From Cerasicoccus sp. TK19100 (lineage in GTDB: Bacteria; Verrucomicrobiota; Verrucomicrobiia; Opitutales; Cerasicoccaceae), in contig NZ_JAPWDU010000001.1 of assembly GCF_027257155.1 (NCBI RefSeq), forward strand, positions 62,001 to 126,000: a stretch of 64,000 bases of DNA, written 5' to 3'. Shown here in pieces: positions 1-64,000 of the stretch (the stretch's first letter is position 1; each line of letters starts with the position of its first letter). A model generated the notes under the pieces. It was not told the origin of the DNA. It saw nothing but the letters and a program-made list of their open reading frames with translations, and did no database searches. Made by a program: the position numbers and the translations under genes.

Positions 1-10
1 CGCCACGCCA

Positions 11-784
11 GTGAGACGCAGCGCGCCATTGCCGAACGTGTCACAGAAGCAGAACAGTCTCCGGCTGGTTGAAGTTGATACCAGCCAAGGCGCCCTGATG
101 GTGCCCTACGAGATCCGCCGCTCCCGGCGGGCGCGTTACATACGGCTGAGCATCGGGCGGCACAACCACGCGCTGCTTTCCGTGCCGTGGCGCTGTGCGT
201 TTGTCGAGGCGCTGGAGTTTCTCCGGAGTCAGGGCGACTGGCTGATGCGCAACCTCAGCGAGCACCCGACACGCACCTCGCTCAAGGATTATTTGGAGAC
301 GCACCCGCGGCTCTACGCCATGGGCAAGGCGCTGCGCCTGAGCCAGGGCTTTACCCGCGCCAAGCCGTTCTATGTTTATTCGACCGACAACGACGAGGTG
401 GAGCTCCGCATCCGCGCCGAGGGAGACGTCGAGGAAAACCTGATCGCGCTGGTCCGTACCTTCGCGCAAGAAGTTATTGAAAAGCGCACTATGGAGTTGG
501 CCAATCAAGTCGGTGCCCGCATCAAGCGCGTCAGCGTGCGCAACCAGGCCACGCGTTGGGGCAGCTGCTCCAGCAGCGGCACGATCTCGCTCAACTGGCG
601 GTTGGTGCTTCTGCGCGCCAACCTGCAGGACCACGTCATTTACCACGAGCTCGCGCACGTCCAGCAGATGAACCACTCAAGCAAGTTCTGGAACCTCCTC
701 CGCGCCTACGACCCCCAAACTGACGCGCACAATGAGCAGCTCAACCCCGCCGGTGCCAAGCTGATGCCGTTGGGGCGGCTGTGA
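11..784 (+). CDS. YgjP/DUF45-type zinc metallopeptidase
   Basis: Predicted cytoplasmic metal-dependent hydrolase of the YgjP (DUF45, M48-like) family. The C-terminal half carries the family signature: WGSCSSSGTISLNWRL, then the zinc-binding HELAH followed by NHSSKFW, which supplies the third ligand region. The N-terminal half (IRRSRRARYIRLSIG) matches the family's beta-rich start. The first in-frame start in the window is a GTG at 11. The reading frame stays open to the window edge, so a start further upstream cannot be excluded. The last 23 bases are repeated exactly at 1681-1703, on the far side of the transposase insertion that follows. Substrate unknown; family call is firm. Confidence 0.85.
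   Translation: MRRSAPLPNVSQKQNSLRLVEVDTSQGALMVPYEIRRSRRARYIRLSIGRHNHALLSVPWRCAFVEALEFLRSQGDWLMRNLSEHPTRTSLKDYLETHPRLYAMGKALRLSQGFTRAKPFYVYSTDNDEVELRIRAEGDVEENLIALVRTFAQEVIEKRTMELANQVGARIKRVSVRNQATRWGSCSSSGTISLNWRLVLLRANLQDHVIYHELAHVQQMNHSSKFWNLLRAYDPQTDAHNEQLNPAGAKLMPLGRL
762..784 (+). repeat. Left copy of 23-bp direct repeat
   Basis: The last 23 bases of the metallopeptidase gene, including its TGA stop, are identical to 1681-1703. The bases on either side differ (C and T here; T and G at the other copy). The two copies bracket the RAYT transposase unit. Confidence 0.9.
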
Positions 785-890
785 TTCCGAACTACATATC
801 TAGGCGAGGTTTTCGCGAAATGTTTGAAACTGAATATCGGTGTATGGCTAGTAGATAGGGCAATCGTTCCGCTATTTGCCTAGATGCCGA

Positions 891-1010
891 TCGGTAGCGC
901 CAAAGGTGCGATTGCATATTAGCCTAGGCCGAAGGTTGCGAAGCAACTGGAGGCCTAGGTAAATTTGTTTAGAAATATGAATTGAGCGCCAACGGTGCGG
1001 TCGCATGCTA
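891..1010 (+). repeat. REP-like module, left of RAYT gene
   Basis: Composite imperfectly palindromic module. It holds two copies of an AGCGCCAAnGGTGCG-type palindrome (about 896-910 and 984-999) flanking a central hairpin made of GCCTAGG, GGTTGCGAAGCAACT and GGCCTAGG. The same module occurs in reverse complement at 1491-1606, so the transposase gene sits between two inverted copies. This is the arrangement expected of REP/RAYT systems, where the Y1 transposase recognises flanking hairpins. Confidence 0.8.
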
Positions 1011-1018
1011 CGTGGAAT

Positions 1019-1471
1019 ATGCCGCAATCTCTTAGCTCTGTATTGGTGCATTTCGTCTTTTCGACAAAGGATCGGTACCCGTATATCGATGATGGTGTCA
1101 TGGAAGCATTTCACGCCTACTTGGCATCAATATCCCGTGGTTTAAATTGCGTAACTTTTCGTGTTGGTGGTGTGGAAGACCATGTTCATTTTGCGGTGGG
1201 TTTAGCACGTGAAGTTTCCCAGAGCGTGTGGATTGAGCATGTGAAGACGGAGTCGTCCCGATGGATCAAAACTCAAGGAGAGCAGTATGCAAATTTCGCC
1301 TGGCAGCGCGGTTATGGGGTGTTTTCAATTAGCCCAAGCCACTTGCCTTCATTGATCGAATACATCAATGACCAAAAAGAGCATCATCGTAGAGAAACAT
1401 TTCAGGATGAGTATCGACGGTTGTTGCGCAAGTATGGGCTGGCATTCGATGAAAAGTATGTCTGGGGGTGA
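1019..1471 (+). CDS. REP-associated tyrosine transposase (RAYT, IS200-like)
   Basis: Y1-type single-stranded DNA transposase/nuclease of the IS200/IS605 superfamily. Visible features of the 150-residue protein: an N-terminal strand HFVFSTKDRYPYI, the HUH metal site as H55-V56-H57 in EDHVHF, and the candidate nucleophile Tyr115 in LIEYINDQKEHH. The tail (FQDEYRRLLRKYG, then DEKYVWG) is typical of RAYT-like members. ATG at 1019 is preferred over an in-frame GTG/ATG at 995 because homology starts at VLVHFVFSTK and the upstream codons lie in the REP-like module. Flanked by inverted REP-like modules and, further out, by a 23-bp direct repeat. Base composition is lower in GC than the neighbours. 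Probably a domesticated or single-copy mobile unit. Confidence 0.88.
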   Translation: MPQSLSSVLVHFVFSTKDRYPYIDDGVMEAFHAYLASISRGLNCVTFRVGGVEDHVHFAVGLAREVSQSVWIEHVKTESSRWIKTQGEQYANFAWQRGYGVFSISPSHLPSLIEYINDQKEHHRRETFQDEYRRLLRKYGLAFDEKYVWG

Positions 1472-1490
1472 AGGTGGTGCATTGTGATGA

Positions 1491-1606
1491 TGCCGCCGCG
1501 CCGTTGGCGCTCCATCTTGTAATTACCTTAATTACCTAGGACTACGGTTGCTGAGCAACCTTTGCCCTAGGCTAGTATGCGAGCCGCGCCGTTGGCGCTA
1601 CTGAAT
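1491..1606 (-). repeat. REP-like module, right of RAYT gene (inverted)
   Basis: Reverse-complement partner of 891-1010. It contains the palindrome GCGCCGTTGGCGCT twice (about 1498-1511 and 1586-1599) around CCTAGG, GGTTGCTGAGCAACC and CCTAGGC. The palindromes here are more perfect than in the left copy. Probable recognition or substrate hairpins for the adjacent Y1 transposase. Confidence 0.8.
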
Positions 1607-1680
1607 GGAATTCTTTGGATAGAGTTTGATGTCCATCCTCAGTGTATGGCAAAATTGATTTTCTCAGCATTTATATGCTT

Positions 1681-1703
1681 TGATGCCGTTGGGGCGGCTG
1701 TGA
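1681..1703 (+). repeat. Right copy of 23-bp direct repeat
   Basis: Exact copy of 762-784, including the LMPLGRL-stop coding sequence of the metallopeptidase, about 920 bp downstream and with no upstream gene body. It marks the right edge of the inserted or duplicated segment. The stretch 1607-1804 otherwise shows no gene. Confidence 0.9.
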
Positions 1704-1804
1704 GACGGGCGGTGAGCGAGGTATCTGCTCCCGGAGTCTGATAGGGTCAATATGGCGCTATTTTGCCTTTGCGCCGGGGGGCGAAGTTTGGCAGATTACT
1801 CGCT

Positions 1805-3199
1805 ATGTTGCACAGCCTCCTCATCGTCGACGACGAGAAGCACACGCGTGACGGCCTTATGGCGGCGTTTGAAGACGACTACGAAGTATCCGTGGCGCGG
1901 GATGCCGAGGAGGCTTTTCGCCTGCTCGATGCGGACGAGTTTACCGTCGTGCTGACCGACTTACGCATGGCCGGGCAAAGCGGCCTCAAGGTCATCGACA
2001 AGGCTGTGGGCATGGCTTACCGCCCGATCGTTATCATGATGACGGCCTATGGTAATGTGGAAACTGCGGTCGAAGCGATGAAGCGCGGTGCCTATGATTT
2101 CGTCACTAAGCCGCTGAATCTTGAGAAGCTGGAAATCGTCATTAAGCGCGCGATCAAGGGGCGCAAGATGGAGCAGGAAAATGTGGAGCTGCACGAGCGG
2201 CTGGACCGCAAATTCAGCTTTAAAGGCATCATCGGCAACAGCGCGCCGCTGCAGCAGGTGCTGGAAGAGGTCAAGCAGGTCGCCCCGACCAAGGCCACCG
2301 TGATGCTCTACGGCGAGACTGGCACAGGTAAGGAGCTCGTCGCGCAAATGGTCCACCAAAACAGCCCGCGTAGCCGGGGCCCGTTTGTGCCGGTGCACTG
2401 CGCCGCGATTCCGGCGAACCTGCTGGAAAGCGAACTGTTTGGCCACGAGAAGGGTGCCTTTACGGGGGCGAATGAGCGGCGCATCGGGCGCTTCGAGGCA
2501 GCCGATGGCGGGACGCTTTTCTTGGACGAAATTGGCGAAATCGACGCGCAGACCCAGGTAAAGCTGCTGCGTTTTCTGGAGACGCGCACCGTGGAGCGCC
2601 TTGGCAGCATGAAGCCGATCCCGGTAGACGTGCGCCTGGTTTGCGCGACCAACCGCGACCTGCGCGCCGAGGTCGATGCGGGCAAATTCCGCGAGGACCT
2701 TTACTTCCGCCTCAGCGTGGTGCCGTTAACCTTGCCGCCGCTGCGGGTGCGCAATGACGACATCCCGCTGCTACTCGATCACTTTATCCACCAGTTCGCC
2801 GAGGAGAATAGCCTGCCCGCACCGCGCCTGGCCTCGTCCGCGATGAAGGCGCTGCAGGGCTACAAGTGGCCCGGCAACATTCGCGAGCTGCGCAACTTCT
2901 GCGAGAACGTCGTGGTGATGAAGCGCGGCGGAGAGATTACGGAATACGATCTGGACCCGCGGTTCCTGGGCAGTGGCGAAGCTGCCGCACGTGCAACGGA
3001 CGGAGCAGGGAAGGGCGCGGCTTTCACCAGCGAGGCAACGCCACCCCTTTCCAAAGAAGAAAGCGAAAAGCGACTGCTCCGCCGCGCTTTGCAGGAAGCC
3101 CATGGCAATCGCACCAAGGCCGCGCAGCTCATGGGCATCTCCCGCCGGACGCTCCACCGCAAGCTCGCACGCTGGCCGGAGCTGGACACGCAGGCCTGA
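1805..3199 (+). CDS. Sigma-54-dependent response regulator, NtrC family
   Basis: Activator of sigma-54 RNA polymerase with the full three-domain layout in 464 residues. The N-terminal receiver has acidic pair D9-D10, phosphoacceptor D52 (VVLTDLRM), T80 and K102. The central AAA+ domain has Walker A GETGTGKE (about 170-177), the sigma-54 contact loop GAFTGA (about 217-222) and Walker B TLFLDEIGE. The C-terminal Fis-type HTH is NRTKAAQLMGISRRTLHRKL. ATG at 1805 is chosen because the receiver begins immediately (LLIVDDEKH); an in-frame GTG/ATG further up at 1763 adds 14 non-conserved residues. No histidine kinase lies next to it, so it is an orphan regulator here. Target genes cannot be told from the sequence. 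Confidence 0.93.
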   Translation: MLHSLLIVDDEKHTRDGLMAAFEDDYEVSVARDAEEAFRLLDADEFTVVLTDLRMAGQSGLKVIDKAVGMAYRPIVIMMTAYGNVETAVEAMKRGAYDFVTKPLNLEKLEIVIKRAIKGRKMEQENVELHERLDRKFSFKGIIGNSAPLQQVLEEVKQVAPTKATVMLYGETGTGKELVAQMVHQNSPRSRGPFVPVHCAAIPANLLESELFGHEKGAFTGANERRIGRFEAADGGTLFLDEIGEIDAQTQVKLLRFLETRTVERLGSMKPIPVDVRLVCATNRDLRAEVDAGKFREDLYFRLSVVPLTLPPLRVRNDDIPLLLDHFIHQFAEENSLPAPRLASSAMKALQGYKWPGNIRELRNFCENVVVMKRGGEITEYDLDPRFLGSGEAAARATDGAGKGAAFTSEATPPLSKEESEKRLLRRALQEAHGNRTKAAQLMGISRRTLHRKLARWPELDTQA

Positions 3200-3261
3200 G
3201 TTATGGGGAAACTGCGGATTGCTGTTGATTCGCGGGGTGGGAATGTTTCACTGACACGATC

Positions 3262-3738
3262 ATGGATTTAACGGACGAACAGAAACAGCAGGTTTCCCAA
3301 TGGGTTGCCGCAGGCGAAGGCCTGGCGGAAATTCAGCGCAAGCTCGAGAGCGAGTTTGGCGCGCAGATGACCTACATGGAAGTTCGCTTCCTCGTGGATG
3401 ATCTCGAGTTGGACCTCGTGGACAAGAACGCCCCCAAGGCCGATCTGGACGCGACTGCGAACGACAAACCGGCCGTTGACGCCGAGGCGAGCCTGGTGGA
3501 CGACGGGCCGTCGGGCAGTGGCCAAGTGAAGGTCGAGGTCGACCCGGTTCAGCGCCCCGGAGCGATGGTCAGCGGCACCGTGACTTTCTCCGACGGAGAG
3601 AGCATGGGCTGGCAAGTCGATCAGATGGGCCAACTGGGCTTGATCCCCGGGCCGACGCCCGGCTATCGCCCGTCCGAAGACGACATCATGGAGTTCCAGA
3701 CCGCGCTCGAAGTCGAACTGCGTAAGAAAGGAATGTAA
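3262..3738 (+). CDS. Conserved small acidic protein, unknown function
   Basis: 158-residue soluble, strongly acidic protein. The N-terminal ~50 residues (EQKQQVSQWVAAGEGLAEIQ, then YMEVRFLVDDL) look like a small helical, HTH-like module. The middle is a low-complexity linker rich in D, A and K. The C-terminal 55 residues (VSGTVTFSDGESMGWQVDQM) form a predicted beta-rich segment ending in a helix. No signal peptide or TM segment. Ends 3 bases before the rluD start, so the two are probably cotranscribed. I do not recognise a named family. ATG at 3262 is the only good start. Confidence 0.7.
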   Translation: MDLTDEQKQQVSQWVAAGEGLAEIQRKLESEFGAQMTYMEVRFLVDDLELDLVDKNAPKADLDATANDKPAVDAEASLVDDGPSGSGQVKVEVDPVQRPGAMVSGTVTFSDGESMGWQVDQMGQLGLIPGPTPGYRPSEDDIMEFQTALEVELRKKGM

Positions 3739-3741
3739 GCT

Positions 3742-4689
3742 TTGGAAAACGATACGCAGCCTCCGGGCGAATGGGTGGAAATCACCGCCAGCCCGGAGGA
3801 TGCCGGTGGCCGCGCCGATAAGGCGCTAGCCCGTGCCTTGCCCGATTGGAGCCGACAGAGGCTCAAAGTCCTGTTCGATGAGCGCAAGGTTTCGCTCAAT
3901 GACTCGCCGACGGCGGGCAAGGTAAAGGTGGCCGAGGGCGATGTGCTCAAGGTTTTCCTGCCGGAGCCGCCGTCGACCAAGGTCACGCCGATTGAATATC
4001 CGCTGGAAGTGCTGTTTGAGGACGAGCACCTGGTGGCGATCAATAAGCCGGCGGGTATCGTGACCCACCCCGGTGCTGCGGTGGAGCCACCGACGCTCTG
4101 CCACGCGCTGCTCCACCACACTGGCGGTAAGCTGGCGCAAGCTGGCGGCGAGGACCGCCCTGGCGTGGTCCACCGGCTCGACAAGCCGACCACGGGCGTC
4201 ATCGTTTTTGCCAAAACCGACGAGGCCTACTATAACCTGGTTAAGGCCTTCGCCGAGCGGGCGACCAAGAAGGAGTATTTTGCCATTGTCGCGGGCTCAC
4301 CACAGCTGGAGGCGGGGAGTATACTGGAGCCGGTTGAGCGCGATCCTTTTTACCGCACGCGCATGGCCGTGCGTGAGGATGGCAGGCCCGCGCACACGGA
4401 TTGGCAGGTCGTCGAGCGGCTGAGCCACCACCATTGCCTCGTGCATTGCCGGATTCACACCGGGCGCACGCATCAGATCCGCGTGCACATGGGCCACCTG
4501 GGAATGCCTTTGTTAGGTGATAAAATCTACGGCTATCAGCCCAGGGCAGGGGAGCGTAAGGCGACGGACATTTATCTGCACGCCGCGCGGCTCGAGCTCC
4601 CGCACCCCGAGACGGGAGAGAGCCTGGTCATCGAGGCGGAAAGACCGGCGGCCTTTGAGTCGCAGCTCGAAGCATTGCGCCAAGCTTAA
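3742..4689 (+). CDS. rluD: RluD-type 23S rRNA pseudouridine synthase
   Basis: Converts uridines to pseudouridine in structured RNA, most likely 23S rRNA. Residues ~20-75 form an S4-like RNA-binding domain (GRADKALARALPDWSRQRLK). The rest is the RluA-family catalytic domain, with the signature HRLDKPTTGVIVFAKT and catalytic Asp147. INKPAGIVTHPG and HTGRTHQIRVHMGHLGMPLL are further RluA-family blocks. Length (315 aa) is normal. The only start fitting the conserved N-terminus is a TTG at 3742, with AAGGAA about 9 bases upstream inside the preceding gene's end. RluD versus RluC/RluA specificity is inferred from the S4 domain and overall similarity. Confidence 0.88.
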   Translation: MENDTQPPGEWVEITASPEDAGGRADKALARALPDWSRQRLKVLFDERKVSLNDSPTAGKVKVAEGDVLKVFLPEPPSTKVTPIEYPLEVLFEDEHLVAINKPAGIVTHPGAAVEPPTLCHALLHHTGGKLAQAGGEDRPGVVHRLDKPTTGVIVFAKTDEAYYNLVKAFAERATKKEYFAIVAGSPQLEAGSILEPVERDPFYRTRMAVREDGRPAHTDWQVVERLSHHHCLVHCRIHTGRTHQIRVHMGHLGMPLLGDKIYGYQPRAGERKATDIYLHAARLELPHPETGESLVIEAERPAAFESQLEALRQA

Positions 4690-4903
4690 TGTAGGCTTAA
4701 TGCCTTATTCAGATTAAACGATTGTGTGAATTATTTACACTAATTAGACCGCTTTGCATCGATTTTATTGTTGAAATGCCCTCAAAATTGAGGGTAGTGT
4801 AGTGTCCTGATTAGGTTACAATACCGTTAAGAATCGACACCCCAACCTAAGGCCTAACACTTAGATTTCCTTGGTTCCCCAGTTAATCTCAATTCCCCCT
4901 CTC

Positions 4904-5107
4904 ATGTCTTACATTCGCCGCCGCAATTCCGTTCATATCAATATCAATGGTCATCGCATTCGCAAAGACGTCTTCTGGCGTTGGTTATGTGGTAGCGCGG
5001 CGATTTTCATGCTAGTAGTACTTGGTATCGCCTGGACTTTCTATCAGAAGGATCAGGTGGTGCATCAAGCGGCTTCTCAACTAATGGAATACCTGTTTGG
5101 GCGTTAG
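4904..5107 (+). CDS. Small single-pass membrane protein
   Basis: 67-residue protein with a basic N-terminus (MSYIRRRNSVHININGHRIR), one TM helix (about 29-48, FWRWLCGSAAIFMLVVLGIA) and a short C-terminal amphipathic tail. ATG at 4904 is preferred to an in-frame upstream start at 4871, which would add 11 residues with no pattern. A strong hairpin terminator follows directly at 5130-5170, supporting a real short transcription unit. No family recognised. The preceding spacer (4690-4903) shows no other gene. Confidence 0.55.
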   Translation: MSYIRRRNSVHININGHRIRKDVFWRWLCGSAAIFMLVVLGIAWTFYQKDQVVHQAASQLMEYLFGR

Positions 5108-5129
5108 TTTCTTCCCAACCCTCCCCTCC

Positions 5130-5170
5130 AGAAGGCCGCGATTCACTTAGAGTCGCGGCCTTCTACTTTT
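5130..5170 (+). terminator. Rho-independent terminator
   Basis: Near-perfect stem GAAGGCCGCGA / TCGCGGCCTTC (5131-5141 with 5153-5163), a short loop, then a T-rich run. It ends the small membrane protein's transcript and could also act on the convergent gene at 5211-6377. Confidence 0.85.
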
Positions 5171-5210
5171 TCAATATTCACCGAGAAGCGGAGGTGATTT
5201 TAAACGCGGG

Positions 5211-6377
5211 TTATTCCACCAGCTCCCATTTGGGTGCCTGTAAGTCGCCGCTGAATCGGAGGGTCGCATTGGGGATGGCATCGAATCGTTCATTGATCGG
5301 GCTTTGGATGGTTTTCCCATCGGTGATGTCTCCGGTCAGCTTTAGCTCTACGGCGCGTTCGGGTACACGGATACTGATTTTGCTTCCGGGTTGCAGGACC
5401 GGTGTCGAAAGACTGCGGGGCGTGTTTTCGAGCAGAAAGTCCAACTTTAAACGCGCGGCATAGCTGGCCCGATTGTCGATGATGAGCCAACCGATGTTTA
5501 GATTACCCGCGTCCACTCTTTCCGTGGCGGCGTAAGACGGGGTGATGTGGAGGCAGTTGAAGACTTCGTGTCGCTCAAGGGGGGAGTAGTCGTGGTGAAG
5601 GATTTGCCAATCGGAGCCATCGTAGCGGAGCACGGGAGCCGCCGCGTTTTCGCCCGGGCCGGTGCGGTAGCGGAACACAAAAAGCTTGGCCTGCGAGTCG
5701 ATGTATTTGATCGCGGTGGCGTTGTTGCGGGTGTTGCCAATGTCGATCGTGTGGGTGTCGGCAAAGGCCTTAAATGGGGTCATGCCCAGGGACTCGGTTT
5801 TGCCCTCCTGAACTGCGATCACGTTAAAGCGTGCACCATCGGGAATCGGCTGGCCGTCTTCACGCTGGATGATCCAGTAAACGCCGTTGTAGCTTGTGCT
5901 GAGCGCTCCCATGGGCGGTGTTTCGGAATCCTGAGTCGTGACAAACAGCCGGGCGGTGGGGTTGAAATCGCTCGCCGGGTGGGAAACCATGATGCCTCCC
6001 CGCGTGCGATTCTTCGACGAAGCGGTCACGCGGAAGGCATGCTTGGAGGCCGGGTCGACCGCGAGGACGTTGAACTTTGCGCCGAGCGTCATGGGGGCAC
6101 CGTCCTCATTGATAACCTGCCAGCGATCGGAAACGGTATCGTAGCGCGCGCGCAGATGGTGGGGGTTCAACTCGCCGAGATTACCGGTAATCAGGAGTAA
6201 ATGCTGTGGGCGGTCGTTGGTCGTAGCGTGGTCCAGTGTGGTGGCGTTCGCAGTGGTGTTTTCAGCCGTTGCCGTGTGGGTAAATGCTTCCAGGGCAGCA
6301 TTTAACGGAATGCTGAGGGCGCACAGTATGGCAGTTAGGCCAATCGTGAAGAGTTGACTGAAACAGGGAGGGGACAT
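5211..6377 (-). CDS. Exported protein with three W-x-I...DG...G-F-N repeats
   Basis: 388-residue predicted secreted protein. An N-terminal signal peptide (hydrophobic TIGLTAILCALSIPL, cleavage near LNA-ALE) is followed by a Thr/Asn/Ala-rich linker. Three ~90-residue repeats follow, each built around RWQVINEDGAPMTLGAKFNV, YWIIQREDGQPIPDGARFNV and a divergent DWQILHHDYSPLERHEVFN. The last 70 residues (PRSLSTPVLQPGSKISIRVP) look like a separate beta domain. I cannot assign a function; the repeat resembles domains of unknown function in bacterial surface proteins. Divergent from the barrel-like gene at 6429, with only 51 bases between starts. Confidence 0.7.
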   Translation of the reverse strand: MSPPCFSQLFTIGLTAILCALSIPLNAALEAFTHTATAENTTANATTLDHATTNDRPQHLLLITGNLGELNPHHLRARYDTVSDRWQVINEDGAPMTLGAKFNVLAVDPASKHAFRVTASSKNRTRGGIMVSHPASDFNPTARLFVTTQDSETPPMGALSTSYNGVYWIIQREDGQPIPDGARFNVIAVQEGKTESLGMTPFKAFADTHTIDIGNTRNNATAIKYIDSQAKLFVFRYRTGPGENAAAPVLRYDGSDWQILHHDYSPLERHEVFNCLHITPSYAATERVDAGNLNIGWLIIDNRASYAARLKLDFLLENTPRSLSTPVLQPGSKISIRVPERAVELKLTGDITDGKTIQSPINERFDAIPNATLRFSGDLQAPKWELVE

Positions 6378-6428
6378 TGAGGAAAGTGAGGCTGAAACAA
6401 GATTGCTTCGAGCGGTAAAAGCAATTTG

Positions 6429-7328
6429 ATGAATCGCATGCTAATAAAACCTCTCTCCGCCTCAATACTTTACGTCACCGCAGCCACTGCGCTCATGGCG
6501 CAGGACGGCCAACCCGCGAACGACTACGCATCGGCCGCTCCCAGTGAACCGCTCAAGGTCAACACCGAAGCCTGGGACAGCTTCATCAGCTTCAACGGTG
6601 AGCGTATTATGGGCGATCCCGCTGATCACCAATATGTCCCGAGTGTGACGTATTATACCTCCTACGCCTCAGTGGGTAAGCGCATCGCGCGCGACACGAT
6701 TGTGCCCAGCTTCTCCACCAGCGGCCCACTGTTCGGCGGTGATGGTTATGGCACCTTCTCCGGCGTATTACCTTTCGATAGCCAATACGCGAAGCAATTC
6801 AATGGCGTCGGCGGCTGGAAATACCACCTGATGGAGAATATCGACATTGATGTCGGCGGCGGTTTTGGCCTCTACGATAAAAATAGCTTCGGTGAAGGTC
6901 AGCCCAACGGTTTTGGTTCTTGGTATCGCAGTAAGTTATACCTCGGATTCATTGGTGACTTCATGCTGCAACCAGCGGCTTATTTCGTTTACGACACCCA
7001 ACTGGAGCAGGTTCAGGGCGTGTTTGGCGTTTCCGAAAAGTGGAATTTAGCCGAGAATTGGGATCTCTTTGCCGAGGCCCGCGCCGGTTACCTGAACGCG
7101 AATTCTTACTTCGGCGATAGCGGACCGCCTGCTGGTGGCAAATGGCAGAATGGTTATGCCTATGTGTTGACCTCACTGGAGATCAACTGGACGCCATTCA
7201 AGAATGCAAAGGTCGGCCTCGGCGTTAGCTACACCGCGAACAATGACGGCACCACTGGTTTCGCGAATATCGATATGGGCCCCGAAGACACTGTATACGG
7301 CAAGTTTAGCCTGAGCTACGCTTTCTAG
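6429..7328 (+). CDS. Predicted outer-membrane beta-barrel protein
   Basis: About 300 residues. A signal peptide (LIKPLSASILYVTAATALMA-QDG) is followed by alternating aromatic/hydrophobic strands with many Gly, Tyr, Trp and Asn residues. The chain ends in SLSYAF with a C-terminal Phe, the hallmark of BAM-inserted barrels. Repeated strand-like segments such as SKLYLGFIGDF, NWDLFAEARAGYL and YAYVLTSLEINW support a barrel of about 10-12 strands. ATG at 6429 is chosen over a TTG one codon upstream. No named family or ligand recognised; could be a porin or a structural barrel. A bidirectional terminator follows. Confidence 0.7.
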   Translation: MNRMLIKPLSASILYVTAATALMAQDGQPANDYASAAPSEPLKVNTEAWDSFISFNGERIMGDPADHQYVPSVTYYTSYASVGKRIARDTIVPSFSTSGPLFGGDGYGTFSGVLPFDSQYAKQFNGVGGWKYHLMENIDIDVGGGFGLYDKNSFGEGQPNGFGSWYRSKLYLGFIGDFMLQPAAYFVYDTQLEQVQGVFGVSEKWNLAENWDLFAEARAGYLNANSYFGDSGPPAGGKWQNGYAYVLTSLEINWTPFKNAKVGLGVSYTANNDGTTGFANIDMGPEDTVYGKFSLSYAF

Positions 7329-7367
7329 TTTAGGGCGCATTCGTCCAAACTTTCGCAAGTTTTAAAA

Positions 7368-7406
7368 AAAACAACCGCTGGCAGGAACGCCAGCGGTTGT
7401 TTCGTT
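7368..7406. terminator. Bidirectional Rho-independent terminator
   Basis: Stem ACAACCGCTGGC / GCCAGCGGTTGT (7371-7382 with 7389-7400), with an A-run before and T-rich sequence after. It lies between the convergent barrel gene and the PEP-CTERM gene and can serve both. Confidence 0.88.
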
Positions 7407-7427
7407 CTAAAGTTTGTTGCGAGGCCG

Positions 7428-8030
7428 TTAGGCGGTAGCTGACTTGGTCGCTGTAGCGGATTTCCGGCGGCGCCACACGAAGAAGGCCAGGGCGGCGAAT
7501 CCACCAACGGCAATGTAAGTCGTGGGCTCTGGGATGACATTCAGCACAATGGTATCGCCGCTATCCAGCGTCCAAGTGTAGCTGGTGCCACGGGTCATGC
7601 CAAGGCTGGCCGGGCTGAAGTCCACGCCGGTGAAGGTGGCGGTAAAGGATATGGGGTCATTGCTGGAATAGCCTTCGGGAACCCAGAAACCATTGTTACG
7701 CAAGCCGAAGTTGTCACCGGTGGGCGTGCCAGTGGTGACCGCCGTGCCGCCGGTGCCAAATGCGCCGGGCGCGCTGGGACCTGCCAATGAGTAGCGGTCA
7801 ACATTGGGGCTGCCGGGTGCCTGACCCAAGCTTTGAAATTGCGCAGCGTTTGGTCTGACTCGGAGCGTCCCGGTGGAGACTGTGTCAACGTATACAGCGC
7901 CCGTCATATCGAGCGAGCCATTACCTTCAAAGACGACGTTGCCGCCATCCTCGTAGGCCTTGATGATCACGATACCCTGAGAAATATGTGCTGTCAGGAG
8001 GCAGCTAAGTAGTAGAATTGAGCTTTTCAC
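7428..8030 (-). CDS. PEP-CTERM sorting-domain exported protein
   Basis: About 200 residues. A signal peptide (VKSSILLLSCLLTAHISQG) is followed by a ~130-residue beta-rich domain of unknown function. The C-terminus is a classic PEP-CTERM tripartite signal: VIPEPTTY, a TM segment IAVGGFAALAFFVW and the basic tail RRRK. Such proteins are sorted by exosortase (EpsH/XrtA type), which is not in this window. A GTG at 8030 gives a normal signal peptide; an in-frame ATG at 8090 would add 20 residues and cannot be excluded. The spacer to the next gene (8091-8374) shows only a terminator. Confidence 0.82.
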   Translation of the reverse strand: MKSSILLLSCLLTAHISQGIVIIKAYEDGGNVVFEGNGSLDMTGAVYVDTVSTGTLRVRPNAAQFQSLGQAPGSPNVDRYSLAGPSAPGAFGTGGTAVTTGTPTGDNFGLRNNGFWVPEGYSSNDPISFTATFTGVDFSPASLGMTRGTSYTWTLDSGDTIVLNVIPEPTTYIAVGGFAALAFFVWRRRKSATATKSATA

Positions 8031-8310
8031 CCTACTAACATGTGCAGTTTGCAGCCTAATGTCAATGAGGATTAATATTCCATTAATCATACATTTAGTA
8101 ATTGATTAGGATTAGGTATTAATGCTCTTTTTAAAGTAGATTGTAAGATGTATGGATGGATTTGGAGATTATGAGAAACGGATTCAGACAATAGAATATG
8201 CCGGCATTGGAGTCTGACCTATAGCAGCGACTACACTGGCAAAAAGACGATAGGGCAGTTCAAGTATTTGCCTAATCGGTTATTGGACCCCGTATCGTGC
8301 CGTGGGTAAT

Positions 8311-8348
8311 AAAAACCGCCGACCCAGTTTGGATCGGCGGTTCATCTT
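8311..8348 (-). terminator. Terminator of class I aldolase gene
   Basis: Hairpin AACCGCCGA(C/T)CC...GGATCGGCGGTT (about 8314-8342), with an A-run at 8310-8315 that becomes a U-run on the minus strand. It lies 30 bases beyond the aldolase stop codon. Confidence 0.8.
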
Positions 8349-8374
8349 TGATTACTACGAAGAATTTTGCGGTT

Positions 8375-9442
8375 TTAGGCCACCGTTACCTCTTTACACA
8401 GGTAGACGTCCTGAATCGCGTTCAGCAGTTTTACGCCTTCGGCCATGGGGCGCTGGAAGGCCTTGCGTCCCGAAATGAGGCCCGCGCCGCCCGCGCGTTT
8501 GTTAACCACGGCGGTCTTCACGGCATCGCCAAAGTCATTTGAGCCAGATGCACCACCGGAGTTGATCAGTGGCTGGCGGCCCATGTAGCAATTGGCGATT
8601 TGATAGCGGGTCAGGTCGATCGGGTGGTCAGTGGTCAGCTCGGTATAGATGCGCTCGTCGAGCTTACCGTAGCTGCTGTTGCCGGTATTGAGCGCCTTGT
8701 AGCCGCCATTGTTTTCCGGGAGCTTCTGCTTGATAATGTCCGCCTCGATCGTGACGCCCAGGTGGTTGGCCTGTCCGGTCAGGTCGGCTGAGACGTGGTA
8801 GTCGACCCCATCCTTTTTAAAGGCTGGGTTGCGCAGGTAGCACCAGAGGATGGTGGCCATACCGAGCTCGTGCGCGCGGTGGAAGGCTTCGGAGACTTCG
8901 ATGATCTGGCGGTTGGACTCCTCGGAGCCGAAGTAAATCGTGGCACCCACGGCGACCGCGCCCATGTCGAAGGCTTGGTCGACCGTGCCGAACATAATCT
9001 GGTCGGCCTGGTTTGGGTAGGAGAGCAGCTGGTTGTGGTTGATTTTGACGATAAAGGGAATCTTGTGGGCGTATTTACGCGCCACTGAGCCGAGCACGCC
9101 ATAGGTGGAGGCGACGGCGTTGCAACCGCCTTCGATGGCCAGCTTGACGATGTTTTCGCTGTCGAAGTAGTCCGGGTTTTTGGCAAATGAAGCGCCGCCG
9201 CTGTGCTCGATGCCCTGATCGACGGGCAGAATGCTCAGGTAGCCCGTGCCCGCCAAACGACCGGTGTGCAGGAGCCAGTTGAGGTTGTTCAGCACGCGCT
9301 GATTGCGGTCGGAGGAGGCGAAAATACGGTCAACAAAATCGCCACCGGGCAGGTGAAGGCGGTCCTTGGAGATCGTTTTGCATTCGTGGTTGAGCAGCGA
9401 GTCGGCGTCGTCGCCTAGGTATTCTTGGATCTGGTCGATCAT
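8375..9442 (-). CDS. fbaB: Class I fructose-bisphosphate aldolase (FbaB/DhnA type)
   Basis: Schiff-base-forming aldolase cleaving fructose-1,6-bisphosphate to DHAP and glyceraldehyde-3-phosphate. Family marks: [12 protein letters not shown] near the N-terminal third, [29 protein letters not shown], and late blocks [17 protein letters not shown] and [12 protein letters not shown]. About 355 residues from ATG at 9442, which gives [10 protein letters not shown]; the frame runs up to 9487 without homology. It is divergent from a class II aldolase gene (start 9706), so both non-homologous aldolase classes share one 263-base intergenic region. The opposite orientation suggests separate control. Family assignment is strong; the exact Schiff-base Lys is not assigned here. 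Confidence 0.9.
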
Positions 9443-9705
9443 GGTAGGTGCGGTTGGTGGTTTGCGAAATGAGGGTAATCTCACCACTATTTAATACGGG
9501 CCGCGCCGGTCGCACAAGAAAGGAATCGGGGCAGGGGAGGCAAATGGCGTGTTTTCTGGTGACGATTGGGTGGCGATTAGCGGCGGCATTGCTGAATAAG
9601 GCTCCGCTAATATAACAATGTTAGGACCTTATTGGTATTGATTCCCCCTTGGCACGCTTTACGCTGCCCAGCTTCTTTCAGCAAAAACCTAAACCAAAAG
9701 CACTC

Positions 9706-10737
9706 ATGCCAGTTGCAACACCGAAGCAGTACGAAGCGATGATCGACGCCGCCCAGAAAGGCAATTACGCCTACCCGGCCGTCAATGTTACTTCGATCAC
9801 GACCATCAACGCGGCGCTCAAGGCCTTTGCCGACGCCAAGTCCGACGGCATCATCCAGGTTTCCACCGGCGGCGGCCAGTTCGCGTCCGGTCTGAGCGTA
9901 GCAGACGCCGCCTTTGGCGCGATCATCCTCGCCGAAGCCACCCACCGCCTTGCCGAGAAGTATGACGTGCTCGTTGGCCTGCACACCGACCACTGCCACC
10001 CGGAAAAGGTTGATAGCTTCCTGAAGCCGCTGCTTGAAGCCTCCCGCCAGCGCAAGGCAGAGGGCAAGGGCCCGCTGTTTAACTCCCACATGTTCGACGG
10101 TTCCGTCGTATCGTTGGCTGAGAACCTGGAAATCTCCAAGAAGCTCCTCAAGGAATGCGCCGAGCTGGACATCATCCTCGAAGTTGAAGCCGGCTGCGTC
10201 GGTGGCGAAGAAGACGGCCACGACACCTCTGGTCTGCCCGCTGACAAGCTCTACACGACCCCTGAAGACATGGTGGAAGTTTACGAGGCGCTCAACCCGA
10301 TTGGCCGCTTCATTTTCGCCGCGACCTTTGGCAACGTCCACGGCGCTTACAAGCCCGGTGCCGTTAAGCTGAAGCCGACCATCCTCCGTGATGGCCAGAA
10401 GGCAGTCGTCGAAAAGCATGGTGAAGGCGCATTCATGGACCTCGTTTTCCATGGCGGTTCCGGCTCCGACCTCAGCGACATCCGCGAGACGCTCGAATAC
10501 GGCGTGATCAAGATGAACATCGACACCGACACGCAGTATGCCTTCACCCGCCCGATTGTGAACCACATCTGCACCAACATCGAAGGCGTGCTCAAGATCG
10601 ACGGCGAAGTGGGCAACAAGAAGACCTACGACCCGCGCAGCTACCTGAAAAAGGCGGAAAAGAGCATGGCCGAGCGCATGCAGCAGTGCTGCGACGACCT
10701 CTGCTCCACCGGCAAGACCATCTTCGGCACCGTCTAA
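9706..10737 (+). CDS. fbaA: Class II fructose-bisphosphate aldolase (FbaA)
   Basis: Zinc-dependent aldolase of glycolysis/gluconeogenesis, 343 residues, the length of the FbaA subgroup. Visible: LHTDHCHPEKV carrying catalytic Asp and a zinc His; FNSHMFDGSVV; the second zinc region ILEVEAGCVGGEEDGHD with E and H residues; FGNVHGAYKPG; DLVFHGGSGS and KMNIDTDTQYAF for phosphate and substrate binding. ATG at 9706 is preferred (MPVATPKQYEAM). An in-frame TTG at 9649 would add 19 Lys/Gln-rich residues. Followed by a GC-rich terminator. The adjacent divergent class I enzyme makes this an isozyme pair. Confidence 0.95.
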   Translation: MPVATPKQYEAMIDAAQKGNYAYPAVNVTSITTINAALKAFADAKSDGIIQVSTGGGQFASGLSVADAAFGAIILAEATHRLAEKYDVLVGLHTDHCHPEKVDSFLKPLLEASRQRKAEGKGPLFNSHMFDGSVVSLAENLEISKKLLKECAELDIILEVEAGCVGGEEDGHDTSGLPADKLYTTPEDMVEVYEALNPIGRFIFAATFGNVHGAYKPGAVKLKPTILRDGQKAVVEKHGEGAFMDLVFHGGSGSDLSDIRETLEYGVIKMNIDTDTQYAFTRPIVNHICTNIEGVLKIDGEVGNKKTYDPRSYLKKAEKSMAERMQQCCDDLCSTGKTIFGTV

Positions 10738-10758
10738 TCAGGCTGCCAGATTTTCCCC

Positions 10759-10793
10759 AAGCCGGGTCCGTTCGCGGGCTCGGCTTTTGTTTT
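10759..10793 (+). terminator. Terminator of fbaA
   Basis: Stem GCCGGGTCCG / CGGGCTCGGC with a TTCG loop (10761-10784), followed by TTTTGTTTT. It ends just before the stop codon of the convergent methyltransferase gene. Confidence 0.85.
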
Positions 10794-10798
10794 GGCTG

Positions 10799-11734
10799 CT
10801 ATTTGAGGTGTGGGTTTCTGGGGAGGTCTTTTAAGACCCACTCTGTCTTTGATAAGTATTCTCGGGTTTGAGCATCAGGACTTTGCTTGAATATTATCGC
10901 CATTAGCATGCTCGTAGTTCCATACCCAGCAGCGACTTTTTCATCGGCATCTTTTATCCGCTCTTTCATTTCGCGGAATAATTCAGAGGAGTCGTCCTTT
11001 GGTTCAGATCCCAGGATAGGATCGTAATAATCATTGAGTCCCTTAAAGGCTACAGCAGGTAAGTTTAGGCCGAGGGCAATTTTTTCAATCTCACGAGATG
11101 AAATAGTGAAGATATAATTGCCTACTTCTTCGTAACTAGCCTCATCACCAAAGTTATAACGTTGCGAAAGTGGGATTTCCTTTTCTGGCAGATTAAGGCG
11201 TGCGCGAATCCATTTGATGAAATCTTTCATGAGTCCCTTCGGACCCCTGGGGTGATATTTGGAGCCATCAATCATGTAGTCTCGAGGTTCCACTAAGATG
11301 ACTGCTCTACGGGCCACTCGAAGCATCTCATAAAGAGCAATCGTCGGGCGGGGAAAGTGGTGATAGCTTTCCTTGCAGTATGCTACATCGAATGATTCAT
11401 CTTCGAATGATAAATTTTCGGCATTTTCACATGAATATTCCTCAATGAGACCTTCTGCCTTAGCTTTAATTAGCAGTGAATCTGCAATGTCAGTGGGAAG
11501 CACGCTATTGATTCCGCGTTTCTTAATGTTGACTGAATCCAAGCCCAATCTGCCATCGCCGACAGTGACCCAAGTCCAATCTGGATGATGGCTAAATGCA
11601 TTTACTAGCTCATATTTTCGTTCGTAGCGCCAGTGGTCAGCTGTGTCTGTTCTTAGCCAGCCATCGAGATTTTCCGATGCACTTTGATTGTAGTGATTGC
11701 CATGTTTGTCATACGATTTTTTCAATACCGACAT
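10799..11734 (-). CDS. Class I SAM-dependent methyltransferase
   Basis: 311-residue soluble protein with a Methyltransf_11-like core. TWVTVGDGRLGLDSVNIKKR is a degenerate SAM-binding motif I; VLPTDIADSLL is motif II with its acidic residue; ENLSFEDESFDVAYCKESYH and EMLRVARRAVILVEPRDYM are the later core strands. The C-terminal ~120 residues are an extra helical region with no recognised domain. AT content and codon choice (many AAT, AAA and TTT codons) differ from flanking genes, suggesting acquisition. Substrate unknown; a small molecule or sugar precursor is possible. ATG at 11734 is a clear start. Confidence 0.75.
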   Translation of the reverse strand: MSVLKKSYDKHGNHYNQSASENLDGWLRTDTADHWRYERKYELVNAFSHHPDWTWVTVGDGRLGLDSVNIKKRGINSVLPTDIADSLLIKAKAEGLIEEYSCENAENLSFEDESFDVAYCKESYHHFPRPTIALYEMLRVARRAVILVEPRDYMIDGSKYHPRGPKGLMKDFIKWIRARLNLPEKEIPLSQRYNFGDEASYEEVGNYIFTISSREIEKIALGLNLPAVAFKGLNDYYDPILGSEPKDDSSELFREMKERIKDADEKVAAGYGTTSMLMAIIFKQSPDAQTREYLSKTEWVLKDLPRNPHLK

Positions 11735-11854
11735 GGAATAACAGATTAATGATACGTTTAGTGGAAGTCACTAACATTTGGTGATGGATCAATCGGGGTT
11801 CGCGGTTACAATAGCGTTTGCAATGTCTGCGCTATCCGCCATTTGCTAAATACC

Positions 11855-12709
11855 GTGATCAAGACCATCCAGCCACGCTTACTCTCTTTTGACATTGAAT
11901 GGACGCCCGATCCGATGGCGGCTGAGGCGCTTTACGGCGTGGAGTATAACCCGCCCTACAGTATTCCTGACGCCTACCGCCGTATGTGGAAAGAGGCGGG
12001 GGCTACGGAGGAGTATCCGCGGCCGTGGGTGAAGACCATGCTTTGTCGCATCGTCACCATTGCCGGTATTTTTCGCGAGGTGGACAAAGACGGCAAAGTC
12101 TCGCTCAAGCTGGTGTCGCTGCCGAGCGATCCGTTCGACCCCGAGAAGTGCAAGGAGCGCGTGCTGCTGGAGGCGTTCATTAAAGGCATTGGCCGGAGCA
12201 AGCCGCAGTTGGTCGGCTTCAACTCGGGCAACGCCGACGTGCCGATCTTGGCGCAGCGCGCTGTGGTCAACGGACTGCCAGGCTTTGGCTTTGGAGAGCG
12301 CCCAGATAAGCCCTGGGAGGGGGCCGACTATTTTTCCACCGCCAGTGATTACCACGTAGACCTGCAATTCGCGCTCGCTCGCGGCCAGAATACGCCACGA
12401 CTGCACGAGGCAGCGACGATCTGCGGTATTCCGGGCAAGGTGGATGTCTCCGGGGACAACGTCTGGGCGCTAATCGAGCTGGGCAAGGTCAAGCAGGTCG
12501 TCGACTACAATGAGTTCGACGCCTTCACGACGCATTTGCTCTGGGCGCGCATGGCCCACTTTAGCGGTTTATTGAACACTCAGGAATACGAGGCGGAACA
12601 ACGGCTAATCCGCGAGCTGCTCGAAAGCGAAATCGCCGCCGGTCGCGACCACCTACAGCGCTACATCGCCGAGTGGGACCGCCTGCAGGCAATTACTGCG
12701 AAGTATTGA
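11855..12709 (+). CDS. PolB-like predicted 3'-5' exonuclease
   Basis: DEDD-type nuclease of the PolB-like exonuclease family (DnaQ fold). Exo I is LLSFDIEWTPD (Asp/Glu pair), Exo II is LVGFNSGNADVPIL (Asp), and Exo III is VVDYNEFDAFTTHLLWARM (Tyr/Asp). The linker GFGERPDKPWEGADYF is also family-like. GTG at 11855 is a few residues before the first strand; a TTG at 11843 is an alternative. Its last 17 bases overlap the convergent large secreted-protein gene. Likely a DNA repair or RNA-processing nuclease; the substrate cannot be told. Confidence 0.8.
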   Translation: MIKTIQPRLLSFDIEWTPDPMAAEALYGVEYNPPYSIPDAYRRMWKEAGATEEYPRPWVKTMLCRIVTIAGIFREVDKDGKVSLKLVSLPSDPFDPEKCKERVLLEAFIKGIGRSKPQLVGFNSGNADVPILAQRAVVNGLPGFGFGERPDKPWEGADYFSTASDYHVDLQFALARGQNTPRLHEAATICGIPGKVDVSGDNVWALIELGKVKQVVDYNEFDAFTTHLLWARMAHFSGLLNTQEYEAEQRLIRELLESEIAAGRDHLQRYIAEWDRLQAITAKY

Positions 12710-15239
12710 AGAGTCGCGGGGCGTCGCTTTGTGGCGCGCCGTGGAGGCGCGCGAAACGTCTGTTGGAATCACTCTCCAAATAGATTAACAAGCTGCCATC
12801 GGGGCGTAGTTGGTAGGTTAGGCGGTCCAGCGGGGCTGGTGTCCAAGTGTTGAGATCAGAGGATTCACTAAGCCAGAACTCGAGCGCGAAAGTGCCGTCG
12901 AACTGCGTCGTCTGCGGCTCCATGAAGCCGCGGATTTCAATTAATTCGCTGATGGGGGTGAGTCCGAGCTCGGGCGCATACTGGTTAACCAGAGCCAGTA
13001 AGTCGCTATTATCCTCGTTGGGATCGAGATATTTCGACAGCGCGATTTCGTGGTCGTCACGGATTTTATCGCTGTCGGAGTCGGGGTCGTCGATTTTGGT
13101 GCCGTAGATGATCAGCTCTTCGTAGTTGGTGAGGGTGTCGCCGTCGAAGTCGCGCGTATCTGGTGCGAAGATCGCCTGCACTGTTTCAGCTCCTTCAGGT
13201 TGGAAGGTGTATGGGTTGGCTTTTCCGGCAAATTTTCCCACCCAGTCCACGAACACATAGCCGAGGTTTGGCGTTGCCTGAATGGTAGCAAGCTCGCCGT
13301 CATCATACTCTCCAGCACCAGAGATTGATCCGTGCTCATGGAGTCCAACGTCGACCGAATTGGGTAACTCGAATGCCTGGAAGAACACGGCCTGATACGC
13401 TAGATTGGGCTCGTTGACTCTCACTGAAATGGTGGGTGATGCGGAATGAGTGACTCCATTTTTGCGCCAATATAGGAATGAAAAGCCGGTCTGAGGAATC
13501 GCCGTCAGGCTAAGGTTGCTATTATATTCCACTGGGTTCGGAAGGGTGCGCGCGTAGCTTCCACCGGGCGTGGCGCTGACATCTACATCGGCACCAAAGA
13601 CCGGAGTTGAGACGATATTAGCGGTAACTTGAATGTGGGTGCTTGATGGCTCGCCGGCCAGTGATCCCGTCCAGCGGACAAATTTCCAACCGCTGGAGGG
13701 GGTTGCGGTGATCTGAACAGTATCATTCTCCAAATAGGTCGATTTATTCGGAGATTTAATCGCGGAGCCTACGGATCCGTTGCCTAAAGAAATGGTGTAG
13801 GCGGGCACAATTTCGAGCTGTACAGGTTCGGCATCTAGATAGTTGGCAAAATCCTGGGTGTAGGTGCGTGCCCGAATCAATGCGCTTGAATTGAGTGAAA
13901 ACTGAGTGGCGTAGACGTTTTTAGTGGGATTGGGGGAGGTGCCATCGAGCGTATAGAAAATCAAGCCATTGGGGATGGTCGTTGACATGGATATCGTGGC
14001 GGGCGCTGCGGAGCGGTATGTGGTTAACCCATTTACGCGGATAACTGGCGCACCTATACCCGTCACCGTAAAGAAACGCCGGGCACTGGTATCTCCAATG
14101 AATACCTCAATTTCGTACTGACCAGCATCGGCGCTGCTGAAAGAAGGGTCGATGTATTCAAGCGTATTGGCACCTTCGATAATTTCACCTTCGTGCCTCC
14201 AGATGGCTCGATCATATTGCTCCGCCAGTGCGTAGAGGCGAAAGCTTTCTCCTATCTCAACTTCCAGATGAGAGAAGGGGGTGTCAACGACGACAGGTCC
14301 GCTATTCGAAATGACGGCGGCATGCGACACGCCGAGATCCATATCGATAATCGGCAATTGAAAACTGGGTGTATCCGAGAGCGTCAGATTGTTCCAGACG
14401 ACCACTTGATTATCCTCTTGGGCATACATGGATGAAAATAAATTGGCGGCAATTTTTACAGCGGATGTGCTCGGTGGGATATTCAGGGAGCCGTTTACAT
14501 CGTTACCCCAACTGCGGATTTCACCATTTCCCAGAAGGGCGATGGTATGTGATAAACCGGCGGCCAGGTCCACCACGTCGGTCAAATTGGCGGGGACATT
14601 TGTTTGGCCGTAGGTGTTGATGCCCCAAGCGACCACTTGACCTTCCGAAGTTAAGCCAACGACGAAGCCAAGGCCTGCGGTTACACGTCGATATTTTAGG
14701 GCTTGATGGTCGCTAGTCGGTGCTGGGTAATCGGGGCCCCAGCCGACAAGGGTTCCGTCTTCTTTGAGTGCCATGGCATAATTGACACCCGCGAATATCT
14801 GGCGATAGCCAGTATCGGTGGGTGTACTGCTAATGACGCTCCCATTAGTGCCCCATGCATGGATGCGCCCTTGGGTATCTAGTGCCAAGCGGAAATTTAC
14901 CCCGGCCTCCACCGCAACAATATCGCTGAGAAAGTCCGTATTTTCGATCGTGCCGTTTGCGCTAAATGAAGCGACTTGCCCGTTGATACCAAGGACTACG
15001 AATTGTCCGTTTTCCGTAGCAACATCCACCGCACTGGCGTGATATCCGGCGGGGATTGCAGGCCAAATGGTTACTTGGCCAGATGGTGGGAAATCTGCAT
15101 CGTCGTTCGGGTTGGTCCCACGATAAATTTCGATTGCGTCGGTGAAGCCGTCGTCGTCGGAGTCTGCAGCGTGCAAGTTGGACAACGCTGTTAGGGCGCA
15201 GAGGCAGAGGGTGGAAAATTTGAATAAAGTCTTTAGCAC
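12693..15239 (-). CDS. Large secreted RCC1-like / InlB-repeat protein
   Basis: 848 residues, exported: signal peptide LFKFSTLCLCALTALSNLHA. Order of parts: an Asp-rich calcium-type segment (DSDDDGFTDAIEIYRGTNPN); RCC1-type beta-propeller repeats at roughly 55-330 (NGQVASFSANG, IHAWGTNG, VGWGPDYP, VVAWGINTYGQ, IRSWGNDVNGS); an Ig-like stretch; a chitobiase-type C-terminal domain (FYTLDGTSPNPTKN); several InlB/bactofilin-like repeats (ITATPSSGWKFVRWTGSLAG, IQATPNLGYVFVDWVGKF); a second thrombospondin-3-like Asp-rich run (DFDGDTLTNYEELIIYGT); and a C-terminal strand domain. Probably cell-surface or extracellular; no catalytic motif seen. Such domain mosaics are common in Verrucomicrobiota. Confidence 0.8.
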   Translation of the reverse strand: MLKTLFKFSTLCLCALTALSNLHAADSDDDGFTDAIEIYRGTNPNDDADFPPSGQVTIWPAIPAGYHASAVDVATENGQFVVLGINGQVASFSANGTIENTDFLSDIVAVEAGVNFRLALDTQGRIHAWGTNGSVISSTPTDTGYRQIFAGVNYAMALKEDGTLVGWGPDYPAPTSDHQALKYRRVTAGLGFVVGLTSEGQVVAWGINTYGQTNVPANLTDVVDLAAGLSHTIALLGNGEIRSWGNDVNGSLNIPPSTSAVKIAANLFSSMYAQEDNQVVVWNNLTLSDTPSFQLPIIDMDLGVSHAAVISNSGPVVVDTPFSHLEVEIGESFRLYALAEQYDRAIWRHEGEIIEGANTLEYIDPSFSSADAGQYEIEVFIGDTSARRFFTVTGIGAPVIRVNGLTTYRSAAPATISMSTTIPNGLIFYTLDGTSPNPTKNVYATQFSLNSSALIRARTYTQDFANYLDAEPVQLEIVPAYTISLGNGSVGSAIKSPNKSTYLENDTVQITATPSSGWKFVRWTGSLAGEPSSTHIQVTANIVSTPVFGADVDVSATPGGSYARTLPNPVEYNSNLSLTAIPQTGFSFLYWRKNGVTHSASPTISVRVNEPNLAYQAVFFQAFELPNSVDVGLHEHGSISGAGEYDDGELATIQATPNLGYVFVDWVGKFAGKANPYTFQPEGAETVQAIFAPDTRDFDGDTLTNYEELIIYGTKIDDPDSDSDKIRDDHEIALSKYLDPNEDNSDLLALVNQYAPELGLTPISELIEIRGFMEPQTTQFDGTFALEFWLSESSDLNTWTPAPLDRLTYQLRPDGSLLIYLESDSNRRFARLHGAPQSDAPRLFNTSQ

Positions 15240-15324
15240 CAGATCAAATTAGATTGTCCGGTGCGCTCGTAAAGAGATTGATTGTTACGTTTTAGGGGCA
15301 ATTGACATATTTGACGTGGGCTAG

Positions 15325-16074
15325 TTATCCACGCTTTTCCTTAAGCAGGTTGGCCAGCTCATTCATGACACTAGTTGGGCCGACGTAGGTATCGCCCTCG
15401 TAGCTGTGCTTGATGACTTTGCCGTTGCGGTCGACGAGGACCAGGCAAGGAATACCGCGTGCGCTAAATTGTGTGAGTTCCTTGGAGCGCTTCTTTTTGT
15501 CAAATTCGAGGGCGGGCCAGGGCATGGAATACTCCGTCATGTAGTTTTCCATGCTTTCTTCGTCGCGATCACTGCTGACGAAGATGATCTCGAAATTGTC
15601 GTCGGCTGAGTCATTATAGAAGTCGACGAGCTTTGGGGTAAATTTCTTGCAGGGCGGGCACCAGTGGGCGGAGTAATAAATCGCGTAGTAAGGCTTGGGC
15701 TGAAATTCGTCCGGAGCATGACGGCCAACGCGGTTACCCGTAGCGATAACGAGGTCTTTGGAAATAGCTTCTTCAAACGCGGTTAAGGTCATTGCGGGTT
15801 CGCTGCTGGTGGTGGGGGATGCGCTCGGGTCGACTCCACCATTGGCTTCGATTTTGGCGATATAGGCCTGATCTTCCTGGCTCAAGCGGCTGAGTGGGAC
15901 CTGGTAGCGCATGCCGTCGCCCTTGGTGAAAACGACCATTTTTACGCCGTCGCGCTCGTAGGACTCGACATAGTCTGCGGACATTTCGCGGCCGTCCTGG
16001 TCTTTCCAAAGGCGTGCTTCGGTGAGGCTGGCGAGCAGGGCTAGCACGGAGAGGATTGGGATAAATCGTTTCAT
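15325..16074 (-). CDS. Exported thioredoxin-like protein with SHD1-type N-terminal domain
   Basis: 249 residues with a signal peptide (FIPILSVLALLASLTEA). Residues ~22-75 are an SLA1-homology-1-like module (LWKDQDGREMSADYV, MRYQVPLSRLSQEDQAYI). A Ser/Thr-rich linker follows, then a nucleoredoxin/tryparedoxin-type thioredoxin domain with redox site AHWCPPCKKFTPKL (CPPC), IIFVSSDRDEESMENYM and RGIPCLVLVDRNGKVI. Likely a periplasmic disulfide reductase or thiol-oxidoreductase. The same N-terminal module heads the C39-like protein at 36789-38195. ATG at 16074 is clear. No partner gene is adjacent. Confidence 0.85.
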   Translation of the reverse strand: MKRFIPILSVLALLASLTEARLWKDQDGREMSADYVESYERDGVKMVVFTKGDGMRYQVPLSRLSQEDQAYIAKIEANGGVDPSASPTTSSEPAMTLTAFEEAISKDLVIATGNRVGRHAPDEFQPKPYYAIYYSAHWCPPCKKFTPKLVDFYNDSADDNFEIIFVSSDRDEESMENYMTEYSMPWPALEFDKKKRSKELTQFSARGIPCLVLVDRNGKVIKHSYEGDTYVGPTSVMNELANLLKEKRG

Positions 16075-16191
16075 GGCGTTGCGGAGAGCTTAAGGTGAAT
16101 GTGATAACATTTAACTGCGTTGGCAACGAATTTCTGTTTGTGGCAGGATCAGAATTTACAGGCGGCAGACATGCGTAGATGATGCAGCCAT

Positions 16192-17103
16192 ATGAGCCGT
16201 GCCGCAGCCTTTGAAGATGCCTTGCAGAGCTTTTTAGCGACGCTGCAATTAGAGCGCGGTTTGGCGGATCATACCCTGATGGGGTATGAGGGCGATTTAC
16301 GGCAGTTTATCGCGTTTCTGGTTGCGCAAAATGTCGCGGATTGGCAGGCGGTTCAAGGTGAGCACCTGTCGGATTGGATTGGCTCTCTGAGTGACGAGGA
16401 ATACGCCGTGTCCAGCCTTGCGCGTAAGCTGACCGCCGTCCGCGGCTTGGCGAAGCACCTGGTTAGCGAGCGCTGGCGGCAGGATGTGTTTTCCGAGCTG
16501 GTGCGTGGTCCGCGGTTGAGCCGCAAGTTGCCCGGTGCGCTGTCGCCAGATGAGGTCGACCGCCTGCTCCGCGCTCCTGATGAAACGACGCCCCAGGGCC
16601 TGCGCGATCGCGCGATGCTGGAGCTGATGTATTCCAGCGGGCTACGTGTCAGCGAGCTGTGTAACGTCTCGCTACAGGCGATTGATCTGGAGTCCGGCTT
16701 GCTCCGGGTGACAGGTAAGGGCTCGAAGGAACGGGTGGTGCCACTGGGTAAACCGGCAATTGAGGCGCTGGAGCGTTACCTGGAGGTTGCCCGCCCAAAG
16801 CTCGTGAAACCACGGACCGGCAGCGAACTTTTCCTGAGCCAGTGGGGCAGGGCGCTTTCGCGGAAAACGTTTTGGGTGATGATTAAAAAGACCGCACTGT
16901 TGGCCGGTATTGAAAAGCCGGTAAAGCCCCACCTGCTGCGGCATTCATTTGCCACGCACTTGCTGGAGGGCGGGGCTGATTTACGCGCGATTCAAGAAAT
17001 GCTGGGACATGCGGATATCGCAACGACCCAGATTTACACTTTCGTTCGCGGTCAATCGCTGACCGCCGCGCATGACAAGCACCACCCGCGCAACCAGACC
17101 TGA
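16192..17103 (+). CDS. xerD: Tyrosine recombinase XerC/XerD
   Basis: Site-specific recombinase of 303 residues, the Xer size, expected to resolve chromosome dimers at dif. N-terminal SAM-like core-binding domain about 5-95. Catalytic set: R152 (SSGLRVSEL), K176 (TGKGSKERV), H247-x-x-R250 (HLLRHSFATHLLEGG), H273 (LGHADI) and nucleophile Y282 (TTQIYT). All six are present, so the protein should be active. Its stop codon abuts that of the convergent MarR gene (TGA/TCA). XerD rather than XerC is inferred from overall pattern only. ATG at 16192 begins MSRAAAFED. Confidence 0.93.
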   Translation: MSRAAAFEDALQSFLATLQLERGLADHTLMGYEGDLRQFIAFLVAQNVADWQAVQGEHLSDWIGSLSDEEYAVSSLARKLTAVRGLAKHLVSERWRQDVFSELVRGPRLSRKLPGALSPDEVDRLLRAPDETTPQGLRDRAMLELMYSSGLRVSELCNVSLQAIDLESGLLRVTGKGSKERVVPLGKPAIEALERYLEVARPKLVKPRTGSELFLSQWGRALSRKTFWVMIKKTALLAGIEKPVKPHLLRHSFATHLLEGGADLRAIQEMLGHADIATTQIYTFVRGQSLTAAHDKHHPRNQT

Positions 17104-17556
17104 TCATTCGCTAGCCAGAGCTTCCGCGCGTCGGCCGACTTTCTTCATCAGGTGGTAGATCTGGAGGCGCTCATCTTTCGACAATTCGCCGAAAATCTCT
17201 TCCAGCGCTCCAGCGTGTTTTTCATAGGCATTGGCAATGTGCGCTCTGCCCTCGGGCGTCAGGTGGACCTCGACTACGCGGCGATCTTTGGGAGAGGGGC
17301 GACGCTCGACGTAGCCCTTTTTCTCCGCCCGGTCGACCGCGGCGGTAATCGAGCCGCTGGTCAGCATGACCCGTCGGCCAATGGTATTCACGGGCTGCGG
17401 GCCTTTATGCAAAAGCACTTCCAGCACGGCAAAGTCACTCAGGCCATCGAAGCCTTGCTCCTTGATGCTCTGCCGGTCTCGTTGCTCGATGGCGCGGTAG
17501 GCCTTCCAGCAAACCAACCACAAGTGCGGGGCTGAGGTATCCGGAGCGTCTGACAT
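17104..17556 (-). CDS. MarR-family transcriptional regulator
   Basis: 150-residue winged-helix regulator. The central core LSDFAVLEVLLHKGPQPVNT, then RVMLTSGSITAAVDRAEKKG (recognition helix) and the wing YVERRPSPKDRRVVEVHLTP, is diagnostic of MarR. Flanking helices form the dimer interface. It points away from the tRNA-Gln gene and is convergent with xerD. Ligand and targets unknown; MarR regulators usually control divergent or own genes in response to phenolic or oxidative signals, but no divergent protein gene is adjacent. Confidence 0.9.
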   Translation of the reverse strand: MSDAPDTSAPHLWLVCWKAYRAIEQRDRQSIKEQGFDGLSDFAVLEVLLHKGPQPVNTIGRRVMLTSGSITAAVDRAEKKGYVERRPSPKDRRVVEVHLTPEGRAHIANAYEKHAGALEEIFGELSKDERLQIYHLMKKVGRRAEALASE

Positions 17557-17668
17557 AGTGTTAACTAACGCCAGAAATCTCTAGATATCAAGATGAATGA
17601 GTACCATTTCGGTGACAGAATTTCGCTTGACGCCGGCGTGCATAGTCGAGATTTTCTCCGGCTTTGCT

Positions 17669-17742
17669 AGGCCCGTGGTGTAATGGTAGCACTAAGGATT
17701 CTGGTTCCTTCTGTCGGGGTTCGAGTCCCTGCGGGCCTGCCA
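17669..17742 (+). tRNA. tRNA-Gln (CTG)
   Basis: Cloverleaf can be drawn: acceptor AGGCCCG / CGGGCCT, D-arm GTGT...GCAC with GGTAG loop, anticodon stem AAGGA / TCCTT with loop TTCTGGT giving anticodon CTG, T-arm with TTCGAGT loop, discriminator G and encoded CCA. The 455 bases after it (17743-18198) hold no protein gene but do contain an orphan terminator. Confidence 0.95.
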
Positions 17743-18054
17743 CCAAAGCACAGCTTCAATAAAGGCGTTGAAGCCGATTTTTAGCGGTTCTGAGGAGCTT
17801 TGAAAGGGGATGGTTTTGGAATTATTTGGCGTGCTGTGCTCTTATATTCCCGTTTTCGTGGAACAAACTGGAACAATTCGAGAGCCAAGTGCGTGAGTTG
17901 CCCAAGGGGTTTGATTAGACGACGAAGCGCAGCGCAGTCGGTCCGAAGGACTTGCGAAACCCGCGTTTAGTTGACCCTTGAAAGCGGATTTATCCTCAGA
18001 ATTTGCTACGCGCAGAAGGCAGTTCTTGCTGATTCGTTAAATTTTCAATCACGC

Positions 18055-18090
18055 AACCCACGTCTTCCATAAGGCGCGGGCTTTTTCGTG
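18055..18090 (+). terminator. Orphan Rho-independent terminator upstream of nifJ
   Basis: Stem CCCACGTCTT / AAGGCGCGGG with CCAT loop (18057-18080), then CTTTTTCG. There is no annotated protein gene between tRNA-Gln and this hairpin, so it ends either the tRNA read-through transcript or an unannotated RNA or gene remnant at 17743-18050. Confidence 0.65.
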
Positions 18091-18198
18091 TCTGAAAATT
18101 TATACCTTAGTAAAATTGCTAAATAAAATCAAAATTACCATTAGTTTTGCTTGCGCTGTTTGTTTTGATTAGTTAGTTTTTCTAATCGTAAAGCAACC

Positions 18199-21100
18199 AT
18201 GAATAAGCCAAACGTATTTGCCATCACCGACGCCAATGAGGCAGCAGCGTCGGTGGCCTATCGACTCAGCGAGAACATCGCGATCTATCCCATCACGCCG
18301 TCGACCCCCATGGCCGAGCTTTCCGACGAATGGTCGCAGGCGGGTAAAAAGAACCTGTGGGGGGACATTCCCACGGTCGTTCAAATGCAGAGCGAGGGCG
18401 GGGTCGCTGGGGCGCTCCACGGTGCGCTGACCGCCGGCACACTGGCCACGAGCTTTACTGCGTCGCAGGGGCTTCTGCTGATGATCCCCAACATGTATAA
18501 GATCGCCGGCGAGCTGACGCCCTTCGTGCTGCACGTAACCGCCCGTAGCCTGGCGACGCATGCGCTGTCGATCTTTGGCGATCATTCGGATGTGATGGCC
18601 TGCCGCCAGACCGGCTTTGCGATGCTTTGCTCCAACAGCGTGCAGGAGGCGCAGGATTTCGCCGCAATCGCCCACGCGGTCACTTTGAAATCACGGGTGC
18701 CGTTTCTGCACTTCTTTGACGGCTTCCGCACCTCGCACGAGATAAACACCTACGAGCCGCTGAGCAACGACGTGCTCGACCAACTGATCGACCGCGATGC
18801 GCTGAAGGCCTTCCATGACCGCGGGTTAACGCCGGACGCGCCGATGATCCGCGGCACTGCACAAAACCCGGATGTGTTTTTCCAGGCGCGCGAAGCGGCC
18901 AATGGCTTTTACGACGCGCTGCCTGAGATCGTCGAGCGGGTGATGGCGCAGTTTGCCGAGCTGACCGGCCGGCGTTATGATTTGTTTGAGTATAGTGGGC
19001 CCGACGATGCGACCGACGTCGTCATCGTGATGGGTTCAGGGGTAGAGACCTGCCAGCAAGCCGCCGATGCGCTCAATGCAGAGGGGCGCAAAGTCGGCGT
19101 GCTGGCGGTCAGACTTTTCCGCCCGTGGTCGCTGCAGCACTTCGTCGAAGCGCTGCCGAAAACGGTGCAACGCATCGCCGTGCTGGACCGCACAAAAGAG
19201 CCTGGCGCGCTCGGCGAACCGCTTTATCAAGACGTCATTACCGCGCTGCGCGAGGCGAAGGACCTGGGCAAGCTCGACGCCGAGCCCGCTGTTATCGCCG
19301 GGCGCTATGGCCTGGGCAGCAAGGAATTTAACCCGGCGATGGCCAAAGCGGTTTTCGATAACCTGCTCGACCCCGAGCCGATCAACCATTTCACCGTGGG
19401 TATTGTTGATGATGTCACCCACCGTTCACTGCCGGTCGATGAAGACTTTCAGGTTGCTTACGGGGACCAGTTCTCCGCCGTCTTCATCGGCCTTGGCAGC
19501 GATGGCACCGTCGGCGCGAACAAGAACACCATCAAGATTATTGGGGAGGAAACGGACAACTGCGCGCAGGCTTACTTTGTTTACGATTCCAAGAAAAGCG
19601 GCGCGATGACGGTCAGCCACCTACGCTTTGGGCCGAAGCAAATCAAAGCGCCATACTTGGTCGAGAGCGCGAACTTTGTCGGCATTCATCAGTGGCAGTT
19701 CGTCACGAAATACGACGTGCTCAAATACGCCTCGCCCGGGGCAACGGTCCTGATGAACTCGCCGTTCCCGCCGGAGAAAATCTGGGCTAAGCTGCCCTTT
19801 GAGGTGCAGCAAACGCTGATCGAAAAGCGTCTCGAGCTCTACACGATCGACGCCTACGCCGTGGCGCGCAAGGCCGGCATGGGCGGGCGCACTAACACCA
19901 TTATGCAGACCTGCTTTTTCGCGATCTCGGGCATCCTGCCGAAGGATGAAGCCATTGCGAAGATCAAGGGTGCCATCGAGAAGACTTACATGCGCAAAGG
20001 CCCGGCGATTGTGGAGAAAAACTTCGCCGCCGTGGACATGGCGCTCAGCTCACTTTACCTGGTAGACCTCCCCGCCGCCGCCAACTCCTCCATAGCCTTC
20101 CCACCGGCGGTGGCGGCGGAGGCACCAGACTTCGTTCAACGCGTGACCGGCGTCATGCTGCAGGGCGATGGCGACAAGCTGCCCGTCTCGGCCTTCCCGG
20201 TCGACGGCACATGGCCCTGTGCAACCAGCCAATGGGAAAAGCGCAATATCGCCACGGAAATTCCCGTCTGGGACCCCGATGTTTGCATCCAGTGCGGCAA
20301 GTGCGCGCTCGTCTGCCCGCACGCGACGATCCGCTGCAAGCATTATCCCGAAAGCGCGCTCGACGAAGCGCCGGACGATTTTCTCTCCGCGCCGTTTAAG
20401 GACCGCAAGATCGCCGGGCACCGCTATACGATCCAGGTTGCGCCGGAGGACTGCACTGGCTGCGGGCTCTGCGTGACCGCTTGCCCGGCCAAAAACAAAG
20501 CCAACCCGCGCGAGAAAGCCATCAACATGCGGCCGTATCAGGAAACTGTGGCGTTGGAAAAGAAGCGCTGGGATTTCTTCCAGGAACTGCCTCGCCCCGA
20601 GCGTACCGAGCTGGGCTTGAGCACTCGCGATACGCAACTGCGCGAACCGCTCTTTGAGTTCTCGGGTGCCTGCGCGGGCTGCGGTGAAACGCCTTACTTG
20701 AAGCTGCTCACTCAGCTCTTCGGCGACCGCCTGCTCATCGCCAACGCGACCGGGTGCTCGTCCATCTACGGGGGCAATTTGCCCACCACGCCTTACACGA
20801 CCGACGAGAACGGCCGCGGCCCGGCCTGGAGTAATTCGCTCTTCGAGGACAACGCGGAGTTCACCATGGGCATGCGGTTGGCCGTCGATAAAAAGACGGA
20901 AATCGCCCGCCGCCTACTGGAGCAATTCGCGCCACAAGTCGGCGACATGCTGGCCCGCGAAATCCTGATGAGCCACCAGAAGGACGAGATGTCCGTCTTC
21001 GCCCAACGCGACCGCGTGGCCGAGCTCAAGCGTAAGCTGGCCGGCATCGATGACCCAGCGGCCAAGCGGCTGCTGACCTTTGCCGACTTCCTGGTCCGCA

Positions 21101-21774
21101 AGAGTGTGTGGGGTGTCGGGGGCGATGGCTGGGCCTACGACATCGGCTTCGGCGGCCTCGACCACGTCCTGGCCAGCGGGCGCAACGTCAACATCCTGGT
21201 GCTCGATACGGAGGTTTACTCCAACACTGGCGGCCAAGCCTCGAAGTCCACACCGATGGGCGCGGTGGCGAAGTTTGCCGCTGGCGGAAAAGAAACTCCC
21301 AAGAAAGACCTCGGTCTCATCGCGATGGGTTATCAAAATGTTTACGTGGCCAAGATCGCCATGGGCGCGAGCGAGCGGCAGGTCATCCAGGCCTTCGATG
21401 AGGCAGAAAGCTTTGACGGGCCGAGCCTGGTCATCGCCTACAGCCACTGCATCGCCCACGGATATAACCTCAACTTCGGCCTACAACAGCAAAAGTTGGC
21501 CGTGGACAGCGGGCACTGGCCGCTCTACCGCCACGATCCAAGAAGGCTGGAGCAGGGCGAGCCCGCGCTACAACTGGATAGCAAGTCCGCGAAAAAATCC
21601 CTCAAGGAATACGTGGACAACGAGGTCCGCTACCGCGCATTGGCTCAAGTCAACCCCGCGCGCTCGAAGGACTTGATCAACCGGGCCGAGGCAATCGACG
21701 GCGATCAACGCCGGCTCTATGAAAACCTTGCCCAGGTCAACAAACCCAAACCCGACACCGGGGCACCGATTTAA
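18199..21774 (+). CDS. nifJ: Pyruvate:ferredoxin (flavodoxin) oxidoreductase
   Basis: Single-chain homodimeric PFOR of 1191 residues. It oxidises pyruvate plus CoA to acetyl-CoA and CO2 and passes electrons to ferredoxin or flavodoxin, cytoplasmic. Domain order: gamma/alpha pyrimidine-binding region at the N-terminus (NEAAASVAYRLSENIAIYPI, AELSDEW); domain II (DVVIVMGSGVETCQQAADAL, FRPWS); a gamma region with GLGSDGTVGANKNTIK; two [4Fe-4S] motifs CIQCGKCALVCPHATIRC and CTGCGLCVTACPAKNK; a proximal cluster Cys pair CAGCGETPYLKLL; and the TPP-binding domain (GDGWAYDIGFGGLDHVL, VYSNTGGQASKSTP). All expected Cys are present. The enzyme is oxygen-sensitive in most hosts, implying fermentative or microaerobic capacity. 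Partner gene downstream. Confidence 0.97.
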   Translation: MNKPNVFAITDANEAAASVAYRLSENIAIYPITPSTPMAELSDEWSQAGKKNLWGDIPTVVQMQSEGGVAGALHGALTAGTLATSFTASQGLLLMIPNMYKIAGELTPFVLHVTARSLATHALSIFGDHSDVMACRQTGFAMLCSNSVQEAQDFAAIAHAVTLKSRVPFLHFFDGFRTSHEINTYEPLSNDVLDQLIDRDALKAFHDRGLTPDAPMIRGTAQNPDVFFQAREAANGFYDALPEIVERVMAQFAELTGRRYDLFEYSGPDDATDVVIVMGSGVETCQQAADALNAEGRKVGVLAVRLFRPWSLQHFVEALPKTVQRIAVLDRTKEPGALGEPLYQDVITALREAKDLGKLDAEPAVIAGRYGLGSKEFNPAMAKAVFDNLLDPEPINHFTVGIVDDVTHRSLPVDEDFQVAYGDQFSAVFIGLGSDGTVGANKNTIKIIGEETDNCAQAYFVYDSKKSGAMTVSHLRFGPKQIKAPYLVESANFVGIHQWQFVTKYDVLKYASPGATVLMNSPFPPEKIWAKLPFEVQQTLIEKRLELYTIDAYAVARKAGMGGRTNTIMQTCFFAISGILPKDEAIAKIKGAIEKTYMRKGPAIVEKNFAAVDMALSSLYLVDLPAAANSSIAFPPAVAAEAPDFVQRVTGVMLQGDGDKLPVSAFPVDGTWPCATSQWEKRNIATEIPVWDPDVCIQCGKCALVCPHATIRCKHYPESALDEAPDDFLSAPFKDRKIAGHRYTIQVAPEDCTGCGLCVTACPAKNKANPREKAINMRPYQETVALEKKRWDFFQELPRPERTELGLSTRDTQLREPLFEFSGACAGCGETPYLKLLTQLFGDRLLIANATGCSSIYGGNLPTTPYTTDENGRGPAWSNSLFEDNAEFTMGMRLAVDKKTEIARRLLEQFAPQVGDMLAREILMSHQKDEMSVFAQRDRVAELKRKLAGIDDPAAKRLLTFADFLVRKSVWGVGGDGWAYDIGFGGLDHVLASGRNVNILVLDTEVYSNTGGQASKSTPMGAVAKFAAGGKETPKKDLGLIAMGYQNVYVAKIAMGASERQVIQAFDEAESFDGPSLVIAYSHCIAHGYNLNFGLQQQKLAVDSGHWPLYRHDPRRLEQGEPALQLDSKSAKKSLKEYVDNEVRYRALAQVNPARSKDLINRAEAIDGDQRRLYENLAQVNKPKPDTGAPI

Positions 21775-21860
21775 ATTCAAAATGATAAATGCAAAATTCA
21801 AAAAGGCTAACAGGCAGCCATTCTGATTTTGCATTTTGAATTCATAATTTTGCATTTCCC
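21775..21860. repeat. AT-rich inverted repeats between nifJ and the DHOD-like gene
   Basis: The 86-base spacer is made of near-repeats of AATTCAAAAT and AAATGCAAAATTCAAAA. Inverted counterparts TTTTGCATTTTGAATTC and ATAATTTTGCATTT follow around the centre GGCTAACAGGCAGCC. It folds into a long, weak, AT-rich hairpin. Unlike the GC-rich coding flanks, it looks like an inserted small repeat. Confidence 0.6.
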
Positions 21861-22865
21861 ATGAATCTCACCACGCAATACCTCGGGCTGGAGTTGGCCC
21901 ATCCGTTCATTCTGGGCGCGTCGCCGCTGGCCTCCAACCTCGACCGCGTGCGACAGGCAGAAGATGCTGGCGCGGCCGCGATCACCCTGCACTCGCTTTT
22001 TGAAGAGCAGGTCGTGCACCATGAGGAGGGGCTCGATGCGCACGTCTTTGCGCATGAGGAAAGCTTTGCCGAGGCGGAGAGCTATTTCCCGAAAGAAGTG
22101 GAGTATCACTACGGGCCGGACGAGTATTTGGCGCACCTGGCGGCGGCTAAGGCAGCGGTCGATACACCGATCATTGCCTCGCTCAATGGCACGCATTTGA
22201 GCGGCTGGTCACACTTTGCGCGGGAGATCGAAAAGGCCGGTGCCGACGCGCTGGAGCTCAATCTGTATTACCAGCCGCATGTGACCTACGAAACCGCGGA
22301 CAATGTGGAAACCCGCCTGGAGGAGATCGTGAAGTCCGTCTGCGGAACTATCGACATCCCGGTGGCGGTGAAGCTCTCACCGTTCTTCACTTCGCTGGGA
22401 CACTTCGCGCGTCGGCTGGAAGATGCGGGAGCCAAGGGCCTGGTGCTCTTTAACCGCTTTTACCAGCCGGATATTGACATCGAGGAGCTGGAGCTTACGT
22501 CCACGCTCGCCCTGTCGGACTCATCGGATCTGCTGCTCCGGTTGCGTTGGCTGGCAGTGCTCTTTGGGCGCAATCAGCTGGACCTCGCCTGCACTGGCGG
22601 CGTGCACACGCGTGATGACGCCATCAAGGCGCTGATGTGTGGCGCGGACGTCGTGCAAATCGTTTCCGAACTGCTGACCCACGGGGTGGGGCGGCTTGAG
22701 TCGCTGCGCCGTGAGCTCAGCGATTGGCTGGAGGCGCATGAATACGAATCCCTCGCGCAATTGAAGGGCAGCATGAGTTACCAACATGCGCCAAATCCCG
22801 AAATTATCGAGCGTGGCAACTACGTTCGAATCCTGCAATCATGGGAGCCCAAAGCGTCTGTTTGA
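21861..22865 (+). CDS. Dihydroorotate dehydrogenase-like protein (PFOR-linked)
   Basis: 334-residue FMN-dependent TIM-barrel protein of the dihydroorotate dehydrogenase superfamily, of the group often found next to nifJ. Signatures: MNLTTQYLGLELAHPFILGA; SLNGTHLSGW; ALELNLYYQPHV (the classic family has NxSCPN here; the catalytic Cys/Ser is not retained); IPVAVKLSPFFTSLGHFARR; and phosphate/FMN loop LACTGGVHTRDDAIKALMCG with ADVVQIVSELL. The altered active-site motif suggests it is not a true PyrD. Likely reads reduced ferredoxin or acts as an accessory oxidoreductase; inferred from neighbourhood. Confidence 0.82.
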   Translation: MNLTTQYLGLELAHPFILGASPLASNLDRVRQAEDAGAAAITLHSLFEEQVVHHEEGLDAHVFAHEESFAEAESYFPKEVEYHYGPDEYLAHLAAAKAAVDTPIIASLNGTHLSGWSHFAREIEKAGADALELNLYYQPHVTYETADNVETRLEEIVKSVCGTIDIPVAVKLSPFFTSLGHFARRLEDAGAKGLVLFNRFYQPDIDIEELELTSTLALSDSSDLLLRLRWLAVLFGRNQLDLACTGGVHTRDDAIKALMCGADVVQIVSELLTHGVGRLESLRRELSDWLEAHEYESLAQLKGSMSYQHAPNPEIIERGNYVRILQSWEPKASV

Positions 22866-22954
22866 GGCGATTATGGGATATCAGTTCCCGTTGAGTTGAG
22901 GGCTGATCCGGCGCGTTGGCCACGCATGATTTTATATGCGCTGCGGCGCTTCGA

Positions 22955-24025
22955 TTACCGTCGGCTTGCGCGCCAGAAAAGGTATCCACCGAGCGCCTGA
23001 TAAGCGAAATTGGGTACCCAGATCAGTAAATCCGGTCGCATCGTGGGGTGTTTTTCCAACCACGAGCAGAAGATGAACACGACGAAGTAGGAAATGGCCA
23101 GTAGCAACGCCAAGGCAAAGTTGGCATAGGTCTCGGTGCGGCTGGCCTTGATGCCGAGCGGGATCGCCACCAGCGACAGCGAAAGCACGGCAAAGGAGAA
23201 CGAAAACTTCTTCTGAATCGCCGTCTGCAGCTCAATGCGTTTTTCGAAGGCATCCTCGGCATCGGAGTTAATCGCCGCCTGCCGCAGCTCCATCAGTTCG
23301 TCGATGGCTTTGATCGACAGCTTGGTCTGTTTCTTATCGCCGAGAATGTCGGCGAGGGACAGGCGGAACTCCGAGCGCTCAAACTCCAGAATGGGCATAT
23401 CCGCAAGATTGGCCGGAGTGTCGGGGTCCATTAGCTGGACGTTGGCGTCAAACACGGTCAGCACGATCTCGGTGGTACCTTCGTCAAAGTCCAGCAAGGC
23501 GCGTTCACCTTGTAGCTGGCGTTGGGCGCGCCATTTATCGTCGAGCTCCCACACGTGGATTTCTCTCAGCTCGTTGCCTTCGCGGCGCTCGGTGAAGATT
23601 ATGTAGCCAGGAAAGTCCTTCACGAATGTGCGCGGCGCAAAGAAGCTGAGCGGGTCCGTCTTCACGGCACCCTGCAGCGTGGTGCGAAACGCGGTGTCGG
23701 CAATGGGTGCGTAGTAAACATTGATCACGCCTGAGAGCACCACCCCCAGTAAGGCCAGGGCAAAGACCGGCGCGGTAATCCGCCAGAGGCTGAGGCCCGC
23801 CGCCTTCATGGCGACGATTTCATTCTGCGCCGAGAGACGGCCCAGCACGAGCAGGATCGCCGTCAGCAGGCCCAGGGGGAGGGCGTAGGGCAGCATGACC
23901 GGAATCGTGATGCCGATCAGGTAGAAGAACATTTCGCCGGAGATCTGGCCATTGGCCAACGGCCCGCCGACGACCTTGATCATCTTAAAGAAGACGAGCA
24001 CGAACACAAAGACGGCCACCGCCAT
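22955..24025 (-). CDS. LptF/LptG-type lipopolysaccharide export permease
   Basis: Inner-membrane permease of the YjgP/YjgQ family, which with LptB extracts LPS for export by the Lpt bridge. Two N-terminal TM clusters (VAVFVFVLVFFKMI; FFYLIGITIPVMLPYALPLG, then the conserved LSAQNEIVAMKAAGLSLWRI) are followed by a periplasmic beta-jellyroll region (~110-250) and C-terminal TM helices (FSFAVLSLSLVAIPLGIKA; FALALLLAISYFVVFIFCSW). The first ATG (24025) falls inside what should be TM1. In-frame codons upstream encode the family-like RLHRYIFGQLLLAGA but contain no ATG, GTG or TTG before the stop of the upstream gene. Homology therefore extends to about 24073 and the true start is unclear. Confidence 0.83.
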   Translation of the reverse strand: MAVAVFVFVLVFFKMIKVVGGPLANGQISGEMFFYLIGITIPVMLPYALPLGLLTAILLVLGRLSAQNEIVAMKAAGLSLWRITAPVFALALLGVVLSGVINVYYAPIADTAFRTTLQGAVKTDPLSFFAPRTFVKDFPGYIIFTERREGNELREIHVWELDDKWRAQRQLQGERALLDFDEGTTEIVLTVFDANVQLMDPDTPANLADMPILEFERSEFRLSLADILGDKKQTKLSIKAIDELMELRQAAINSDAEDAFEKRIELQTAIQKKFSFSFAVLSLSLVAIPLGIKASRTETYANFALALLLAISYFVVFIFCSWLEKHPTMRPDLLIWVPNFAYQALGGYLFWRASRR

Positions 24026-24124
24026 CGCGCCCGCTAAAAGTAATTGCCCAAATATGTATCGGTGTAATCGGATGCGGCAAGATTGTGCACTACCGCGCTG
24101 CGAGTAAAGCGAGGAAACGCGACT

Positions 24125-26575
24125 TTAATTCAGCGGCAGGGGGATGCGTTGCAGGCTGCGGGACGAGTTGCCCACGCAGATGTTAAACTCGTGGTGCTCC
24201 AGCTCCCAGGCGGCGCTGGCGGGATTGTAGGTCAGCAGCTCGCGGTAGGGGATGGCAAACATCGCCTCCCGGGTCTCGCCGGGAGCCACTTTCACCTTGG
24301 CGAAGTCGATCAACGCACGCGGTGGTCGGCCGGCTGGCGGGTTAACCCACTCCAGATATATTTGCACGACTTCCTTGCCCGCGCGGTCGCCGGTGTTGGT
24401 CACTGGAACGGTCAGGGCGATTTCTCCGCCTTCGTGGAGCGTGCCGACCAACTGGGGAGCGCCAATCTCAAACGTCGTGTAGGACAGCCCGAAGCCAAAG
24501 GGAAACACCGGCGCGAGCCCCGCTGTATCGTAGTGACGATAGCCGACCATCAGGCCCTCGCCGTAGTCGGTTTTTCCGTTTTCACCGGGATAATAATGCA
24601 TGCTGGGAACCTCCTCCCAGCAGTTTGGGTGGGTGTCGGGCAGCTTGCCGCTGGGGTTGACCTCGCCAAAGAGCACGTTTGCAATCGCGGCACCACCGGC
24701 TTGCCCGGGGTAGTAGGCCTCCAGCAGCGCAGGAACGCTGTCCAGCCAGTCGCGGTAATCGACGGGCGTGCCGTTCTTGAGCACGACCACGGTCTGGGGA
24801 TTGGCGGCGGCCACACGGCGGATTAGCTCAGCCTGGCGACCGGGTAGTTCGAAGAATTTTCGGTCGCAGGCTCCACCCTCAAATTGGTTGCTTAAGCCGC
24901 CGGCGATGACGACGGCGTCGCAGGTTTTTGCCAGCTCGACGGCTTCTTCAATCGGGTCCTGGCTAAAGGGCGTCTCCCAGCCAAAGTGCATGCCGCCACG
25001 GGTCTTGGTTTTGCGGTAAATGACGAGCAGCTCGACTTCGCGGGCTTTGGTAATCTCCAGCTCAAACTCGCCTGATAGGTTGGCATAGGCGCTTTCGAAA
25101 TTGCCCTCGTCGAAGTCATTCCAGCAATCGATGACGGTCTCGCCGTCGAAATCGACACGGCCTATTCCTTCCTGGGTGGCGATGGAGAAGCGGTATTTGC
25201 CGGGCTGGGGCAGGCGGAGTTTTCCGGTCCAGCGGACCACGTAATCGTTGCGCGGCAGGCCGGTGGCGGGGGATGCCCAGCCCCAGGAAAAGTCGATCTG
25301 CGCATCGGTCTGAGTAACGCTGGGGGCATCGTCGGCGAGGAACTTTTTCACCTCAAAGTATTCGGCCGTCAGGCCCTTGCCGAAGTCGCTTCCAGAAGGG
25401 GCGAGATAATCGGCATGCACCGTAGGCAGATTGCTTCCCTGGGAGCAGCCTTCGGCAAAGAGCACCTCCGCATCATCGCCCACCAGATCGCGTATGCCTT
25501 GCAGCGGGCTGATCGAAAAATACGGGCTGACGGACGCACTGCCGCCGCCGCCGAGGCGCGCATTGGCGGCGTTGGGGCCGATCACGGCGAGACGCTTGAT
25601 CCGGCTGCGGTCCAGCGGGAGCACCGCTCCGTCGTTTTTAAGTAAGGTAATCGCCTCTTCGGCGGCGCGCTGGGCAACCGCGCGGTGGCGAGGGGAATCC
25701 AGCTCGGGGGGGGAGTAGCGCTCGCCTTTGCGGGCGGGTTCGCATTTTTCGTAAAGGTCGATTAAGCGCTGCATACGGCGCTGGATCTCGGCTTCGTCGA
25801 TAAGGCCGCGATCGAGCGCGTCACGCAGGCGTTCGGCGGTGAGCACCTTGCCCGGGCCGGGCATTTCCATATCGCAGCTGGATTGGATCGCGCCTTCGCC
25901 CTGCAAGGCGGTCCAATCTGAAACAATGAATCCATCGAAGCCCATCTCGTCGCGAAGCACGCCTTGCAGCCACTCACGGCTGTCACCTGGGTATTCGCCA
26001 TTGATCGGGTTATAGCAGGTCATCACCGCCCACGGATCGGCTTCGCGAAAGGCGATGGCGAAGATCTTTAAATACAGTTCGCGCAGGGTGCGCGGGTCGA
26101 CTTCGGCACTGATCTTTTTCTGATCAAACTGCTGGTTGTTGCAGGCGAAAGACTTGATGCAGGCCGAGGTTCCCTCCGATTGAATGCCGCGAATGATCGC
26201 GCTGGCCATTTTGCCCGCAAGGACGGGGTCTTCGGAAAAGGTCTCGTAGTTGCGCCCGCCACAGGGCAGGCGATGCAGATTGACCATCGGGCCCAACAGC
26301 ATGCGGCAGTTTTTGGCGCGGGTTTCGCGGCCCAGGGCGGCACCAACTTCCTCGATCAGCGCGGGGTTCCAAGTCGCCGCCATCCCCACCGAAGTCGGAA
26401 AGCAACTGGCGCTGCCGTAGGGCGGGGCAACCAGGGTGACACCGTGGCCACAGTCGGCGACCTGCATGGGCGGAATGTCCATGGAAGGCACGCCGGGGAA
26501 ATTCCAGGCATCAAGGCCGGCAAACAGCCTTAGTTGTTCTTCAAGCGGGGGAACAGCGATTTTATCAACAGACAT
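24125..26575 (-). CDS. Glycoside hydrolase family 3 beta-glucosidase with PA14 domain
   Basis: 816 residues. GH3 (alpha/beta)8 N-terminal domain: GRNYETFSEDPVLAGKMASA, KSFACNNQ and GFIVSDWTALQ, in which the SDW Asp is the expected nucleophile. The C-terminal alpha/beta sandwich (AVIGPNAANARLGGGGSASV) carries an inserted PA14-type beta domain about 375-520 (LTAEYFEVKKFL, VVRWTGKLRLPQPGKYRFSI). A fibronectin-III-like C-terminal domain ends it (EIALTVPVTNTGDRAGKEVV). No signal peptide: it starts MSVDKIAVPPLEEQ, so it may act in the cytoplasm. It likely hydrolyses beta-linked oligosaccharides; PA14 in GH3 often adds substrate specificity. Its stop codon is in the same frame as the following permease ORF. 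Confidence 0.92.
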   Translation of the reverse strand: MSVDKIAVPPLEEQLRLFAGLDAWNFPGVPSMDIPPMQVADCGHGVTLVAPPYGSASCFPTSVGMAATWNPALIEEVGAALGRETRAKNCRMLLGPMVNLHRLPCGGRNYETFSEDPVLAGKMASAIIRGIQSEGTSACIKSFACNNQQFDQKKISAEVDPRTLRELYLKIFAIAFREADPWAVMTCYNPINGEYPGDSREWLQGVLRDEMGFDGFIVSDWTALQGEGAIQSSCDMEMPGPGKVLTAERLRDALDRGLIDEAEIQRRMQRLIDLYEKCEPARKGERYSPPELDSPRHRAVAQRAAEEAITLLKNDGAVLPLDRSRIKRLAVIGPNAANARLGGGGSASVSPYFSISPLQGIRDLVGDDAEVLFAEGCSQGSNLPTVHADYLAPSGSDFGKGLTAEYFEVKKFLADDAPSVTQTDAQIDFSWGWASPATGLPRNDYVVRWTGKLRLPQPGKYRFSIATQEGIGRVDFDGETVIDCWNDFDEGNFESAYANLSGEFELEITKAREVELLVIYRKTKTRGGMHFGWETPFSQDPIEEAVELAKTCDAVVIAGGLSNQFEGGACDRKFFELPGRQAELIRRVAAANPQTVVVLKNGTPVDYRDWLDSVPALLEAYYPGQAGGAAIANVLFGEVNPSGKLPDTHPNCWEEVPSMHYYPGENGKTDYGEGLMVGYRHYDTAGLAPVFPFGFGLSYTTFEIGAPQLVGTLHEGGEIALTVPVTNTGDRAGKEVVQIYLEWVNPPAGRPPRALIDFAKVKVAPGETREAMFAIPYRELLTYNPASAAWELEHHEFNICVGNSSRSLQRIPLPLN

Positions 26576-26717
26576 AAAAGGCAGGGATATCGTTGGATCA
26601 AACGTTAGTTATAGCTGAAGATTTGCCAATCCTTTTATTCGGTTAATGGTGCGTGATTCAGGGCGATATATTAACTTATTGCTTTAGTGTCTTGGAAACT
26701 TCAGCTAGAAACGATTT

Positions 26718-28055
26718 ATGCACCCCTATATCGCCCAAACTCTTGAGACCGTCGAAAAGCGCAATCACAGCGAGCCGGTCTTCCTGCAAGCTGTCCGCGA
26801 AGTCATCACCACCTTGGAGCCCATTCTGGCCGAACACCCCGAGATCGAGGACCTCAATTTGCTGGAGCGCATGTGCGAGCCGGAACGCCAGGTTATCTTT
26901 CGCGTTGTCTGGCGCGGCGATGACGGCAAGGTGCGCAGCACGCGGGGGTTCCGCATCGAATTTTCCAGCGTGCTCGGGCCCTACAAGGGCGGTCTGCGAT
27001 TCCAGCCAGTCGTCAATATGGGCGTCATGAAATTCCTGGGCTTTGAGCAGGTCTTTAAAAATAGCCTAACGGGCCTCAACATCGGCGGTGGCAAAGGCGG
27101 GGCAGAATTCGAGCCCTACGGCAAAAGTGACGACGAGGTCATGCGCTTTTGCCAGGCCTTCATGAGTGAACTTTACCGCCACATCGGGGAACAGCGTGAC
27201 GTGCCCGCGGGCGATATGGGCGTCGGCGCGCGCGAGATCGGCTACCTTTTTGGCCAATACAAACGCCTGACGAATCGCTACGAAATGGGCGTGCTTACCG
27301 GCAAAAGCGTGGGGTGGGGCGGCTCGCTGGCCCGCATGGAGGCCACCGGTTACGGCGTGGTTTACTTCACCCAGGAGATGCTCAAGACACGTGGCGAAAG
27401 CGTGGAGGGCAAGCGGGTAATCGTCTCTGGCGCAGGTAACGTTGCCACCTACGCGATGAAGAAGCTGACCGAGCTTGGGGCCAAAGTCGTCGCCTGTTCG
27501 GACATCACCGGCACGCTTTATCATGAGGACGGCATCGACGTGAGCGTCATCAAGCACCTCGCCGAAGTGGAGCGGAAGCATATTCGCGCCTATTGCGACC
27601 ATCACCGTGACGCGACTTTCCGGCTCGGGGCCAAAGTCTGGAACGTGCCGTGTGACCTCGCGTTCCCCTGCGCCACGCAAAACGAACTCGATGGCAAGGA
27701 CGCCAAGGAGCTCATCGACAATGGCGTGCAGCTCATCTGCGAAGGCGCGAACATGCCCTGCACCCCCGATGCGATGGAGGCCTTTCGCGCAGCCGGAATC
27801 TTGTTCGGCCCGGCCAAGGCGGCCAACGCCGGCGGCGTCGCCGTCTCCGCACTGGAGATGCAGCAAAACGCTGGCCTCGAACAATGGACTTTCAAGCAGG
27901 TCGACCACGAGCTGCAAAAGATCATGCAGCGCATCTTTAGCCAGTGCACGCACTACGCTGAGAAATACGCCACGCCCACGGACTACGCTGCCGGCGCGAA
28001 CATAGCCGGCTTCCTACGCGTCGCCCAGGCCATGATCAGCCACGGCTTGATCTAG
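26718..28055 (+). CDS. gdhA: NADP-type glutamate dehydrogenase
   Basis: 445-residue assimilatory enzyme making glutamate from 2-oxoglutarate and ammonia. Blocks: RGFRIEFSSVLGPYKGGLRF; LNIGGGKGGAEFEPYGKSD with catalytic Lys; HIGEQRDVPAGDMGVGAREI; TGKSVGWGGSLARMEATGYG; nucleotide site VIVSGAGNVATYAMKKLTEL; and the end SALEMQQNA. The length and the ~50-residue N-terminal extension fit the hexameric bacterial NADP form. ATG at 26718 starts MHPYIAQTLETVEKRN. Followed by a repeat-rich spacer. Confidence 0.96.
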   Translation: MHPYIAQTLETVEKRNHSEPVFLQAVREVITTLEPILAEHPEIEDLNLLERMCEPERQVIFRVVWRGDDGKVRSTRGFRIEFSSVLGPYKGGLRFQPVVNMGVMKFLGFEQVFKNSLTGLNIGGGKGGAEFEPYGKSDDEVMRFCQAFMSELYRHIGEQRDVPAGDMGVGAREIGYLFGQYKRLTNRYEMGVLTGKSVGWGGSLARMEATGYGVVYFTQEMLKTRGESVEGKRVIVSGAGNVATYAMKKLTELGAKVVACSDITGTLYHEDGIDVSVIKHLAEVERKHIRAYCDHHRDATFRLGAKVWNVPCDLAFPCATQNELDGKDAKELIDNGVQLICEGANMPCTPDAMEAFRAAGILFGPAKAANAGGVAVSALEMQQNAGLEQWTFKQVDHELQKIMQRIFSQCTHYAEKYATPTDYAAGANIAGFLRVAQAMISHGLI

Positions 28056-28140
28056 CGAAGTCCAGCAAGGCGATTGTTTGCACAGAAGGCAACGAAGAGA
28101 GCGCAGCTAGCGAGACGAAATAATTGAGACCGCGTTTAGC

Positions 28141-28219
28141 TGTAGGGCTCGCGCTTGCGCGATGCCGCACCCTGCTGGCGGCGAGGCAATGGCGGCATCG
28201 CGCAAGCGCGAGCCCTACA
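28141..28219. repeat. 28-bp perfect inverted repeat (REP-like hairpin)
   Basis: 28141-28168 is the exact reverse complement of 28192-28219 (both include AGGGCTCGCGCTTGCGCGA), with a 23-base loop. The stem also contains an inner near-palindrome (GCGCTTGCGC). It lies 85 bases after gdhA and 56 bases before the convergent miaA stop. Just upstream, 28082-28097 is a 16-base ACAGAAGG-containing segment that recurs with two changes at 35370-35385. Confidence 0.9.
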
Positions 28220-28275
28220 TTCCGAAGAGCGCATGAATGTGATAGATACACATCTCGCCGACTTGAGTTGAGCTA

Positions 28276-29208
28276 TCACTCAAACACCGTCAGTGCTTCG
28301 GCAGTGGCATCTCCCTCAATGATCTGATCGGGGGCGAACTGGTTGCGGAACCACTTGCGCTGCTTGGCGATGAGGCGGCGGGTGGAGAGGTTGATTGCTT
28401 CGGCGAGCGCGTCGCGATCGTGGCTGCCAGCGTCGAGCCAGGCCAGGGTTTCACGATAGCCGATGGAGTTCGCCGCGGGGGAATTTTCCTCCAGGCCGTC
28501 GGCGCGGAGGCGCAGGACTTCGTCAATCAGACCAGCGTCGAGCATGGCTTGGGTGCGATGCTCCACGCGGGGGTGGAGCTCGGAGTTGTCGCGGAGCAGG
28601 AGCACGCTGCGCTTGGCAAAGGCATCAAATGGGCCGGGGCGTGCGGCGAAGTCGGCCTCTAGTTCACGTAGAGTCTTGCCGGAGATCAGGCAGCGCTCCA
28701 GTGCGCGGGCCACGCGGCGGGGGTTCTCGCGGTGGAGCTCACCCGTGCCGTCGGGGTTGAGCGCATCGAGCTGTTCGAGCAACCCAACTAGCCCGGCCTT
28801 GGCTTCCAGTTGCTCGACTTGAGCGCGAATCGCCGGGTCGGGCTCAATGCCGTCGACCACCGGCGCGTAGTAACAGCGCAGGTAAAAACCGCTGCCACCG
28901 ACGACGAGGATTTTTTTGCCACGTTGCGCCAAGTCGCCGACCACGGTTTGGGCGGCGGTCACGTAATCCTTGATCGAATACGCCTCGCGCACGGGCTGGA
29001 TGTCGATCAGGTGGTGCGGCACGCGGGCCATTTCCTCGCGGGAGGGCTTGGCGGTGCCGATATCCATACCGCGGTAGAAAAGTAGGGCGTCAGCGTTGAC
29101 GATTTCCGCGCCGTGGGCCTCCGCCCAGTCGAGTGCGAGGGCGGTTTTGCCAACGGCGGTGGGGCCGGCCAAAATGTAAATTGTGTGTGACACGGGGCGT
29201 AATGGCAT
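28276..29208 (-). CDS. miaA: tRNA dimethylallyltransferase
   Basis: Adds a dimethylallyl group to A37 of tRNAs reading U-initial codons. 310 residues: P-loop YILAGPTAVGKTALALDWAE; DALLFYRGMDIGTAKPSREE; HHLIDIQPVREAYSIKDYVT; VGGSGFYLRCYYAPVVDGIE; RENPRRVARALERCL; and the C-terminal TRRLIAKQRKWFRNQF. All MiaA family blocks are present. ATG at 29208; an in-frame GTG five codons later could also serve. Divergent from the glycosyltransferase gene, 50 bases apart. Confidence 0.96.
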   Translation of the reverse strand: MPLRPVSHTIYILAGPTAVGKTALALDWAEAHGAEIVNADALLFYRGMDIGTAKPSREEMARVPHHLIDIQPVREAYSIKDYVTAAQTVVGDLAQRGKKILVVGGSGFYLRCYYAPVVDGIEPDPAIRAQVEQLEAKAGLVGLLEQLDALNPDGTGELHRENPRRVARALERCLISGKTLRELEADFAARPGPFDAFAKRSVLLLRDNSELHPRVEHRTQAMLDAGLIDEVLRLRADGLEENSPAANSIGYRETLAWLDAGSHDRDALAEAINLSTRRLIAKQRKWFRNQFAPDQIIEGDATAEALTVFE

Positions 29209-29258
29209 GACAAACTAGCGCATATCGCGTAGTCACGCCTTTTCTTTCTTCAATCGCG

Positions 29259-30398
29259 ATGAAGCTGGTACTTGTAACCGAAACGTATCCTCCGGAAGTG
29301 AACGGCGTCGCGATGACGCTGGAGCGCCTGGTCAACAATCTCATTCTGCAAGGGCATCAGGTCGAGCTAGTCCGGCCCAAGCAGAAAATCGACGACACTG
29401 GCCCGGCACCGGATTATCCGGTTCACATGGTGCCGGGGGTGCCGATCCCTGGCTATGCCGACCTGCAGTTTGGCTGGTTTTCCGGCGGAAAGCTGAAGAA
29501 ACTCTGGACCGAGAATCGCCCGGACGTAATCCATGTCGCCACTGAGGGCATGCTGGGGCTGTCGGCGCTCAATATCGCGCGCAAGCTGGGCATCCCGGTC
29601 GTGACGAGCTTTCACACGAATTTCCACACCTACGGCGACCACTACAATTACTCCTTCGTGGCCAACTGGCTGATGGCCTACTTCCGCTGGTTTCACAACC
29701 GCACGCTGGCCACCTTTGTGCCGTCGCAGGCCACGGTCGACGACCTGGAGAAATACGGCTTTAAAAACGTAAAAATCTTTAGTCGCGGCGTCGACACCGA
29801 GCTGTTTGGCAAGCACCGTCGCAGCGATGAGCTTCGCCAAAGCTGGGGCGCGCAGAACGGCGACCCGGTAGTGGTTTATGTGGGCCGGGTGGCGGCGGAG
29901 AAAAATATCCCGCTGACCATTGCCGCTTACGAACGTCTCAAAAAGCGCCTGCCCAAGGCCAAGCTCGTTGTGGTGGGCGATGGCCCCGAACGAGCCGGTT
30001 TAGAAAAGAAGCACCCCGAAATTATCTTTGCCGGCATGCGGCGTGGTGAGGAGTTGGCGCAGCACTACGCCTCGGGTGATTTCTTTCTCTTTGGCAGCAC
30101 CACGGAGACCTTTGGCAACGTGCTGACCGAAGCCATGGCCAGCGAAATGATCGTGCTCGGCTACGACTACGCCGCCGCGCATCACCATGTGGTCGACGGC
30201 GAGAACGGCTTTAAGGCACCCTTCAAAGATGAGCAGGCTTTCCTTGGTTCGGTCGACCGGCTGCTCGACCAGGAGGCGCGCTTCCCCGAAATCCGCCAGA
30301 ATGCCCGCGCTAAGGCGCAATCCCTGTCTTGGGGCTCGATCATCAAGGGCTACGCGGACGAGGTCGCCGCGCTTGCGCAGTTGAAAGAAAACGCCTAA
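29259..30398 (+). CDS. Glycosyltransferase, GT4 family
   Basis: 379-residue GT-B enzyme. The N-terminal nucleotide-sugar fold starts LVTETYPPEVNGVAMTLERL, the pattern of Mgt/Pim-type glycosyltransferases; a middle block reads VVTSFHTNFHTYGDHYNY. In the C-terminal half, FSRGVDTELFG and VVYVGRVAAEKNIPLTI are followed by GDGPERAGLEKKHPEIIFAG and the donor-site motif FLFGSTTETFGNVLTEAMAS (EX7E). Likely transfers a hexose to a lipid or glycan acceptor, soluble or peripheral at the inner membrane. Donor and acceptor are not determinable from sequence. Confidence 0.9.
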   Translation: MKLVLVTETYPPEVNGVAMTLERLVNNLILQGHQVELVRPKQKIDDTGPAPDYPVHMVPGVPIPGYADLQFGWFSGGKLKKLWTENRPDVIHVATEGMLGLSALNIARKLGIPVVTSFHTNFHTYGDHYNYSFVANWLMAYFRWFHNRTLATFVPSQATVDDLEKYGFKNVKIFSRGVDTELFGKHRRSDELRQSWGAQNGDPVVVYVGRVAAEKNIPLTIAAYERLKKRLPKAKLVVVGDGPERAGLEKKHPEIIFAGMRRGEELAQHYASGDFFLFGSTTETFGNVLTEAMASEMIVLGYDYAAAHHHVVDGENGFKAPFKDEQAFLGSVDRLLDQEARFPEIRQNARAKAQSLSWGSIIKGYADEVAALAQLKENA

Positions 30399-30539
30399 TA
30401 TCTTTCAAAATCTTCCAAATCGTGCGCGGTTTTGATTGATTCGTCGCGCGAGAAGCTTCATGTTCATGGGCATTATTCAGCCAGCTTCTGACGGAGCGTG
30501 GCCCTGACGCACCCTCATTTCACCAGTTCAAATCTGCCC

Positions 30540-31679
30540 ATGGACTCCCGTTATCCTTCGATCGAGTGGCTCGCCCAGCGCGCCAAGCAGCGCATGCCGG
30601 GTTTTGCCTACGATTACCTCGCCGGCGGTTGCTTTTCCGAAATCAACCTGGCGCGCAACACCTCGGACATCCGCGAAGTGCAATTCATGCCGCACTACTT
30701 GCGCGACTTCAAGGGGGCCTCGCAGGAGGTTGAGCTGTTTAGCAAAAAGTATGATGCGCCGTTCGGCATTGCGCCCGTGGGCCTGCAGGGGCTGATGTGG
30801 CCGCGCTCGTGCGAGATCCTCGCCCAGGCCGCCAAGGATCACAACATCCCGTTTTGCCTGAGCACGGTGGGCACCGCCAGCATTGAGGACATTGCCAAGA
30901 TCACCGACGGCGATTTCTGGTTCCAGCTCTACCACCCGGCCGAAGACGAGCTGCGGGACAAGCTGCTCCAGCGCGCGTGGGACGCCGGCTGCAAGACGCT
31001 GGTCATCCTTGCCGACACGCCGACGTTCGCTTACCGCCCGAAGGAAATCCGCAACGGTCTGTCGATTCCGCCGCGCATGACCGCGCGCAACATTTACCAA
31101 ATGTGCACGAAGCCGACGTGGTCCTTCAGCCAGTTGGCCGCCGGTTCGCCGGAGTTCAAAACGATGAAGCCCTACATTCCGAAGGGGCTCACCATGAAGC
31201 ACCTCGGTCTGTTCATGAACAAGACTTTCTCCGGTCGCCTGACCGAGGCCAAGATCAGCGCCATTCGCGAGCGTTGGAAGGGCAATCTCGTCGTCAAAGG
31301 CATCGTGAATCCCGAAGACGCGGCCAAGGCTATCGCGCTCGGCGTGGACGGCATGATCGTCTCCAATCATGGTGGCCGTCAGCTCGATCCCGGCCAGTCC
31401 ACGATCAAGCCACTGGCCAACCTCGCCAAGGAATTCAAGGGTAAGGTAAAGCTGATGATGGACAGCGGCATTCGCTCCGGCCCAGACATCGCGGCCAGCC
31501 TCGCCTGCGGCGCGGACTTCGTGTTCTGCGGCCGCGCGCCGATGTTTGGTGTCTGCGCGATGGGCTCCAAGGGCGGCGACCAAGCCATCAGCATTTTAAA
31601 GCGTCAGCTCCAGCAAGTGATGGAGCAGATCGGCTGCGAAACCATCGAAGACCTGCCCAAGCACTTGATCAAGCCGTAG
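30540..31679 (+). CDS. FMN-dependent alpha-hydroxy acid dehydrogenase (LldD family)
   Basis: Oxidises L-lactate or a related alpha-hydroxy acid, likely membrane-associated or soluble. 379 residues: MDSRYPSIEWLAQRAKQRMP; DYLAGGCFSEINLARN; FGIAPVGLQGLMWPRSCEIL; FCLSTVGTASIEDIAKI with FWFQLYHPAEDE; LVVKGIVNPEDAAKAIALG; VSNHGGRQLDPGQSTIKPL containing the catalytic base His; MMDSGIRSGPDIAASLACGA; and GRAPMFGVCAMG. ATG at 30540 is preferred; an in-frame start at 30498 adds 14 residues. Exact substrate unknown. Confidence 0.92.
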   Translation: MDSRYPSIEWLAQRAKQRMPGFAYDYLAGGCFSEINLARNTSDIREVQFMPHYLRDFKGASQEVELFSKKYDAPFGIAPVGLQGLMWPRSCEILAQAAKDHNIPFCLSTVGTASIEDIAKITDGDFWFQLYHPAEDELRDKLLQRAWDAGCKTLVILADTPTFAYRPKEIRNGLSIPPRMTARNIYQMCTKPTWSFSQLAAGSPEFKTMKPYIPKGLTMKHLGLFMNKTFSGRLTEAKISAIRERWKGNLVVKGIVNPEDAAKAIALGVDGMIVSNHGGRQLDPGQSTIKPLANLAKEFKGKVKLMMDSGIRSGPDIAASLACGADFVFCGRAPMFGVCAMGSKGGDQAISILKRQLQQVMEQIGCETIEDLPKHLIKP

Positions 31680-31730
31680 GCGGTTGGCTTCAGCCATCCG
31701 CCCATTGGTTGGTTCGATTCCACGACTTAT

Positions 31731-31856
31731 AAGGGTAGGGCGCAGTCTCCAGACAAGACGCCAGCGTCTGATGGATTTCGTTGTGAAGGTGGGCTTTCGC
31801 TTTCGTTGCCACTCCGCCGCGGTGGCTTGCTTGTAAGCGTCGCCCTACCTTTGGTT
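31731..31856. repeat. Inverted-repeat spacer element between LldD and hom genes
   Basis: GGGTAGGGCG near 31731 is inverted as CGCCCTACC near 31845, with a small internal hairpin (AGACGCCAGCGTCT at about 31759-31772) and a GC-rich centre. There is no ORF of note in 31680-32026. It is similar in style to the GTAGGGCTCGC element after gdhA. Together with the following triplicated direct repeat it fills the 347-base spacer. Confidence 0.6.
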
Positions 31857-31940
31857 AGCTGGAGTAGATGATTACTCATGGAACTTCCTGGCGAGGTATG
31901 TCTGGCATGGCGGATCTCGAAGCAGACCGGGGTGCGGCGC

Positions 31941-32038
31941 GAGACGCGCCTGCGCTACCTACTTTAAATAAATGAAGCCCAGACGTGCCCTCGCTACCTG
32001 ATTAGATGAAGGAAGCCGAGACGTGCTTACGCTAGCTT
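31941..32038. repeat. Three imperfect ~21-bp direct repeats
   Basis: Copies begin at about 31941 (CGAGACGCGCCTGCGCTACC), 31980 (CCAGACGTGCCCTCGCTACC) and 32018 (CGAGACGTGCTTACGCTAGC), spaced 38-39 bases. The third overlaps the stop codon and last residues of homoserine dehydrogenase. Intervening bases share AT-rich TTAAAT/TTAGAT and GAAG pieces, so the full unit is about 39 bases. Confidence 0.7.
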
Positions 32039-33376
32039 GAACACGCGCAGGCGGTAGGGCTTCTCCAGGCAGATGTCGAGACCTGCGATGACCGCGAGGG
32101 CTTCCTCGATGTCGGCTTCGCTACAAACGTGGGTGGTGAAGATCAGGCGCGCGCTGGCGGAGCCGGTTTCTTCCTCCTGAATCATCGTGGCGACGGAGAT
32201 GCTGTGGTCGGCAAAGACTTGGGCGATGCGGGCCAGGACGCCGGGCTCGTCCTTGACGCGCAGGCGGATGTAATACGGGCAGGTGAGTGACTCCGGGCCG
32301 GCGAGTTGGACTTCGTCCGACAGCGCCTTGTAGGTCTCTTCGTCTTCCTCGGAAATGACGGGCGGCGGCGCACCGAGCAGGGCGGCGACGGCGTCGGCGA
32401 TGTCGCTGATGACGGCGCTCGCGGTGGCGTCCTGGCCGGCACCACGGCCGACGAGGATTGTTTCGCCGACGACATCACCGGTGAGGCTGATGCCGTTGAA
32501 GACCTCGTCTACCTGCGCGATGATTTCCTGCTTGGCGATGAGCGCCGGGTGCAGGCGTACGGAGACGGCGTTTTTCTGAAAGTCGCGGCGGATGACGGCG
32601 AGCAGCTTGATCTTGTAGCCGAGGGACTTGGCGTAGGCGATGTCGCCCGTGGTGATTTCACGGATGCCTTCGACGACCATGTCGTCCAGCTTCACCCACT
32701 TGCCGTGGGCGAGGTAGGCGAGGATCACGGCTTTGTGCGCGGCGTCGTAGCCATCGAGGTCGAGGCTTTCATCGGCCTCCACGTAGCCCAGAGCGCGCGC
32801 TTGATCGAGCACGTTTTCGTAGCTGATGCCCTCGCGCTCCATGCGGGTGAGCATGTAGTTGGTGGTGCCATTAAGGATGCCGTAGATAAGCGGGAAACGG
32901 TTGGCCACGAGGCCTTCGCGCAGCGTCTTGATGATCGGAATTCCCCCGGCGACGCTGGCCTCGAAAAAGTAATGCGTGTTGTTGTCGCGCGCGGCGTTAA
33001 AGAGCTCCTCGCCATGCTCGCAAATGAGGGCTTTGTTGGCGGTGACGACGGTCTTGCCGTTTTTAAAGGCGAGCAGGGTTAGCTCCTTGGCGAGAGTGGT
33101 TCCGCCGATGAGTTCGCACACGATGTCGATCGTGGGGTCGTTGACGATGGCGTGGTTGTCATCGGTCAGTTGGCCGGGGCCGGGCTGGACGGCGCGCGGC
33201 TTGGTGATGTCGCGCGCGGATGCGCTAGCGAGCTCGATCTTGGCTCCGAGGCGGAATTCCAGGGCGGAGAGGTCGGCTTGCAGGTGTTTCCAGACTCCCT
33301 GGCCGACGGTGCCGAACCCAAGGATGCCAATGCGAATGGTGCGCTTGCTTTTCACGCCGATAGGGAAGCGCCGCAC
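32027..33376 (-). CDS. hom: Homoserine dehydrogenase
   Basis: NAD(P)-dependent reduction of aspartate semialdehyde to homoserine (threonine/methionine branch). 449 residues. N-terminal Rossmann domain IRIGILGFGTVGQGVWKHLQ; middle SVAGGIPIIKTLREGLVANR, then ILNGTTNYMLTRMEREGISY and GYVEADESLDLDGYDAAHK (catalytic Asp/Lys area). The C-terminal ACT domain (YYIRLRVKDEPGVLARIAQV) is the usual feedback site. GTG at 33376 has AAAGG 5 bases upstream and is preferred; GTG at 33355 is the alternative. The stop lies inside a direct-repeat copy. Probable single-gene unit. Confidence 0.95.
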   Translation of the reverse strand: MRRFPIGVKSKRTIRIGILGFGTVGQGVWKHLQADLSALEFRLGAKIELASASARDITKPRAVQPGPGQLTDDNHAIVNDPTIDIVCELIGGTTLAKELTLLAFKNGKTVVTANKALICEHGEELFNAARDNNTHYFFEASVAGGIPIIKTLREGLVANRFPLIYGILNGTTNYMLTRMEREGISYENVLDQARALGYVEADESLDLDGYDAAHKAVILAYLAHGKWVKLDDMVVEGIREITTGDIAYAKSLGYKIKLLAVIRRDFQKNAVSVRLHPALIAKQEIIAQVDEVFNGISLTGDVVGETILVGRGAGQDATASAVISDIADAVAALLGAPPPVISEEDEETYKALSDEVQLAGPESLTCPYYIRLRVKDEPGVLARIAQVFADHSISVATMIQEEETGSASARLIFTTHVCSEADIEEALAVIAGLDICLEKPYRLRVFKLA

Positions 33377-33815
33377 CTATGCCTTTGGCAACGCTAAATC
33401 GCGGCAGTCGCACAATGAGCTTAATTGCCGATGTCTCTCTTTAGCACGGCTACAGATCGTAAGTTATGTCAGTTCTTTCATTGGCTCAATGGGGCATCTT
33501 GTTCGAAAAGAACATGCGATGTTCAATGGGTGTGACATGTCATTGGCTCGCGAAGTTTTGCGAAGCATCGCAAAGCCAGATGCGTGGCAATAATCGTGCA
33601 TCTTCGCTAAATTTGGCGGTTTAAGCTTCGGCTCGCATGTTTTCCGGGAAACCATTTTTCAAGTAGTGGCCAGCCATTGATAAGCACTTCCCGAAAATCG
33701 CTAAAAGATTATTTAATAAGCGCTTGCGGTTAAATGTTGCTTGTTGGGGTAAATCGGATAGGGTAGTCCAACTACATTTAGCCCTGCTAATTAAACTCCA
33801 ACTGCTATTCTAACT
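33377..33815. other. 439-base spacer without a supported gene
   Basis: No convincing coding region. Contains overlapping short hairpins GTTCGAAAAGAAC (33501-33513) and GAACATGCGATGTTC (33510-33524) that share GAAC and so are mutually exclusive, and a GCGAAG/GCAAAGC palindromic stretch around 33550-33580. A short minus-strand frame at 33464-33655 has no coding features. AT-rich sequence before 33816 probably holds the promoter of the tandem-pair genes. Confidence 0.5.
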
Positions 33816-34520
33816 ATGAGTGACGGTACGAATGAAGGCGAGCTTGTGGATCGCCTGATTGAAGAACTGCAAGCTGCTCAACGTGATCGACGCAACGCGC
33901 GCAATATTATGACCGCGCTGGTACTGATCGTTGTGGTGGTTTTTATTTTCCTGGGTATTCAGGAAGTAAATAAATTCCAGGAAGAAGAACTCGACGACTT
34001 CGCGGTCGCCTTGAGTGAAGAAGCCGGCCAGATGGCACCGGGAATCGCCAAGGACATCGGAGACGCCTTTAACCGCCTTGCGCCGGTTTATGAACAGGCC
34101 TTTGTCGATGTCTTCGAAGAAAACGAAGAGCGCTACTACGAGGTTTTGTCCGATGAGTACATCGGCCTGCAGCAGCACGCTCAAGCCGCCTGGCCTAAGA
34201 TCGAGGAAGGCTTGGCCGAGCTAGTCATTGCACAGGAGGAAACCGCCTCCAAGGAGCTTTCTAAATACATTCCCCGCGAGAAACTCGCCAACCTCAGCGT
34301 CCACTACAATCAGGCGCTGGAGAACTACCTTGCCAACTACATGGAGGGCAAGTTTGCCGTGAACCTGGAAGTCAGCCAGGACATCATCAACAAGCTGAGC
34401 CAGATCGCGGAAGAGGAAGAAAGCCTCAAGCCGAACGATGTGAAATACACGCTTGGTCTCATGCTGGAGCTGCTCGGCCTGGAAATCCAGGAAGCCGCTG
34501 AAATCGAAGCTGAATCCTAA
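33816..34520 (+). CDS. Membrane-anchored helical protein, first of a tandem pair
   Basis: 234 residues. A short acidic cytoplasmic N-terminus (SDGTNEGELVDRLIEELQAA), one TM helix (about 30-47, IMTALVLIVVVVFIFLGI), then a highly charged, mostly helical extracytoplasmic domain rich in E and A with coiled-coil character (QEVNKFQEEELDDFAVALSE). No signal-peptidase site, so it stays anchored. No named family recognised. Its partner, 18 bases downstream, has the same architecture; the two are probably one heteromeric or paralogous unit. Confidence 0.6.
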   Translation: MSDGTNEGELVDRLIEELQAAQRDRRNARNIMTALVLIVVVVFIFLGIQEVNKFQEEELDDFAVALSEEAGQMAPGIAKDIGDAFNRLAPVYEQAFVDVFEENEERYYEVLSDEYIGLQQHAQAAWPKIEEGLAELVIAQEETASKELSKYIPREKLANLSVHYNQALENYLANYMEGKFAVNLEVSQDIINKLSQIAEEEESLKPNDVKYTLGLMLELLGLEIQEAAEIEAES

Positions 34521-34538
34521 ACCACGGGGAAGTTGAAA

Positions 34539-35243
34539 ATGAGCAACGAAAAGAAGCTAATCGATTTTATGCGGGAAGAAATTGCCCGCACACGCAAAGG
34601 CGTTGGCCAAACCTACATCTTTGGCATCGTCGCCGCCGTGCTGGTCTCCGGCTACATGGCGTTTATCCTGACCATGGTTAAGCAGGCCACGGACGGCCAG
34701 TTCCTCGCGATCGCGGTGCGCCAGCAGGTAGAAGCCGCCGTGCCGGAAATGATCCGCAGTGGTGAGATGGCCCTGGCTGACAACGCCAAGATCTCCGCCA
34801 ACAAACTCAGCAACCGCTTCATGGAGCTGGTGCCGGAGTTGGCCACCACGGGCAAGGAGAAGATCGACATGGCCTACGAGGATCACATCCCGTATCTCAG
34901 CGAAGAATTCTCCGACATGGTTAAGGCCTACATCGAGTCCAACAAAGAAGAGCTTAAGGAGTTCGCCGCGCAACACGACAGCGAGGAGTTCGCCGAGGAG
35001 TTCACGAACCAGATGATGGCGGAGTTCGCCACGCAGATCGATAACCGCATGCGCGAAGCAACCGGTGGCGAAGGACTGACTTACTTCAACGAAAACCTGC
35101 TACAGTCCCTGGTCGCCATGGACACCACGCTGGAAGAATTAATGAGCAAGCCCGAGGACCAGCTTAACCAGCGTGAGCGCCTGCAACGCCGGATCCTCGC
35201 GCGCATGGTATTACATGTCACCGCGCACATGCCGCAATCTTAA
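34539..35243 (+). CDS. Membrane-anchored helical protein, second of a tandem pair
   Basis: About 234 residues: a charged N-terminus (SNEKKLIDFMREEIARTRKG), a single TM helix (about 24-45, YIFGIVAAVLVSGYMAFILT), then an acidic helical domain (VEAAVPEMIRSGEMALADNA; PYLSEEFSDMVKAYIESNKE). The end is LARMVLHVTAHMPQS. ATG at 34539 is used, with GGGGA 8 bases upstream; a TTG two codons earlier is an alternative. Same overall layout as the preceding gene, with weak similarity at the level of pattern, not identity. A terminator follows. Function unknown. Confidence 0.6.
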   Translation: MSNEKKLIDFMREEIARTRKGVGQTYIFGIVAAVLVSGYMAFILTMVKQATDGQFLAIAVRQQVEAAVPEMIRSGEMALADNAKISANKLSNRFMELVPELATTGKEKIDMAYEDHIPYLSEEFSDMVKAYIESNKEELKEFAAQHDSEEFAEEFTNQMMAEFATQIDNRMREATGGEGLTYFNENLLQSLVAMDTTLEELMSKPEDQLNQRERLQRRILARMVLHVTAHMPQS

Positions 35244-35268
35244 GCTCGGCTTGAATTAACTTTGCAAT

Positions 35269-35299
35269 GCAAAGCCTCCGGTTCGCCGGGGGCTTTTTA
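35269..35299 (+). terminator. Terminator after the tandem pair
   Basis: Stem AGCCTCCGG / CCGGGGGCT around TTCG (about 35272-35293), followed by TTTTTAT. It closes the two-gene unit. Confidence 0.82.
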
Positions 35300-35317
35300 T
35301 GTGCTCGGTGGGTGGAT

Positions 35318-35475
35318 GTTTTAACAGGAAGATCGGGAAGAACGGGAAGCCTGGAGAAAGTTGTTTTGAACAGAAGGTAACAAAGGTAGCAAAGTGATTT
35401 AAGTAGCTGGCTTTGTTCTCTTTGTTACCTTCTGTTCAATTTCAAATTTCAGCTTCCCGTTCTTCCTGTTAAAAC
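35318..35475. repeat. Nested inverted repeat, outer and inner arms
   Basis: Outer arms: 35318-35350 against 35452-35475 (GTTTTAACAGGAAG and AGAACGGGAAGC, with 7 extra bases in the left arm). Inner arms: 35366-35385 against 35420-35439, a 20-base exact inverted repeat beginning TTGAACAGAAGGTAAC. About 160 bases long, it can fold into one extended hairpin between the tandem-pair terminator and the MFS stop codon. A relative of the inner arm occurs at 28082-28097. Confidence 0.85.
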
Positions 35476-35494
35476 AGTCCGTTTCGTGGTCAGC

Positions 35495-36712
35495 CTATAG
35501 CACTTTGCTAAAGCGCTCATTGCGGCGGAGTATGGCAAACATCGAACTGGAAACGAAGATGAGCCCCGCTGCCAGCCAGCCGACTGCGGGTGGCGAGAAG
35601 GCCGTCAACACTAGGTAGCCAATGAATGGCGCGCAGATGCCACGGGCACCGGTGAACATCGTGTGCACGCTCATGTAGGCCGAAACTTTTTCCATCGGCG
35701 CAATCTTGGTTACCCACAAATTCCAGCCAATGCGGCCGCCACCCATGCCTAAGCCGAGCAGGATCGAGCCGAGGTAAACGACGCTGAGCGATGGCCCGTT
35801 GAAGTAGAGAATCATCCCGAAGAAGAAGCAGGTGTTCACGCAGAGGCGCCAGAAGATGAAGTTCATCTGGTCGAAGAGGGCCCCCCATATCTTGGCGCTG
35901 ACAAGGCTCGCTATTTGCGGGATAATCATCGACGCCAGCAGCACCTGTTCGTTGGTGGCATTGATCCCGTATTCAGGATTGGCGAGGATCTCGACGCGGA
36001 TGGGAATTGTCATCAGGTTGCCAAAGCCCATCAGCATCCAGCTGGCCAGTAGCCAGCCAAAAAGCTTGTCACTCCAGGCGAGCTTAATGCTGCGCAGGGG
36101 GTTGCCGGTCTCGGCTTGTTCTAACGGATCAGACGGGATTTGCCTCACCAGCAAGGCGTTGACGATACACGATACGCCGAGGAAAACCAGGATCGCCGGA
36201 AACCAATTGAACTGCCAGTCAAGCAGCCGGGCACCGAGAAAGGAAAACGCCGCGCTGCTGCCCGAGCCGATCAGCAGCACCGTGGAGACGCGCTGTCCGC
36301 GCTCTTGCGGCGTGTAGTTGCGCGAGTAGGTGCTGATCATCATCGGGGCCTGCTGCGAGAAAATCACGTAGGCACCCACGAAGCATAGCGTAAATCCGAT
36401 CAGCCCACCGGCCACGGATGACAGCATTAGTAGGCCGCCGCAGACGAACAGGTAAAACGCGACGATGCGGGTGGCGCGGGCACCGGTTTTGCCCGCCACA
36501 GCGATGAAGAACGTTGTTAGCAGCAGCCCGAGAAACGGCGCGGCATTGAGCAGGCTCTTAATGATGTCCGCGGTGCCGCCCTCATCGGCGCCATAGCCGC
36601 GAATCGCGATCAGCGTGGCAATGGCCGCCGTCGACTCGCACACTCCGTGAAACGGGGCGCGGCAAATGTCATAGCGATAGGTCTTCGCGGCATTGTCGTT
36701 ATCTTGGCTCAA
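35495..36712 (-). CDS. MFS transporter
   Basis: 405-residue inner-membrane protein with about 12 hydrophobic segments (e.g. SLLNAAPFLGLLLTTFFIAV; FYLFVCGGLLMLSSVAGGLI; VCIVNALLV; FFFGMILYFNG; YLGSILLGLGMGGGRIGWN). The MFS loop pattern NYTPQERGQRVSTVLLIGSG lies between TM4 and TM5. Substrate unknown. It faces away from the tandem pair and ends 20 bases after the nested inverted repeat. ATG at 36712; no paired regulator is adjacent. Confidence 0.85.
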   Translation of the reverse strand: MSQDNDNAAKTYRYDICRAPFHGVCESTAAIATLIAIRGYGADEGGTADIIKSLLNAAPFLGLLLTTFFIAVAGKTGARATRIVAFYLFVCGGLLMLSSVAGGLIGFTLCFVGAYVIFSQQAPMMISTYSRNYTPQERGQRVSTVLLIGSGSSAAFSFLGARLLDWQFNWFPAILVFLGVSCIVNALLVRQIPSDPLEQAETGNPLRSIKLAWSDKLFGWLLASWMLMGFGNLMTIPIRVEILANPEYGINATNEQVLLASMIIPQIASLVSAKIWGALFDQMNFIFWRLCVNTCFFFGMILYFNGPSLSVVYLGSILLGLGMGGGRIGWNLWVTKIAPMEKVSAYMSVHTMFTGARGICAPFIGYLVLTAFSPPAVGWLAAGLIFVSSSMFAILRRNERFSKVL

Positions 36713-36788
36713 CCGGACAACGATGCCCGCAAAGCCAACGCAGACAAATCATTAAATCAGTTTTGTGGTAGCGACGCAGGGGACGCCA

Positions 36789-38195
36789 TCAAAAATCGAC
36801 TATCCAAAATCCGCCTTGCGAGACATTTTCCGCGAGCTCGGCAGGGATCCAACGTTCGGCGTAGTGCGGACCCCAGGAGTCGCTGACTGCAATCTCGTCG
36901 GTCTCCGGATTGTAGCCGATGATCATGCAAATGTGGCCCGTCTCGATGTCGGGCTGGAGTTCTTCCTGGCTGCGCAATTTGTCCTTAAGCACCTTTTCCC
37001 AGGCGTCGATGCTCGGGTAGCCAGCACGTTCCTGCGTGATGGCATTGGCGATGTCGTTAAACTCGCGCGTGGAATAAAGTGTCCAAAGTATTGGCTGCCC
37101 GGCATCGATGTATTTGGCGACGCTGCGGGATTTGAGCTTGAACTTTTTGCTCTCCATTTCCCGCCCGGCGCTCTTCAGGTAGCCCTCGGTGCCTTCGATC
37201 AGTTGGTTTACGTTGGTGCCGCCGCCTACACCGGTCTGGCCTGCCATCGCGAGCAGATACATGTCTGCGCGCACGCCCATGTAGCGCAGCACGCGCTCCA
37301 GCGTGGCGGGCACGCAGTAGCCCTTGGGCCCCTGGTTGACCATCGGGATGTTGGTAATGATGACGTCGCGGTTGGCGCGGGTTTCCACGTTAGCCTTGGC
37401 GCGGTCGCGCAGGGTCGTGCTCGCAATGCGTTCCGGGCGACCGCGGTTGGCAGCAAGCTCCGGCCGCATGACGCGCACGGTGACGTATTCGCCGTCCTGC
37501 ACTGCGAGGGTAAAGGTGTGGCCGCGCCATTCCCAAATTTGCAGGCGCTCCTTCATGTTGCGCCCGGTGGCGGTGGTTAGTTGCTCGGACTCGCCCAATT
37601 GCCCAAGGCGGTCACTAATCGTTTCGCCATCCTGCTTGATCGCATCTTCGACGATTTTTGTCGCAGCCTTGATGTCGAAAACATCGCTGCCTACCGAGTC
37701 GCCCTTGTTCGCGAAAATGATGGAAATCGTGTCCACCTTGCCGTCTTCCACATGCAGCACCGAAGTGTAGGGACGGGCCCCGAGTAGGCGGTCATCGGGC
37801 TGGTGGTAAATGCGATAGCTGGCCTGGGTGGCGGTCTTGGATTCCTGCGGCCAGCCAAGGCGCTGAGCGACATCGTCCGGGGCGTCGTCCCAGAGGTTGC
37901 CATCAGCAAACAGCTCGGCACCAAATAATTGGTTCAGCCGGTCAATGTCGTCCGCAGATACCGGGGCGGATTTTGCTTCCAGCCAGGATTGGACGTATGC
38001 CTGATCTCCCGCCGATAAACGATCAAGCGGCAAGTCAAACACCTGGCCATCGTCGCGGCGAATCTTGACCGTTTCTCCGCCATCGTAGGCGACGATTTCG
38101 GCTTCCAGCGTGCGCCCATGCGAATCCGTAAACGTGCGCGCATCGGACGCGAGCGCGGTGATGGCAAGGAGCAGGGTAGTGGCGAGGGAGCGCAT
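36789..38195 (-). CDS. Exported SHD1-domain protein with C39-like cysteine peptidase domain
   Basis: 468 residues with a signal peptide (LATTLLLAITALASDA). Residues ~20-75 are an SLA1-homology-1-like module (ARTFTDSHGRTLEAEIVAYD; VFDLPLDRLSAGDQAYVQSW), the same kind as in the thioredoxin-like protein at 15325-16074. A middle region of unknown fold follows. The C-terminal ~190 residues form a papain-like C39 domain: QGPKGYCVPATLERVLRYMG with the catalytic Cys, EELQPDIETGHICMIIGY with His, and the Asp/Asn site AVSDSWGPHYAERWIP. Likely a periplasmic or secreted peptidase. Its ATG overlaps the stop of the upstream gene (TAAATG), so they are coupled. Confidence 0.8.
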   Translation of the reverse strand: MRSLATTLLLAITALASDARTFTDSHGRTLEAEIVAYDGGETVKIRRDDGQVFDLPLDRLSAGDQAYVQSWLEAKSAPVSADDIDRLNQLFGAELFADGNLWDDAPDDVAQRLGWPQESKTATQASYRIYHQPDDRLLGARPYTSVLHVEDGKVDTISIIFANKGDSVGSDVFDIKAATKIVEDAIKQDGETISDRLGQLGESEQLTTATGRNMKERLQIWEWRGHTFTLAVQDGEYVTVRVMRPELAANRGRPERIASTTLRDRAKANVETRANRDVIITNIPMVNQGPKGYCVPATLERVLRYMGVRADMYLLAMAGQTGVGGGTNVNQLIEGTEGYLKSAGREMESKKFKLKSRSVAKYIDAGQPILWTLYSTREFNDIANAITQERAGYPSIDAWEKVLKDKLRSQEELQPDIETGHICMIIGYNPETDEIAVSDSWGPHYAERWIPAELAENVSQGGFWIVDF

Positions 38196-39368
38196 TTAAT
38201 TGGTGGACGTGAGCACCTCGACCCATGGCTGGATCAGCCCCTGGTAATCGGGGCCCGGGACGATTACTTCGTCACCCGGCGCGGGGTTACCCTGAGCTAT
38301 CCAGAAGCCGGCGGCGCGGCCATCCTGCTCACCGGCGGGTAGGAGCACGCCCGTGGTTTGGAGTTCGTAGTTGCGCGTGACCATTGGCATATTGGCGCGG
38401 ATGTAGCGCGTCTGCAGCCAGCAAACGGCGATCTCGCGGTCGGTGTCGACGGAGACCAGTTTGCCAATTGCGATATTCGGCGTGGGGGAAATGCTGGCCT
38501 CTTGCTCCCATTCTTCGGGGTTAAACTTTTCGACTACGATCTTGCTGGGCGGCTTCGTGGTGTTCGTGCTGCTGCGCTTGCCACGGCCTTTGCTGGAGTA
38601 GAAATTGCGCGAACGGTCGCCGCTTTGCTTTTGCAAATACTGTTGGAACTCGGGATTGTTTTTCAGGGCTTCCATCTCGGCCTGAGTCAGCGGCTTGCTG
38701 AGGTCGATGATCATCTCGTCCTCTTCGAGCTCTTCCTCTTGCGGTTCGCTGCTGCCAAATAGGAAATCCAATAAGCCACCACCGGAGTCTGCCTCTTCCG
38801 TTTCCTCGGCCGCTTCGGTCTCAGCTTCGGTGGGCTCGGCTTCCTCTTGCGCGGCGAGTAATCCCGAAAAATCAGGCCCCATCGAGGCGGGGTGCTGGTT
38901 GCTTGGCGCGGGTTGCACGGGCGCGGCATTTTTCACCTGGATGCGAAACATCGGTGCCGTGGTTTCGCCCTGATTGGTGCTGATTTTTTTGAGGCCCATG
39001 GGGATGAGCTCGATTTCGGCGGGTAAATTACTCACTTCTTGCATCGTCTCGGGGTCGACAATGACGCCGTCAACAATCGTCACGACCGCGGGCCAATTTC
39101 CCTGTGGGGCCACGGGCTTGGCGGGCTGGGCCTTGGGCGTCATCGGGACTTCGTGTCCATTAACACCCTCCACGCTGTAGGTGCGCCCATCGGTGGTCTC
39201 GACGACCTGGCCATTGATCATCGTCTTGTAGCCCTTGGTCAGATAACCGGGACCGATGGGAATGACTTCCTCGGGGCGGGGCTCGTCATTCGCCTGCGCA
39301 AAAACAACCGCAGACAGCATGGCGCTGCCAGCGAACCAGGTGGCGCATTTGAGAAATCGGGGAAACAT
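38196..39368 (-). CDS. Exported proline/acidic-rich protein, coupled to C39 peptidase
   Basis: 390 residues. A signal peptide (FAGSAMLSAVVFAQANDE) precedes a ~130-residue domain that repeats short motifs around PIGPGYLTKGYKTMINGQVV. A long low-complexity acidic and Q/E/T-rich linker (~150-270) follows, then a basic stretch (SSKGRGKRSSTNTTKPPSK) and a C-terminal beta-rich domain (IGKLVSVDTDREIAVCWLQT; NPAPGDEVIVPGPDYQGLI). No catalytic motif seen. Its stop overlaps the C39 peptidase start, indicating a shared function; it could be a substrate, scaffold or inhibitor. Family not recognised. Confidence 0.65.
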   Translation of the reverse strand: MFPRFLKCATWFAGSAMLSAVVFAQANDEPRPEEVIPIGPGYLTKGYKTMINGQVVETTDGRTYSVEGVNGHEVPMTPKAQPAKPVAPQGNWPAVVTIVDGVIVDPETMQEVSNLPAEIELIPMGLKKISTNQGETTAPMFRIQVKNAAPVQPAPSNQHPASMGPDFSGLLAAQEEAEPTEAETEAAEETEEADSGGGLLDFLFGSSEPQEEELEEDEMIIDLSKPLTQAEMEALKNNPEFQQYLQKQSGDRSRNFYSSKGRGKRSSTNTTKPPSKIVVEKFNPEEWEQEASISPTPNIAIGKLVSVDTDREIAVCWLQTRYIRANMPMVTRNYELQTTGVLLPAGEQDGRAAGFWIAQGNPAPGDEVIVPGPDYQGLIQPWVEVLTSTN

Positions 39369-39407
39369 GAATTGCCAAAGTTAAGGGATTGCCGCGCGCC
39401 AATCAAG

Positions 39408-42400
39408 CTATGCCTTGCCGCGTTCTTTCATCGCGCTGTAGACGACGGGCACGACAAATACCGTGATCAGCGCCACCAGCATGCCGCCCACGGTGGGAAT
39501 CGCCATGGGGATCATGACGTCTGACCCGCGCCCGGAAGAGGTGAGCACCGGCAGCAGCGCCAGGATCGTGGTGGCGCTCGTCATGCAGGCCGGGCCGATG
39601 CGCCGGTTGGCGGCTTCGATCACCGCCTCGCGCACGCTGGCTTTGTCGCCGGGTTCGTCTTTAAAACGCTCCTGCAGGTAGGTCCCCATGAGCACGCCGT
39701 CGTCGGTCGCGATACCAAATAACGCCAGAAAGCCGACCCACACCGCGACGCTCAGGCTGATTGGATGCACTTGGAAAATATCCCGCAAATGCCAGCCAAG
39801 CAGGTTTACATCGAGGAACCACGGCTGGTTATAGAGCCAGATTAAAATGAAGCCACCAGACCATGCCACGAATACTCCGCTGAACACGAGAAAGCTCATC
39901 GCAACGCGCTTAAACTGCAGATAGATTAGTAGGAAAATCAGCAGCAAGGCTAAGGGCAGTACCAGCCGCATGCGCTCCATTGCGCGGACCTGGTTTTCAT
40001 AGGTGCCGGTAAATTTATAATACGCGCCATGGGGAAGCTGAAACGCGCCCTCGTCCTGACGCTGGCGGATGATGGCCTGTGCGTTTTGGGCGACGTCGAC
40101 CTCGCTGCGGCCGGACTCGCGGTCGAAGATCACGTAGGCAGTGAGGAACGAATCCTCACTCTTGATCGACTGTGGGCCGCGCACGTATTCGATAGTCGCG
40201 ACCTGGCGCAGGGGGATCTCCGCGCCGTTGGAAGTGGGGATTAAAATGCCCTCCAGGCTCTCGACGTCGCCACGCAATTCGCGCGGGTAACGCACGCGCA
40301 CAGGGTAGCGTTCGCGGCCTTCAACAGTAGTCGTAATGGTGGAGCCGCCAATGGCCACCTCGATCGTGTCGTTGAGGTCCTTCACACTCAGTCCGTAGCG
40401 CGAGAGCTCCTCGCGGTTGGGCGTGATTTCGAGGTAAGGCTTGCCCACGACGCGATCGGCAAAAACCGTTTCGGCGCGAATGCCGGGCACCGTTTTTAAC
40501 TGCTCCTCCAGCGTGAGCGCAGCGGTTTCCAGGTCATCAAGATTCGCCGCAAACACCTTAACGCCCATTGGCGCGCGCATGCCCGTTTGGAGCATCACGA
40601 GCCGCGTTTCAATGGGCTGCAACTTGGGTGCTGAGGTGACGCCCGGCATTTGCGTGACGCTGGCAATTTCGTCCCAAATGTCTTCGGGGCTTTTGATTTC
40701 ATCGCGCCATTGCCTTACCAGTTCGCCGTCTGCGTTGCGCGTGTATTCGGACTTGTAGTTGATGATGGTCTCGACCATCGAGACCGGTGCCGGGTCGAGC
40801 GGGCTGTCCACGCGCCCGATTTTGCCAACCACGCTTTCCACTTCCGGAATGGCGCTGATCGCGCGATTTTGCAGTGAGAGAATTTCCGATGCTTCGCCAA
40901 TGGACGCATGCGGCATTGTGGTCGGCATGAACAGGAAGGAGCCTTCGTCGAGCGCCGGCATGAATTCCTTTTGCAAGCCGGGGAAGACGCCGCGCAATGC
41001 GCCAGGAGCACCGAGCCAGCAAAAGCCGCCCATGACGATGACACCGAAAACACCGACTAGAAACGGCGCTTTAAATCGCAGCAAGAACCGGAGAATCGGT
41101 ACATAAAAGAAAACCAGTGCGCGGAAGAAAAGCAGCACACCGCCAACGACGATGACGACGAACAATGCATTGCCAATGGCGTGCGTTGGCCCGAGTGGTT
41201 TCCACGCTGCGGATAACAAAAGCGCGACCAGCAAGGCAATGGCACCATTGAGGAAAAGGACGGGCCAGGGCAGGGTGCGTGAAAAGAACGAGCGCGCTTT
41301 CGGCTGCTCTTGGCGTTGCTTGGTGGCGCGCAGCAGGATGAGCGCGAGCACGGGCACCAGCGTCAGGCTGACGAGCACCGAGGCAATCAGCGCGTAGGTT
41401 TTGGTAAAGGCGAGCGGGCGAAATAATTTCCCTTCGGCACCCGTCATAAAGAATACGGGCAGGAAACCAATGACGGTCGTGAGAACCGCAGTCAGCACCG
41501 CGCCGCCCACTTCGCCACTGGCCTGCCAGACAACTTGCAGACGCGGCTCATCAGGGGCAGCCTGATCGAGCTTTTCCTGGATGTTGCCGCATAGGACGAT
41601 GCCCATATCGACCACGGTGCCGATCGCGATGGCAATGCCGGCCAGCGCCACGATGTTTGCATCGATACCCGTTGCCTTCATGGCAATAAACGTGATCAGC
41701 ACCGCGAGTGGCAACACCGACGAGATAATCATCGCGCTGCGCAAGCGCCAAACGAGCAGGATGATCACAAGCACCGTCACCAAGACCTCCAGGCTGAGCG
41801 CGTCCTCCAGCGTCGCGAGCGTTTCCAGGATTAACCCGGTGCGATCATAAAAAGGCACAATGGTTACCTGGCTGACAGTGCCGTCGGCGAGTGTCTTACT
41901 TGGAAGGCTGCGCGAAATCCCGTCGACTTTTTCATGCACGGCTTTGATCACAGCCAGCGGGTTTTCGCCATAGCGCGCGGTGACGACGCCACCGACTGCC
42001 TCGACGCCATCTTTGTCCAGCACGCCGCGGCGTAGTGCTGGGCCGCGCTCGATTTCCGCCACTTGGTCCAAGGTGATTGGTGCGCCCTGATAGGCTTTGA
42101 CGACGGTTTTGCGCAAGTCATCGAGCGACTGGATCCAACCCAAGCCGCGAATAACGTACTCGATCTTGTTGACCTCGATGGTACGGGCACCGACTTCGTC
42201 ATTGGACTCGCGCACGGCGTTGTAAATATCATCCAGCGTGATGCCATAGGCGCGCATGGCGTCGGGATCGACGTCGATCTGGTATTCATTCACGTAGCCG
42301 CCGATGGACGCCACCTCGGCCACACCGTTGGCACTTTGCAATGCAAAGCGAACGACCCAGTCCTGGATACTACGTAGCTCTTGCGGATCCCATCCGCCGG

Positions 42401-42896
42401 TGGGCTTGCCGTTGGCATCGCGCCCTTCCAGCGTGTACCAATAAACTTGGCCAAGACCCGTGGCATCGGGGCCGAGGGTTGGTTGCACGTCGTCGGGCAG
42501 GGTGCCGGGCGAGAGGCTGTTGAGCTTTTCCAGGATGCGACTGCGCGCCCAGTAGAAATCCACCTGATCATCGAAGATGATGAAGATTGTTGAAAAACCG
42601 AACATGCTCGTGCTGCGGATCGCTTTGACGTCAGGCAGGCCGAGCAGGGCAGTGGTCAGCGGGTAGGTGATCTGGTCTTCGATATCCTGCGGCGAGCGAC
42701 CCGCCCATTCGGTGAAGACTATTTGCTGGTTTTCGCCAATATCCGGGATGGCGTCGACGCCGACCGGAGCACGGGTAACCCCGGGGATCTGCCAGTCAAA
42801 CGGAGCCATGAGAATGCCACCGGCCGCGAGCATCAGCGCGATCAAGCCGACGACCAGACGGTTGTGGAGGCACCAGTGGATGAGCGCGTTTATCAT
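39408..42896 (-). CDS. cusA: CusA-type heavy-metal RND efflux transporter
   Basis: Inner-membrane proton-driven pump that exports Cu(I)/Ag(I) or related ions via a periplasmic adaptor. 1162 residues with RND symmetry: a 12-TM pattern (opening HWCLHNRLVVGLIALMLAAG), porter-domain blocks GVDAIPDIGENQQIVFTEWA and EDQITYPLTTALLGLPDVKA, AGIAIAIGTVVDMGIVLCGN in TM4 (proton relay) and LALFGIATDDGVLMGTYLQE near the C-terminus. Met-rich periplasmic stretches (MQTGMRAPMGVKVFA) favour Cu/Ag. Adjacent CusB-like adaptor 12 bases upstream. No TolC-like outer-membrane factor lies in this cluster. Confidence 0.92.
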   Translation of the reverse strand: MINALIHWCLHNRLVVGLIALMLAAGGILMAPFDWQIPGVTRAPVGVDAIPDIGENQQIVFTEWAGRSPQDIEDQITYPLTTALLGLPDVKAIRSTSMFGFSTIFIIFDDQVDFYWARSRILEKLNSLSPGTLPDDVQPTLGPDATGLGQVYWYTLEGRDANGKPTGGWDPQELRSIQDWVVRFALQSANGVAEVASIGGYVNEYQIDVDPDAMRAYGITLDDIYNAVRESNDEVGARTIEVNKIEYVIRGLGWIQSLDDLRKTVVKAYQGAPITLDQVAEIERGPALRRGVLDKDGVEAVGGVVTARYGENPLAVIKAVHEKVDGISRSLPSKTLADGTVSQVTIVPFYDRTGLILETLATLEDALSLEVLVTVLVIILLVWRLRSAMIISSVLPLAVLITFIAMKATGIDANIVALAGIAIAIGTVVDMGIVLCGNIQEKLDQAAPDEPRLQVVWQASGEVGGAVLTAVLTTVIGFLPVFFMTGAEGKLFRPLAFTKTYALIASVLVSLTLVPVLALILLRATKQRQEQPKARSFFSRTLPWPVLFLNGAIALLVALLLSAAWKPLGPTHAIGNALFVVIVVGGVLLFFRALVFFYVPILRFLLRFKAPFLVGVFGVIVMGGFCWLGAPGALRGVFPGLQKEFMPALDEGSFLFMPTTMPHASIGEASEILSLQNRAISAIPEVESVVGKIGRVDSPLDPAPVSMVETIINYKSEYTRNADGELVRQWRDEIKSPEDIWDEIASVTQMPGVTSAPKLQPIETRLVMLQTGMRAPMGVKVFAANLDDLETAALTLEEQLKTVPGIRAETVFADRVVGKPYLEITPNREELSRYGLSVKDLNDTIEVAIGGSTITTTVEGRERYPVRVRYPRELRGDVESLEGILIPTSNGAEIPLRQVATIEYVRGPQSIKSEDSFLTAYVIFDRESGRSEVDVAQNAQAIIRQRQDEGAFQLPHGAYYKFTGTYENQVRAMERMRLVLPLALLLIFLLIYLQFKRVAMSFLVFSGVFVAWSGGFILIWLYNQPWFLDVNLLGWHLRDIFQVHPISLSVAVWVGFLALFGIATDDGVLMGTYLQERFKDEPGDKASVREAVIEAANRRIGPACMTSATTILALLPVLTSSGRGSDVMIPMAIPTVGGMLVALITVFVVPVVYSAMKERGKA

Positions 42897-42908
42897 CGGG
42901 CGGTCAGG

Positions 42909-44861
42909 CTATTCGTAGTCATCCCAGCGTGAGGCATCCGGGTTCCACTTGGCGAGGATCTCGCCGCATTCCAGCATGTCAGGCCCAAAATAGGGGTTGG
43001 TCACCTCGGGTGTGGTTTGAAGCCAACGCGCGCCGTGGTCACCGTGCACCATCGGACAGTGCATGAGATAAAGCGGTTCATCGCCGGGCCATTTAAAGAT
43101 TTGCACGAGCGCAATGAGGGACTCGGAGGTGGCTTCGAAAGCATTGATGCGATCCTTCTCCGGATCTTGCGCGATCGTCTGCGCACCGCTTAAACCGTCG
43201 GCCTGATCCTGCATGAAAATCGGCATCGCCTCATCAGATAGCCCCATCATTGGGATGTCCTTAATGTTGTTGGCCAAGGTGGCGGCTTGTTCTTTCGCGG
43301 CGGAGAAATCATTTTTGTCAAAGCTACTTTCCAGTGCAAAGTAACTTTGCAATGCAGAGCTAAGGGCGTCGCTTAATTTTTGATCCACGTCGAACTGCAA
43401 GGGAATCGTCTTGTGTAGTGAATAGATATCGATGGGTTCAGCGGCGTCGCTGGCTGGCGCGGCCTGCCTATGTGTGCCATGGTTGTGGCCAGCCATTGGC
43501 ATAGGATCGCCGGAAGGATTCATCATGCTCGGCTTGGCTTTGATTTGCAGTTCGCTGTCGAGGCGGAACGCGCCGTTGGTCACGACTTCTTCGCCTTCGG
43601 TCAGCCCCTCGCGAACGACGAAATAATCGCCGGCGCGCGGGCCGAGCTCGATCTCGCGTCCGATGAAATTCGATGGTCCGTCCTTGATGTAAACCACCGC
43701 GCGTTTGCCGGTGCGCAGGACTGCGGAGGCTGGGACAATAAGGGGCGGTTCGCCTTCGTTGTAGGCGGCGTAGCCGAGCTGTTCGGCGGGTTCCAGCGCC
43801 ATGCCGCAAATGGGGCAGTCGCCGGGTTCGTCAGACACGATTTCTGGGTGCATCGGCCCGATCCATTTACCAGCAAATTGAGGGGCGACGACTTTACCGC
43901 CATCACCGAGGTAGGCCTTGACCTGGCCGCGCACGAACATGCCGGGGCGAAGCTTGCCATCCGGGTTGTCCATGTTGACGCGCACTTTGATGGTGCGTGT
44001 TTCGGGGTCGAGAATGGGTTGGATGAACGCGATGGTTCCCTGAAAGTGTTCGCCGGGAAAAGCTTTGGCTTGGATATCAACCTGTTGGCCGTAGCGGAGC
44101 CAAGGGAGGTCGGTCTCGTAGGCGTTGAAGTGAACCCATAGTTTGGTCAGGTCGGTAACTTCGAAGAGGCGGGCACCGGTGTTGACGTAATCGCCTTCGC
44201 GGACGTCGAGCTGGGTGACGATGCCACCGGTGGGGGAGTCGATACGCACGCGGTAAACGGGCTTGCGCGTGCTGTCGATGAGCTCGATCTGATCTTCCGG
44301 AATATCCCATAGGCGCAGTCGCTCCTTGATGCCCTCGGCCGATGATGCGTTGGTGTCGTAACGCAGCGCGCCGATGAGTTCGCTCTGGGCCTCGACGAGC
44401 TCGTCGCTGTATATTTCGGCAAGATGCTCGCCCGCGCGCACACGAGTGCCGACGAAGTTCACGAACAGGCGCTCAATGCGGCCGGGGAATCGCGCCGTAA
44501 CGGTGGCGACACGGGTGTCGTCTGCCGCGATGACTCCGAAGAGGTGCACATCGCGGGTGACCGATTCGCGCTTGATGGTTGCGGTTTGGATGTCTGCCAA
44601 TGCCTGGGCGGCATCCGAAAGCTCGAGCTCGCGAGGATTCGCTGCAGCACCAGATTTTAGAGGAATCAGATCCATGCCGCAGATGGGGCAATCACCAGGA
44701 TCAGATTGCTGGATCTGCGGATGCATCGAGCAGGTCCAAATGGTATCATTGGCCTGCGCTGAAGTCTCAGCACCTTGTGAGTCAGTCTTGGAGCAACCGA
44801 CAAAGACGCCTGCCAGGCAGACGCAGGCAATGGACAGGTAGATGGAGATGACGCGTTTCAT
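42909..44861 (-). CDS. cusB: CusB-type RND periplasmic adaptor with two metal-binding domains
   Basis: 650-residue lipoprotein adaptor: signal peptide with lipobox VFVGCSKT. Near the N-terminus is a heavy-metal-binding YHYH-like zinc-ribbon segment (IWTCSMHPQI, then DPGDCPICGMDLIP). Typical membrane-fusion hairpin and lipoyl blocks follow (TRVRAGEHLAEIYSDELVEA; VTQLDVREGDYVNTGARLF; VRVNMDNPDGKLRPGMFVRG). An unusual second metal-binding segment (GPMHPEIVSDEPGDCPICGM) sits between the barrel and membrane-proximal parts. The C-terminal ~170 residues are a DUF3347-like domain (LMHCPMVHGDHGARWLQTTP; NPYFGPDMLECGE). ATG at 44861 is preferred over an in-frame GTG at 44876. Confidence 0.88.
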   Translation of the reverse strand: MKRVISIYLSIACVCLAGVFVGCSKTDSQGAETSAQANDTIWTCSMHPQIQQSDPGDCPICGMDLIPLKSGAAANPRELELSDAAQALADIQTATIKRESVTRDVHLFGVIAADDTRVATVTARFPGRIERLFVNFVGTRVRAGEHLAEIYSDELVEAQSELIGALRYDTNASSAEGIKERLRLWDIPEDQIELIDSTRKPVYRVRIDSPTGGIVTQLDVREGDYVNTGARLFEVTDLTKLWVHFNAYETDLPWLRYGQQVDIQAKAFPGEHFQGTIAFIQPILDPETRTIKVRVNMDNPDGKLRPGMFVRGQVKAYLGDGGKVVAPQFAGKWIGPMHPEIVSDEPGDCPICGMALEPAEQLGYAAYNEGEPPLIVPASAVLRTGKRAVVYIKDGPSNFIGREIELGPRAGDYFVVREGLTEGEEVVTNGAFRLDSELQIKAKPSMMNPSGDPMPMAGHNHGTHRQAAPASDAAEPIDIYSLHKTIPLQFDVDQKLSDALSSALQSYFALESSFDKNDFSAAKEQAATLANNIKDIPMMGLSDEAMPIFMQDQADGLSGAQTIAQDPEKDRINAFEATSESLIALVQIFKWPGDEPLYLMHCPMVHGDHGARWLQTTPEVTNPYFGPDMLECGEILAKWNPDASRWDDYE

Positions 44862-44919
44862 TTGGAGAATGGACACTCGACATTGAAAACGCTCTCTAGT
44901 GCCCGCGCAAACTCTTACA

Positions 44920-45468
44920 CTAGGCGTCGAGCTTTTCCGTCAGGCCATCAAGCGCACTTGAGAAATTCGACAGGTCATCGCAGAGAGCGTCGATGCGGCG
45001 CTTCAGTTCTGCATCGGCTATGCTGGGACCTTCGAAGTGGCGGCCCGTGGCATAGACAAAACGGGGGACGATCACCGCGCGGAAATCGAGCATGAGGCTG
45101 TTGGCTAGAGCCATGATGGACATGTAGCTGCCGTCACCGCCAGCGGCGCACAGAAAGCCGACTACTTTACCCGTCCAGTGGCGGCCGGTGAGCTCCAGCA
45201 TGTTTTTAAGGGCGGCGTTTACGTCGTAATTGTAAATTGGCGTAGCGACTAGAATGCCTTTGGCAGCCTTGATCTTCTCCGCAATTGCCGAGACGTTCTC
45301 GTGGCCATAGGCGGCACCGCCATCGCAAAGGGGCAGTTCGGTTTCCGCCAAGTCAATCCACTCTGCGCCTTCGAGTTTTGCCTGGGCTGCCTGAGCCATG
45401 ATACGGCTGCGGCTACCGGGATTGAGACTGCACGAAATAATCAACAACGGAGATTTGCTCTTACTCAT
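44920..45468 (-). CDS. NADPH-dependent FMN reductase
   Basis: 182-residue flavodoxin-fold reductase: LLIISCSLNPGSRSRIMAQA (FMN phosphate loop), ATPIYNYDVNAALKNMLELT, GKVVGFLCAAGGDGSYMSIM. Reduces FMN or quinone-like electron acceptors. It lies 58 bases upstream of the copper-efflux genes on the same strand, with a terminator separating it from the FecR gene upstream, so it may be cotranscribed with cusB/cusA. Role in metal stress is inference. ATG at 45468 is clear. Confidence 0.88.
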   Translation of the reverse strand: MSKSKSPLLIISCSLNPGSRSRIMAQAAQAKLEGAEWIDLAETELPLCDGGAAYGHENVSAIAEKIKAAKGILVATPIYNYDVNAALKNMLELTGRHWTGKVVGFLCAAGGDGSYMSIMALANSLMLDFRAVIVPRFVYATGRHFEGPSIADAELKRRIDALCDDLSNFSSALDGLTEKLDA

Positions 45469-45532
45469 AGCGATGAGGGTGTTTCGCTTTCGTCACGCTG
45501 TCAATCGCCATGCCCGCAGCAAATGGGCAAAT

Positions 45533-45562
45533 AAAAAACCCCGACCGAAGTCGGGGTTTTTG
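45533..45562 (-). terminator. Terminator between FecR gene and FMN reductase
   Basis: Symmetric hairpin AAAAAACCCCGAC...GTCGGGGTTTTT with a CGAA loop. U-tracts on both strands; on the minus strand it ends the FecR gene's transcript. Confidence 0.9.
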
Positions 45563-45589
45563 GAAAGAGTTAGCTGAAGCTATCTGCTC

Positions 45590-46384
45590 TTAGGAACCTA
45601 CTGGCTCGCTCTGAGAAGGATCGGTGCCGGCTTCCTCGGTGATGATGGTCGTGTCTGGCTGAGATACGATCGTCGAGTCAGTGGAAACGGTGATGTCCGA
45701 GGTAGGAACCTGGGCTTGTGTAGCGATGAACTGCCGAGCTGCCGCAAGGACTTCTGGGGAGAGCGGCTCAGTGCTGCTGGTGCTGTTCACAACAACGTGG
45801 GTTTCGCCTTCAGCAACGGTGATGGTTTCACCGGAGGGGAGAATCACGTCAACGGCACCGTTCACATTGGATGCGCTAAATTCGCCAGTGGCAGGATCGT
45901 AGTTTACAACCCAGACGGTGCCGCGGATACCAGCGGAAGCAACCGGAGTCTTCACCACGAAGTTGGAGCCTGCGTCGATGTTGAGCTTACGAACTTCACC
46001 GATGATCTCACCATAGGCGAGGTTGGTCTGGGTGTTGGACATGCTCGGGTCCTTTTCCAAGCGGAGGAAGGAACCGAGAGCCGGATCGTAAGATTCTTGC
46101 TGGAAAGTGTTTACGTCGAAGCTGCTATTGGGCGTGATGTTGATAGATGCGCCGTTGGAGAAGAGGAGCAGGGTGGTGGAGTTGTCACCAGTGACGATGG
46201 TGTTGCCTTCGGAGAATTCCTGACCACGCTTGAGGGGCGATACGGCTCCAGTTGCATTGTTGACGATCTTAACGTCACCCTTCACGAGAAAGGCTTTAAT
46301 GACACCGACTTTTTCTTGTGCGGTGGCGACGTTTGCGAGGCACAGCATCGAAGCTGCAAGAGTGATAAGCTTAAGGATTTTCAT
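45590..46384 (-). CDS. Exported FecR-domain protein
   Basis: 264 residues with a signal peptide (LITLAASMLCLANVATAQ). A FecR-like domain at about 35-170 reads SPLKRGQEFSEGNTIVTGDN, TTLLLFSNGASINITPNSSF, VKTPVASAGIRGTVWVVNYD and VNGAVDVILPSGETITVAEG. The C-terminal tail is Ser/Thr/Pro/Glu-rich. Secreted FecR proteins of this type, not fused to an anti-sigma domain, occur in many Gram-negatives; the ligand is unknown. Upstream promoter region 46385-46597 shows no gene. Confidence 0.85.
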   Translation of the reverse strand: MKILKLITLAASMLCLANVATAQEKVGVIKAFLVKGDVKIVNNATGAVSPLKRGQEFSEGNTIVTGDNSTTLLLFSNGASINITPNSSFDVNTFQQESYDPALGSFLRLEKDPSMSNTQTNLAYGEIIGEVRKLNIDAGSNFVVKTPVASAGIRGTVWVVNYDPATGEFSASNVNGAVDVILPSGETITVAEGETHVVVNSTSSTEPLSPEVLAAARQFIATQAQVPTSDITVSTDSTIVSQPDTTIITEEAGTDPSQSEPVGS

Positions 46385-46597
46385 GGTCAGTGCGTTAGAA
46401 AAATTGGGTAATTATGGATCGAAGGTTAGCAGTGTGCGTGTGGTTATTCAAGGAAAATCAGCGGATGGAATCCCAAGTTACAATACGCAGTTCCTCGATA
46501 TATGGTTTGCTTTCTTATGCTTAGGATTGTCATTATAAAACCTGTGGTCAACTACTGATTCTAATTTGGCCTGAGTTTTTAGCAAAATGTAACCTAA

Positions 46598-47353
46598 ATG
46601 GAAGTATTGGGGATTGATATCGGAGGCTCGGGAATGAAAGCGGCGTTGGTCGACACGACCAGTGGCGAGTGGTTGACCGAGAGATTCCGCATCGATACTC
46701 CCCATCCGGCCAAACTGCCGGCCATGCTGGACGCCTTGGCCGAAGTGTCGGAGCACTTCAAATGGCAAGGGCCGGTCGGCTGCGGCTTCCCCGGCGTGAT
46801 CCGCGAACAGACGATCCTAACTGCGGCGAATTTACATAAGTCCTTAATCGGCATCAAATTAGGCGAAGAAATCAGTAAGCTCTTCGGGCAATCTGCGTGG
46901 TTGATTAACGATGCTGATGCGGCCGGTTTGGCGGAGGTCCGTTTTGGTTTGGCCAAGGAACGACCGGGGGTCGCGCTGTTTCTCACCATTGGCACGGGGA
47001 TCGGCACTGCCTTGTTTACCGATGGCAAGCTGGTGCCCAATTCCGAGTTGGGGCACATGCTAATGAAGATCGGCAAAGACAAATACTGTGAAGCCGAGCA
47101 CTATGCGGCGGATTCTGCCCGCCAGCGGGATGACCTTAAGTGGTCGCAATGGGCCGAGCGCTTTGATGAATTTCTCCACGACATTTACGCGCTGATGCAG
47201 CCGGATGAGATCATCATTGGCGGCGGTGTGGCGAAGAAGGGGCACAAGTTCATGGATGAAATTGATCCGCCGTGCCCGCTCCTGCTTGCGACATTACAAA
47301 ACCGCGCCGGAATCATCGGCGCGGCTTTGGCTGCGGCTGAGCATCATAGCTAA
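46598..47353 (+). CDS. ppgK: Polyphosphate glucokinase (ROK family)
   Basis: 251 residues, ASKHA fold: phosphate loop LGIDIGGSGMKAALVDTTSG; GCGFPGVI; INDADAAGLAEVRFGL; TIGTGIGTALFTDG; ELGHMLM; and adenosine block IIIGGGVAKKG. Uses polyphosphate or ATP to phosphorylate glucose; the polyphosphate preference is inferred from the size and the SGMKAAL-type N-terminal loop of PpgK. No zinc-binding Cys cluster as in other ROK proteins is visible. Convergent with a tiny exported protein gene. Confidence 0.85.
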   Translation: MEVLGIDIGGSGMKAALVDTTSGEWLTERFRIDTPHPAKLPAMLDALAEVSEHFKWQGPVGCGFPGVIREQTILTAANLHKSLIGIKLGEEISKLFGQSAWLINDADAAGLAEVRFGLAKERPGVALFLTIGTGIGTALFTDGKLVPNSELGHMLMKIGKDKYCEAEHYAADSARQRDDLKWSQWAERFDEFLHDIYALMQPDEIIIGGGVAKKGHKFMDEIDPPCPLLLATLQNRAGIIGAALAAAEHHS

Positions 47354-47371
47354 GCCGTTGTCATAAAAAGA

Positions 47372-47512
47372 CTACTGGACGTCAGCGGGGATGACGAGAA
47401 CTGCGGCTTCGCCTTCTTTCTTATCGTCTTTATCCTTCTTTTGGCATGCGCACGCGCTGGCGATGCTGGCGCTGAATCCGAGAATTGCGAGAACGGTAAT
47501 GAGTTTCTTCAT
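47372..47512 (-). CDS. Small exported Cys-containing peptide
   Basis: 46-residue ORF not usually called. A signal-like N-terminus (MKKLITVLAILGFSASIAS) is followed by ACACQKKDKDDKKEGEAAVL and VIPADVQ. The ACAC could be a lipobox-like or metal-binding pair; the body is a charged KDKDD segment. It lies alone between convergent ppgK and the pyridine nucleotide-disulfide oxidoreductase. Reading frame, start ATG and signal peptide look real, but expression is unproven. Resembles the tiny exported lipoprotein-like peptides found in Verrucomicrobiota. Confidence 0.5.
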   Translation of the reverse strand: MKKLITVLAILGFSASIASACACQKKDKDDKKEGEAAVLVIPADVQ

Positions 47513-47633
47513 AGGACTTTAGATTACTAGGTTATCGGTTATAATCAAGAGCGGTTGTGCGATTTATTTATCACATCTATCTCCCTCTCTTCTACTAAAC
47601 ATCGGGTAGGGCAAAAAGTTCCAAGGAGTCAGT

Positions 47634-49022
47634 TTAGCCTTCGCTGATTAAATCCAGGCAATCTTCCAAAGGGTAGGACCAGATTTCGCTCAGCGTCGGG
47701 TGATACCAGTGGACCTTGAGCAGTTGCTCCAGCGTAGCGCCCAGGCTGACGCCGACTGCCGTTGAGTGGATCAGCTCCGAGGCATCTTTGCTCACGCATT
47801 CAGCGGCGAGCAGCTTTCCCGTGGATTTCTCTGCCCAAGTCTTCACGTAGCCGTATTTGGCCTCCATTAGGATGGATTTGCCGTGGTCGTCGAAGGGGTA
47901 ATCAGCGGTAACAAACTCAATGCCGCGCTTCTCCATCTCGGTCTCGCTCAGGCCGACGTGGCCAATCTGTGGGTCGGTAAAGACCACGCCCAGCAGCGTG
48001 TCGTAGTTGACGGGTTCAACGGTCTGGCCAAAGGCGTGCTTGGCGGCGACTTCCCCCTGCATGATCGCGATGTGGACGATTTCGTGGGGGCCGGCGACGT
48101 CACCCGCGGCGTAGATGTGCGGGTTGGTCGTCTGCTGGTTTTCATTGGTCACGAGGTGGCCGCTCTTACGGGTTTCCAGACCGGCGGCTTCGATATCGAG
48201 GCTGGCGGTGTTGGGCTTGCGGCCGAGGGCGTTGAACAAATACTTGGCTTCGCGGACAACCGTTTCACCCTCGTGCTCAAAGGTCACGCGGACGCCGTCT
48301 GCGGTCTTTTCGATCTGTTTGAGTGCGGTGTCGGTAATCAGCTCTATGCCTTCATCGCGGAAGGCTTGCTCGACGACTTTGGCCGCCTCGACAGAGACTT
48401 CCTTTAAAATGTGCGGGCTGCGCTGGATCTGGGTGATCTTGCTGCCGGCCCGGTGAAGGAATTGCGCCAGCTCGCAGGCTACAATGCCTCCGCCCAGCAC
48501 GATGACGGATTCCGGTAGGAAATCCAGATCGAGCACGTCGTCACTGGTCCAGACGGGTACCTCATCAAGCCCGGGCACCGGCGGGAAATTAACCGTAGAG
48601 CCCGTTGCAACCAGGATTTTGTCCGCCGTCAGCACCGTGCCGTCATCCAGGGTGACTTCGCGTTCGCCGGTGAACTTCGCCTTGTTACGGTAGAGGGTGA
48701 AGCGGTCGCTCGCGAGCTGTTCCTGTCGGTAATCAGCGAATTCGGCAATGGTGCGCAGCTTGCGCTCGTGCAGGGCGGCCATGTCAACCTTGGCACTGGG
48801 GATATCGAGCCCGAATTGCTTTCCGTGCTGCGCCAGATGGAGAACTTCCGCGGAGTAGATCAGCGTCTTGGAGGGCATGCAGCCGCGCAGGATGCAAAGG
48901 CCGCCGAGCGTTTCCGCGCCATCAACGATGGCAACGCTTTCGGTGTGTTCACGGGCTGTGCGCGCCGCAGCGTAGCCGCCGCTGCCGCCGCCGATCACGA
49001 GAAAATCGTAGTGGGTGCTCAT
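47634..49022 (-). CDS. Pyridine nucleotide-disulfide oxidoreductase (dihydrolipoamide dehydrogenase-like)
   Basis: 462-residue FAD-dependent class I disulfide oxidoreductase. FAD site FLVIGGGSGGYAAARTAREH; redox disulfide GGLCILRGCMPSK (C-x4-C); NAD(P) site SVIVLGGGIVACELAQFLHR; second FAD site NPHIYAAGDVAGP; C-terminal catalytic region VHWYHPTLSEIW with His. Could be a dihydrolipoyl dehydrogenase, glutathione- or mercuric-reductase-like enzyme; the CILRGC spacing is not diagnostic. No lipoyl-dehydrogenase complex genes are adjacent. Confidence 0.88.
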   Translation of the reverse strand: MSTHYDFLVIGGGSGGYAAARTAREHTESVAIVDGAETLGGLCILRGCMPSKTLIYSAEVLHLAQHGKQFGLDIPSAKVDMAALHERKLRTIAEFADYRQEQLASDRFTLYRNKAKFTGEREVTLDDGTVLTADKILVATGSTVNFPPVPGLDEVPVWTSDDVLDLDFLPESVIVLGGGIVACELAQFLHRAGSKITQIQRSPHILKEVSVEAAKVVEQAFRDEGIELITDTALKQIEKTADGVRVTFEHEGETVVREAKYLFNALGRKPNTASLDIEAAGLETRKSGHLVTNENQQTTNPHIYAAGDVAGPHEIVHIAIMQGEVAAKHAFGQTVEPVNYDTLLGVVFTDPQIGHVGLSETEMEKRGIEFVTADYPFDDHGKSILMEAKYGYVKTWAEKSTGKLLAAECVSKDASELIHSTAVGVSLGATLEQLLKVHWYHPTLSEIWSYPLEDCLDLISEG

Positions 49023-49223
49023 GGTGTGTTACGTTCGTAGAGGATCGTATCCAGTTGGGTGATTCCAACTTTAGCCACAGTCGGTGTGCTTTGTAAAACC
49101 TGACATGAATTTATATTCATGATCGCCTTATCGCGGCAACTAAGTGGCTCGCATTTGCGTGTCAGCCTGCCTGATTCAGCATTGGCGCAGCGCGCCAATC
49201 TCTGGGTGCAACGGCACGTTGCT

Positions 49224-49568
49224 TCAGCCGGGGGGCCATTGGAGGCTGCGGCCAGCGAGGACGTGGATGTGCAGGTGGGGGACGGCTTCGCCGCCGTCGG
49301 GGCCATTGTTGATGACCAGGCGGAAGCCGTTTTCACCGCCGAATTGGTTGCCCATCTTGCGGGCGACGATCATCAGGTGGCCGAGCAGGGCGGCATCGTT
49401 GTCGGTGGACTCGCCAATGCGGACAATCAGCTTTTTCGGAATGACGAGCAGGTGCGTCGGTGCCTGGGGGGCGATGTCGCGGAAGCAGAGGCAGTCGTCG
49501 TCCTCGTATTCGATGGTGGCCGGGATTTCCCGATCGATGATTTTCTGGAAGATGGTTTTTTCGGGCAT
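49224..49568 (-). CDS. HIT-family (HINT-type) hydrolase
   Basis: 114-residue histidine-triad nucleotide-binding protein. Starts TIFQKIIDREIPATIEYEDD, has AFxDI-type CLCFRDIAPQAPTHLLVIPK, and the triad HLHIHVLAGR (H-x-H-x-H). Purine nucleoside phosphoramidate hydrolase or similar. Same strand as the genes above (49591-50067), probably cotranscribed. Confidence 0.92.
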   Translation of the reverse strand: MPEKTIFQKIIDREIPATIEYEDDDCLCFRDIAPQAPTHLLVIPKKLIVRIGESTDNDAALLGHLMIVARKMGNQFGGENGFRLVINNGPDGGEAVPHLHIHVLAGRSLQWPPG

Positions 49569-49590
49569 GGCAGGCTAATTTAGCGAATGA

Positions 49591-50067
49591 CTAAACAAAC
49601 ACCAGCCGCAACCGCGTTTTGGCGGAGGTGTATTTGGCGGCAAGTTGTTCCAGGTAGTCCTGACTGTGGTTGTAGGTTTGCTGGCGTTTGCTGGTGAAGT
49701 AGCGCCCAGGGGGGCAGATGCTGCGGCGCAGCCCAGTGATGAGGATAACCGCCTCGCGGCAGCCGCCGACTTTGCGCAAGGCCTGCATCATGGCAGGGCG
49801 CAGGAAAAGCGGGTCGTCATCGGCCCCGGTGAGGTCGCAGTGAGCCACGCCGGTATGGCGACTGCCCTGCAGGTGCAGGCGCAAGAGCTGTTCAACGACT
49901 TGATTGAGCTCAGTGTAATCGCGTTCGCCGGTCTGCCGGGCAAAGGTGACGGCGGACTCGATTTGCTCAGCCAGTTGCGGATCGCTGTCCGTCGCCAAAT
50001 GAATCAGCCGGTTCAGCGCCTGCAGGTTGACTGCAGGCAGGGAGCCTTCTGTGGTGGGTTCAGACAT
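49591..50067 (-). CDS. Uncharacterised 158-residue protein
   Basis: No signal peptide or TM segment. The N-terminal half is helical (ALNRLIHLATDSDPQLAEQI; VVEQLLRLHLQGSRHT), the C-terminal half mixed, with a Cys pair region (RKVGGCREAVILITGLRRSI) and a basic tail (HSQDYLEQLAAKYTSAKTRL). Lies in a minus-strand run between the HIT gene and the GxxExxY remnant. No family recognised; start at 50067 gives MSEPTTEGSLPAV. Confidence 0.6.
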   Translation of the reverse strand: MSEPTTEGSLPAVNLQALNRLIHLATDSDPQLAEQIESAVTFARQTGERDYTELNQVVEQLLRLHLQGSRHTGVAHCDLTGADDDPLFLRPAMMQALRKVGGCREAVILITGLRRSICPPGRYFTSKRQQTYNHSQDYLEQLAAKYTSAKTRLRLVFV

Positions 50068-50073
50068 ACGTGA

Positions 50074-50490
50074 TTATTTCCCGCTGGGGCGCTGAGGCGC
50101 TGAGAGCGCTTCTTCCAGATTATTTACGCAGCGCGTAATGCCGTTTTTCAGCAGGGATTCATTAAAATTGAGCAGATAGCCTAATTTGTATCCAGTTAAT
50201 TTTAGGTATGTCTGGGTTTGTTTTTTATGTATCGGCGAAACTCTTTCTACAGATTTCAACTCAATTAGCACTTTTTGATTAACGATTATATCTGCACGAA
50301 ACCCTTCATCAAAGATTACGTTCTTGTAGCGGATTTTTACGGGCACTTGTCGCTCGACCTGAAGCCCACGTTCTTCGAGTTCTCTGGCCAGGAGCAATTC
50401 ATATACACTTTCCAGCAAGCCGGGACCGAGTTCCCGATGAATTGCAATTGCGACTTCAATGATGATTGTGCCGATTTGGTTCTAGTTCAT
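50074..50490 (-). pseudogene. GxxExxY-family gene with stop at codon 3
   Basis: Encodes a GxxExxY protein (LGPGLLESVYELLLARELEE; ERQVPVKIRYKNVIFDEGFR; ADIIVNQKVLIELKSVERVS; LKLTGYKLGYLLNF). Homology runs back through EVAIAIHRELGPG to an ATG at 50490 that has AAAGGA about 7 bases upstream, the natural start. But codon 3 is TAG (50484-50482), giving Met-Asn-stop. Internal restart at the TTG (50418) would lose the GxxE part. The likely original codon was GAG. Called a pseudogene; use of a rare non-AUG start cannot be excluded. Confidence 0.75.
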
Positions 50491-50535
50491 GGAAATCCTT
50501 TGCGGCTCTGCGCCCCTGTGGGAAATTTTTTCGGA

Positions 50536-50991
50536 CTAACGCATCACCTTGAGGTCGCTGATCTCGGCGGCGAGCTCTTCGATGTCGCGGAAGTCTTTAT
50601 AGACGCTGGCGAAGCGGACGTAGGCGATCTGGTCGATCTCCTTCAGGCGGTTCATGATCAGCTCGCCAATGGCTTTGCTGGGGATTTCGCTGCCGAATTC
50701 GCGCTCCAGCTCGTCGATCATTTCGACGATCATCATTTCGATTTGCTCGGCTTCGATGGGGCGTTTTTCGGCGGCGCGGCGGATACCGGCCAGCATCTTC
50801 ATGCGGTCAAACTCCTCGCGGGCACCGTTGCGTTTGACGACCACCAGGCCCTCGCGGAGAATTTCTTCGATCGTGGTAAAGCGGTAGCCGCAGCCCAGGC
50901 ATTGGCGGCGGCGGCGAATGGACAGGTTGTTCTTGCCCAATCGGGTGTCCAACACCTTGGTGTCGGCGTGCGTGCATTTGGGACACTGCAT
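50536..50991 (-). CDS. nrdR: Transcriptional repressor NrdR
   Basis: 151-residue zinc-ribbon/ATP-cone repressor of ribonucleotide reductase genes. N-terminal zinc ribbon [15 protein letters not shown]...[17 protein letters not shown] (two C-x2-C pairs), then the ATP-cone [20 protein letters not shown] with [14 protein letters not shown] and [10 protein letters not shown]. All four Cys present. No nrd genes within the window. Confidence 0.96.
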
Positions 50992-51029
50992 GATCTAAAC
51001 CTTGAGCAATCGGGGAATCGGCGGCCTGC

Positions 51030-51623
51030 TCAATTGGCCGACAGTTTGAGGAAATTATCCAGCAGCTTCATGCCGTGGGCAGTGGCGTAGGACTCCGGGT
51101 GGAATTGCACACCGTAAACCGGCAGCTCCTTGTGGCGCATGCCCATGATCTCGTTGGCGCTCTCGGCATAGTCGGGGTCGTCCACCCAGGCGGTGACTTC
51201 GAGGCAGCCGGGCAGGGTGGCTTTGTCGACCAGCAGGGAGTGATAGCGGGTTGCGGGGAAGTCCTGCGGTAGTCCGTTAAAGACGTCGCTGTCGGTGTGC
51301 TTCACGGGGGAGGTTTTGCCGTGCATCAGGCGCTTGGCGCGGACGACGTCTCCGCCGAAATATTGGCCGATGCACTGGTGGCCAAGGCACACGCCCAGCA
51401 GCGGAACTTTGCCCGCGAAGGCCTCGATCATCGCCATGCTGACCCCAGCTTCGTTGGGTGAACAGGGCCCCGGCGACAGCAATACGCGCTCCGGCTTGAG
51501 GGCCAGGGCTTCCTCCGGCGTGATCTCGTTATTGCGGAACACGCGCTGCTCCACCCCGAGCTGTCCGAAGTATTGGACGAGGTTGTAGGTGAAGGAGTCG
51601 AAATTATCGATGACCAGAAGCAT
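51030..51623 (-). CDS. Glutamine amidotransferase subunit TrpG/PabA
   Basis: Component II of anthranilate or aminodeoxychorismate synthase; supplies ammonia from glutamine. 197 residues: [40 protein letters not shown]; catalytic Cys in [26 protein letters not shown]; His-Glu in [16 protein letters not shown]. TrpG versus PabA cannot be decided without the partner, which is not in the window. ATG at 51623 is chosen because homology starts at once; frame stays open to 51656. Confidence 0.92.
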
Positions 51624-51785
51624 AATGACAATCCGCCACATTGCGTAATAGCCCACAAATAGTCAATATCTGACTTTCCCCACTAAATGTAGGGTTTTTT
51701 GCGGTTATATCCTGAAGGAGCACGACGCTTTTGCGGGTGCTTTCAATCTCGACAGCAGGGCAATCTGCCTTCTGCTTGATCTGCG

Positions 51786-52913
51786 ATGACCAACTCCTTC
51801 CAGCTTCTACAAGGCGAGGCCAATGGGCCGCGGCGCGGGCGCGTGTTGACGCGTCATGGTGAGATCGAGACACCCATCTTTATGCCCGTGGGCACGCAGG
51901 CGACTGTCAAGGCGCTGACCCCCGCGCAGGTGGAGGAAGTCGGTGCGCAGATCATTCTGGGAAACACGTATCATCTCAATTTACGCCCGGGTTCTGAGCT
52001 CGTTGCGCAAATGGGTGGGCTGCATAAGTTTATGGCTTGGAATAAGCCAATTCTTACCGATAGCGGTGGTTTTCAGGTTTTTAGTTTGGCGAAACTGCGC
52101 AAGATAACCGACAAGGGGATCGCGTTTCAGAGCCACATTGACGGGCGGAAGTTTTTCCTCGGGCCGCGTGAGTGCTTCGACATTCAGCGCAATCTGGGCA
52201 CCGACATCGCCATGGTGCTCGACGAATGTCCGCCGTTCCCCTGCGATGAAAAAGACTGTGCCGCCGCGGTGGACCGCACGATCCGTTGGGCGCGCGAATT
52301 TAAGGAAATTGCGGCTGGTGAGGGGTGGCTCGACGCCGGGCACCACGCCTTTGGTATCGTGCAGGGCTCGATCTACGACGACCAACGCAAAGCCTGCGCA
52401 CAGGCCCTGGTGGACATCGGTTTCCCTGGCTATGCGGTTGGTGGCGTGAGCGTCGGCGAGCCGGAGCCCGAGATGTTGCGCCAGGTCGCGGCAAGTATCC
52501 CTGAGCTGCCCGTGGACAAGCCCCGCTACGTGATGGGCGTGGGCACGCCGCCGCAGTTGCTCAAAATGATCGGCCTTGGCGCGGACATGTTTGACTGTGT
52601 GATGCCGACTCGTCTTGCCCGGCACGCCAATGTGTTTACTCCCCACGGAACGATCAATTTGCGCAATGAGCGTTTTAAACACGACGAATCTCCCATCGTC
52701 GAAGGGCTCGATAACTACACCTGCCGGACGTTTTCCCGCGCTTACTTGAGACACCTGATTATGGCCAATGAGTTATTGGCGCACACTTTGCTCTCATTAC
52801 ACAATGTGCATTTCTTTCTCGACTTAATGCGCCAAGCGCGAGAGCACATAGCCATTGGTGACTTCACGCCATGGAGTCAGCAATGGATCGAAAGTTATCA
52901 TTCTCGAGACTAA
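51786..52913 (+). CDS. tgt: Queuine tRNA-ribosyltransferase
   Basis: Exchanges G34 for a 7-deazaguanine (preQ1) in tRNAs for His, Tyr, Asp and Asn. 375 residues: GTQATVKALTP; LGNTYHLNLRPG; LTDSGGFQVFSL (catalytic Asp); GIVQGSIYDDQR; GVSVGEPEPEM; MGVGTPPQLL; FDCVMPTRLARHANVFT (second Asp). The C-terminal zinc site is altered. Where E. coli has C-D-C-Y-T-C...H, this protein reads LDNYTCRTFSRAYLRHL...SLHNVHF, so only one Cys and the His remain. Whether it binds zinc is doubtful. Otherwise typical length and motifs. Confidence 0.93.
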   Translation: MTNSFQLLQGEANGPRRGRVLTRHGEIETPIFMPVGTQATVKALTPAQVEEVGAQIILGNTYHLNLRPGSELVAQMGGLHKFMAWNKPILTDSGGFQVFSLAKLRKITDKGIAFQSHIDGRKFFLGPRECFDIQRNLGTDIAMVLDECPPFPCDEKDCAAAVDRTIRWAREFKEIAAGEGWLDAGHHAFGIVQGSIYDDQRKACAQALVDIGFPGYAVGGVSVGEPEPEMLRQVAASIPELPVDKPRYVMGVGTPPQLLKMIGLGADMFDCVMPTRLARHANVFTPHGTINLRNERFKHDESPIVEGLDNYTCRTFSRAYLRHLIMANELLAHTLLSLHNVHFFLDLMRQAREHIAIGDFTPWSQQWIESYHSRD

Positions 52914-53009
52914 AGGAATGAAGGGTTCTACCTGTATTTGCATTTTGCATTAAGGGGTGGACTTTAATTCCTTTTTGTCTCATTGTTTAGACATACGCCA
53001 ATCTACATC

Positions 53010-53705
53010 ATGACTCCCAAGAAAATACTCATCATTGAAGGTGTGGAGCTGACCCGTATCGGGTTGCGCACATTGATTTTAGAAAAAACCGAACACGAAA
53101 TTGTAGGCGAAGTCGGCTCAGCCGACGAAGCTAAGGCCCTTTACGACCAGACTTCTCCCGACCTGGTCATCATGGACACGATGCTGCCGGACTGTAGCGG
53201 TTTGTCGATTTGCCGATATATTAAAGAGTCTGCCAAGCCGGCTAAGCTTTTCCTGATCAGCTCTTGTCCGGATCGCCAGTGCATGATCGAAGCCTTCTCA
53301 CTGGGTATCGAGGGCTACGTGCTGAAGGATATTTCTTCTTCTGAGTTAATTGATTCGTTGATTCAAGTGCTTGCTGGTAAGCCGGTTTTGGCACCGGAGA
53401 TCGCCGAATGCGTCGTGGAGCACATGCGCAGCGGCAAAGGCAGTGGTCAGCATGCACACGAGATTGACTCCCTCAGTGTTCAGGAGCGCCGGGTTTTGGA
53501 ACTGGTCGCCAAGGGGATGTCCAATCGCCAAGTAGCCGACCAGCTCGGATTGAGCGAAAAGACGGTGAAAAACTATTTCAGCAGCGTGCTCAGTAAGCTC
53601 AATGCAAACCGTCGCACGGAAGCCGCCGCAATGTTCTGGGACTACCAGCAAAAGAGCTTTGGCAGCGCGAGCCCGTTTGCCACGGTCGGCAGCGGTTGCG
53701 GCTAA
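53010..53705 (+). CDS. LuxR/NarL-type response regulator
   Basis: 231 residues. Receiver domain with phosphoacceptor Asp56 (DLVIMDTMLPD) and YVLKDIS Lys. The acidic pocket is weak: the usual Asp-Asp after the first strand is Glu-Gly (LIIEGVELTR), so Mg binding may be reduced. C-terminal LuxR HTH: LSVQERRVLELVAKGMSNRQ, VADQLGLSEKTVKNYFSSVL, KLNANRRTEAAAM. ATG at 53010 precedes the receiver directly. Convergent with a sigma-70-family gene, 76 bases apart with a shared terminator. No sensor kinase adjacent. Confidence 0.9.
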   Translation: MTPKKILIIEGVELTRIGLRTLILEKTEHEIVGEVGSADEAKALYDQTSPDLVIMDTMLPDCSGLSICRYIKESAKPAKLFLISSCPDRQCMIEAFSLGIEGYVLKDISSSELIDSLIQVLAGKPVLAPEIAECVVEHMRSGKGSGQHAHEIDSLSVQERRVLELVAKGMSNRQVADQLGLSEKTVKNYFSSVLSKLNANRRTEAAAMFWDYQQKSFGSASPFATVGSGCG

Positions 53706-53727
53706 ACCGCACGAACAACATCTTTGC

Positions 53728-53768
53728 AGCCGGGGCCTTCTGAGTTTTCAGGGCCCCGTTTTGCGTTT
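53728..53768. terminator. Bidirectional terminator
   Basis: Hairpin CGGGGCC / GGCCCCG (53731-53737 with 53752-53758) with an inner CTTCTGAGTTTTCAG loop, followed by TTTTGCGTTTTT. Located between the convergent response regulator and sigma factor. Confidence 0.75.
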
Positions 53769-53781
53769 TTGAGTAATCGAG

Positions 53782-54927
53782 CTACTGGATGTTCATTTCC
53801 TCGTAAAGCGGGCGCAGCACGCTTTCGAGCTTTTCCAGGGCACGCTTCTCGCGCTGGGAAACTTGCTGATGGCTGATGCCAACCTCCTGGGCGATCTCCG
53901 AGAGAGTCCACTGGCGATTCCCTTCGTTGAGGCCGAAGCGCAGGGCGAGGACTTCGCGTTGCTTGTCGGTCAGCTCACTCATCAAGCCGCGTAACGCGGC
54001 ATGAAGGTCTTTGCGGGAAAGGCGCTCGTGCGGGTCTTGGGCCAGATCGTCTGCGAGTTGGCGCGGGGCCTCGTCGTCATTGGTGGGGGCGTCCAGGGGC
54101 ACACCGGGGCTCAGCAACTCGTGGAAGGGGCTAAGCTCTTCAGCACTGCGTGGAGAGGGGTCCCCCGGGCGTTTGGCCTTGTCGCTCTCTTCGCGGCTTT
54201 TGGCTTCGTTCCCTTCGCGCAGGAGGCGGGAGGCGAGATTGATGGGCACATGCACGGGGAAGCGTTCGCCCATCAGGTAGTTACGGATTTGCCGGGTGAT
54301 CCACGTGCGGGCATAGCTGCCAAATGAAGCACCGGAGTCCTCCACTTTATCGATCGCGTGGATGAGGCCGAGTGAGGCCTCCTGATAGGCGTCCGGGCGT
54401 TGGCCAGGATCGAAAACCTGCCGGTTTACCAGCTTGTGCAACAGGGACTGGTAACGACGAAAGAGAATCGTCTGGGACTTCTTGTAGCGGTTGTGCTCGA
54501 TCTTCATTCGGTGGAGCAGACGCTCCTTGAGCTCAAGCCACTCGCTGAAATTAAGGGTTTCGCCCATGGGCTCGGCGAGGCCGTCGAGTGACCATATGCG
54601 GATGATTCGCTTGGCTTGGTTGGCGGGGAATCGGCCACGGTATTGGCTGATGACCCACTGGGCCAGTTGCTGCTTGTATTCGACCAGAAGGCTATCAAGC
54701 AGGGACCGCAAGTTGATGCCGCGGCGGGGCAGGGGCAGGGACAATGCTTCCAAGCCTGGCTGATAAAGCTCCTCCCATTGTGGAATGCGAAGAAGGTAGT
54801 CTATCTGCACGCGGTGGCGTGAAATGGTCTTACGGCAGAGCCGTTCGCTGACCTGATCGTCCTTGCTCTGAACACGTCCGAGACCCGTCATTAGATGCGG
54901 GCGAACAGACCTGTCTTCGGCGCTCAT
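53782..54927 (-). CDS. Sigma-70-family RNA polymerase sigma factor
   Basis: 381-residue sigma factor of the group 2-4 type. Region 2: YQSLLHKLVNRQVFDPGQRP, DAYQEASLGLIHAIDKVEDS, GASFGSYARTWITRQIRNYL. The middle is a variable charged linker (EAKSREESDKAKRPGDPSPR). Region 4: LTDKQREVLALRFGLNEGNR, SEIAQEVGISHQQVSQREKR. The long N-terminal extension (~160 residues before region 2) contains no region 1.2-like motif, and no recognisable region 3. May be an alternative or general-stress sigma factor. No anti-sigma adjacent. Confidence 0.88.
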   Translation of the reverse strand: MSAEDRSVRPHLMTGLGRVQSKDDQVSERLCRKTISRHRVQIDYLLRIPQWEELYQPGLEALSLPLPRRGINLRSLLDSLLVEYKQQLAQWVISQYRGRFPANQAKRIIRIWSLDGLAEPMGETLNFSEWLELKERLLHRMKIEHNRYKKSQTILFRRYQSLLHKLVNRQVFDPGQRPDAYQEASLGLIHAIDKVEDSGASFGSYARTWITRQIRNYLMGERFPVHVPINLASRLLREGNEAKSREESDKAKRPGDPSPRSAEELSPFHELLSPGVPLDAPTNDDEAPRQLADDLAQDPHERLSRKDLHAALRGLMSELTDKQREVLALRFGLNEGNRQWTLSEIAQEVGISHQQVSQREKRALEKLESVLRPLYEEMNIQ

Positions 54928-55163
54928 TGTTTCTAGGGTGTGAGAGGATTAGAGGGTGGTGCCAGCAGCGGCACCGGGGTGAATACAAACGTGTCTAAAA
55001 GTCCTAAGTAAAAGAAGGCGTTGCCTTTCTGGAATTAATATGCATCGAGAAGTGACCTTTTTGCCACACTGAAATTCAGTTTCAAGTAAATTAGTAAGCT
55101 TACTGAATATATCACCTTAGCTTTCTAATGTTGGAATAATTTTCCCAATTATAACATTTTCCA

Positions 55164-55847
55164 ATGCACGACGTTCATAAAACGAGCCTAAGCGATGCGC
55201 TTTCCCGCTTCAAGGACATGAAGGAAAAACGGGATTATACCTTGCAGGAGATTATGCAAGCGATTGATGATAAGGGTTTTGGCCTTGTCCTTATCCTCCT
55301 CAGTCTCCCGAGCGCCCTACCGGTTCCCGCCGCTGGGTACAGTACGCCGTTTGGCTTGTTGATGCTCACCATCGGCGTTCAAATGCTCAAAGGGCGGCAC
55401 ACGCCCTGGCTACCCGATAAAGCCAAAAAAATGTCTCTGTCGTATGGGTTTTTCCAGAAAATGATTACAGCTGCGACCAAGTTTCTCGGTTTTTTGGAGC
55501 GTTTTATCCGTCCACGCCTGCGCTTTGCCACTCAGCCAATGGGGCGGCGATTCCTGGCAATACTCGTCATTGTCATGTCACTGCTGATGACGCTGCCCAT
55601 CCCCGGCACGAACACGTTTCCTGCATTCGTGATCTTCCTGATCGGTGTCTGCATCAGTGAGGAGGATGGCCTGCTCGCGCTTGCCGCGATGGCGGCGGGG
55701 CTGTTTGCGCTGCTAATCTATCTGGCGGCGATCTACTTCCTGGCGCACTATTTTTCGGAATATGGCTGGGATGGCATTCACGAATTTCTCAGCATGGTTA
55801 AGGGCTACGTAAAAAGCCTACTTGGGATGGAGCCCGAGGCCGAGTAG
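55164..55847 (+). CDS. ExoD-family membrane protein
   Basis: 227 residues, ExoD (exopolysaccharide synthesis) family. N-terminal soluble region with LSDALSRFKDMKEKRDYTLQ; then conserved GFGLVLILLSLPSALPVPAA and STPFGLLMLTIGVQMLKGRH; TM helices LAILVIVMSLLMTLPIPGTN and FVIFLIGVCISEEDGLLALA, AAMAAGLFALLIYLAAIYFL. Function in exopolysaccharide is only partly known. Its TAG abuts the stop codon of copA on the other strand (TAG/CTA, zero spacing). Confidence 0.88.
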   Translation: MHDVHKTSLSDALSRFKDMKEKRDYTLQEIMQAIDDKGFGLVLILLSLPSALPVPAAGYSTPFGLLMLTIGVQMLKGRHTPWLPDKAKKMSLSYGFFQKMITAATKFLGFLERFIRPRLRFATQPMGRRFLAILVIVMSLLMTLPIPGTNTFPAFVIFLIGVCISEEDGLLALAAMAAGLFALLIYLAAIYFLAHYFSEYGWDGIHEFLSMVKGYVKSLLGMEPEAE

Positions 55848-58226
55848 CTACGACTTGAGCTTTAGCGCCTTGAGGCGCAACGCGTTGCCAATGACGGATA
55901 CCGAGCTGAGGCTCATCGCGGCGGCGGCGATCATCGGGTTGAGCAAGACGCCGATCAACGGGTAAAGAATGCCCGCGGCCACCGGCACACCGACGCCGTT
56001 GTAAATGAACGCGAAGAACAGGTTCTGCCGGATGTTTTTCATGACGCCCTGGCTCAGCGCGCGCGCTTTGACAATGCCTAGCAGGTCGCCGCGAACCAGC
56101 GTGACGCCCGCGCTCTCCATGGCGACATCGGTGCCCGCGCCCATGGCGATGCCAACATCGGCCGCTGCGAGGGCAGGGGCGTCGTTAAGCCCGTCACCCG
56201 CCATGGCGACTTTTTGGCCGGCCTTTTTTAAGCGCTGCACTTCGTCGTGCTTGTCGGCGGGTTTCACGCCGGCGTGGAACTCATCAATGCCAACAGCCTG
56301 CGCAACGGCTTGTGCCGTTTGCTCGTTGTCACCCGTCATCATGACGATTTTCAGGCCCTGCGCATGTAGCTGGGCGATGGCGTCTTTGGTGGTTGGTTTG
56401 ATTGGGTCGGCAATGGCGATTAGCCCGGCAAGCTTGGCATCACGCGAGACGTAGATGACGGTCTTGGCCTCACGGGCGAGCGCTTCGCCGCGAGCAGCCA
56501 AACTGCTGTCGGGCTCGTTACTTTGCATGACAAAGTTAATGCGGCCTACACGGACGGTTGCCCCGTCGATGGTGCCCAGCACGCCATCGCCGGTCTCGGA
56601 GTCAAAGTCGCTCACGCTCGCCAGTTCCACGCCGTCCTTTTCAGCACCCCGGATCACGGCCAGGGCCAGCGGGTGTTCGCTCTGCTTCTCGATACTGGCG
56701 GCCAGGCGCAGGAGCTCTTTGTCTGAAAAACCTTCGGCGGCAACGACGTTGGTGACGTTGGGTTGGCCTTCCGTTAAGGTGCCGGTTTTGTCGATGATAA
56801 GCGTGTCGATTTTCTCCAGAGTTTCGATTGCCTCGGCGTTCTTGATTAAAATGCCTTCCCGCGCTGCCCGGCCCACGCCAACCATGATCGAGATGGGCGT
56901 CGCCAACCCGAGCGCACAGGGGCAGGCGATGATCAGCACAGCCACCGCATTGATCAACGCATAGGACAGCCTCGGCGACGGGCCAAACGTGGCCCAGCAT
57001 ATAAATGAAAGCACCGCGATTGCGATGACCGCTGGCACGAAAATACCTGCCACTTTGTCTGCTGTGGCCTGGATTGGCGCACGGCTGCGCTGGGCGGAGG
57101 CAACCATGCTGATGATGCCGCTGAGCAAAGTGTCGCTGCCGACTTTTTCCGCAACCATCGTGAACGACCCGCGTTGGTTGAGTGTGCCGGCGGTGACGGT
57201 TTCGTCCGGTTGTTTTTTGACCGGATCGGGCTCGCCGGTGATCATCGACTCATCGACGGCACCGGAGCCGTCGAGCACCTTGCCGTCCACCGGGACCTTG
57301 GCACCGGGCTTGACCCGCAGAGTTTGGCCAGCCTTCACCTCTTCCAGTGGCGTTTCCTTTTCCTCGCCTCGCTCATCAACAACGATGGCGGTGTCTGGCG
57401 TCTGGTTCATCAGGAGCTGTAGCGCCTCGCCGGTTTTTCCCCGCGCGCGCGCTTCTAACATTTGCCCGAGGAGCACGAGAGAGATGATCACGGCCGCCGA
57501 TTCAAAATAAATGTGTGCCTGCCCGTGTTCTTTGAAGGCGTCGGGCAAGATTCCCGGGGCAATCACCGCCAGCGCACTAAACGCGACGGCCGCACCGACG
57601 CCAATCGCGATCAGCGAAAACATGTTGAGATTCCACGAGACGATCGATTTAAAGCCGCGCACGAAAACAAAGCCGCCTGCCCACGTTAGCACGGGGATGG
57701 TTAGTGCAAGTTGTAGCCAGCCGTTGATCGCCCCTTTGAAAAACGCGACGTCGCTCAGCGCGGGTAGCATGGGTAGCATTGCCAGGAGGAAGACTGGTAT
57801 GGAGAATATCAGCGACCCATAGAAGCGCTTGCGCATGTCGCGATACTCGGAGTCATCCACGACGCCGGTTGGCTCCTTGGGCTCCAGCGCCATGCCGCAA
57901 ATGGGGCACTCGCCGGGGCCTTTTTGCTCGATCTCCGGGTGCATCGGGCAGGTGTAAATTGCGTTGGGGTCGGCTGGCCCGCTGGGAGCTTTACTCTGAT
58001 GCCCGTGGCAACAGCTGCCATGCTCTTGGTGCTCGTGATTGTGGGCCTCGTGATCATGATCGGCGTGGTGGCTGTGATCGTGATCGCATTCTTTGTGCGG
58101 ATCGTCGCGATGCGCAGGTTTGTCGTGACCACCGCCGCAACAGCTGTGTTCCTTTTTAGTCTCAGCCGCTTGATGATGGCAGTCGTCATGGCTGTGGTCG
58201 TGATGTTTTCCAGGTTGGGAGCCCAT
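55848..58226 (-). CDS. copA: Copper-exporting P1B-type ATPase with His-rich N-terminus
   Basis: 792-residue inner-membrane Cu(I) pump. The first ~80 residues are extremely His/Cys/Asp-rich (HHDHSHDDCHHQ; HSCCGGGHDK; HSHHADHDHEAHNHEHQEHG), then a metal-binding ribbon (YTCPMHPEIEQKGPGECPIC, about 91-112) replaces the usual HMA domain. Core: TM helices; CPC metal site (LIIACPCALGLATPISIMVG); actuator loop GSGAVDESMITGEPDPV; phosphorylation loop IDKTGTLTEG; MTGDNEQTAQAVA; GDGLNDAPALAAADVGIAMG. ATG at 58226 is the only reasonable start. Together with cusA/cusB this gives both cytoplasmic and periplasmic copper defence. Confidence 0.95.
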   Translation of the reverse strand: MGSQPGKHHDHSHDDCHHQAAETKKEHSCCGGGHDKPAHRDDPHKECDHDHSHHADHDHEAHNHEHQEHGSCCHGHQSKAPSGPADPNAIYTCPMHPEIEQKGPGECPICGMALEPKEPTGVVDDSEYRDMRKRFYGSLIFSIPVFLLAMLPMLPALSDVAFFKGAINGWLQLALTIPVLTWAGGFVFVRGFKSIVSWNLNMFSLIAIGVGAAVAFSALAVIAPGILPDAFKEHGQAHIYFESAAVIISLVLLGQMLEARARGKTGEALQLLMNQTPDTAIVVDERGEEKETPLEEVKAGQTLRVKPGAKVPVDGKVLDGSGAVDESMITGEPDPVKKQPDETVTAGTLNQRGSFTMVAEKVGSDTLLSGIISMVASAQRSRAPIQATADKVAGIFVPAVIAIAVLSFICWATFGPSPRLSYALINAVAVLIIACPCALGLATPISIMVGVGRAAREGILIKNAEAIETLEKIDTLIIDKTGTLTEGQPNVTNVVAAEGFSDKELLRLAASIEKQSEHPLALAVIRGAEKDGVELASVSDFDSETGDGVLGTIDGATVRVGRINFVMQSNEPDSSLAARGEALAREAKTVIYVSRDAKLAGLIAIADPIKPTTKDAIAQLHAQGLKIVMMTGDNEQTAQAVAQAVGIDEFHAGVKPADKHDEVQRLKKAGQKVAMAGDGLNDAPALAAADVGIAMGAGTDVAMESAGVTLVRGDLLGIVKARALSQGVMKNIRQNLFFAFIYNGVGVPVAAGILYPLIGVLLNPMIAAAAMSLSSVSVIGNALRLKALKLKS

Positions 58227-58338
58227 AGATGCTGGAAGAATATTCCAGTATCCGGGTAATCCGCAAGATCAGAGCAATATCGAAAATCGCCTTGCGCTTT
58301 TCGGACGGACATGGGAAAAAGCGCACTTTACGGAACAC

Positions 58339-58426
58339 GGATGGGTGGCAGAGTGGCCGAATGCGGTGGTCTTGAAAACCATTGACGCGCAAGTGTCCGG
58401 GGGTTCGAATCCCTCCCCATCCGCCA
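58339..58426 (+). tRNA. tRNA-Ser (TGA), probable attachment site
   Basis: Acceptor GGATGGG / CCCATCC, D-arm with GGCAGAGTGGCCGA, anticodon loop CTTGAAA giving TGA, an extended type II variable arm (GACGCGCAAGTGTC region), T-arm GGGGGTTCGAATCCCTC, discriminator G and encoded CCA. The integrase gene starts 58 bases downstream, so its 3' end is the expected attB/attL core. Confidence 0.94.
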
Positions 58427-58484
58427 TTCTATCAGGGCTTTAGCGGTTGACTGTCAGTGGAATTCAGTAAGAATTTGTCCGCAA

Positions 58485-59924
58485 ATGCTGGCAAAACCGA
58501 AACGTCCGTCTCTCCCCAAACCTTCTGTTTTCAAGAACGCCACCACCGGCCAATGGGTGTGCGAATTCTACGAATTTGACGATAAGGGAAAGCTCAAGGC
58601 CAAGCGCAAATCCTTCGTCCGCGACCTAAAGCGCGAGGGTAAGGAAGCCACCTTGACCGAGCAACGCTCAGCCGCACTTGCGATGCAAGAAGCAGTCTTG
58701 AAGGAACAGAAGGAGCGTGAGCGTTTAATTCGGCGTGAACGAGAGCAGACCTATTTGACTGCACGTCAACTTAGAGAAGCGAAGGCCGCTTTTGCTATCT
58801 TTGACCAGATCCCCGATCGCAACAAAAGTCTCGTAGATGCGGTGATTCTCTACCGTGAGCATCTGAAATTGGCGCAAGATAGCCCATATCTAGATGACTG
58901 CGTTAACATCTTCCTAGCCAGAAAGCAGGAGGCCGTTGAGAACGACCATTTAAGCAACGAGACCTACAAGACCCTTAAGAAGCATCTAAACCCAATTGTG
59001 GGGCATCTTAACGGTTCTGATGCGCGGGTTAAAATTGGAGACGTGACCGCCAAGATGTTGATTCGCTTCTTTGATAGCCTGGATGTCGGTGTCAGGACAC
59101 GACGGAATTACATCACGAGCGCCAACACTTTTTTCAACGATGCCTCCAACCCGAAGGACGAGCACCGTTTCATCGACAAAAATCCGATGGATGGCGTGTA
59201 TGTCCACTATCAGAAATCCAACGGCGCAAAATCCCTGAAGACAACGAGCAGCCAGCGAAAGACGCCAAAGATTCTGCAATTGGAAGAATCCAAGCGAGCC
59301 TTGCAGGTTGCCTATGAGCAACGTGAGTATGGGATTTTGGGCTTTGCCGTCTGCGGCCTATTTCTCGGAATGCGCCCAAGCGAGGTCTTTGACCTTGTGA
59401 AGCAGCAAGATTACTGGGAGCGTTTTGTTAAGCTGGATGAGGGGATTGTTCGTGTTGATGGTTTTGGCAAGATGCGCGACCAGCGCATCATCCAAATTCC
59501 TGAGAATGCCAAAGAGTGGTTGCGCCTAATTCGGGACAATGATTGGCCTCTTTGTTTCAAATACGATCCCGACGGCGATAACACCCGATATGCAAATTTT
59601 CGAGCGCTTGCTTATCTGCCGGAAGGTGATGGCCAGCATTACATTGATTTGCGCCGTGCTCGCAAGCGTGGCGTTAAGAAGACCAAAGCTGAAAAGGAGT
59701 TTTCCGAGTCCTGCCGGAAGAAGTTACTGGAATATCAGGATGTGCTCCGCCATACCTGCGGCACGAACCTCTACTATAATAGTGGCTTCGATAAAAACCA
59801 CACAATTGAGCAGCTAGGCCACAGTGCTGATGTATTTGTAGAGCATTATCGGGGCTTGCTGGATCATCCTGACGACCACACGGCGTATTTTGCCCAGACG
59901 CCTGGCTTTTGTTTACCAAAATGA
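58485..59924 (+). CDS. Tyrosine-family integrase of a tRNA-Ser island
   Basis: 479-residue recombinase. A long N-terminal arm-binding and helical region (KEATLTEQRSAALAMQEAVL) precedes a core-binding domain ~120-250 (LSNETYKTLKKHLNPIVGHL). Catalytic residues: Arg297 (GMRPSEVFDL), R422 in DVLRHTCGTNLY, His446 (EQLGHSADVF), Tyr455 (VEHYRGLLDH). The usual His of the H-x-x-R box is Asp419. Position, length and tRNA adjacency mark it as the island's integrase. A terminator hairpin follows at 59926-59960. Confidence 0.9.
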   Translation: MLAKPKRPSLPKPSVFKNATTGQWVCEFYEFDDKGKLKAKRKSFVRDLKREGKEATLTEQRSAALAMQEAVLKEQKERERLIRREREQTYLTARQLREAKAAFAIFDQIPDRNKSLVDAVILYREHLKLAQDSPYLDDCVNIFLARKQEAVENDHLSNETYKTLKKHLNPIVGHLNGSDARVKIGDVTAKMLIRFFDSLDVGVRTRRNYITSANTFFNDASNPKDEHRFIDKNPMDGVYVHYQKSNGAKSLKTTSSQRKTPKILQLEESKRALQVAYEQREYGILGFAVCGLFLGMRPSEVFDLVKQQDYWERFVKLDEGIVRVDGFGKMRDQRIIQIPENAKEWLRLIRDNDWPLCFKYDPDGDNTRYANFRALAYLPEGDGQHYIDLRRARKRGVKKTKAEKEFSESCRKKLLEYQDVLRHTCGTNLYYNSGFDKNHTIEQLGHSADVFVEHYRGLLDHPDDHTAYFAQTPGFCLPK

Positions 59925-59925
59925 A

Positions 59926-59960
59926 AGCTTCGCCCACAATCTTTGAATAAGGGCGAAGCT
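59926..59960. terminator. Terminator after the integrase gene
   Basis: Stem AGCTTCGCCC / GGGCGAAGCT (59926-59935 with 59951-59960), then TGTATTTAATT. It separates the integrase from the convergent cargo operon. Confidence 0.75.
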
Positions 59961-60021
59961 GTATTTAATTACCTTAATTTAAGCTATATCTATCCAACGT
60001 CTCCGTTTCGGTATAAACACA

Positions 60022-60708
60022 CTACGAATTATTGCCAGTGGGCACGCCTTTGTAAACAAGGTCATCGAAGCCTGAGGGCCTCCAGGTATCGCCATGCTTA
60101 CCACCTACATAAAAATTAAATACCACAACAGATTTAGTTTCTAGGCTAGTAGGAGCAGACATATGTTTCACTTTTCGCCCTTGCATTAGCAACAGCATAC
60201 CCTTTTCTGCGTATATCTCCTTTGTTTCGATTGTTGACGGCTTGTTGGGATGGTCGCGCTCAATTTCGACTATGAGTGGGCCCTCCGTATTTGTAGTTGT
60301 GTATAGTAATACAGTTATCCCATTAGTATCCTTGTGCCAACCGATCGTCCCCCCGCCAGGAGGATAGGACTTTATGTTGATATCTGAATCTGGATACGGG
60401 GACAAAACGACCGGCTGCAAGGTCACCAGTGAAACCAAAGGAAGAATAGCATAGTATATGCCTTCAAGGATCGGAAAATGCGCCCTTATGTCATTCCCTT
60501 TGAATATGTGATGCTTATATGCCCCCCCGTAATCAAGTTCGCTAACAGTTCCCTGTTCTGTATGGTCGACCAAATCAACCTTTCGTAAGTTGATAAGATC
60601 GGACATTCCAGTATTTATTTTATCGCATGATTTTGCTAACAGAAAATTTGGTATTGTTGTAACGAAATCATAGGCGTATTCGTGTCTTTTTTGGTCTATG
60701 TTAATCAT
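60022..60708 (-). CDS. 2OG-Fe(II) oxygenase-like protein
   Basis: 228-residue predicted double-stranded beta-helix protein. Candidate iron ligands are His125 and Asp127 (PGGGTIGWHKDTNGITVLLY) and a distal His182 (GRKVKHMSAPTSLETK). A 2OG-binding Arg/Lys could be in TKSVVVFNFY. Sequence outside these sites is not close to a family I can name, so the assignment is by motif only. AT-rich. Last gene of a minus-strand unit: its start follows the GntR stop by 9 bases. Confidence 0.6.
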   Translation of the reverse strand: MINIDQKRHEYAYDFVTTIPNFLLAKSCDKINTGMSDLINLRKVDLVDHTEQGTVSELDYGGAYKHHIFKGNDIRAHFPILEGIYYAILPLVSLVTLQPVVLSPYPDSDINIKSYPPGGGTIGWHKDTNGITVLLYTTTNTEGPLIVEIERDHPNKPSTIETKEIYAEKGMLLLMQGRKVKHMSAPTSLETKSVVVFNFYVGGKHGDTWRPSGFDDLVYKGVPTGNNS

Positions 60709-60717
60709 CCTCTTTTG

Positions 60718-61365
60718 TCATTTGAGTTTATAATTGGTGTTTTTGTTAATTCTAATTATTGTTTTCATCAAGTGTTCCAACATTGCGCCACCAGCGAATT
60801 CTGGTCCGGCATATATCCCGTTGGCTATTGCAACATGCTCATCGGTCGCCTCATGCATTTCGCTCTGTGTTGGACTGGAGTAGAATCCGGTCAATTTAAT
60901 ACGATTTCCAATTTGCTCTATTATAGACTTCACAAAATTTAGTTTAGCTATATCTACTACTCTATGATGGAATTTTATATCATTCATTAGGAATAGTTGA
61001 AGGTTGTCTTGGTTTGCAAAATGTCTCATCTCATCAGTTATAGATGTAAGTTCTTCTCTGATTTTATTGTTCCCTTTTGCTATTTTGCTACATTCGTTTG
61101 TCGCGTGCACTTCAAGCATTTGGCGCACTTCAAACAACTCTTGCAGGTCTGATTCTGTGAATTCTCTGACACGGATTCCAACTTGGGGAATTTGCTCAAC
61201 CAGTCCCTCGAAAACGAGAGCGTTGATTGCGTCCCGAACGGGAGTTCTCGAGATTCCAAGCTTTTTTGCGATTTCATTTTCTGAGAAAAGTTGACCGGGT
61301 TTTAGCTCGCCACTTGTGATTTCGTGGCGAAGTTCCTCCAAGGCGCGGGATTTTCTAGTTACCAC
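60718..61365 (-). CDS. GntR-family regulator, FadR-like (FCD domain)
   Basis: 215 residues. N-terminal winged HTH: LRHEITSGELKPGQLFSENE, IAKKLGISRTPVRDAINALV, FEGLVEQIPQVGIRVREFTE. C-terminal FCD ligand domain with metal/ligand residues FHHRVVDIAKLNFVKSIIEQ and HEATDEHVAIANGI. It starts with GTG at 61365, directly after the TAA of the nitrilase gene (TAAGTG), so the two are coupled. Predicted repressor of its own operon; the tandem GTATACTA motif at 62781-62800 is the candidate operator. Confidence 0.92.
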   Translation of the reverse strand: MVTRKSRALEELRHEITSGELKPGQLFSENEIAKKLGISRTPVRDAINALVFEGLVEQIPQVGIRVREFTESDLQELFEVRQMLEVHATNECSKIAKGNNKIREELTSITDEMRHFANQDNLQLFLMNDIKFHHRVVDIAKLNFVKSIIEQIGNRIKLTGFYSSPTQSEMHEATDEHVAIANGIYAGPEFAGGAMLEHLMKTIIRINKNTNYKLK

Positions 61366-62172
61366 TTAAAATAACTTATTGCTATGTTGTTTGTAGATTT
61401 GAACTTTCCTATCCGGGAAAATCTGCATCTTAGATCGAATTTCATTAATTCGCAATTTATCTACTTCCGCTATAGCGATTGTCTCATCGATCGTGGAGCA
61501 GGTAGCTGATAAGACTCCGTATGGATCAACAATTCTGCTGTTCCCGCAGAACAAAAATCCCTCATCGGCCCCGACCCGATTGGATGCGATCAGGAATAGT
61601 TGATTTTCTATTGCTCTTGCACGAGTAAGTATATCCCAATGATCTTGTCGGAGAAGCGGAAATGCAGCCGGAACTATGATTGCATCAACTTGATCCAATG
61701 CATAAATTCTGGATATTTCTGGAAAGCGGATGTCATAGCAGGTCATCAGTCCGAAGCGCACACCTTCCAACTCACAAGTCTCAAGCGACTTGCCGAATCC
61801 AATATAATTTTGCTCACAAATTGGGTCTGCTGTTATAAGGTGTGTCTTTCGGTATTTATTTACAAGATTTCCAGATCTGCCTACCACGGCAATTGTGTTA
61901 TAAATTGTCTTATCCGTTTTTTCAGATAAACCAATAGCTACGTTAATATTGAACTTTGAGGCTGCTGCTGCAATTTCTTGAAATGGCCCATCCTCCCAAG
62001 TGGATGCGGTCTTAACGATAGTTGGCATATGGTAGCCCGTATCGCTCATTTCTGGAAATACCGCCAAGTCCGCAGACTGCCTTGAGCATTTCTCGATGTT
62101 GCAAATAATATTTTCAATATTTTGCTCTACATTACCGGACTGGCAATCACTTTGAACTATTGCTATTTTCAT
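61366..62172 (-). CDS. Carbon-nitrogen hydrolase (nitrilase superfamily)
   Basis: 268 residues. Catalytic triad Glu41 (LAVFPEMSDTGYHM), Lys109 (NKYRKTHLITAD) and Cys145 (FGLMTCYDIRFPE) are all present, so it should be active as an amidase or nitrilase-type hydrolase. Substrate cannot be read from the sequence. The 3' end abuts the GntR start, and its start overlaps the upstream membrane-protein gene by 26 bases, marking tight coupling. Confidence 0.92.
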   Translation of the reverse strand: MKIAIVQSDCQSGNVEQNIENIICNIEKCSRQSADLAVFPEMSDTGYHMPTIVKTASTWEDGPFQEIAAAASKFNINVAIGLSEKTDKTIYNTIAVVGRSGNLVNKYRKTHLITADPICEQNYIGFGKSLETCELEGVRFGLMTCYDIRFPEISRIYALDQVDAIIVPAAFPLLRQDHWDILTRARAIENQLFLIASNRVGADEGFLFCGNSRIVDPYGVLSATCSTIDETIAIAEVDKLRINEIRSKMQIFPDRKVQIYKQHSNKLF

Positions 62173-62779
62173 GGGATTCCGTGCTTTCTGTTTGTTGTTT
62201 ATCTAGTTGATCGTAGGCATTTACTAGATTGCTGTATATTTGATCTTGAAGAATATTAATATCGAAATTCTTTCTTATTTCTGACTCGTTAATTTTATAT
62301 GTAAATATAATTGGAAATAGTGCAAATGCGTGAAACAGTGAAGAGGGGTAATTTTCTGCTAAACTTGATGAATATGACTGATTAAGGGTCATCGCGACTG
62401 CATATCCAGCTACACATATATTAATTATTCGATATGCTATTGTTACGGCATGACTACTTAAGTCCTCGGGGGCCTTCTTTATCATTTGCCTCCAACAGCT
62501 AAAAAAGCCTCTTGTTTTTGTTTTCTCTTCCAAGATCGACAGATAAAGACACCGCACATATACATTTCGGTTAGCTGACGCCGCGACTTTTATTGCTCCA
62601 TACACGATAATTAGCATCAATACGCATTTTAGGGTCTCCAAAAGGTCAGAGTGCCCACTTTTGCCTGCAACGACCCCTAGTATTGCGAGAGTGCCAACTA
62701 GTATGCCTAAGCGCATTTTCACATAGCACTCAACCAGAGCGGCATTTGCCTCAAAATCAAGTCGCTGGCTTTCGTTCAT
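62147..62779 (-). CDS. Four-helix membrane protein of unknown function
   Basis: 210 residues with about four TM segments: LGILVGTLAILGVVAGKSGH, LKCVLMLIIVYGAIKVAASA, TIAYRIINICVAGYAVAMTL and LFHAFALFPIIFTYKINESE. Soluble charged tail ~165-210 (KNFDINILQDQIYSNLVNAY). No transporter motif and no recognised family. First gene of the unit; its start codon is one base after the candidate operator. Overlaps the nitrilase gene by 26 bases. Confidence 0.7.
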   Translation of the reverse strand: MNESQRLDFEANAALVECYVKMRLGILVGTLAILGVVAGKSGHSDLLETLKCVLMLIIVYGAIKVAASANRNVYVRCLYLSILEEKTKTRGFFSCWRQMIKKAPEDLSSHAVTIAYRIINICVAGYAVAMTLNQSYSSSLAENYPSSLFHAFALFPIIFTYKINESEIRKNFDINILQDQIYSNLVNAYDQLDKQQTESTESHENSNSSK

Positions 62780-62780
62780 G

Positions 62781-62800
62781 CTGGTATACTAGTATACTAG
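62781..62800 (-). promoter_or_regulatory. Candidate GntR operator overlapping the operon start
   Basis: Twin direct repeats of GTATACTA in CTGGTATACTAGTATACTAG, lying one base from the membrane-protein ATG. GTATAC-centred sites are typical of GntR/FCD regulators (for example the GGTATACC type). Read on the minus strand it also includes TATACT, close to the -10 consensus, so transcript start, operator and translation start would coincide. Confidence 0.6.
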
Positions 62801-62920
62801 CTGCATTTTGCAAGAGCTTTCTTCATTTTTTTGATGGCGGACAAATAGGCACATATACGCTCAGTTAAGACCTTGCGCATTCAGTGCGAGAAAGGGCATT
62901 TCAGGTGCTTTTTTAGAAAG

Positions 62921-63235
62921 TCAGAGCCTTGGTTGAGCATGGTCGCTCAAGTCCTCCTCCAACTGCTTCCAACTGAAGAGGTAGACGTGCCCCCTGCCAT
63001 TGGGGATTTTATAGCAACTGATGACGCGATCTTTGACCCATCGGCTGATGGTGTCCGGCGACTTCCCGAAGCTCTTGGCAACCTCCTGAATTCCTAAAAG
63101 TGGCGCTTGAATGGAGGTTACATCTTCAAGCGTGGATTTGAGCGCCTTTATCTCATTCCGCAGTGCAGTGAGTTCCTGAACAACGTCCCGCTTTTGAGGA
63201 GTGCCCAAAGAATCAACTGTGTCTACGCCTTTCAC
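62921..63235 (-). CDS. HTH excisionase-like DNA-binding protein
   Basis: 104 residues. Coiled-coil N-terminal half (ELTALRNEIKALKSTLEDVT), then a MerR/AlpA-type HTH: LGIQEVAKSFGKSPDTISRW, VKDRVISCYKIPNGRGHVYL. Such small HTH proteins in integrated elements are usually excisionases or element regulators. It lies upstream of the cargo operon and downstream of the relaxase genes on the same strand. Confidence 0.75.
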   Translation of the reverse strand: MKGVDTVDSLGTPQKRDVVQELTALRNEIKALKSTLEDVTSIQAPLLGIQEVAKSFGKSPDTISRWVKDRVISCYKIPNGRGHVYLFSWKQLEEDLSDHAQPRL

Positions 63236-63285
63236 GCATAAGAATACGTAAACCCAGCGCTCCCATCCGGTCTCAGGTAAACTTT

Positions 63286-63711
63286 CTAGGGGCCTGTATC
63301 TTCTTTAGGCAACTGTATGCCGATGGTTTCCACGACCATATCAGCTTGTTGAGGATTGTCTAAGGGTGACTCCCAGACGGTGGTGAGGCGTTGGAGATCA
63401 AACAGCCGGGCAAGTTCGCCGAGGTTCCATCCCTGAATTGAGATGGTATCAACGGTGGAACAGGTGCAGTGAATGGTAATCAGGCTTGGGTGTTTCATCT
63501 GCAATAACCCGATGTAGGCATAGGGATACGAGAATTGCGCACCTTGGCGGGAAATCAATGTCAATCGGCTGGCGACCAAGCCATCGCCTTGAATTTCAGC
63601 GTAGGGGCGTCCATCAGCGGGGCGCTCAGGTGGAGGCCCCTCTGGCTGCGACGGGATAACGGGTTTTCTATAGGCTTTCTGACGATCAAATAAATGGCGT
63701 TTACCGCTCAC
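63286..63711 (-). CDS. Uncharacterised mobile-element protein
   Basis: 141-residue protein. The N-terminus is basic and Pro-rich (LFDRQKAYRKPVIPSQPEGP); then a mixed alpha/beta body (RLTLISRQGAQFSYPYAYIG; MKHPSLITIHCTCSTVDTIS). Starts with GTG at 63711, with GGAGAGG just upstream; the start overlaps the relaxase stop by 11 bases (GTGAGCGGTAA), indicating coupling to the relaxase. No family recognised. Confidence 0.6.
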   Translation of the reverse strand: MSGKRHLFDRQKAYRKPVIPSQPEGPPPERPADGRPYAEIQGDGLVASRLTLISRQGAQFSYPYAYIGLLQMKHPSLITIHCTCSTVDTISIQGWNLGELARLFDLQRLTTVWESPLDNPQQADMVVETIGIQLPKEDTGP

Positions 63712-64000
63712 GGCCTCTCCTTTGAATAAGTTGATGCTGACGGGTTGGTATAAAAGGTGGCGGCCACGGCGGTGGCTTGGCCCGAGGTAGAATACGTTTT
63801 TGAGCCGTTTTTATCCGGTCACGGGTGTGTTGCTGGATGATGGAGCGGCCCACTCGCTGGATATGTTTCTCTTGGACCTGATCCACCAAGTCTGTTGCGG
63901 TGCGGCGATCCTGATCCCGTTGGACTGCTTTCAGGAGTCGGCTTTTATCATCGGTGTAAATGTAGGCTTCGTGTTTGGCGCGACTCAAACCCACGTAGGC
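63701..64000 (-). CDS. MobF/TraA-type relaxase-helicase, C-terminal fragment (runs off window)
   Basis: Only the last ~100 residues are in the window. AYVGLSRAKHEAYIYTDDKS and LLKAVQRDQDRRTATDLVDQ match the C-terminal helicase motif VI region and tail of MobF-class relaxases (TrwC/TraA-type), in which SRA(K/R) is a nucleic-acid or ATP contact. The basic Gln/Arg-rich end (RAKPPPWPPPFIPTRQHQLI) is typical. Reading frame is open to 64000, so the gene is truncated by the window, not by mutation. It indicates a conjugative or mobilisable element. Confidence 0.75.
   Translation of the reverse strand, partial: AYVGLSRAKHEAYIYTDDKSRLLKAVQRDQDRRTATDLVDQVQEKHIQRVGRSIIQQHTRDRIKTAQKRILPRAKPPPWPPPFIPTRQHQLIQRRGRER

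Follow-up and report, generated by a model that had tools for sequence, protein, structure and literature searches.

A tRNA-guanine transglycosylase lacking two of its four zinc ligands in Cerasicoccus sp. TK19100, and the loss of the zinc site as a lineage trait in Verrucomicrobiota

Main finding

The tRNA-guanine(34) transglycosylase (Tgt) encoded within a 64,000-nucleotide stretch of the Cerasicoccus sp. TK19100 genome (the window) is most probably a normal bacterial Tgt, active but without its structural zinc, as judged from its sequence and its predicted structure. The zinc site is the sole test in which the protein departs from Tgt, and its loss is a trait of a lineage of marine and gut bacteria rather than a peculiarity of one genome. 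The site is treated as a hallmark of Tgt (PMC6165067) and TGT is listed among the enzymes that need zinc for activity (PMC9508795). The surprise is moderate, as the loss of structural zinc has precedents in GluRS and in the ribosomal proteins L31 and L36, yet the Tgt site is described as both a hallmark and a requirement. No account of a zinc-less Tgt, or of such a trait in Verrucomicrobiota, was found in the literature searched, which covered few subscription journals, so that prior publication is possible.

The tgt gene and its former zinc site

The window protein scored 461.7 bits with the bacterial Tgt model TIGR00430, against a cut-off of 306.75, and 500.3 bits with the Pfam TGT profile, thus qualifying as a bacterial Tgt. 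A profile search of the whole 5.07 Mb genome returned this gene as the single Tgt match. In the alignment with E. coli K-12 Tgt (L231), the motif columns read CDCYTC in the E. coli protein and LDNYTC in the window protein, and the cysteine motif faced LDNYTC in the same columns when PDB 10fb was aligned. The zinc ligands of E. coli Tgt are said to have been described by Chong et al. in 1995. The C-x-C-x2-C motif is therefore represented by L308-x-N310-x2-C313, with His339 retained, and the E. coli alignment bears out the claim of the first-pass annotation that Leu and Asn had replaced the C-x-C, leaving one Cys and the His. Since the ligand positions are occupied by L308, N310, C313 and H339, and not by the three Cys and one His of a zinc-binding Tgt, the protein was classed as a Tgt and not as a zinc-site Tgt.

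The same type of change was present in all three congeners compared (L003-L005), the L004 protein being identical to L051 from Cerasicoccus frondis. As the three congeners and the whole clade of 98 sequences described below carry the change, a sequencing error was ruled out. The coordinates of the gene, of the codons discussed and of other loci are collected in Table 1.

Table 1. Positions of tgt, of its relevant codons and of other zinc-protein loci (window coordinates unless a contig is given).
Feature	Position	Strand	Remarks
tgt, tRNA-guanine(34) transglycosylase	51786..52913	+	375 aa, no internal stop; sole genome copy
Codon 92, Asp	52059..52061	+	Equivalent of Z. mobilis Asp102, general acid/base (PMC4425180); 98/98 clade rows
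Codon 270, Asp	52593..52595	+	Equivalent of Z. mobilis Asp280, nucleophile (PMC4425180); 98/98
Codon 308, Leu, CTC	52707..52709	+	First zinc-Cys position
Codon 310, Asn, AAC	52713..52715	+	Second zinc-Cys position
Codon 313, Cys, TGC	52722..52724	+	Third zinc-Cys position; kept here, gone in 42/98 clade rows
Codons 320-323, Tyr320 and His323	52743..52754	+	Equivalents of dimer-interface Tyr330/His333 (PMC5395182); helix after the former zinc loop; 98/98
Codon 339, His, CAC	52800..52802	+	Fourth ligand position; His in 97/98 rows, the remaining row ending at a contig edge
Codon 354, His	52845-52847		Marks the zinc-less clade
Codon 359, acidic	52860-52862		Marks the zinc-less clade
NrdR, beside tgt	50536-50991	-	CPKC/CLGC zinc ribbon kept
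L36, L31, L33 (loci L237, L238, L239)	G000 C5:160995-161370 and C8:138207-138359		L36 adjoins L31

Catalytic residues, selection and the queuosine pathway

The catalytic and preQ1-pocket residues examined are present in the window protein (D92, D146, C148, Q193, G220, V223, M250 and D270), and these eight positions are identical in 98/98 sequences of its clade and in 95/95 canonical ones. The same holds for the dimer positions Phe82, Tyr320 and His323. We take D146, Q193, G220 and M250 to serve in base recognition and in the preQ1 pocket. Residue roles were also drawn from PMC6165067.

The tgt gene is under purifying selection. The dN/dS ratio between the window gene and L003, the sole unsaturated congener pair checked, was 0.042, while the other congener pairs showed dS values near or at saturation. 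The C-terminal part, from residue 299 onwards, evolves faster, with a pN of 0.125 vs 0.052 for the whole protein in the same pair, dN/dS being saturated in that part.

The window genome also encodes QueA (312 bits), QueG (390 bits) and QueC (203 bits), each above its cut-off. Of 17 Opitutales genomes sampled, 16 had a QueA match above the cut-off, the exception being G156, whose match fell below it and contained a TGA; the same was true of 15 of the 16 sampled genomes of the family f29, where G161, inferred to be A. muciniphila, returned no match. The latter organism, with a zinc-less Tgt, may stop at preQ1. As these two cases show, a zinc-less Tgt is not always accompanied by an intact route to queuosine (Q). 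Neither Tgt nor QueA was found in G086 and G106, two genomes of 0.9 Mb from the class.

Predicted structure and proposed explanation

The window protein was modelled with AlphaFold2 from a 61-row alignment, with no templates and with metals left unmodelled. The model showed an overall pLDDT of 93.1, with values of 94-97 across the blocks of residues 301-340, and displayed the TIM-barrel Tgt fold with its C-terminal subdomain. Its best match among solved structures was PDB 4hqv (Z 54.5, rmsd 1.4, 372 aligned residues), and the best Foldseek match was 1efz, with a TM score of 0.95. A Cys-free relative, L079, modelled from 44 zinc-less rows only, gave a pLDDT of 92.6, with 91 and 97 across residues 301-320, and best matched 1q2r (Z 53.4, rmsd 1.2 over 365 residues). 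By these models the sequence pattern remains compatible with the Tgt fold, which is not proof of zinc-free folding, as a dead variant may fold equally well.

In Tgts that bind zinc, the loop ahead of the dimer helix is anchored by the metal to the N-terminus of the final long helix. The model of the window protein places all three helices of this region as expected, namely the long one (330-357), the dimer one (318-326) and a short one between loop and helix (311-315), so that ordinary packing would have to do the work of the metal. We propose, as the most likely mechanism, that the former zinc subdomain now holds together without metal: the small C-terminal subdomain would fold by side-chain packing and would still present the dimer helix with Tyr320 and His323. 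The zinc-free enzyme would then still exchange G34 for preQ1 in tRNAs with GUN anticodons.

Distribution of the loss in Verrucomicrobiota

A total of 218 distinct Tgt rows, E. coli included, were aligned after the removal of 12 identical ones; the rows are hand-picked samples from longer lists. The C-x-C-x2-C motif was canonical in 107 of them and lost in 111. Within the order of the window a Tgt match was found in 48 of 54 genomes. The window protein, from an organism that NCBI taxonomy assigns to Puniceicoccales, belongs to an Opitutales/Puniceicoccales clade of 98 distinct rows (support 98, FastTree, zinc-site columns excluded) in which the motif is absent throughout, with zero canonical sequences inside. 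Among the named Opitutales-like Tgts the site was lost in all 47 distinct rows, derived from 57 loci. The named rows outside this set, chosen by similarity to the window protein and coming mostly from Desulfobacterota, were canonical in 23/23 cases (L107-L130 minus L119). The motif was kept in 43 of the 49 rows read from other orders of the class and in all 28 rows that were read from the phylum's other classes.

The six zinc-less exceptions among the other orders belonged to two families, f29 (L155, L156, L158) and f33 (L159, L160, L162), within a single class. In L155, from the inferred A. muciniphila genome, and in L156, the zinc His is replaced by Gln, and none of the four ligands is left in the former. 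L143, from a genome inferred to be Opitutus terrae PB90-1 (G148), carries the motif NYTS and zero Cys. The loss of the zinc site is a lineage trait. The first-pass annotation had held that its claim would fall if the change were common in the family and a known alternative ligand existed; the change is indeed common in the lineage, and no alternative ligand was found in the comparison of clade and canonical rows reported below.

Among 113 genomes from the class, eight (G028, G094, G124, G134, G137, G172, G238 and G298) carried a second, longer Tgt, with open frames of 688-779 aa (e.g. L359:255-2303 and L361:684-2852), a copy that the window genome lacks. Where read (L035, L230), it showed a canonical CxCxxC motif, so that some Opitutales possess a zinc-type Tgt beside the zinc-less one. 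The L359 copy is fused to a stretch resembling the MnmC2 methyltransferase, which scored 71.5 bits, below the cut-off of 136.

Number of losses

In the 82-row Tgt tree the site trait needs 6 changes, 5 of them forced by starred branches, and a history with a single change was recovered in 0/200 bootstrap trees. The 52-row tree of the class needs 2 changes, forced by starred branches. When Opitutales and the second zinc-less group were constrained as one clade the AU test did not reject the constraint (p-AU 0.143), nor did it when the four second-group rows were constrained together (p-AU 0.247). At least two losses are thus favoured by the trees, not proven: one would date from the origin of the Opitutales-type clade, and another, probably separate, would have occurred in a different lineage of the same class. 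A single origin for every loss was considered and set aside on the change counts, which oppose it, yet the AU value of 0.143 does not reject one clade of the two main groups.

The site is also missing in the divergent rows L033, L034, L038, L040, L042, L048 and L049, which were given no weight on account of their long branches and their position among foreign Tgts. More generally, several Tgts of L033-L050, from order-level genomes of which several measure 0.8-1.5 Mb, showed 35-46% identity and grouped with Tgts of other phyla; both zinc-type and zinc-less forms occur among them. These may be replaced copies, transferred copies, or the products of loosely placed genomes.

Ligand decay and alternative readings of the protein

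Of the 98 clade rows, 56 retain the third Cys and 42 have lost it; 16 retain the second and one the first. An NYTC-type motif, with the third Cys only, occurs in 51/98 rows, another subset has CFAS-like motifs with the second Cys only, and L020 retains the first and third. The 22-residue motif stretch holds zero Cys in 25/98 rows, and no ligand pair survives in common to all clade Tgts. As the ligands decay differently between sister clades and a quarter of the rows has no Cys in the motif stretch, the pattern looks like decay rather than the remodelling of a metal site. Substitute ligands were sought by scanning for columns in which C, H, CH or DE is commoner in the clade than in the 95 canonical rows by more than 0.4. 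The scan returned positions 130, 158, 178, 186, 187, 198, 229, 280, 295, 354, 359 and 372, zero of them inside the motif stretch, and neither a Cys nor a His gained by the 98 clade rows relative to the 95 canonical rows adjoins the former site in sequence. His342, which is the second histidine of the HNxH motif, occurs in 67/95 canonical and 62/98 clade rows; its frequency in the canonical rows makes it ancestral.

It is unlikely, on these data, that a remodelled site persists in which Cys313 and His339, together with newly recruited residues (such as His342, Asp309, or His354/Asp359 in the last helices), hold zinc or another metal. Cys313 and His339 are indeed retained in the window protein and in its genus, and His354 (81/98 clade rows vs 12% of canonical ones) and the acidic residue at 359 (89% vs 13%) are enriched in the clade. 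However, His342 is ancestral, Cys313 is missing from so many rows, and the clade Tgts with zero motif Cys keep the same residues elsewhere; in the model, moreover, His354 and Asp359 lie 15-20 residues from His339 along helix 330-357 and would hardly be its neighbours. The first-pass annotation had offered two readings, a takeover by other residues and a loss of zinc dependence. The former finds no support, as there is no Cys or His gain beside the site and HNxH is ancestral; the latter is favoured by the decay of the ligands, complete for Cys in part of the clade, with the rest of the enzyme kept. His339 persists in 97/98 rows despite its lost supposed partners; it may have some role, even weak metal binding with Cys313.

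A further improbable reading is that Tgt is itself decaying or non-catalytic, being on its way out or serving as a tRNA binder only, like eukaryotic QTRT2. The residues lost are among those called highly conserved (PMC4425180), and the C-terminal part evolves faster. Against this, every catalytic position checked is identical in the 98 rows, and the window protein has both Asp residues, whereas QTRT2 has lost the nucleophile and the acid/base Asp (PMC6165067). The gene is the only copy in a genome that retains QueA and QueG, its dN/dS is low, and its TIGR00430 score lies well above the cut-off. The reading retained here is that of an active, zinc-free Tgt.

Ribosomal proteins and a possible zinc economy

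The sole L36, L31 and L33 of the window genome (one match each above cut-off) lack paired cysteines, which we take to be the zinc-form motifs of these proteins, as would be expected of a zinc-sparing set; they read MKVVSSIKSLKHRHPDCQVV..., MKSEIHPTYNPVCFVDV... and MARDTVILECTEARKENKPV..., respectively. The L36 sequences of 70 genomes from the class were read; 52 entered the comparison, 18 genomes with no Tgt read (9 C-minus, 9 C-plus) being left out. Their L36 type agrees with the Tgt type in 45/52 cases: zinc-less Tgts occur with 20 C-minus L36 and 1 C-plus, and canonical Tgts with 6 C-minus and 25 C-plus or CxxC-type. These genomes provide only two independent tree contrasts, which ran in the same direction in 1.5/2 on average, so that no significance is reachable for the link.

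The results suggest, as a lead, a zinc economy shared by Tgt and L36/L31/L33. In this explanation, which concerns the cause of the loss and is compatible with a zinc-free active Tgt, the loss would be no peculiarity of Tgt but part of a lineage-wide zinc-free translation set under long-term zinc scarcity. We regard it as possible but tentative. The Cys-poor forms of the only L31, L33 and L36 of the genome speak for it, as do the 20/21 zinc-less Tgts found with a Cys-poor L36 and the 25/31 canonical Tgts found with a CxxC-type one. Besides the scarcity of independent contrasts, it is weakened by G115, where a zinc-less Tgt meets a zinc-type L36, and by the six canonical-Tgt genomes, whose Cys-poor L36 is of a different form (37-38 residues as matched; 41 residues in 20/20 of those with a zinc-less Tgt). 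In f33, the Tgt site was lost while L36 is zinc-type. L33 is Cys-poor in canonical-Tgt genomes too and is therefore uninformative. The NrdR encoded beside tgt keeps its zinc ribbon, so structural zinc was not lost throughout the genome, and QueC, a zinc enzyme (PMC9508795), is kept as well.

Comparison with known systems and significance

The window protein shares with canonical bacterial Tgt (TIGR00430; Z. mobilis, E. coli) the fold, the length, the catalytic Asp pair, the base-recognition residues, the dimer Tyr and His and the membership score, and differs in lacking two of the four zinc ligands, its relatives lacking three or four. With eukaryotic QTRT1 and QTRT2 it has the superfamily and the fold in common. 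Both of these keep the zinc domain (PMC6165067, PMC4425180), whereas the window protein lacks the zinc ligands and carries Cys148 and Val223 of the bacterial type (Z. mobilis C158/V233), not the eukaryotic Val and Gly. A precedent is offered by bacterial GluRS, another enzyme acting on tRNA: many species lack its zinc motif, and its putative zinc domain works metal-free (PMC4381286); it is, however, an unrelated protein, and metal-free function was tested there while it is inferred for the window Tgt. The C-minus L31 and L36 of the YkgM/YkgO type are likewise zinc-free forms of zinc-binding translation proteins, which the L36 and L31 of the window genome resemble. The E. coli ones are second copies under Zur control (PMC9825181), whereas the window genome encodes its L31, its L36 and the zinc-less Tgt once each.

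We hold a broader picture with some reserve, as a hypothesis that may well prove wrong: in Opitutales and Akkermansia-type bacteria, translation would have been freed of structural zinc at least twice, a fully active zinc-free Tgt arising in step with a permanent switch of L36 and, with it, L31. If true, Tgt would be a new and constitutive member of the zinc-sparing translation proteins. A clade-wide Tgt without zinc would make the metal a removable scaffold, and the Tgts with three, two, one and zero Cys would form a natural series for how proteins shed a metal. As Akkermansiaceae are predicted Q makers (PMC11130926), the zinc-less Tgt would also bear on the supply of Q in the gut.
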